Source: a virus. Taken from it: a DNA stretch of 23,044 nt. This document shows positions 1-23,044 of this stretch, piece after piece (positions within the stretch are counted from its first letter, which is position 1; each line of letters starts with the position of its first letter). The notes below the pieces were generated by a model. That model was not told the DNA's origin. It worked only from the letters and a program-made list of their open reading frames with translations, and did no database searches. Where the stretch lies: the IMG/VR virus record IMGVR_UViG_3300030098_000367, positions 3,442 to 26,485 of that record. The stretch is one strand, 5' to 3'. Made by a program: the position numbers and the translations under genes.

Positions 1-366
1 TCCAATACGCTCACATATTCAGATGGTGAGTATGTCGATGTCTATCAGAATGGTATACTACTCAAACCTGCCACAGATTACACCTCCACAACAGGCACAA
101 CAGTGGTTTTGGTTACAGGTGCATCCGTTAACGATGTTGTGGAGATAGTGGTATATGATGCGTTTAGCATAGCCAACAGCTACACCAAGTCAGAGTCAGA
201 CACACGCTATCCCTTCTTAGGTAACGACAGTATCATACGAACCAATGGTCAGACAATAAGTGCTGACATAACAATCAGTAGCACAACCAATGCACTGTCA
301 GCAGGACCTATTACAGTCGGTGCATCAGCAACGCTAACAGTTAATGGATTTTATACAATATTATGA
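1..366 (+). CDS. Tail fibre protein, C-terminal part (5' end outside window)
   Basis: The reading frame is open from base 1 and stops at 364-366, so the N-terminus lies upstream of the window. What is seen is a beta-rich, Ser/Thr/Gly-rich chain. It contains a segment reading YVDVYQNGILLKPATDYT, followed by VVLVTG and VVEIVVYDAF. In my memory this module recurs in fibre and appendage proteins of marine phages. A linker follows (SYTKSESDTRYPFL) and then a short C-terminal segment ending TVGASATLTVNGFYTIL. The stop overlaps the next start in an ATGA arrangement, which suggests translational coupling with the fibre-tip genes downstream. It is probably the shaft or base protein onto which the following small proteins assemble. 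An internal ATG at 103 exists, but the homologous module begins before it, so I do not take it as the start. Confidence 0.8.
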   Translation, partial: SNTLTYSDGEYVDVYQNGILLKPATDYTSTTGTTVVLVTGASVNDVVEIVVYDAFSIANSYTKSESDTRYPFLGNDSIIRTNGQTISADITISSTTNALSAGPITVGASATLTVNGFYTIL

Positions 367-764
367 CAAGTGAACTTAGAGTAGATAATTTAAAAGGTAG
401 CACCACAGGTGGAAGTATAAATGTCTTGGGTGAAGGTACATCTGCGACTACTAACTTACAGCAGGGGTTGTGTAAAGCTTGGTTAAGTTTTAATCAAAAT
501 ACAGCAGATGACAGTTTTAATATGTCTAGTGTTACTGATAGCTCCACAGGTAACTATATAACTGTGCTAAGTAATAATATGTCAAATGTAAATTATAATG
601 AAGTTGGAATGGCTAGAACCTATCATATTAATTCAAGCTCTGCTGATAATAAAACAACAACAGGAGACCAACATCAAACATTTTATGTTAGTAATACATC
701 AGGAGGAAGAACAAGCTTCGATTTATCTAGGTCTCATGTTTCATATTTTGGAGATTTAGCATAA
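363..764 (+). CDS. Fibre-tip / receptor-binding paralogue 1
   Basis: This 133-residue protein is the first of three tandem paralogues. The shared plan is a short N-terminal segment (MTSELRVDNLKGST), a GEG-x-TTNLQQGL-x-K-x-W core at residues ~23-40, then DSFN-S-TD and N-NMSN-Y motifs. The C-terminus is variable and ends in GDLA. The N-terminal 'SELRVDNLKG' type leader and GEG motif are familiar to me from small fibre-associated proteins of marine phages. The exact role is not proven. Position and internal variation suggest an exposed tip or adhesin that contacts the host receptor. The start at 363 overlaps the previous stop (ATGA) and the stop overlaps the next start (TAATG). No signal peptide or membrane segment is seen. 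Confidence 0.8.
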   Translation: MTSELRVDNLKGSTTGGSINVLGEGTSATTNLQQGLCKAWLSFNQNTADDSFNMSSVTDSSTGNYITVLSNNMSNVNYNEVGMARTYHINSSSADNKTTTGDQHQTFYVSNTSGGRTSFDLSRSHVSYFGDLA

Positions 765-1264
765 TGGCAAGTGAAATTAAAGTAGATACAATCGTCAATG
801 CAGGGGGAGATAATGACACTGGTATTGACCTTGCGACTAATGACCAGATATTGCTGAAGGTAGCCAATGCTACAAAGCTAACCATGAACTCCACAGGACA
901 GACCACTATTGTTGGAGAGGGTGGTACGACTACTACTAACCTACAACAGGGGTTAGCTAAATGTTGGGTTAATGTAGATATGGTAAATAACAATGTTAGA
1001 GATAGCTTTAATTTAAGTGGAACTACTGATAATGGAACAGGACGTTACGAATTAGCTTTTTCTAATAATTTTAATAATAATGATTACGCAGGAGCAGGTA
1101 TGAGTAAGGATGGTTCTGGTTATAATGATACTGCTAATTTAGGGTGTGACTATAACGGTGCTATGTCCACTAGTGCTTTTGAGATATTTGCCACACACGC
1201 AAGTGCTACGTCAGGTAATGACTCAGATTACGCAATGGTGATTATAGCAGGAGACTTAGCATAA
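764..1264 (+). CDS. Fibre-tip / receptor-binding paralogue 2
   Basis: This 166-residue protein is the second tandem paralogue. It is longer than its neighbours because of an extra ~30-residue stretch near the N-terminus (residues ~14-45) containing GIDLATNDQILLKVANATKLTMNS. That stretch resembles repeat units of phage fibre shafts. After it come the shared core GEGGTTTTNLQQGLAKCW, then DSFNLSGTTDNGTG, SNNFNNNDY and the ending IAGDLA. The rest of the C-terminal half has diverged from copies 1 and 3, as expected if it forms the receptor contact. The start lies in a TAATG overlap with copy 1 and the stop in a TAATG overlap with copy 3, so the three are almost certainly co-translated. Function is inferred from context, not from a recognised domain. 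Confidence 0.8.
   Translation: MASEIKVDTIVNAGGDNDTGIDLATNDQILLKVANATKLTMNSTGQTTIVGEGGTTTTNLQQGLAKCWVNVDMVNNNVRDSFNLSGTTDNGTGRYELAFSNNFNNNDYAGAGMSKDGSGYNDTANLGCDYNGAMSTSAFEIFATHASATSGNDSDYAMVIIAGDLA
944..969 (+). repeat. 26-base direct repeat, unit 1
   Basis: This is the DNA encoding the conserved core of fibre paralogue 2. It matches bases 1360-1385 in paralogue 3 at 25 of 26 positions (T versus G at the nineteenth base). Paralogue 1 carries a more diverged version at about 459-484. It is the best-conserved DNA stretch among the three copies and a plausible place for homologous exchange. Confidence 0.75.
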
Positions 1265-1668
1265 TGGCATCAACACTTAAAATAAATACATTAACAGGTG
1301 TCACCACAGCAGGGTCAATCGCTGTGACAGGCGAAGGGAATAGCACCACGACTAATCTGCAACAGGGGTTAGCTAAAGGTTGGGTAAACTTTGATACAAA
1401 TGATAACCCACCAGTTGCTAATGATAGTTTTAATGTAAGTAGTCTCACAGATGATGACCAAGAAGTAGAAATTAACATGACTAACGCAATGTCAAACAGT
1501 GTTTATTCTCCTACATCTAGTGGGGGAAACAGTAGTTCAAATCCATCTAACAGAAACTTAGCTGTTGCCATATTGTCTTCCTCAGTTATCAACTGTGAAA
1601 TGTTTACAACAAATAATGCAGCGGCAGTTGGATTACATCACGTTACATGGCATGGAGATTTAGCATGA
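1264..1668 (+). CDS. Fibre-tip / receptor-binding paralogue 3
   Basis: This 134-residue protein is the third tandem paralogue. It has the leader MASTLKINTLTGVTTAGSI, the core GEGNSTTTNLQQGLAKGW, DSFNVSSLTD, a divergent Ser/Asn-rich middle and the ending WHGDLA. It aligns end to end with copy 1 and lacks the shaft-like insert of copy 2. Around the LQQGLAK core the DNA is nearly identical to copy 2 (25 of 26 bases), while the outer parts have diverged. The stop TGA overlaps the next gene's ATG at 1665-1668. The likely role is an adhesin-type virion protein; a chaperone or trimerisation tag for the fibre is an alternative that sequence alone cannot exclude. Confidence 0.8.
   Translation: MASTLKINTLTGVTTAGSIAVTGEGNSTTTNLQQGLAKGWVNFDTNDNPPVANDSFNVSSLTDDDQEVEINMTNAMSNSVYSPTSSGGNSSSNPSNRNLAVAILSSSVINCEMFTTNNAAAVGLHHVTWHGDLA
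1360..1385 (+). repeat. 26-base direct repeat, unit 2
   Basis: This is the partner of 944-969, lying at the same place in fibre paralogue 3 and encoding the LQQGLAK-x-W core. There is one mismatch over 26 bases. Confidence 0.75.
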
Positions 1669-2756
1669 GCAAAGCAGCAGAATTAGCAAACCTTATAGGC
1701 AACATCAACGCTGGTGGGGGTGGGGCTAATAAAAATGTCATAATTAATGGGGCAATGAACGTGGCACAGAGAAGTGTCTCAGAAACAGGCATTTCTTCTA
1801 GTGGCTATTATACTTGTGATAGATGGAGAGTTATATTAGGTGGTAGTACAGCAGGTCGTTTTACCATGACACAAGACAGTTCTGCACCTAGTGGATTTGC
1901 AAATAGTTTAAAACTAGATTGCACGACAGCAGATACATCTATTGCATCAACAGAGGTTTTGATATTACAGCAAAAAATAGAAGGTCAAAACTTACAAGGA
2001 TTTGCAAAGGGGACATCAGATGCAAAACCTTTTGCTGTGTCTTTTTATGTAAAAGGAAATGCAAGTGCTACATATGTTGCTGAACTTATGGACAATGACA
2101 ACACTAGACAAGTTAGTAAATCTTTTACTGTGGGTACAGACTGGACAAGAGTAGAATTAACATTTCCAGCTGATACAACAGGAGCATTTGATGATGACAA
2201 TGGAGCAAGTTTAGACCTGATGATTTGGCTTCACGGAGGTTCTACTTATACCAGTGGCACACTAAGTGAAACATGGTCTGCTAGAGCAGACAATGATAGA
2301 GCCGTAGGTATATCTTCCTTCTTCTCAAGCACAGATAACACATTCTTTCTTACAGGAGTTCAGTTAGAAGTAGGGCAGAACCCAACAACATTTGAGCATG
2401 AGCCTTTTGAGAGGACGTTAGAGAAGTGTCAGAGGTATTACTATCTAGCAATGGATACTGCAAACGATGGAGCTACTCACGGGCCAATTGGTGCTAATTA
2501 TAAAAGTGATAATGCACGACTTGTTTTTTTCTTTCCAAAATTGATGAGGGCTACACCTACCCTTACTTCTAGTGGTAATCTTAGAATTTATTCAAGATCC
2601 CAAAACGATTCTATAAGCGATCTGAGTCTTAAAACAGCTCACAATAAATTTGCTCAATTAAACACCGATTCAATATCTGGAACAACTGGAGATGCGTGTT
2701 TTTCCTATGCCACATCAGGTGATTCAATAAAAATACAATTTGATTCGGAGTTATAA
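1665..2756 (+). CDS. Tail fibre protein with jelly-roll-like carbohydrate-binding region
   Basis: This is a 363-residue protein. The start at 1665 is chosen because it gives the usual ATGA overlap and a sensible N-terminus (MSKAAELANLIGNINAG); an in-frame ATG at 1647 would lie inside the preceding gene. After a helical leader comes NVIINGAMNVAQRS, a motif found at the start of the C-terminal domain of many phage fibres. A beta-rich body with FYVKGN, WTRVELTFPAD, and TGVQLEVG-x-NPTTFEHEPFERTLEKCQRYYY follows. That last stretch resembles the 'QLE-G--PT-FE-R---EEL-LCQRYY' signature I remember from galactose-binding-like fibre domains. The remaining ~100 C-terminal residues look variable and are probably the tip. 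The likely role is binding of a cell-surface glycan during adsorption. This is the largest fibre gene in the block and the most probable main receptor-binding protein. Confidence 0.85.
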   Translation: MSKAAELANLIGNINAGGGGANKNVIINGAMNVAQRSVSETGISSSGYYTCDRWRVILGGSTAGRFTMTQDSSAPSGFANSLKLDCTTADTSIASTEVLILQQKIEGQNLQGFAKGTSDAKPFAVSFYVKGNASATYVAELMDNDNTRQVSKSFTVGTDWTRVELTFPADTTGAFDDDNGASLDLMIWLHGGSTYTSGTLSETWSARADNDRAVGISSFFSSTDNTFFLTGVQLEVGQNPTTFEHEPFERTLEKCQRYYYLAMDTANDGATHGPIGANYKSDNARLVFFFPKLMRATPTLTSSGNLRIYSRSQNDSISDLSLKTAHNKFAQLNTDSISGTTGDACFSYATSGDSIKIQFDSEL

Positions 2757-2930
2757 ATGGAACAAATTAATATTACGTCAGCACAATACACAGAAGAAGA
2801 CAAAACTGTAATCAAAGCAATCATTGATGGCACAGAAATGTTTGTACCAAACGACCCTGACAACAGACACTATGCAGAAATACTAAAGCAAGTAAAGGAA
2901 GGCACACTGACAATCAAGGACGCTGACTAA
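2757..2930 (+). CDS. Small conserved virion-associated protein (57 aa)
   Basis: This short gene encodes a 57-residue acidic protein, MEQINITSAQYTEEDKTVIK and onward, containing IDGTEMFVPNDPDNRHYAEIL and ending TIKDAD. I recognise the plan 'ITSAQY-----AI-A-IDG--M-VP-DP-NRHY--IL' from small proteins encoded beside tail-fibre genes of many marine and enteric phages. Their function is not established, but a fibre assembly or chaperone role is often suspected. The ATG follows the previous stop directly with no gap, and the stop TAA overlaps the next ATG (TAATG). This tight coupling supports a real gene despite its small size. Confidence 0.8.
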   Translation: MEQINITSAQYTEEDKTVIKAIIDGTEMFVPNDPDNRHYAEILKQVKEGTLTIKDAD

Positions 2931-3292
2931 TGCTTGGCTTTAATGCCATATCAGAAGTCTCTATTGCAGAACTTCCTGGTGCTTTTGTACCAGTATCTGG
3001 TATTAACGGCACTGTAGGTCTAGGCTCTGTTACAACAGAGGGAGTAGGAGCTGCCGATGTAACAGGATTATCAGCTACGATGGCTTTAGGTTCACTGGCT
3101 AGTGTTACAGGAACAGCCAACGTATCAATCACAGGATTATCAGCCATAGGTGAGGTAGGAAACGAAACAGTATGGGGATTAGTAGTGGCAGGCGTAGACA
3201 ACACATACACAAACATAACAACAGGTGCGTCACAGACATGGACAGAGATAACTACTGGAGCATCTCAAACATGGACAGATGTTATACAATAG
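2930..3292 (+). CDS. Small repetitive beta-rich virion protein
   Basis: This 120-residue protein opens MLGFNAISEVSIAELPG, a leader I recall from small phage structural proteins ('FSE-PISSLP' type). It is low in charge and rich in Gly, Thr, Val and Ser. It has loosely repeated 'TGLSA-x-ALGS/IGEVG' units at residues ~44-85. At the C-terminus (residues ~96-117) are two tandem 11-residue units, ITTGASQTWTE and ITTGASQTWTD. Such repeats commonly form beta strands exposed on the virion. The function is unknown; the place between fibre and collar genes argues for a tail-appendage role. No membrane segment or cysteine is present. The start is in a TAATG overlap with the 57-residue gene. Confidence 0.75.
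   Translation: MLGFNAISEVSIAELPGAFVPVSGINGTVGLGSVTTEGVGAADVTGLSATMALGSLASVTGTANVSITGLSAIGEVGNETVWGLVVAGVDNTYTNITTGASQTWTEITTGASQTWTDVIQ
3215..3280 (+). repeat. Two tandem 33-base units
   Basis: Units 3215-3247 and 3248-3280 encode ITTGASQTWT-E and ITTGASQTWT-D. Ten of eleven residues are identical, yet six codons differ only at synonymous third positions (ACA/ACT twice, GGT/GGA, GCG/GCA, TCA/TCT, CAG/CAA). The duplication is therefore old and has been kept at the protein level. Confidence 0.8.
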
Positions 3293-3315
3293 ATTATAAA
3301 GGTTAAATAAGATTT

Positions 3316-3321
3316 AAGGAG
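3316..3321 (+). promoter_or_regulatory. Shine-Dalgarno for the tail-collar gene
   Basis: AAGGAG lies five bases before the ATG at 3327. This is one of the few genes here that does not overlap its predecessor, and it has a strong independent ribosome binding site. That suggests it is translated at a high level on its own. Confidence 0.75.
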
Positions 3322-3326
3322 AAGCA

Positions 3327-4481
3327 ATGCCAAGTACATATACAGACAATGGTGGTATAGAGAAGATAGGTCTTGGTGAAAAGGCAGGGGCTTGGGGAAC
3401 CACCACAAATAATAACTTTGATATCATAGACAAACTAACTAATGGTGTTGTTAGTATAACCCTTTCAGGCACAACGCATACTCTTACGACTAGTGATGGT
3501 TCAGTTTCTGATGGTATGTCAAAAGTTTTAGTTTTAGGAGGCTCACCCTCTGGAGAAAACACAATAACAATAAGTCCTAATGATGCAGACAAGTTATACT
3601 TTGTGCAAAATGGCACAAGTCAGATAGCTACATTTACACAAGGCTCTGGAGCTAACGTAAGCGTAGCAGCAGGAAAGCAAGCTATAATATTTGCAGATGG
3701 TGCAGGATCAGGAGCAGCAGTTACAGAGATCAAGCCAAATACTGCTGATGCAAGTGTAGTGACAGCAACCCTAGCAGATGATGCAGTAACGGCTGCTAAA
3801 ATAGCAGATGATGCCGTTGGTGCTGATGCTGTGGCTGATAATTCTATCGGAGCAGCAGCAATAAATATATCAGGAAATGGCACATCTGGTCAGGCTGTGG
3901 TTTCTGATGGAGATGGTAGCTTTAGTTACGAATCTAATATTGTGCCATCTGGTGCGTTGATGCCGTATGCAGGAACTTCTGCTCCAACAGGTTTCTTACT
4001 GTGTGATGGTTCGGCTGTATCAAGAACTACTTATGCAACTCTCTTTTCTGCTATAAGCACAACATATGGATCAGGTGATGGTTCATCGACATTTAATCTT
4101 CCAGATTTACGAGGAAGAGTTGTTGCAGGTCAAGATGACATGGGGGGTGCATCAGCCAATAGACTTACTGATCAAACAGGTGGTCTTAATGGTGACACAT
4201 TGGGAGACACAGGAGGTTCTGAAACACATACATTGACAACAGCACAGTTAGCGTCACACACGCACACTTTTAGTGATACAGATTCACACACTGTTTCCTT
4301 CCCCAGAACTTTGATTGTAGGAGCTGCTAATAATTCCGTAAACGTAGACGGTAGTGGACAGCGACACGATGGTGGCACTCTAACTGTTTCAATTAGTGGA
4401 ACTACAAGCAGTACAGGTAGTGGTTCGGCACACAACAACGTACAGCCTACAATAATCTTGAACTACATTATAAAAACATAA
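3327..4481 (+). CDS. Tail-collar domain fibre protein
   Basis: This is a 384-residue fibre protein. Residues ~1-205 form a Gly/Thr/Ser-rich shaft with an Ala/Asp repeat (TLADDAVTAAKIADDAVGADAV type), likely a trimeric rod. Residues ~207-275 match the phage tail-collar domain (Pfam PF07484): PSGALMPYAG, PTGFLLCDGSAVSR, LFSAI-TTYG-GDGS-TFNLPDLRGR. The C-terminal part has THTLTTAQLASHTHTF with His311 and His313 in an HxH arrangement, and ends NVQPTIILNYIIKT, the usual end of this family. HxH residues in related fibre tips (T4 gp37, gp12) coordinate metal along the trimer axis; here that is an inference. The likely role is a host-contacting short tail fibre. A strong ribosome binding site precedes it. 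Confidence 0.92.
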   Translation: MPSTYTDNGGIEKIGLGEKAGAWGTTTNNNFDIIDKLTNGVVSITLSGTTHTLTTSDGSVSDGMSKVLVLGGSPSGENTITISPNDADKLYFVQNGTSQIATFTQGSGANVSVAAGKQAIIFADGAGSGAAVTEIKPNTADASVVTATLADDAVTAAKIADDAVGADAVADNSIGAAAINISGNGTSGQAVVSDGDGSFSYESNIVPSGALMPYAGTSAPTGFLLCDGSAVSRTTYATLFSAISTTYGSGDGSSTFNLPDLRGRVVAGQDDMGGASANRLTDQTGGLNGDTLGDTGGSETHTLTTAQLASHTHTFSDTDSHTVSFPRTLIVGAANNSVNVDGSGQRHDGGTLTVSISGTTSSTGSGSAHNNVQPTIILNYIIKT

Positions 4482-4490
4482 GAGAATATT

Positions 4491-6812
4491 ATGGCTTTAA
4501 CTAAATTACAGTTTAGAGCAGGAATAAACAGAGATTCAACATCATACACCAACGAAGGTGGTTGGTTTGATGGAGACAAAGTACGTTTTAGAAATGGTTT
4601 GCCTGAGAAGATAGGTGGTTGGACAAAGTATTCAGATACACAGTTTGTAGGAACTTGTCGTGCTTTGCACACATGGACAGCATTAGATAACACAAACTTT
4701 ATAGGCATAGGCACAAGTCAGAAGTATTACCTCAACGCAGGTGGTACTTACTATGACATAACACCTCTAAGACTTACCACAGGTGGTGGCGATGTTACAT
4801 TCTCTGCAACTAATGGAAGCTCTACCATAACTGTGACTGACACAGATCATGGGGCAAACCTAAATGACTTTGTTACTTTTACAAACGCAGGAACACTGGG
4901 TGCTAATGTAACAGCAAGTGTTTTAAACCAAGAACATCAGATAACATCCATAATAAGTAGCAGTCAATATGCTATTGACGTAATAAGTTTGTTAGACACA
5001 ACGGCTATTAACGATACAAATGGTATAAACGAATCTGTTACTTCTGTAACTGTAGATGATACTAGCTCTTTTGCTTCATCTGGAACTATAAAGATAGATG
5101 ACGAGTTAATCACTTACTCTGGCAAAACGTCAGACACTCTTACAGGTCTTACTAGAGGTGCATTAAGCACTAGTGCAGCTACTCATGCCGATGATGCTAC
5201 CGTAACAGAGATGCCCAATGCGTCAGATTCTGGGAATGGTGGAAGCTCTACAGTGGGAGAGTATCAGATAAATGTAGGACTAGAAGATAACTCCTACGGA
5301 AATGGTTGGGGTGCAGGTATATGGGGTGGTATATCTGGATCAGCAGCAACCACAGCCGTAAACGATGGAAGTGGTATGACAGCTTCAGCGACTAGCGTAA
5401 CAGTAGATTCATCGGCTAACTTTGAAACAACAGGATACTTGTTAATAGACAGCGAGATAATTCAATACACAGGAAAAACATCTACTACATTTACAGGATT
5501 AACTAGAGGATTGTTTGGAACAACGGCAGCCACTCACGCTGATGATGCTACAGTCACAGAGGCATCAGGGGGTTGGGGTGTACCTGCCACTACAAACATA
5601 GCAGGAGCTTTGTTGCGTCACTGGTCACACGATAACTTTGGCGAAGACCTAGTTATGAATGTTAGAGATGGTGCAATATATTATTGGGATAAATCAAGTG
5701 GTACATCATCAAGAGCCGTAGAGATTACAACACTAGCAGGGTCTACCAACGCACCAACAATAGCCAAGAAGGTAATAGTCTCTGAAAGAGACAGACACGT
5801 TCTAGCCTTTGGTTGTGATAGTGAGACAGCAAGTGGCACACAAGACCCATTGCTAATTAGATTTGCCTCACAGGAAAGCCTTACGGAATGGAACGCACTG
5901 CCAACAAACACGGCAGGTGAGTTGCGTATTGGTACAGGATCAGAGATTGTTACAGCCGTGCAGACAAAGCAACAGACACTTGTTATTACAGATGTATCGG
6001 TACACGCATTACAGTTTATTGGCCCTCCGTTTACTTTTGGTATTACAGAGGTTGGTAGAAACACCACGATAATATCTGAGAATGCTGCCGTGGCTGTAGA
6101 GGAGTCTGTATACTGGATGGGATACAGAGAGTTCTATGTTTATAATGGTCGAACACAAAAGCTCGTATGTCCTGTGCAAGACTTTGTGTTTAGTGATTTA
6201 AACAGAGATCAAGATACAAAGATTGTAGCAGGTCAGAATAGTGCATACTCTGAAGTATGGTGGTTCTACCCATCATCAGATGCCACAGCTAATGACAGGT
6301 ATGTGGTATATAACTATGAACAAAACATTTGGTATTATGGCACTCTGGCAAGAACAGCATGGGTAGACAGAGGTGTTTTGTTGTATCCCATAGCTGCCTC
6401 AACAGATAACTATCTTTACTATCAGGAGTTTGGTTTAGACGATGGATCGCAATCACCTGCATCAGGAATTACATCGTTTATAGAATCAAGTCAGGTTACC
6501 ATAGGAGATGGAGACAAGTTCTTCTTTGCAAATAAAGTTATACCAGACATAACATTTAGAGAGAGTACAAACGAAACACCACAGGTCAACTTGACGTTAA
6601 AGGCAAGACGGTTCCCTGGGACTACATACAATCAGACAGAGACAAGTGCAGTTACACAGTCAGCAAGTACGCCTATAGAGTTATTCACTGAGAAGGCTGA
6701 TATACGCCTCAGAGGGCGTTCTTTTGCTCTTAGGCTAGAAAGTACAGCAACAGGCGTTTCATGGCGTTTAGGAACCACTAGAATTGATCTGAGGCAGGAT
6801 GGTAGGCGATAA
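4491..6812 (+). CDS. Large tail protein, probable nozzle/tail-tube (T7 gp12-like role)
   Basis: This is a 773-residue protein opening MALTKLQFRAGINRDSTSYT, then EGGWFDGDKVRFR-G-PEKIGGW. I recognise this signature as a very widespread large tail protein of marine podo- and siphoviruses. It resembles in plan the T7 gp12 / P22 gp10 nozzle proteins, which also begin with a strand-rich head and read as beta-propellers; that equivalence is inference. Two 57-residue modules (residues 184-240 and 301-357) are homologous: VTVD-SS-F-TG---ID-E-I-YTGKT--T-TGLTRG---T-AATHADDATVTE. Such modules occur as surface insertions in tail proteins. The C-terminal half contains VYWMGYREFYVYNGRTQKLV and a Trp/Tyr-rich region typical of a propeller. 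Nine bases separate it from the collar gene, and it overlaps the next gene by TAATG. Confidence 0.82.
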   Translation: MALTKLQFRAGINRDSTSYTNEGGWFDGDKVRFRNGLPEKIGGWTKYSDTQFVGTCRALHTWTALDNTNFIGIGTSQKYYLNAGGTYYDITPLRLTTGGGDVTFSATNGSSTITVTDTDHGANLNDFVTFTNAGTLGANVTASVLNQEHQITSIISSSQYAIDVISLLDTTAINDTNGINESVTSVTVDDTSSFASSGTIKIDDELITYSGKTSDTLTGLTRGALSTSAATHADDATVTEMPNASDSGNGGSSTVGEYQINVGLEDNSYGNGWGAGIWGGISGSAATTAVNDGSGMTASATSVTVDSSANFETTGYLLIDSEIIQYTGKTSTTFTGLTRGLFGTTAATHADDATVTEASGGWGVPATTNIAGALLRHWSHDNFGEDLVMNVRDGAIYYWDKSSGTSSRAVEITTLAGSTNAPTIAKKVIVSERDRHVLAFGCDSETASGTQDPLLIRFASQESLTEWNALPTNTAGELRIGTGSEIVTAVQTKQQTLVITDVSVHALQFIGPPFTFGITEVGRNTTIISENAAVAVEESVYWMGYREFYVYNGRTQKLVCPVQDFVFSDLNRDQDTKIVAGQNSAYSEVWWFYPSSDATANDRYVVYNYEQNIWYYGTLARTAWVDRGVLLYPIAASTDNYLYYQEFGLDDGSQSPASGITSFIESSQVTIGDGDKFFFANKVIPDITFRESTNETPQVNLTLKARRFPGTTYNQTETSAVTQSASTPIELFTEKADIRLRGRSFALRLESTATGVSWRLGTTRIDLRQDGRR

Positions 6813-7108
6813 TGTCCACAAAAGTACCCATACCGTTCTTTCCATCTGCTCCAAACGAGTATGATGCAAACTACATAACACAGATAGTAAGAGCCTTTGC
6901 GATATACACAGAACAGCAAAACGCAGGGGGAGAGGGCAGAAACACAGGTCTAGTCTTAACTAATCTACAGGCACATGACGATAACCTAGAAGTTGGGTCA
7001 TTGTTTGACCACGATGGGTTTGTGAAAATAAGTAGAGTAGATAGACCACATCCAAGAGGCAGTTTGGGAACGACAGGACTAGGGTCGGTAACCGTAACAT
7101 TACCATAA
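6812..7108 (+). CDS. Conserved small tail-associated protein (98 aa)
   Basis: This 98-residue protein opens MSTKVPIPFFPSAPNEYDAN, then YITQIVRAFAIYTEQQNAGGEGR, LTNLQ, and a C-terminal stretch LE-GSLF-HDGFVKISR. The plan 'PIPFFP--PN-YD--Y---I-RAF----QQ--PGEGR-T---LTNLQ-ND-GLE-G-LF--DGFVKI' is familiar from many marine phages, always just downstream of the large nozzle-like protein. The function is not established. The genetic linkage argues for a virion or tail-assembly part, perhaps a small adaptor. The gene overlaps its predecessor by one base (TAATG), and the next gene begins two bases after its stop. Confidence 0.75.
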   Translation: MSTKVPIPFFPSAPNEYDANYITQIVRAFAIYTEQQNAGGEGRNTGLVLTNLQAHDDNLEVGSLFDHDGFVKISRVDRPHPRGSLGTTGLGSVTVTLP

Positions 7109-7109
7109 A

Positions 7110-7667
7110 ATGGGCAAAAGAAGTAACTTTGAACGTGTAGAGAAAGACTATTATCCGACTCCATTAGAGGCTGTGCATCCTCTTATTCCTCACATACTTG
7201 GTCACATCAAGACATTTGCTGAACCATGTGCAGGCGATGGCTCCCTGATACGTCATATAGAATACCTTACAAATAACTTGTTTGATATTGACTATATTAG
7301 GTGCAACTATGCCTGTGATATAGAGCCAAAGGATGATGGTATACACGAAAAGAATGTGTTTAATCTTCTTCACAAAGACATAGAAGCATCAGACGTAATT
7401 ATAACAAATCCACCGTGGAGCCGTGAGATACTACACAGGGTAATCTATCACTGCACCTCAATAAAACCTACATGGTTGCTGTTTGATGCCGACTGGATGC
7501 ACACCAAACAAAGCACACATTACCGTGATATGTTGAAAAAGATCGTAAGTGTTGGTAGAGTGGAGTGGATTAAAGGAAGTAAAAACACTGGTAAAGATAA
7601 TTGTTGTTGGTATTATTTTGATAAAGACAACAAGGAACAGACACAGTTTTTTGGTAGACAGACATGA
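7110..7667 (+). CDS. Orphan DNA N6-adenine-type methyltransferase
   Basis: This 185-residue protein is a compact class I SAM-dependent methyltransferase. Residues 14-18 read YYPTP, frequent near the N-terminus of phage adenine methylases. Residues ~35-46 (TFAEPCAGDGSL) form motif I for SAM binding. Residues 100-103 are NPPW within IITNPPWSRE, the catalytic motif IV of amino-methyltransferases acting on adenine N6 or cytosine N4. The C-terminal part has GRVEWIKGSKNTGKDN--WY-F, which I recall from a small phage adenine-methylase family. No target-recognition domain is obvious, and no restriction gene is nearby. The likely role is to methylate phage DNA against host restriction or to mark it during late infection. 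It is coupled to the next gene by an ATGA overlap. The position between tail and lysis genes is unusual. Confidence 0.87.
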   Translation: MGKRSNFERVEKDYYPTPLEAVHPLIPHILGHIKTFAEPCAGDGSLIRHIEYLTNNLFDIDYIRCNYACDIEPKDDGIHEKNVFNLLHKDIEASDVIITNPPWSREILHRVIYHCTSIKPTWLLFDADWMHTKQSTHYRDMLKKIVSVGRVEWIKGSKNTGKDNCCWYYFDKDNKEQTQFFGRQT

Positions 7668-7999
7668 AACAAAAGAAACTAGAAAAAGGCTCCGTGTGGG
7701 AAAAAGCTGACACTAACGGTGACGGTGTAGTTACAGATCAAGAGATGGCTATGCGAGAGCGTATGGTTCTTTTGGAGAACAGAGACAAGAAAGAAGATCA
7801 ACAGCGTTATCTAGTTTGGTTTTCAGCTTTGACTGTAACAGTGTTTATTGTTGTATTAATGACACCGTTAATTCCTGTTGATAGAATTTCACACCTCTCA
7901 GGAATCGCTGAAATTTGGGTATTATCAAACATGGGAATTTTGGCTAGTTTCATAGGGTTTAATCAGCTTGCAAAAAGAGCAGACAAAGGAGAGAAGTAA
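7664..7999 (+). CDS. EF-hand membrane protein, possible holin or lysis regulator
   Basis: This 111-residue protein has a canonical 12-residue EF-hand loop at residues 16-27, D-T-N-G-D-G-V-V-T-D-Q-E, with calcium ligands at loop positions 1, 3, 5, 7, 9 and 12. A charged helix (QEMAMRERMVLLENRDKKED) follows. Then come two hydrophobic segments at about residues 46-69 (YLVWFSALTVTVFIVVLMTP) and 81-103 (IAEIWVLSNMGILASFIGFN). The tail is short and basic (AKRADKGEK). Size, two membrane helices and position upstream of lysis genes suggest a holin-like or regulatory membrane protein. The EF-hand is seen directly; calcium control is inference. There is no signal peptide cleavage site that I can see. 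It starts by ATGA overlap with the methylase. Confidence 0.8.
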   Translation: MKQKKLEKGSVWEKADTNGDGVVTDQEMAMRERMVLLENRDKKEDQQRYLVWFSALTVTVFIVVLMTPLIPVDRISHLSGIAEIWVLSNMGILASFIGFNQLAKRADKGEK

Positions 8000-8298
8000 T
8001 GCCACACGCAACACCTAAAACAAAAAGAACAGTAAAGAAGGTGATAAAAGGTTTAAAGAAAGCCTCTAAAACACACGCAGGTCAGGCTAAAGCCTTGTCA
8101 GCCATAAAGCTAAAAGAGGGTGGTAAGACAAAATCTCGTGTAAATGAGGCAGGTAACTATACCAAGCCTACCATGAGAAAGAACTTATTTAATAAGATCA
8201 AGGCAGGTTCTAAGGGGGGCAAACCAGGTCAGTGGTCAGCACGAAAGGCACAGTTACTAGCATCTGAGTACAAGAAGAAAGGTGGAGGTTACAAATAA
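7999..8298 (+). CDS. Small lysine-rich protein, DUF5872-like (99 aa)
   Basis: This 99-residue protein has 24 Lys and 4 Arg against only 3 Glu and no Asp. The N-terminal third reads TVKKVIKGLKKASKTHAGQAK. The C-terminal third has KAGSKGGKPGQWSARKAQLLASEYKKKGGGYK, which matches from memory the conserved DUF5872-type motif 'GGKPGQWSARKAQLLA-EYKK-GGGYK' present in many marine phages. Biochemical function is unknown; the charge suggests nucleic-acid binding or packaging with the genome. The start lies in a TAATG overlap with the membrane protein. The next gene encodes a shorter relative of its N-terminal third, and the stop precedes that start by one base. Confidence 0.8.
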   Translation: MPHATPKTKRTVKKVIKGLKKASKTHAGQAKALSAIKLKEGGKTKSRVNEAGNYTKPTMRKNLFNKIKAGSKGGKPGQWSARKAQLLASEYKKKGGGYK

Positions 8299-8299
8299 A

Positions 8300-8437
8300 A
8301 TGCACGTTAAAAGAGTTAAGAAGGTAATTAAAGGTCTTAAAAAAGCCTCTAAGTTACACGCTAAACAAGCTAAGTCTCTAGGAACTTTAGTAAAAAACAA
8401 AAAGTTTAAGGATTATGGTAAAAAGAAAAGATCCTAA
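8300..8437 (+). CDS. Very small lysine-rich protein (45 aa), partial paralogue of the preceding gene
   Basis: This encodes MHVKRVKKVIKGLKKASKLH followed by AKQAKSLGTLVKNKKFKDYG and KKKRS, with 16 Lys and 2 Arg in 45 residues. Residues 6-27 match residues 12-33 of the 99-residue protein (VKKVIKGLKKASK-H--QAK-L) with few changes, so it looks like a duplication of that N-terminal segment without the GGKPGQWSARKAQ part. The ATG is one base after the previous stop. The 3' end overlaps the next gene by 23 bases. It is too small for a fold to be called; an amphipathic, DNA-binding helix is plausible. Confidence 0.7.
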   Translation: MHVKRVKKVIKGLKKASKLHAKQAKSLGTLVKNKKFKDYGKKKRS

Positions 8438-8717
8438 AACAGGAACAGGAAAGAAACCGAAAGGTTCTGGAAGGAGGTTATATACCGATGAAAACCCCAA
8501 AGATACAGTCTCTATTAAATTTGCCACTGTGGCAGATGCCCAAGCAACTGCTCGTAAGGTTAAGCGTATTAATAAGCCGTTTGCTAGGAAAATACAAATC
8601 CTCACCGTCCTCGAACAAAGAGCCAAAGTTGCAGGTAAAAACAAGCAAGCCCAAATCGCAAAAAAAGCCAAAGAAGACATCAGAGCCAAACACAAAACCA
8701 AAACGAGGAAGACCTAG
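8415..8717 (+). CDS. Conserved small basic phage protein (100 aa)
   Basis: This 100-residue protein opens MVKRKDPKTGTGKKPKGSGR, then RLYTDENPKDTVSIKFAT, ATARKVKRINKPFARKIQIL and a Lys-rich tail. 'GSGRRLYTDENPKDTV-IKFAT--DA-AT--KVKRINKP-ARKIQILTV-EQRAKV-GK' is a strongly recognisable conserved block from marine phages, of unknown function. Thr/Asp/Lys-rich surface and size suggest a nucleic-acid or virion-associated protein. The start has an AAGGA element just upstream, within the previous gene. The 3' part runs through seven A residues (8660-8666) and overlaps a second open frame carrying an AT-hook-like motif (see findings). Confidence 0.8.
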   Translation: MVKRKDPKTGTGKKPKGSGRRLYTDENPKDTVSIKFATVADAQATARKVKRINKPFARKIQILTVLEQRAKVAGKNKQAQIAKKAKEDIRAKHKTKTRKT

Positions 8718-8722
8718 AAAAG

Positions 8723-8962
8723 ATGCCACTAAAAAAGTCACAAAAAAGTCTTAAGAACTGGTCTAAACAAAAATGGCGTACAAAGAGTGGTAAGCCTAGT
8801 GGTAAGACAGGTGAACGCTATTTACCTGAGAAAGCTATAAAGGCACTATCTCCACAGGAATACGCAGCCACAACACGAGCTAAACGCAAGGGTACAAAGG
8901 CAGGCAAGCAGTTTGTTAAACAGCCTAAGAGTATAGCTAAGAAAACAAGGAAATATAGATAA
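8723..8962 (+). CDS. Conserved small basic phage protein (79 aa)
   Basis: This 79-residue protein, MPLKKSQKSLKNWSKQKWRT and onward, has KSGKPSGKTGERYLPEKAIK, LSPQEYAATTRAKRKGTKAGKQF and the ending KKTRKYR. The plan 'W-KQKWRTKSGK----TGERYLPEKAIK-L---EYAATTRAKR----GKQ-VKQPK-IAKK-R-YR' is one I recall as conserved across cyanophages and other marine phages, function unknown. It is strongly cationic. It begins five bases after the previous stop with only a weak GAGGAA ribosome binding site, and ends in a TAATG overlap with the holin gene. Its reading frame stays open upstream to the seven-A run, which matters for the frameshift idea in the findings. Confidence 0.78.
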   Translation: MPLKKSQKSLKNWSKQKWRTKSGKPSGKTGERYLPEKAIKALSPQEYAATTRAKRKGTKAGKQFVKQPKSIAKKTRKYR

Positions 8963-9360
8963 TGGTTATACAAAGTCTGATAGCACCTGTAACAGGGTTG
9001 CTAGATAAGTTTATTGAAGATAAGGATCAAAAGGCAGCTCTCGCCCACGAGATAGCCACTATGAGCCAGAAACACGCTCAGGAATTGAATCTTTCTCAAA
9101 TAGAGGTTAACAAGGCTGAAGCACAGTCAGGGTCATTGTTTAAGGGTGGTTGGCGACCTGCTGTTGGCTGGGTCTGTGCGATTGCCTTCCTATATCATTT
9201 TCTCTTAAAAGACATAATTATCTTTGTATGTGCCTTTGCAGGTGTAGATGTGCCAGACCTACCAGAGTTTGACATGAGTACATTGCTTACAGTTTTAGGT
9301 GGTATGCTTGGGATTGGTGGACTCCGTACATATGAAAAGCAGAAAGGATTAACAAAATGA
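8962..9360 (+). CDS. Holin of the 3TM superfamily
   Basis: This 132-residue protein has an N-terminal amphipathic, charged region (residues ~1-58, IEDKDQKAALAHEIATMSQK and onward). The signature KGGWRPAVGWVCAI follows at residues ~61-74, then hydrophobic segments at about 66-80, 82-95 and 106-121, and a short polar tail (RTYEKQKGLTK). The GGWRP--GW motif followed by three membrane helices is typical of the Holin_3TMs family (Pfam PF11351). Holins form lesions in the inner membrane that release the endolysin at a set time. The endolysin gene follows ~310 bases downstream, separated only by two tiny zinc-ribbon genes. The start is in a TAATG overlap and the stop in an ATGA overlap. Confidence 0.92.
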   Translation: MVIQSLIAPVTGLLDKFIEDKDQKAALAHEIATMSQKHAQELNLSQIEVNKAEAQSGSLFKGGWRPAVGWVCAIAFLYHFLLKDIIIFVCAFAGVDVPDLPEFDMSTLLTVLGGMLGIGGLRTYEKQKGLTK

Positions 9361-9539
9361 AATGTTGGCATTGCGACACTGATCTAATATGGGGTGGTGA
9401 TCACGATGTTGAGGATAGTGATGACTTCTCAATGGTTACGAACCTTTCTTGCCCAAGCTGTGATTGCTATGTGGAAGTATTTCTTCCCAAAGATAAAGAG
9501 TTCTTCAAAGAACTGAATGAATCAGAACTCGTCAACTAG
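9357..9539 (+). CDS. Small zinc-ribbon protein 1 (60 aa)
   Basis: This 60-residue acidic protein has two cysteine pairs, C3-W-H-C6 and C32-P-S-C35, with another Cys at 37, a spacing typical of a zinc ribbon. The start reads MKCWHCDTDLIWGGDHD, followed by an acidic loop (DVEDSDDFSMVTNLSCPSC). I recall 'MKCWHC-TELIWGGDHD-ED----YSMVTNLSCP-C' as a conserved small protein of marine and T7-like phages. The role is unknown; zinc ribbons usually mediate protein or nucleic-acid contacts. It starts by ATGA overlap with the holin gene and overlaps the next zinc-ribbon gene by 23 bases. Confidence 0.83.
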   Translation: MKCWHCDTDLIWGGDHDVEDSDDFSMVTNLSCPSCDCYVEVFLPKDKEFFKELNESELVN

Positions 9540-9684
9540 CTGTGAAATTTGTGGTCATGACATGGAGAACGTAGATGGAAGTTTACGTTGTAAATACTGT
9601 CAATACTTTTATGATATGCACAAGGAATGGATAAATTTTGTTCGTAAGAAATCAAATGTAAAGGAGGAAAACGATGAAAGATAA
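9517..9684 (+). CDS. Small zinc-ribbon protein 2 (55 aa)
   Basis: This short gene encodes a 55-residue protein with two CxxC pairs, C9-E-I-C12 and C25-K-Y-C28, separated by GHDMENVDGSLR, then an aromatic/basic helix (QYFYDMHKEWINFVRKK) and a charged end. The start at 9517 is preferred over the in-frame ATG at 9562 because only it includes the first cysteine pair. It overlaps the preceding zinc-ribbon gene by 23 bases and the endolysin gene by 11 bases in different frames. The pair of knuckles argues for a real zinc-binding protein; the target is unknown. Confidence 0.7.
   Translation: MNQNSSTSCEICGHDMENVDGSLRCKYCQYFYDMHKEWINFVRKKSNVKEENDER
9661..9667 (+). promoter_or_regulatory. Strong Shine-Dalgarno for the endolysin
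   Basis: AAGGAGG is a full match to the anti-Shine-Dalgarno, six bases before the ATG at 9674. It lies inside the coding end of the second zinc-ribbon gene and is the strongest ribosome binding site in the window, as expected for an endolysin needed in quantity. Confidence 0.8.
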
Positions 9685-10186
9685 TTTTGATGAATGCCTT
9701 AAAATGTTACTACATCACGAAGGTGGCTATGTGAATCATCCCAGCGATCCCGGGGGCGAAACTAACCTTGGGGTCACAAAGAAAGTATATCAGGAATGGG
9801 GTGGCACAAAGGATATGAAAGACCTCACGGTTGAGGATGTTGCTCCTATATACAAGAAAAACTACTGGGATCGCTGTAAATGTGATGACTTAGAATCTGG
9901 CGTTGACTGGGTCGTTTTCGACTGGGCTGTGAACAGCGGCACTGGCAGGTCAGCTAAGGCTATACAAAAGATATGTGGTGCAGCACAAGACGGAGCTATA
10001 GGGCCAAAGACATTGGCGTTGATAGGCACACAGAATACGCAGTATGTCATAGAGGAGTTTGGCAAGATACGACAAGACTTCTATGAATCTTTGAAAACAT
10101 TTGATACATTTGGTAAGGGATGGACAAGACGTAACAAGGAAACCACTGAAAAAGCCTTGGAGATGATAGAGGAAGATGACGACTAA
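9674..10186 (+). CDS. Endolysin, GH108 N-acetylmuramidase
   Basis: This 170-residue protein carries the GH108 signature near the N-terminus: HHEGGYVNHPSDPGGETNLGV, with the predicted catalytic Glu16 in the E-GGY motif. The usual helical body follows (YKKNYWDRCKCDDL, WVVFDWAVNSGTGRSAKAIQ), then a C-terminal peptidoglycan-binding part (DGAIGPKTLALI, family PG_binding_3). The enzyme cleaves the beta-1,4 bond between N-acetylmuramic acid and N-acetylglucosamine in peptidoglycan. There is no signal peptide or SAR-type N-terminal helix, so export should depend on the holin encoded upstream. The length is typical of the family. The start has a strong AAGGAGG; the 3' end overlaps the next gene by 11 bases. 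Confidence 0.95.
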   Translation: MKDNFDECLKMLLHHEGGYVNHPSDPGGETNLGVTKKVYQEWGGTKDMKDLTVEDVAPIYKKNYWDRCKCDDLESGVDWVVFDWAVNSGTGRSAKAIQKICGAAQDGAIGPKTLALIGTQNTQYVIEEFGKIRQDFYESLKTFDTFGKGWTRRNKETTEKALEMIEEDDD

Positions 10187-10484
10187 AAAAGACCCACGAT
10201 TAGCTAGAGCAGGTGTATCAGGATATAATAAGCCGAAGAGAACACCTAGCCACCCAAAGAAGTCACACATTGTTGTGGCTAAAGAGGGTGACAAGATTAA
10301 AACCATACGGTTTGGTCAGCAAGGCAAGAAAGTGGGTACGGTTAGTGGTACAGCAGGCAAACCAAAGGCAGGCGAATCAAGGCGTATGAAGATGAAACGT
10401 AAGAGTTTCAAGGCTAGACACGCTAAGAATATAGCCAAGGGTAAGATGTCAGCAGCCTATTGGGCTGACAAGGTTAAGTGGTAG
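10176..10484 (+). CDS. Small basic protein, DUF6321-like (102 aa)
   Basis: This 102-residue, strongly cationic protein opens MTTKKDPRLARAGVSGYNKP. It contains KRTPSHPKKSHIVVAKEG-K-KTIRFGQQG and ends in a highly recognisable block: RKSFKARHAKNIAKGKMSAA followed by YWADKVKW. I remember this end as conserved in many marine phages (DUF6321-like), function unknown. The ribosome binding site GAGGAAG lies within the end of the endolysin gene. This is the last plus-strand gene before the single minus-strand gene, with which its 3' end overlaps by 11 bases, tail to tail. Confidence 0.85.
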   Translation: MTTKKDPRLARAGVSGYNKPKRTPSHPKKSHIVVAKEGDKIKTIRFGQQGKKVGTVSGTAGKPKAGESRRMKMKRKSFKARHAKNIAKGKMSAAYWADKVKW

Positions 10485-10752
10485 AATCATCTATAGCTTC
10501 GGCTGTAGCTCCTGCATACCCCGCTATATCAATCCAAGTGTCTTCGTGGTGCATATCTTCCTTTGATCTAGCTATTTTGGCTAACATAAACAAGACACCA
10601 ACATCATACACAGATATGTCTTTTTCAAGGTGGCATGACCATAGCTTTGCTATACGGCTAAAGTTTTGATAAGGCGTACCATAGCTATTGCCACGCTTGC
10701 CTACAATCTCTTGTGCCTTGCCAATGATTTCTTCTTTCTTTGTTTGCTTCAT
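10474..10752 (-). CDS. DUF6378-like small protein, only minus-strand gene
   Basis: This 92-residue protein on the minus strand opens MKQTKKEEIIGKAQEIVGKR. It has YGTPYQNFSRIAKLW at ~24-38, YDVGVLFMLAKIARSKED at ~49-66 and DTWIDIAGYAGATAEA at ~71-86. The plan 'YG-P--NF--IA-LWS------I---DV---M-L-KIAR------DSW-DIAGYAA' is one I recognise as the DUF6378 family, common in phages; its all-helical motif set recalls MazG-like nucleotide pyrophosphohydrolases, but catalytic identity is not shown. The start is supported by AAGGAA six bases upstream on the minus strand. It lies tail to tail with the late plus-strand genes and head to head with the ejection block. Confidence 0.88.
   Translation of the reverse strand: MKQTKKEEIIGKAQEIVGKRGNSYGTPYQNFSRIAKLWSCHLEKDISVYDVGVLFMLAKIARSKEDMHHEDTWIDIAGYAGATAEAIDDSTT
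10491..10508 (+). other. UUCG-tetraloop hairpin after the lysis-block stop codon
   Basis: CTATAGC at 10491-10497 pairs with GCTGTAG at 10502-10508 (seven pairs, one G-U), closing a TTCG loop at 10498-10501 with a C-G pair. In the plus-strand RNA this gives the very stable cUUCGg tetraloop, starting six bases after the stop of the 102-residue protein. No T-run follows, so it is not a classical intrinsic terminator. It could protect the 3' end of a processed late transcript. It also lies in the coding 3' end of the minus-strand gene, so it may be incidental. Confidence 0.45.
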
Positions 10753-10778
10753 GATGATTTCCTTTTATAAATTTTTAT

Positions 10779-10807
10779 TTGATGTATATAGGTAAACGAT
10801 ATATTAT
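10779..10807 (+). promoter_or_regulatory. Sigma70-like promoter for the ejection block
   Basis: TTGATG (10779-10784) and TATTAT (10802-10807) are separated by exactly 17 bases, matching the -35 and -10 consensus at four and five of six positions. Transcription would begin near 10814, about 30 bases before the ATG at 10845, which has AAGGAA at 10832-10837. It sits in the only sizeable non-coding gap (10753-10844). A phage-encoded polymerase promoter is an alternative. Confidence 0.55.
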
Positions 10808-10808
10808 A
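10803..10808 (-). promoter_or_regulatory. Possible minus-strand -10 element
   Basis: Read on the minus strand this is a perfect TATAAT, about 50 bases before the minus-strand gene's ATG. It overlaps the plus-strand -10 by five bases. No good -35 is seen 16-18 bases upstream, so the call is tentative in this AT-rich gap. Confidence 0.3.
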
Positions 10809-10844
10809 CAGATTTAATTAGGTTATGGAATAAGGAATAACTAT

Positions 10845-11918
10845 ATGGTTCTCCCATTATTATTTGGATTAGCAGGTTCAGCTTTAGGTGGCACAGGGGC
10901 ATTAGGTGCAATGGGTGCATTGGGTGCAGGTGCGTTAGGATCAGGATTAGGGAGATTTGTAGAGACAGGTGACTTAGGCAAAGGCATAGAAACAGGGTTG
11001 ACATCTTTCCTTGGAGGACAGGCACTAAGTTCTATTGGTAAGATGGCAGGTATTGAGTCTTTAGCTAAGGCAGGAGAATTAGGTACATCAGGTGCTACTG
11101 ATTTCACAATGAAGGCAGGATTAGAAACGCTTAAAAACCCTGCTGTATTAGGTCAGGCTGCTCTAGGGCAAGCCACTGTTCCACCACCTGCATTACCACC
11201 AGTGGCTCCTGTTCCGTTTGAAAACAGACAGGCAGGCGTTCCAGACCGTATTACACGAAGACCACCAAAGGGATACCGACCAGGTTTTGATGGTGAGTTT
11301 GATTATGGTGTATCCCCTAACTTTGGTGTTGGCTTGATGAACCCAAATGATCCTAGATTTATGAATAGTGGTGGCATTATGGCTTTATCAAATGGTGGTG
11401 AGTTAAAACCTATACCAGAAGGCAATAAAGGATTGCCAAATCTACCCAAGGATGTGCGTAATAAAATGGGATTTATGCAAGAAGGTGGGGCCGTAGAAGG
11501 TGATATGGAGGCAAACAAGATCATAGATGACGCTGTAAACGCCATAAAAGGCTTGTCAGACAGCCCTGAGATAGCTTTGGGTGTATTTGTAGCCAAATAC
11601 GGTGAAGAGGCTTTAGAAGACCTTATAGAGCGTGTCAACGATGGTGAGTTTGATCAGCCAAGAGAAGATAATATGATAGAAGGCGAAGGTGATGGTATGG
11701 ATGACAAGGTTCCTGCTACCCTCGAAGGACAACAGGATGTCATGCTAAGTGATGGTGAGTTTGTCGTTCCTGCTGATGTGGTTAGTGGCATAGGCAATGG
11801 CTCATCTGATGCAGGAGCTAGAGAACTAGAGGACATGATGACACGAGTAAGACAGCTTCGTACAGGCAAGATGGAGCAACCAGAGCAAGTACCACAGGAA
11901 ATGATGTTACCTGTATGA
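10845..11918 (+). CDS. Putative internal/ejection protein with Gly/Ala-rich hydrophobic N-terminus
   Basis: This is a 357-residue protein. Residues ~1-36 (LLFGLAGSALGGTGALGAMG and onward) form a Gly/Ala/Leu-rich hydrophobic stretch with small-residue spacing suited to membrane insertion or helix packing. A Pro-rich linker (~122-132) and repeated Gly-Gly patches (GGIMALSNGGEL, MGFMQEGGAVEG) follow. An acidic helical part comes next, then a conserved C-terminal block at ~289-342: PATLEGQQDVMLSDGEFVVP, ADVVSGIGNGSSDAGARELE and MTRVRQLRTGK. I recall that block from proteins encoded just before ejection proteins in marine podoviruses. The function is not established; position and composition suggest a virion protein released with the DNA. 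It has its own promoter and AAGGAA ribosome binding site, and ends by ATGA overlap. Confidence 0.8.
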   Translation: MVLPLLFGLAGSALGGTGALGAMGALGAGALGSGLGRFVETGDLGKGIETGLTSFLGGQALSSIGKMAGIESLAKAGELGTSGATDFTMKAGLETLKNPAVLGQAALGQATVPPPALPPVAPVPFENRQAGVPDRITRRPPKGYRPGFDGEFDYGVSPNFGVGLMNPNDPRFMNSGGIMALSNGGELKPIPEGNKGLPNLPKDVRNKMGFMQEGGAVEGDMEANKIIDDAVNAIKGLSDSPEIALGVFVAKYGEEALEDLIERVNDGEFDQPREDNMIEGEGDGMDDKVPATLEGQQDVMLSDGEFVVPADVVSGIGNGSSDAGARELEDMMTRVRQLRTGKMEQPEQVPQEMMLPV

Positions 11919-12331
11919 TGTTTAGTGCCGTACCTAAGCAAGTCATAGACATTGTTTGGGATGACGTAGTAAAGATTTTAGAACCTGCTGTCAAAACGGC
12001 AAAAGGTAAGTTAAGTGTAAAAGACGTTTACGATTATATTAGTGAAGGTTTTTATGAGTTATGGGTTGTTATGGATGGTAAGAAAATGATAGCTGTTATA
12101 ACAACTCGTGTAATTGAGTACCCAGAACGTAGAGCATTGGCTATGGATTTTATTGGTGGAACACGAATGAAAGAATGGTTGCCAGAGGCTCAACGCACCA
12201 TAGAAAAGTTTGCAAGAGATAATAATTGTCTACACCTAGAGGGTTATGGCAGAAGAGCATGGAAGAGATGGCTTAACAAATATGGTTGGAAACCAGATTA
12301 TATAGCGTATAGGATGGAATTAAATGGGTAG
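11915..12331 (+). CDS. gp13-like internal protein with GNAT-related fold (inferred)
   Basis: This 138-residue protein has AVPKQVIDIVWDDVVKILEP at the N-terminus, a beta-strand pair (FYELWVVMDGKKMIAVITTR), then ALAMDFIGGTRMKEWLPEAQ, a helix, CLHLEGYGRRAWKRWLNKYGW and the ending DYIAYRMELNG. The strand-strand-helix order and final 'RAWKRWL-KYGWKP' are reminiscent of GNAT acyltransferase relatives. Phage T7 gp13 has the same length (138 residues, from memory) and the same position just before gp14. I infer an equivalent role in morphogenesis of the internal core. The canonical acetyl-CoA loop (Q/RxxGxG/A) is not seen, so enzymatic activity is doubtful. The start overlaps the preceding stop (ATGA); a second ATG at 11918 is also possible. 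Confidence 0.72.
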   Translation: MMFSAVPKQVIDIVWDDVVKILEPAVKTAKGKLSVKDVYDYISEGFYELWVVMDGKKMIAVITTRVIEYPERRALAMDFIGGTRMKEWLPEAQRTIEKFARDNNCLHLEGYGRRAWKRWLNKYGWKPDYIAYRMELNG

Positions 12332-13214
12332 TAAAGGATCAGCACCAGTAGAAACAAAGAGAGAGGTTGTACAAACTAACCTCCCTGATTTCATAAGACC
12401 TTACTTTGAAAGGCTTGTACAAAGAACAGAAGCCGAATCACAAAGAGATTACGAGCCATATGGTGGTCAAAGACTAGCTGACCCATCACAGGACTTACTA
12501 ACATCAGAGCAACAGGTAAGAGACTTAGTAGGTGCAGGTCTACCTGGTTTAGACAAAGCTATGGGTAGAGTAGAGCAGTCGTTAGACTTTCAGCCACGCC
12601 AGTTTACAGGTGAAGAAGTAGACAAGTATATGTCTCCCTATATGGATGCTGTTATTGCACGACAGAAACAAGGCGCAACTGAGGATTATTTGGCACAACT
12701 ACCTAAAGGGGCAGCTCAGGCCATATCAGCAGGAGCCTTTGGTGGATCAAGAGAGGGAGTTCAAAGAGGTTTAGAGCAAAGCAAGTATCTAGACAGATTA
12801 GCAGGCATTGAAGAAAGAGGACGACAACAAGCCTTTGATAAGGCATCAGGTTTATTTCAGGCTGACAGAGGTGCTGAAATGGATGCACAGAGACTTGGCT
12901 TAGGGGCTGCAGGTCAACTAGCAGGCTTGGCTACACGAGCTAGAGCAGGTGATATTGAGGCAGCCAGACTTATGGAATCAATAGGTAAAGCACAGATGGC
13001 TAGAGATCAGGCATCACTAGACATGGGATATCAGGATTTCCTAAGACAACAGGGTTATCCTGCTGAGAAACTAGGGCTATTTTCCTCTATTCTAAGAGGT
13101 ATACCGATACAGCCATCCAGAACGGCTGTGCAATATCAAGCCACTAATCCACTAAAAGACATAATAGGAACTGGTATATCGGCTCTTGGTGCATATAAAG
13201 GATTGGGTTACTAA
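12324..13214 (+). CDS. Internal virion / ejection protein, T7 gp14-like
   Basis: This 296-residue protein opens MGSKGSAPVETKREVVQTNL with a short polar N-terminus. A long Ala/Gln/Gly-rich helical body follows: YMSPYMDAVIARQKQGATED, then QAISAGAFGGSREGVQRGLEQ at ~132-152, and DMGYQDFLRQQGYPAEKLGL. The end is SRTAVQYQATNPLKDIIGTG. The 'YM-PY---VI------A-----------GAFGGSR-------' and 'YQDFLRQ--YP-E-LG--SSILRG-P' motifs recur in ejection-type proteins of marine phages. The position directly before gp15- and gp16-like genes supports a gp14 role: a core protein that enters the outer membrane on infection. It overlaps the previous gene by 8 bases and the next by one (TAATG). Confidence 0.8.
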   Translation: MGSKGSAPVETKREVVQTNLPDFIRPYFERLVQRTEAESQRDYEPYGGQRLADPSQDLLTSEQQVRDLVGAGLPGLDKAMGRVEQSLDFQPRQFTGEEVDKYMSPYMDAVIARQKQGATEDYLAQLPKGAAQAISAGAFGGSREGVQRGLEQSKYLDRLAGIEERGRQQAFDKASGLFQADRGAEMDAQRLGLGAAGQLAGLATRARAGDIEAARLMESIGKAQMARDQASLDMGYQDFLRQQGYPAEKLGLFSSILRGIPIQPSRTAVQYQATNPLKDIIGTGISALGAYKGLGY

Positions 13215-15253
13215 TGCTTGATGTTTTAGAGGTACAAGACCAACTAAAGAACTTCTCTCAGGAGCAACTCTTAAGAGAAATGCAGATGCCAACTGGCAAT
13301 GTTCCACAGTTCCTTGTTCTTTCAGAGTTAAACAGAAGACGTACTATGTCTCAGGATTTGGCTAAACGTCAGGGTGCAGACCAACCCACAGTTAAAGAGG
13401 AGGTTGTGGCATCCTCTGGTATGCCTATGGAAAAAGCCTCTATGATGGCACAGCAAATGGCTCCCAAGACATCTATGACAGAGAACACAGGTATAGCATC
13501 AATGATGCCTAGAGAACTCCCCAGTGAAGAAGAGCCTATGAAGATGAGTTATGGTGGTATGCTTATGGGTTCAAGAATGACGACAGGAATGTTTGATAAT
13601 ATTGCAAGACCTGCCGTGCAAAGCCCTGAAGAGCAAAGGCGTTCCTTTTTTCCTGTGATGCAAAGACGTTTTTCATCAGGTCTTAGTAATCTAGGGCGTG
13701 ATATATCAGGGCGTGTACAGAATAGAACACAGGAAGAAGTAGATGACTTCATAGGTGAAGTTAACGACATGGCTCAGGAAAGGTTTGAGGTAAACCTATC
13801 AGAGCCTAGTCAAAGACAAAGAAATATGCAGTCTTTTTTAAGTGGCAAAGGGCAACCTGACCCAAGAACAATTAGAACTACGTCTGCTATACCATTTGCC
13901 ATGAAGGATGGTGGCCCTATCAAGGCTCAAAGTGGTTTGTTTGCACAAGGAACACCGTCTTTTGCCACGATATATAACTATGCTAAAACACAGCTTGGTC
14001 TTGATGATGAACTAGCCAGAGATGTGGCTAGAAAGACTTTAGAGGAAAGCGATAGCATGGGATATAGGACAGGAGCTTTGTCATCATTTCCTATAGGTGC
14101 AGGTATTGGGCCTGATGCCACAGATGAAGATTCTCAACTTGAGTTAGAGCGTTTAAAGAGCTTTGTTCCAAAAACTACGACAGAAACTGACTATGATCAA
14201 AGCATATATCAAGAAACCGATGATGAGCTAGAGGCACTAAAATATGAAAGACCAGCGGGAACTGTTGATCTTGATGCGCCTAATACTTATTATGGGTTTA
14301 AACCAAAAACACGCTTTGGTAAGTATTTTGGTCAGTATCCTTTAGGTGCTGTAGAAAGTCTTAGTAAAAATGTCATGGGAGGTTTAGAGAAAGCCACAGG
14401 TGCTACTCGTGATTTTCTTTTTGAGCCTTTAGTTGATGGCAAAAGTTTTGATGATGCTGCAACTCTTGCTCAGTATGTTGGTCAACCTTCTAAGGATGTT
14501 GATGCGTTTAATAAAATGATATCTGATCAATTAAAAGCAAAAGACAATCTTAAATCACCTGATGCGAGAGACTTCAGAAAAAGACAAGAGCAGATGATAT
14601 ACGAAGAAAGTATGAAAAGAGCCAATGAATCATCAAAGCAAGACGAAGAAAAAAGAAAAATAGAAGAAGAAAAAAAGAAAGAGGAAGATAGAATATTAGG
14701 TGGCTTTGGTAAGGCTAGTGGTGCTTTATCTGAGTTATCGGCACAGATAGCTGATCTCAAAGAAAAAAGAGAAAAAGGTAGAGAATCAGAGAAGTGGTTT
14801 GCTTTGGCTGAGGTTGGTCTTGGTATGTTAGCCTCTCAAAGTCCTACGTTAGCAGGTGCATTAGGAGAGGGTGGATTAAAAGGTCTTAAGAGTTTTAGAC
14901 AAGGTAAAAAAGATTATGATAAAGATATGCTTGGTTATCTATCCACACAGGCAAGCATTGCTAAAAGTCAGGCTGAACTTGGTGTTAAGGGTCTTGTTGC
15001 TCAAAAGCAAATAGAGGCACTTAAGAAAAAAGGTTCAACTGGCATGACGGAAAAAGAAAGAACCACTGCTATTCTAAATATAAACAAAGAGTTAAATGAT
15101 CTTTATGAGTTAGGTAAATACGATCCAGAAGACCCAAAAGTTAAAAGATCAATATTTGATCTAGAGACACAAAAAAGAAGATTGCAACTAGGTTTACCTG
15201 TAGGCCCAACAGTCATAGATAAAGACTTAACAGCCACTACAGCTACAGGTTAA
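13214..15253 (+). CDS. Internal virion / ejection protein, T7 gp15-like
   Basis: This is a 679-residue protein. The N-terminus has LDVLEVQDQLKNFSQEQLLR, then GNVPQFLVLSELNRRRTM (~28-45), which resembles the 'QLMQ-----G-VP-FLAL-EI-RR--MR' leader I recall in marine ejection proteins. Residues ~45-260 are Met/Gln/Pro-rich and flexible. Residues ~260-460 look folded. A highly charged coiled-coil follows (about 460-530, KRQEQMIYEESMKRANESSK and EEKRKIEEEKKKEEDR), then GLGMLASQSPTLAGALGEGG, a hydrophobic patch that may insert in membrane, and a second coiled-coil. The gp15 identity rests on order and size, not sequence identity. The start is in a TAATG overlap, and the next gene starts four bases after the stop. 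Confidence 0.76.
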   Translation: MLDVLEVQDQLKNFSQEQLLREMQMPTGNVPQFLVLSELNRRRTMSQDLAKRQGADQPTVKEEVVASSGMPMEKASMMAQQMAPKTSMTENTGIASMMPRELPSEEEPMKMSYGGMLMGSRMTTGMFDNIARPAVQSPEEQRRSFFPVMQRRFSSGLSNLGRDISGRVQNRTQEEVDDFIGEVNDMAQERFEVNLSEPSQRQRNMQSFLSGKGQPDPRTIRTTSAIPFAMKDGGPIKAQSGLFAQGTPSFATIYNYAKTQLGLDDELARDVARKTLEESDSMGYRTGALSSFPIGAGIGPDATDEDSQLELERLKSFVPKTTTETDYDQSIYQETDDELEALKYERPAGTVDLDAPNTYYGFKPKTRFGKYFGQYPLGAVESLSKNVMGGLEKATGATRDFLFEPLVDGKSFDDAATLAQYVGQPSKDVDAFNKMISDQLKAKDNLKSPDARDFRKRQEQMIYEESMKRANESSKQDEEKRKIEEEKKKEEDRILGGFGKASGALSELSAQIADLKEKREKGRESEKWFALAEVGLGMLASQSPTLAGALGEGGLKGLKSFRQGKKDYDKDMLGYLSTQASIAKSQAELGVKGLVAQKQIEALKKKGSTGMTEKERTTAILNINKELNDLYELGKYDPEDPKVKRSIFDLETQKRRLQLGLPVGPTVIDKDLTATTATG

Positions 15254-15257
15254 TCGT

Positions 15258-18200
15258 ATGGGCTTTGTAGTTGTCCAAGACCCACAAACGGCTAAACCAT
15301 ACACTATTAAGATAGCAGGTGATTCTCCTACTGAAGATGAACAGAGGCAGATACAGCAATTCATAGAAGAACAAAGACAGGTAGTAGATCAAGAACCTGT
15401 GGAGCCAACTGATGATAAGTCAGGCACTGCATTAGGTCGTGGTGCTAGTGTAGGTATAGATGTATTACAGCAAATGTACGGTAGTGCCTTAGAGGGTATT
15501 GGTAAAGTCACTGGTATAGAAGGTCTTAGAGACTATGGTGCGTCTGTTGTAGAAACAAATGAACAGCAAATAGCTGAAAAGCAACAAGATTTTACAAGGC
15601 GAGAAGACATAGGAAAAGATGGCTCTTATGTAGGTGATTCTTTTAGTTTCTACGGTGAAACACTAGGTCAAAACTTGCCACAGCTAGGCACATCCATAGG
15701 TGCAGGCTTGATTGGTCAGGCTGCTATACCTATACCAGGTGTAGGATTTGTAGTGGGTGCATTGGCAGCTAATCTACCTTTTTTCTATGGCTCACACAGA
15801 GAAAGACAAAAGGAGGCTGTTGAACAGGGTATAAGAACAGAGCTAGACGAGGGAACGGCAGCCCTATACGCTATACCTGCCGCAGCCCTTGACACGTTAG
15901 TGGATAAGTTTCTCATAGCACTAAAGCCTTTTGGTTTAGGATTTAGTAAGTCAGCTATATCGCCAAATGTAGGTGGTTTATTTAGTCGTGCAGCCAAAGG
16001 GGCAGGTGCAGGTGCTGCTGTAGAAGTGCCTACAGAACTTGGTCAACAGGTTATAGAAAGGTTTCAAGCAGGTCTTCCCATAGACGATGACGAGGCTATG
16101 AAAGAGTATGTAGACGTAGCCATAGCGTCAGGTCTAGTTGGTGGTACTGTGAGAGCTACTACAAGTGCCGTCACAGGAGACACTAAGGAAAACATAGAGA
16201 AGAAAGAGGCTGCCCTAGCCAAAAGACAGCTTGAAATAGACAATGCCTTACAAACGGCAGAGGCTAAAGAATTACAAAGGAACGCAGAGAAAAATCTAGA
16301 AGAGGGCTTTGATGGTGTATTGCCTGTGGATAGGTCTATTGAAGAGGCAACCATACTTACATCACCTACTGATCCATCTGAAGATCAGGCTTTAAGAAGA
16401 GAAACTGGTGAAATAAAGGTATTTGATTTAAGGCCAGAGTATAGAAATATACTTCTTGAGGAGAGGCGAAAGGCAGATATAGAAGTTGATAATCCTATTA
16501 CTGACCTACAGGAAATAAAAAGATTCTTAGAGCCTCGAACAAGACGAGGGTTAACGGCAGAGGTAGCCAACGAAATCAACACTATGAATGTTCCTAAGAG
16601 GTTCGAGGAAAGTCAGTACAATACTGTTGTTAATTATTTTAAGAAAAAGAGTGTTGATACGAAAGGACTAACAAGGGAGAACATAGTTGATAGGGTTAAG
16701 AAGATACTTGTTTCAGGCAAACAGGCAGATCAGGGTGGCGATGTTACGAACACGACAGCGAAGAGAATTACTGACCAGATGGTTCTGGATGGATATATAA
16801 GTCTTGCCAAGCCTGAATCAAAAGGAAACGACAGAATATATGTTATTAATGAAGAAACTATTAATGACAAAAGAAACAAGGAAATAGAGAACGCCAGAAA
16901 GCTACTGGAGAATGCAAAAGAGAGAAAGCCCAAGATACAAGAAGAGCGTGAAGAAGCGTTTTCAGGGCCAGTAGACAACAGTATTCAGGCTATTCTTGCT
17001 AGGAGTGACAAGCAAAGAAAGCTAGATGATGTAAATGGTGAGATCAGAAGATTAAACTCAACCATATCTAGGCTTCAAAAAGAAATAAGAGAGTCTAATC
17101 CTACCTTAAATCTAAGAAGAAAAACAGCGACAGAGATTAATCCTGTACAGCAAAAGGTCAACAATGCTCTCATACCTGCTGAGAAGGCTGCTGAGTTTCG
17201 TCAGGCTGATAAAGACAAGGAAAAAGCACAGTATATCAACAAGAGAGATGACGTACTAAAATCCTTAAGAAAGTATATGGGCAAACTAGGATTAGCTGAT
17301 GTTAAGCTTGTTGCTGAAAATGTTATTGGCACTCAAGGAAAAGACTTATCTAAAAAAGACTTCATTGTAGAAGGTGAGTTTAATGATTCGGATGGCAGAC
17401 GTATAATCAGTCTAGCCATGAGCCTCTATGACAGGAACCTGTCTAACACAGAGTTTGAGCAAAGACTTCAGGGTGTTTTAAATCACGAGGTTATACACGC
17501 TGTAAAGAGCCTTGGTTTGTTTACAAATGATGAATACAAATCCTTAGTCAAAGCAGCCATGACGAGAAAATACGTCATGAAAGATGGAAAGAAACTTATA
17601 GAAAGAAAGTATACATACTTCGATAGAGCCAAGAGTTTATATCCAAATCTTGACCAAGAGGGCTTACAAGAGGAGGCCATAGCTGAGATGTTCCGTGACG
17701 CTATGGATGGTAAGTTTAAACTGGTAGGCCGTCCAAAGACACTAATGCAAAGGTTTATTGACTTCTTCAAGTCCATATTCAATGCCCACGAGGAAAACGG
17801 TTTCCAAAATGTTGACGATATATTTGAGGGCATTAGGACAGGAGATATAGGTGAGAGAGCGAGAACTGATGATCGTGAGTATTTAGATACAAAAGTATCA
17901 CCTAAAGCTGAACAAGGTAAGCAATCAAGAAGAAGTCTAACCACAACACTTAACCCTGTTACAGCAAAGGAAGAGATAAGAGCCAATAAGGTTGGTGGTA
18001 AGATTACGGTTCCAGACTTACAGAATTATCTGCAAGATTTTCACATGAAAACATATGGTAGACGATTAGACTTTGCCAACTCTGAAGATAGAGCCATAGC
18101 TATAAATACTGCCGTTCCAGAGATACTTGATATGTTGAAGAGAGATGTATCAGGTAAGGGTTGGTACGATGAGGATGTTGTAAAAACATTTGAGATGTTA

Positions 18201-21200
18201 TCTCAGATACCAGACTTGGAAAGTCTAAGGAGCAATGAAAACCGTAGAGTTATTTGGTCAGCTATTGCAGGTGTGACTTCAAATGGTAATCCTGTTCCCC
18301 AGAACGCTAAGGTAGCTACAGCACAACTATTGCGTAGACTAAGAACAGGTAAGTTTGACACAACACCACCTCCAAAAGGCACAACAGTAGAGAATGTACC
18401 TAACGCAGGATTTGGTGTACGAGGGCCAAGCATAGGAAAGGGTCTAAACCTTTTGAATACTTTACTGGATAAGTACGGTGAAAAAGGATTTGCTGAGTTC
18501 TGGCTTTCCCAACACACACTTAGAGAGTTAACAGACCTAAGAAAAGAATCAGGTCTTGGTGGGTCACCTGGTGGTCTTGGTGGTGGTTTAAATAGTATGC
18601 ACTTGGGTGCAAAGATTATAGGAGACAAGACAGGGAACTTTTCTCTTAATATAAATGGCTACGATGTGTCCACAAAAGATGTTTGGTTCACTCGAACTAT
18701 AAGAAGACTTGAGGGAACATTTGATACCAAAGGCCGTCATTTAGATGGTAAAGAAAAAGGAAAAGAGTTTGGTCAACCTAAAGGTATTGTAGACAGACAA
18801 AACATGGATGACTTCATGGCTGAACTACAGGGTGATCCTCGACTGGCTAAATTTAATTTGTCAACTCAGGACTTACAGGCTATACTCTGGTACAAAGAGC
18901 AAAACTTATATACAGAGTTGGGTGTTCCATCAAGACCCCAATCTTTTAGCGAAGGGATAGAAACACTAAATGACCTCTTACCAGAAGGACAAAGATTTCA
19001 GCGAGGCGATGATGCTGAAACTCAGGCTCAACGAGGAGCTACGCAACTCGAAGGATTTCGAGAAAGAACAGCAGGACAAGAAGCTCTCCCCACAACCACA
19101 GGAACAGCAAAGAGATCAGTAAGAAAGTTATCTAATTTTATCAGGGAAAACCCTGATGGATTTACTATTACTTCTGATACTTATGAGCCTGCGTCTGGTG
19201 GATTTGTTGTAGCACCTGTTAAGAGTGCTGAGATAATTGTAGACAAAGATATACCTAGAAGTGTCTTAAAAGAATACATACAAAACGCTAGAGATTTAGC
19301 CTCATCATTAGACAGAGAAGTATTTATGGGAGGGTGGTTCAACAGTGATGACAGCAAGTATTACCTTGACAATGTGATCATAGTTGATAATAAGGAAGAG
19401 GCTTTATACATAGCAGAGTCAGCAGATCAAATAGCATTCTTTGATTTAAATACATTTGAAGAAGTAAGGACGCAAGATGGAATTGAACAACTCAAACAAG
19501 ACGGAACTTATCGGAGTGAACTCTCAGAGCGACTTGGAAGAGACCTTGAACAAGCTAGAAAACGCTTTGAAAAAACAAGGCTTCAACGTGACGGACGATC
19601 AAAACAATCAAGAAGAGCCACAGCAGGAGAAGTAAATCCTACTCTCTTTGATGTAGCACCACAGGAAGACCTAGACAAACTATCAGAGGCTGTAAACAGA
19701 CTTGATGAACAAGTCGTAACGCCAAATGTTAAGTATTCTCGTTTAGCAACTAAGCCATCTAATCCAAACGCACTGCGTGAGATACCCATAAACTTTGAAA
19801 ATGTTCCTATTGATTATAAGCGACAGCTTAGTGAGTCGGCACTGAGGTACGCCTATGGCTATATAAGGGAACGTGGTGGTGACGTTTTACCTGTAACATA
19901 CACAGATGGTAACCACGTTGTCCTCAAGGATGGTCGAGAGGGTGGTTATGGTGCATGGCACATTGTAACAAGAGGACACGACAAAGAAATAAGAGATGCC
20001 ACAGGTCAGGAGCCTGATCGAGTCATATACACCATGATGAACAAAATGATTCAGCAAGAGTATGGCAATGCAGGATATCAGGGAATAGAAGTCAAAGCCG
20101 ACACTGGTAGAAGTATACAGATAACATGGGAATCTAACAGACCAAAGGGTTACCCTCCTATAATACTGTCTTTAATGTTTCAACCAAGCACCAAGGCTTA
20201 CACTGTTAGAACCATATATCCAACAAGAGAGCAAAGAAAGCCAAGGCTAACTTTTCAGACAGATAGAAACAGATCAAGAAGGCCAAGCCAAGATAGCCCC
20301 TTTGCATCCCTTCAACAGCTTAACCTACAATCACCCGCCAGAAGGAGCGTAAGGCGGCTCAGTGTGGCTCCTACAGGCTCTCAGAGCCTATTTGGAGCAG
20401 AGGGTACGTTTGGTGAGTTAGATCAGAGACTACAGGCCACAACATACACTAATTCTCTACAGGCAATAGAGAAGGTGATTCGTGGTGGAACACTAGGGTT
20501 TGTATCCCAAGAAAAAGCCAAGAAATTAGCCACGAGTTTTATATCTAAGTTCCAAGACAAAATGATCCCTGTGGCTATCATGCTTGATGAATTAAAAAAG
20601 AAAGGTCTTAAGCTAAGGGATGCCTTTGATCCGTATCTACAGGACGAGCTATTCTATGGTATCACTGGTAAAGAAATTACAACCAGACAGGATGGTATAT
20701 ACAACGATATTGTACAGGGTATTAAACGTCTTATAGTCACAGACAGTGATATAGATGGTCTTATAAGTGCATCTAAGGCAAACAATCCCTTGCGATCCAG
20801 TTTTGTTGACGAGCAAATAAAGGCAGGTAAAGACAAGAAGGTGGCTTTGTTTGAGGCATATCTATATGCACAACACGCTAAAGAAAGAAACGAATACATA
20901 TTAGAGAAAACATCAGAGGACACTGGGAACATGGTTCCCAATGAAGTTGGCTCTGGTATGACAGATGCAGAAGCTGATGCCATAATTAACTGGTTTGACA
21001 CATACGCCAATAAAACACAGGTTGAGGTTATAAATGGTCAGGTAAGGCAAGTAGTAGCTGACACTAATAGAGTAAGACAAGATGGTCAGTTGTCACCTAT
21101 ATTTGATGCAGACGATGCACCTTGGAAGTCCTATGTACCTCTCAAGGGTTCTCTTGACCCTGATGACGAGACAGCCGAACTGTCCAACAGACCAGTTCAA

Positions 21201-23044
21201 GTTAATAAACAAATAAAAGGTCTTAGAGAGGATAGGCGTGTAACAGGTAGAAGTAAGTATGCCACTGATATTATGGGCAACCTATTTCAGCAAAACACTA
21301 CAGCTATTCTACGAGCCGAAAGAAACAAGGTTGGCTTATCTATGCTTAATCTTTTGGAAACAAACGATCCAAACATTGTCACAACCACAGAGGCTGACCT
21401 AGCCAGAACAGACTTTGGCAGTGTCATACAGGTAACGCCTAGAAAGAAAGTTGTCGATACTCGAACAGGTGTCATTAGTCAGAGAGCGATAACACCACAG
21501 GAAATAGCCCAAGACCCAAATGTACTCATAGTTAAAAGGCGTAACCCAGAGAATGAAAAAGAAATACAGGAAGTGGCTATAGAGTTTACTGATCCACGAA
21601 TAGCCTCAGCTATGAGAGGTGACAGCTTGGTATCACCATCACACGGTATGAGTGGTATACGTTTCTTAGCAAGGGTAAACAGGTTCCTAGCCTCCGTTAA
21701 CACTAGTTACAACCCTGCCTTTATTGTGCCTAACTTCTCTCGTGACCTTATTACAGCGTCTATAAACATAGCTCAGTATGACTTGCCAAACGTACAGCGT
21801 GATATGCTTAAGAATGTTCCGTCATCCATGAGAGGCATAAGAAGGTATGTCTTTAGTAATGATAGAGATTCTGATGAAGCCAAGATGTACGAAAGATTTC
21901 TAAATGCAGGTGGTCAGAATGTTTTAAACACTGTGACAACACTGGCTGATCAGGTAAGAGATATAAATAATATCATGGGTAACGTAGCCAAAAGACCCAT
22001 AAGAGATAGCTTTGTCGGTAAGGGTGCAAAGAAACTAGGGTCACTGCTTGAGAATACAAACATCGTGGCTGAAAACGCCATGCGTGTAGCTACATTTAAA
22101 ACACTTGTAGAGAAAGGTTTCTCTGATGCACGAGCAGCTCAAGCAGCCAGAAACGTAACAGTAAACTTTGCCAAGACAGGTGAGTATGGTCGTATCCTAA
22201 ACTCTATGTATCTTTTTTACAACGCCTCTATACAGGGTACATTTGCAGCCCTACAGGCAGCCACAAAGTCAAGGAAGGTGAGAGCCATGTGGGCAGGTCT
22301 TATAGCCTATGGCTTGATGCAAGACCAGTTGGCAGCTTTGTTTGGTGAAGAGGATGAAGATGGTAACCTGATATACGATAAGATACCTGACTATACTCTT
22401 GAGCATAACTTGGTATTACCTGACTTAGTTGGTGTTACAGATAGATCATTCATCACCATACCATTTCCATATGGATTTAATATGGCGTTTAACACAGGTC
22501 GATCCTTAAGTAGATGGAGTAGAGGTGCATACACAGCAGGGGAGGCAGCCAATAGTATGGAAGGAACATTGTATGAGATTATAAATCCTCTTGGTGGTAC
22601 AGAGAGTTTCTTAAACTTTGTTGCTCCCACTGTTGCCGATCCGTTTATTAGTGTGGCACAGAACTTTGACTATGCAGGAAGACCTATATACAAGGAGCCA
22701 TCACAGTTTGGTATAGGAAAGCCTGATAGCCAGTTGTATTGGAACAGCACAACAAATACAGCCAAGTTTATAGCAGAGAAGGCAAACGAATTAACAGGAG
22801 GAACCAAGGGAGTGTCAGGCGTTGTTGATGTTAACCCTGCATTGATAGACTTCTGGTTTGAATATACGATTGGTGGTTTGGGAAGATTTGTAAATAATGT
22901 GGGTGACTTGGCAGTAGGTACAGTCACTGGCGATCCAAAGGGATTGCTTGTCGAGGGATTTACAGAGGAGAATGTAAGGAGACTTCCTGTAGCTCGTAAG
23001 TTTGTTTACTCCGTATCGGAGAGAGAGGATGTAGGAGAGTTTGT
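15258..23044 (+). CDS. Giant polyvalent ejection protein, gp16-like, at least 2595 aa (3' end outside window)
   Basis: The frame is open from the ATG at 15258 to the window end. Visible modules: residues ~140-320 Gly/Ala-rich, with a hydrophobic stretch; ~449-532, helical, possibly winged-helix; ~530-620, charged coiled-coil; ~720-820, zinc metallopeptidase with HEVIH (His743, Glu744, His747) and EEAIAE at 805-810; ~916-1033, a conserved block (GWYDEDVVKTFEML, VTSNGNPV) resembling DUF7178; ~1178-1224, STQDLQAILWYKEQNLYTEL; ~1313-1408, a block with GGWFNSDDSKYYLDN; ~1550-1655, YGAWHIVTRGH (His1568, His1574), nuclease-like; ~2130-2390, LPD38-like (RFLASVNTSYNPAFIVPNFS). This fits a large polyvalent protein in the gp16 position, injected with the DNA. 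Domain names are from memory; the C-terminus is unknown. Confidence 0.85.
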   Translation, partial: MGFVVVQDPQTAKPYTIKIAGDSPTEDEQRQIQQFIEEQRQVVDQEPVEPTDDKSGTALGRGASVGIDVLQQMYGSALEGIGKVTGIEGLRDYGASVVETNEQQIAEKQQDFTRREDIGKDGSYVGDSFSFYGETLGQNLPQLGTSIGAGLIGQAAIPIPGVGFVVGALAANLPFFYGSHRERQKEAVEQGIRTELDEGTAALYAIPAAALDTLVDKFLIALKPFGLGFSKSAISPNVGGLFSRAAKGAGAGAAVEVPTELGQQVIERFQAGLPIDDDEAMKEYVDVAIASGLVGGTVRATTSAVTGDTKENIEKKEAALAKRQLEIDNALQTAEAKELQRNAEKNLEEGFDGVLPVDRSIEEATILTSPTDPSEDQALRRETGEIKVFDLRPEYRNILLEERRKADIEVDNPITDLQEIKRFLEPRTRRGLTAEVANEINTMNVPKRFEESQYNTVVNYFKKKSVDTKGLTRENIVDRVKKILVSGKQADQGGDVTNTTAKRITDQMVLDGYISLAKPESKGNDRIYVINEETINDKRNKEIENARKLLENAKERKPKIQEEREEAFSGPVDNSIQAILARSDKQRKLDDVNGEIRRLNSTISRLQKEIRESNPTLNLRRKTATEINPVQQKVNNALIPAEKAAEFRQADKDKEKAQYINKRDDVLKSLRKYMGKLGLADVKLVAENVIGTQGKDLSKKDFIVEGEFNDSDGRRIISLAMSLYDRNLSNTEFEQRLQGVLNHEVIHAVKSLGLFTNDEYKSLVKAAMTRKYVMKDGKKLIERKYTYFDRAKSLYPNLDQEGLQEEAIAEMFRDAMDGKFKLVGRPKTLMQRFIDFFKSIFNAHEENGFQNVDDIFEGIRTGDIGERARTDDREYLDTKVSPKAEQGKQSRRSLTTTLNPVTAKEEIRANKVGGKITVPDLQNYLQDFHMKTYGRRLDFANSEDRAIAINTAVPEILDMLKRDVSGKGWYDEDVVKTFEMLSQIPDLESLRSNENRRVIWSAIAGVTSNGNPVPQNAKVATAQLLRRLRTGKFDTTPPPKGTTVENVPNAGFGVRGPSIGKGLNLLNTLLDKYGEKGFAEFWLSQHTLRELTDLRKESGLGGSPGGLGGGLNSMHLGAKIIGDKTGNFSLNINGYDVSTKDVWFTRTIRRLEGTFDTKGRHLDGKEKGKEFGQPKGIVDRQNMDDFMAELQGDPRLAKFNLSTQDLQAILWYKEQNLYTELGVPSRPQSFSEGIETLNDLLPEGQRFQRGDDAETQAQRGATQLEGFRERTAGQEALPTTTGTAKRSVRKLSNFIRENPDGFTITSDTYEPASGGFVVAPVKSAEIIVDKDIPRSVLKEYIQNARDLASSLDREVFMGGWFNSDDSKYYLDNVIIVDNKEEALYIAESADQIAFFDLNTFEEVRTQDGIEQLKQDGTYRSELSERLGRDLEQARKRFEKTRLQRDGRSKQSRRATAGEVNPTLFDVAPQEDLDKLSEAVNRLDEQVVTPNVKYSRLATKPSNPNALREIPINFENVPIDYKRQLSESALRYAYGYIRERGGDVLPVTYTDGNHVVLKDGREGGYGAWHIVTRGHDKEIRDATGQEPDRVIYTMMNKMIQQEYGNAGYQGIEVKADTGRSIQITWESNRPKGYPPIILSLMFQPSTKAYTVRTIYPTREQRKPRLTFQTDRNRSRRPSQDSPFASLQQLNLQSPARRSVRRLSVAPTGSQSLFGAEGTFGELDQRLQATTYTNSLQAIEKVIRGGTLGFVSQEKAKKLATSFISKFQDKMIPVAIMLDELKKKGLKLRDAFDPYLQDELFYGITGKEITTRQDGIYNDIVQGIKRLIVTDSDIDGLISASKANNPLRSSFVDEQIKAGKDKKVALFEAYLYAQHAKERNEYILEKTSEDTGNMVPNEVGSGMTDAEADAIINWFDTYANKTQVEVINGQVRQVVADTNRVRQDGQLSPIFDADDAPWKSYVPLKGSLDPDDETAELSNRPVQVNKQIKGLREDRRVTGRSKYATDIMGNLFQQNTTAILRAERNKVGLSMLNLLETNDPNIVTTTEADLARTDFGSVIQVTPRKKVVDTRTGVISQRAITPQEIAQDPNVLIVKRRNPENEKEIQEVAIEFTDPRIASAMRGDSLVSPSHGMSGIRFLARVNRFLASVNTSYNPAFIVPNFSRDLITASINIAQYDLPNVQRDMLKNVPSSMRGIRRYVFSNDRDSDEAKMYERFLNAGGQNVLNTVTTLADQVRDINNIMGNVAKRPIRDSFVGKGAKKLGSLLENTNIVAENAMRVATFKTLVEKGFSDARAAQAARNVTVNFAKTGEYGRILNSMYLFYNASIQGTFAALQAATKSRKVRAMWAGLIAYGLMQDQLAALFGEEDEDGNLIYDKIPDYTLEHNLVLPDLVGVTDRSFITIPFPYGFNMAFNTGRSLSRWSRGAYTAGEAANSMEGTLYEIINPLGGTESFLNFVAPTVADPFISVAQNFDYAGRPIYKEPSQFGIGKPDSQLYWNSTTNTAKFIAEKANELTGGTKGVSGVVDVNPALIDFWFEYTIGGLGRFVNNVGDLAVGTVTGDPKGLLVEGFTEENVRRLPVARKFVYSVSEREDVGEF

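Follow-up and report, generated by a model that had tools for sequence, protein, structure and literature searches.

Phage polyvalent proteins are encoded near virion genes, and MPTase, PBECR and LPD38 domains are known in them (Iyer et al. 2017, PMC5512222). LPD38 is listed as phage-type only, and the metallopeptidase of the class has been proposed to act as its processor (PMC5512222). One giant LPD38-bearing protein of the Bcep22 type, JC1 gp69, was detected in CsCl-purified virions with 51 unique peptides and the top score after the major capsid protein (PMC9144972). The N4 virion RNA polymerase (vRNAP, gp50) is an ejected protein of 3500 residues, with a zincin domain and a large helical C-terminal domain without known relatives (PMC12633501). 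Ejection proteins of very large size are believed to cross the tail in a partly unfolded state (PMC8402733). A swap of the transglycosylase between gp16 and gp15 is on record for ejection proteins, and gp15 homologues have been assigned mostly by size and synteny (PMC8954989).

Here we describe a giant gene in a 23,044-nucleotide stretch of DNA from a marine virus of bacteria (the window), which covers positions 3442–26485 of a 26,485-base record. Its product combines in one polypeptide six modules, N, MP (metallopeptidase), M3, M4, NUC and C, each of which has its own distribution (Table 1); their boundaries come from profiles built on relatives of the giant protein. As in phage polyvalent proteins (PMC5512222), a very long chain of unrelated domains is encoded near virion genes, with a zincin-like metallopeptidase hub, a BECR-type nuclease candidate, LPD38 as a domain of the class, and domain shuffling. 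In contrast to described members, LPD38 is the only module family here to reach a curated Pfam model, the N-MP-C chassis is fixed, and M3 and M4 carry no described activity. The protein is a new arrangement of this known class, rather than a new class. An initial annotation of the DNA had proposed a polyvalent protein in the position of an ejection protein, with a metallopeptidase, a possible nuclease and LPD38, and this proposal is borne out.

Table 1 Features of the giant gene and its operon. Positions are those of the window; residues are those of the giant protein.
Feature	Residues	Position	Strand	Remarks
Conserved gene opening the operon segment	357 aa	10845..11918	+	22 loci
gp13-position gene	138 aa	11915..12331	+	Kept in operon, 26 loci
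gp14-position gene	296 aa	12324..13214	+	PHROG_4287 DNA ejection protein, E 5e-12
gp15-position gene	679 aa	13214..15253	+	Homologues directly upstream of giant gene, about 45 loci
Giant polyvalent protein gene		15258..23044	+	2595 codons; 3′ end beyond record
N module	1-347	15258..16298	+	PHROG_6958 (virion structural protein), E 2e-9
Hydrophobic Gly/Ala-rich stretch	about 146-179	15693..15794	+	Candidate membrane segment; Kyte-Doolittle windows 1.3-1.8
MP, zincin-type metallopeptidase by signature	650-869	17205..17864	+	Conserved HExxH...EExxxE signature
HEVIH zinc motif	743-747	17484..17498	+	H743, E744, H747 invariant, 31/31
EEAIAE	805-810	17670..17687	+	E805, E806, E810 invariant, 31/31; candidate third zinc ligand
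M3 cargo module	930-1194	18045..18839	+	Divergent relative of Pfam DUF7178
M4 cargo module	1287-1450	19116..19607	+	Alpha/beta fold, high-confidence prediction; PHROG_17808
NUC module	1530-1663	19845..20246	+	BECR/RelE-like nuclease candidate
C module	1750-2595 (to about 2708 in L002)	20505..23044	+	Mostly helical chassis
LPD38 (PF18857), inside C module	2373-2555	22374..22922	+	Pfam E 2.1e-34, above gathering score

A giant gene at the end of an ejection-type operon

The giant frame opens with an ATG and stays open to its last full codon at 23042, running off the end of the record. An independent contig, L002, carries an intact copy with a stop codon, 2708 residues long and 91% identical in protein sequence (90% in nucleotide sequence), so about 113 residues are missing from the window's protein. 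Comparison of the two copies gave a dN/dS of 0.138 for the whole gene, with 0.34 for M4, 0.10 for the C module and the lowest value, 0.065, for MP. The intact copy, this ratio and 46 single frames that hold N, MP and C show that the frame has not arisen by chance but is a gene kept by purifying selection, which confirms the open frame of at least 2595 codons reported initially.

Across about 45 contigs, the giant gene is the last gene of a conserved operon. Genes of 357, 138, 296 and 679 aa precede it in an order common to dozens of relatives, as far as their contigs reach, and this order places it in the gp16 position. Its place after gp14- and gp15-position genes is analogous to that of T7 gp16, and it is likewise the largest protein of the ejection operon; however, T7 gp16 is half as long, carries a transglycosylase that is absent here, and has a C-terminus described as basic where that of the giant protein is acidic. 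The giant protein has no sequence or profile match to T7 gp16, and profile comparison of the operon neighbours with T7 gp13, gp14 and gp15 gave no match either. The earlier description of a gp16-position protein behind gp13-, gp14- and gp15-like genes therefore holds for position and gene order, but not for homology to the T7 proteins. It also remarked on the lack of a lysozyme motif; domain searches agree, with no transglycosylase or lysozyme domain in the giant protein and no transglycosylase in the window's record. An SLT transglycosylase domain is present in the gp15-position gene of two relatives only, L026 and L029.

Adjoining the ejection operon is a gene for a GH108-type endolysin with a peptidoglycan-binding domain (window 9674-10186). 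A small gene on the - strand (10474-10752) is matched in 21 loci, in a few of which the homologue lies between the endolysin region and the ejection operon. Further upstream, among structural genes, a small DNA-methyltransferase-like protein with an NPPW motif (PHROG_799) is encoded at 7110-7667. A 773-aa virion structural protein (4491-6812) matches baseplate/tail-fibre families and, weakly, Rcc01698_C, and has two similar inserted repeats at residues about 177-242 and 291-356. Six related small genes of about 133-166 aa form two runs of three, at window 363-1668 and at 310-1531 of L095, the latter in record G000 upstream of the window. They share a 'TTNLQQGLAK' core and 'GDLA' or 'GNLA' ends and are probably tail-fibre-like duplicates.

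The N, MP and C modules

Residues 44-322, within the N module, match a virion structural family in PHROGs. The module also gave weak matches to the crAss001 cargo protein gp45 (E 0.03 and E 3e-4). These fall on the stretch that holds the predicted membrane helix of gp45, but are limited to the hydrophobic segment, and the two proteins have no other module in common. A PADLOC match to PDC-M09B (149-218) was discounted, as it falls on the same hydrophobic stretch and is absent from P0002.

For MP, an alignment of 31 non-redundant sequences, in which the others are 25-63% identical to the window, shows the full HExxH...EExxxE signature in every member, with E759 also invariant (31/31). The metallopeptidase of the initial annotation is thereby confirmed as a conserved signature. 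In the predicted model, both motifs lie on helices, with pLDDT mostly >90. The best matches of individual members are weak and point to M13, SprT, M48 and DUF2268 zincins; M13 was matched by 14 of the 31 (best 3.7e-5), and the best peptidase match of the window's own module is SprT-like (E 0.2). No curated Pfam zincin family reaches threshold for MP, and a search with the window's MP alone found few near relatives. Judged by its signature, MP is a zincin-type metallopeptidase, and it is assigned to no named peptidase family.

The C module spans ~960 residues and occurs in phages that infect many different hosts and in one virus of an archaeon. LPD38, which lies inside it, was the sole family recognised in a Pfam search of the giant protein, and the LPD38-like region suspected earlier is secure. 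A search of the viral collection, with a seven-sequence alignment of the C-terminal part as query, returned at least 562 relatives, of which 80 were kept, and a search of the bacterial genome collection gave 71 loci. Named carriers include Ruegeria phage 45A6 (3912 aa), Vibrio phages (2502 aa), Methanosarcina virus MetMV (3002 aa), Burkholderia phage BcepIL02 (4667 aa) and pelagiphage HTVC204P (gp40, 1253 aa); searches also named Stx-converting E. coli podophages. The MetMV gene (L007, 5332-14349) places the module in an archaeal virus, whose host has an envelope unlike that of bacterial hosts. PHROGs match residues 1752-2558 to three giant-protein families. The C-module fold has no match among solved structures in the PDB, while in BFVD it matches 73 viral proteins (E 0.001 or lower), several of which bear names such as large polyvalent protein or LT_GEWL. 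Among 61 C-bearing frames with a complete 5′ end, the tail that follows the C profile nearly always measures 92-110 residues.

Proteins of the Bcep22 type, BcepIL02 gp70 and its relative JC1 gp69, have a homologous C module with LPD38 and are encoded near the end of the virion module. The window's C module matches BcepIL02 gp70 with a pairwise E of 1e-38; the match of the BcepIL02 module to the C profile is stronger (E 8e-174), the profile having included the BcepIL02 sequence. These proteins differ in their length of 4500-4700 aa and are about 25% identical over the C module, and in JC1 gp69 lytic transglycosylase, methylase-like and helicase-like regions take the place of MP-M3-M4-NUC. The C profile also matches, over much of its length, pelagiphage HTVC204P gp40 (E 3e-32, hhalign 99.3%), whose gene follows an internal virion protein gene; this protein is shorter, at 1253 aa, and has no match to the N and MP profiles.

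The N4 vRNAP is also a giant ejected protein in which a zincin is followed by a large, mostly helical C-terminal domain; unlike it, the giant protein has no polymerase. Compared with the C-terminal part of the N4 protein, MP and C scored about 34-37, against 22-26 for reversed controls, with a probability of at most 16%. The scores lie above the controls but are not significant, even with a more diverse N4 set, and do not establish homology. It is conceivable, if doubtful, that MP-C represents a single, widespread chassis for ejection, which either gave rise to or is shared with the zincin and helical part of N4 vRNAP and the gp16-position proteins of pelagiphages. Phages and an archaeal virus would equip this chassis with exchangeable effectors, each in a dedicated slot. 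Were this so, the polymerase of N4 would be just one cargo.

Exchangeable cargo between MP and C

The variant is distinguished by its fixed N-MP-C chassis and by a zone of exchange that lies between MP and C. The N-MP-C order is constant in all 46 single frames that hold the three modules (1879-3391 aa), while among the 61 C-bearing frames with a complete 5′ end, 51 have MP, 44 N, 31 NUC, 20 M3 and 14 M4; both sets include the window, L002 and some near-duplicate contigs. Along a tree of 45 C modules, the presence of M3 changes at least 8 times, that of M4 6 times and that of NUC 4 times, and the whole cargo order changes 13 times. M3 and M4 are in reversed order in L014, L031, L033, L034, L040 and L045. 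The initial annotation supposed that the exact set and order of modules might be undescribed, but they are not unique to the window, being found also in L023/L024 and L026.

M3 occurs in more than 400 viral loci. Compared by profile, M3 matches the segment of family member L055 that belongs to DUF7178 (92.6%, E 4.5e-7), and the window's own M3 lies below the reach of the Pfam DUF7178 model. In 80 loci examined, the frames range from 793 to 2884 residues, several being cut by the contig end, and 68 have none of the other modules in the available stretch. One of these loci, L238, has M3 fused downstream of a Mu-type portal (Portal_Mu), and the L236 frame has the same size. A search with region 915-1314 of the window found one near relative. 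The module resembles HhH-GPD glycosylases at the level of motifs, but in a profile-profile comparison with 18 sequences from bacterial genomes hhalign scored them no better than decoys, and the assignment was rejected as unproven.

NUC is probably a BECR-like nuclease, judging from conserved residues and a predicted model. H1568 (21/21), H1574 and Q1600 are invariant, and T1652 is kept in 18 of 19 sequences. The model has a histidine-bearing helix, two further helices and then four strands (model positions 971-975, 980-985, 996-1003 and 1008-1016), the last of which holds T1652. Roughly a dozen of the 50 PDB neighbours listed by Foldseek are RelE/HigB-type toxins, none of them significant; as their E-values are about 1-3 and the aligned region is not given, they support the assignment without proving it. 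The curated PBECR1 model had no match in 39 records, one member gave a weak match, and none of the Pfam PBECR families reaches threshold; the alignment is too variable for a pattern scan. The nuclease first raised as a possibility thus gains the two invariant histidines, the near-invariant threonine and a helix-plus-four-strands model, but no curated family. The claim of several catalytic modules stands for the zincin, with its full signature, and probably for the BECR-like module, but not for M3 and M4, which have no known activity.

Near-identical phages that differ by a clean swap of one domain offer a natural experiment. Over much of the upstream region compared, the window and L002 are about 96-97% identical. 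Within the giant gene, divergence is 1.9% at residues 830-1009, rises to 22% at 1009-1205, which is most of M3, falls to 1.2% at 1206-1289, rises again to 18% at 1289-1446 (M4) and is 2.9% from there to 1879. Divergence is also high (15%) in the N part, up to residue 683. The second cargo block, 1289-1446, compares with M4 boundaries of 1287-1450 that were set from other phages. These alignments are most simply read as the exchange of M4 in a single block, through recombination in the linkers on either side of it. The linkers around M3, M4 and NUC are predicted to be disordered, with pLDDT of about 24-44.

Two contigs have the giant gene split into two frames (L015, 2089-11009; L061, 4160-12748), through either a sequencing error or a true split.

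In this abundant family, with more than 560 viral loci for the C module and 71 in bacterial genome assemblies, carrier and cargo are separable by comparison. The module boundaries, the effector candidates and the delivery part can therefore each be tested singly, and M3 and M4 are offered as two conserved cargo domains for study of their activity.

Proposed packaging, ejection and processing

We consider it probable that the giant protein, of about 2700 residues, is a virion-packaged, ejected and self-processing polyvalent protein, built as a chassis with exchangeable cargo. It would be packaged with the gp14- and gp15-position products encoded just upstream and exit the head before the DNA or together with it, passing through like a thread of folded beads with flexible linkers between them; in the predicted model, folded modules are joined by linkers of pLDDT about 30. 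Its hydrophobic N-terminal part probably makes contact with the membrane of the host, and the C module, as the conserved chassis, may dock it in the virion, the channel or both. The metallopeptidase would then cut the chain in the linkers. Released in this way, the cargo (M3, M4 and the putative RNase of BECR type) would act once inside the new host cell, its targets being most likely host RNA or the host's defences. We infer injection from the position in the operon, the presence of a C-module relative in virions (PMC9144972) and the precedent of the class (PMC5512222); packaging, autoproteolysis, RNase activity and targets are likewise proposals, while the sequences themselves show the gene, its operon, the conserved modules, the catalytic signatures and the shuffling of cargo.

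The ejection operon, JC1 gp69 in virions, the zincin signature in 31 of 31 sequences and the exchange of cargo all point to a packaged and ejected carrier. The gp15-position transglycosylase of L026 and L029, the predicted folded modules and linkers, the BECR layout of NUC and the fusion of M3 to a Mu-type portal also speak for it. Against it count the low identity, about 25% over the C module, of the relative that was detected in virions, the lack of a Pfam zincin or PBECR family at threshold, the non-significant fold matches of NUC, the weak link to crAss001 gp45 and the C module's want of a match in solved structures.

Its main competitor, which we regard as unlikely, is a purely structural internal-core or ejectosome protein, with modules that act as structural spacers, and with metallopeptidase and nuclease-like domains that either are relics or function only in virion maturation. 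The position in the ejection operon and the large, helical C module would suit such a protein, the zincin alone has a complete catalytic signature, and N4 vRNAP enters the virion uncut, its zincin-bearing region being required for packaging (PMC5512222). However, the cargo is gained, lost, reordered and allelically replaced, as expected of effectors and unlike spacers; catalytic residues are invariant at 20-65% identity, and MP has the lowest dN/dS (0.065).

Considerably less credible is an antirestriction protein of the DarB type, which would stay with the DNA and protect it in cis rather than deliver effectors. The C module is common to proteins annotated as DarB-like antirestriction (BcepIL02 gp70), but these Burkholderia proteins owe their DarB-like label to other domains. 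The giant protein lacks the SWI2/SNF2 helicase and DNA (adenine) methylase that define DarB, and P1 DarB matches none of its modules.

More improbable still is a tail protein, such as the tape measure, of a long-tailed phage. The gene is long and lies late in the structural region, and one relative is filed as Myoviridae, but the protein is predicted to consist of separate folded modules with disordered linkers between them, not of a coiled rod. One of the neighbours matches a family of DNA ejection proteins, and relatives occur in podophages (Bcep22 type, PMC9144972; pelagiphage HTVC204P). An assembly artefact joining several genes, as might be feared of a metagenomic contig open at its end, has a negligible chance and is for practical purposes refuted by the intact 91%-identical copy in L002, the 46 single N-MP-C frames in all and purifying selection across the joins.
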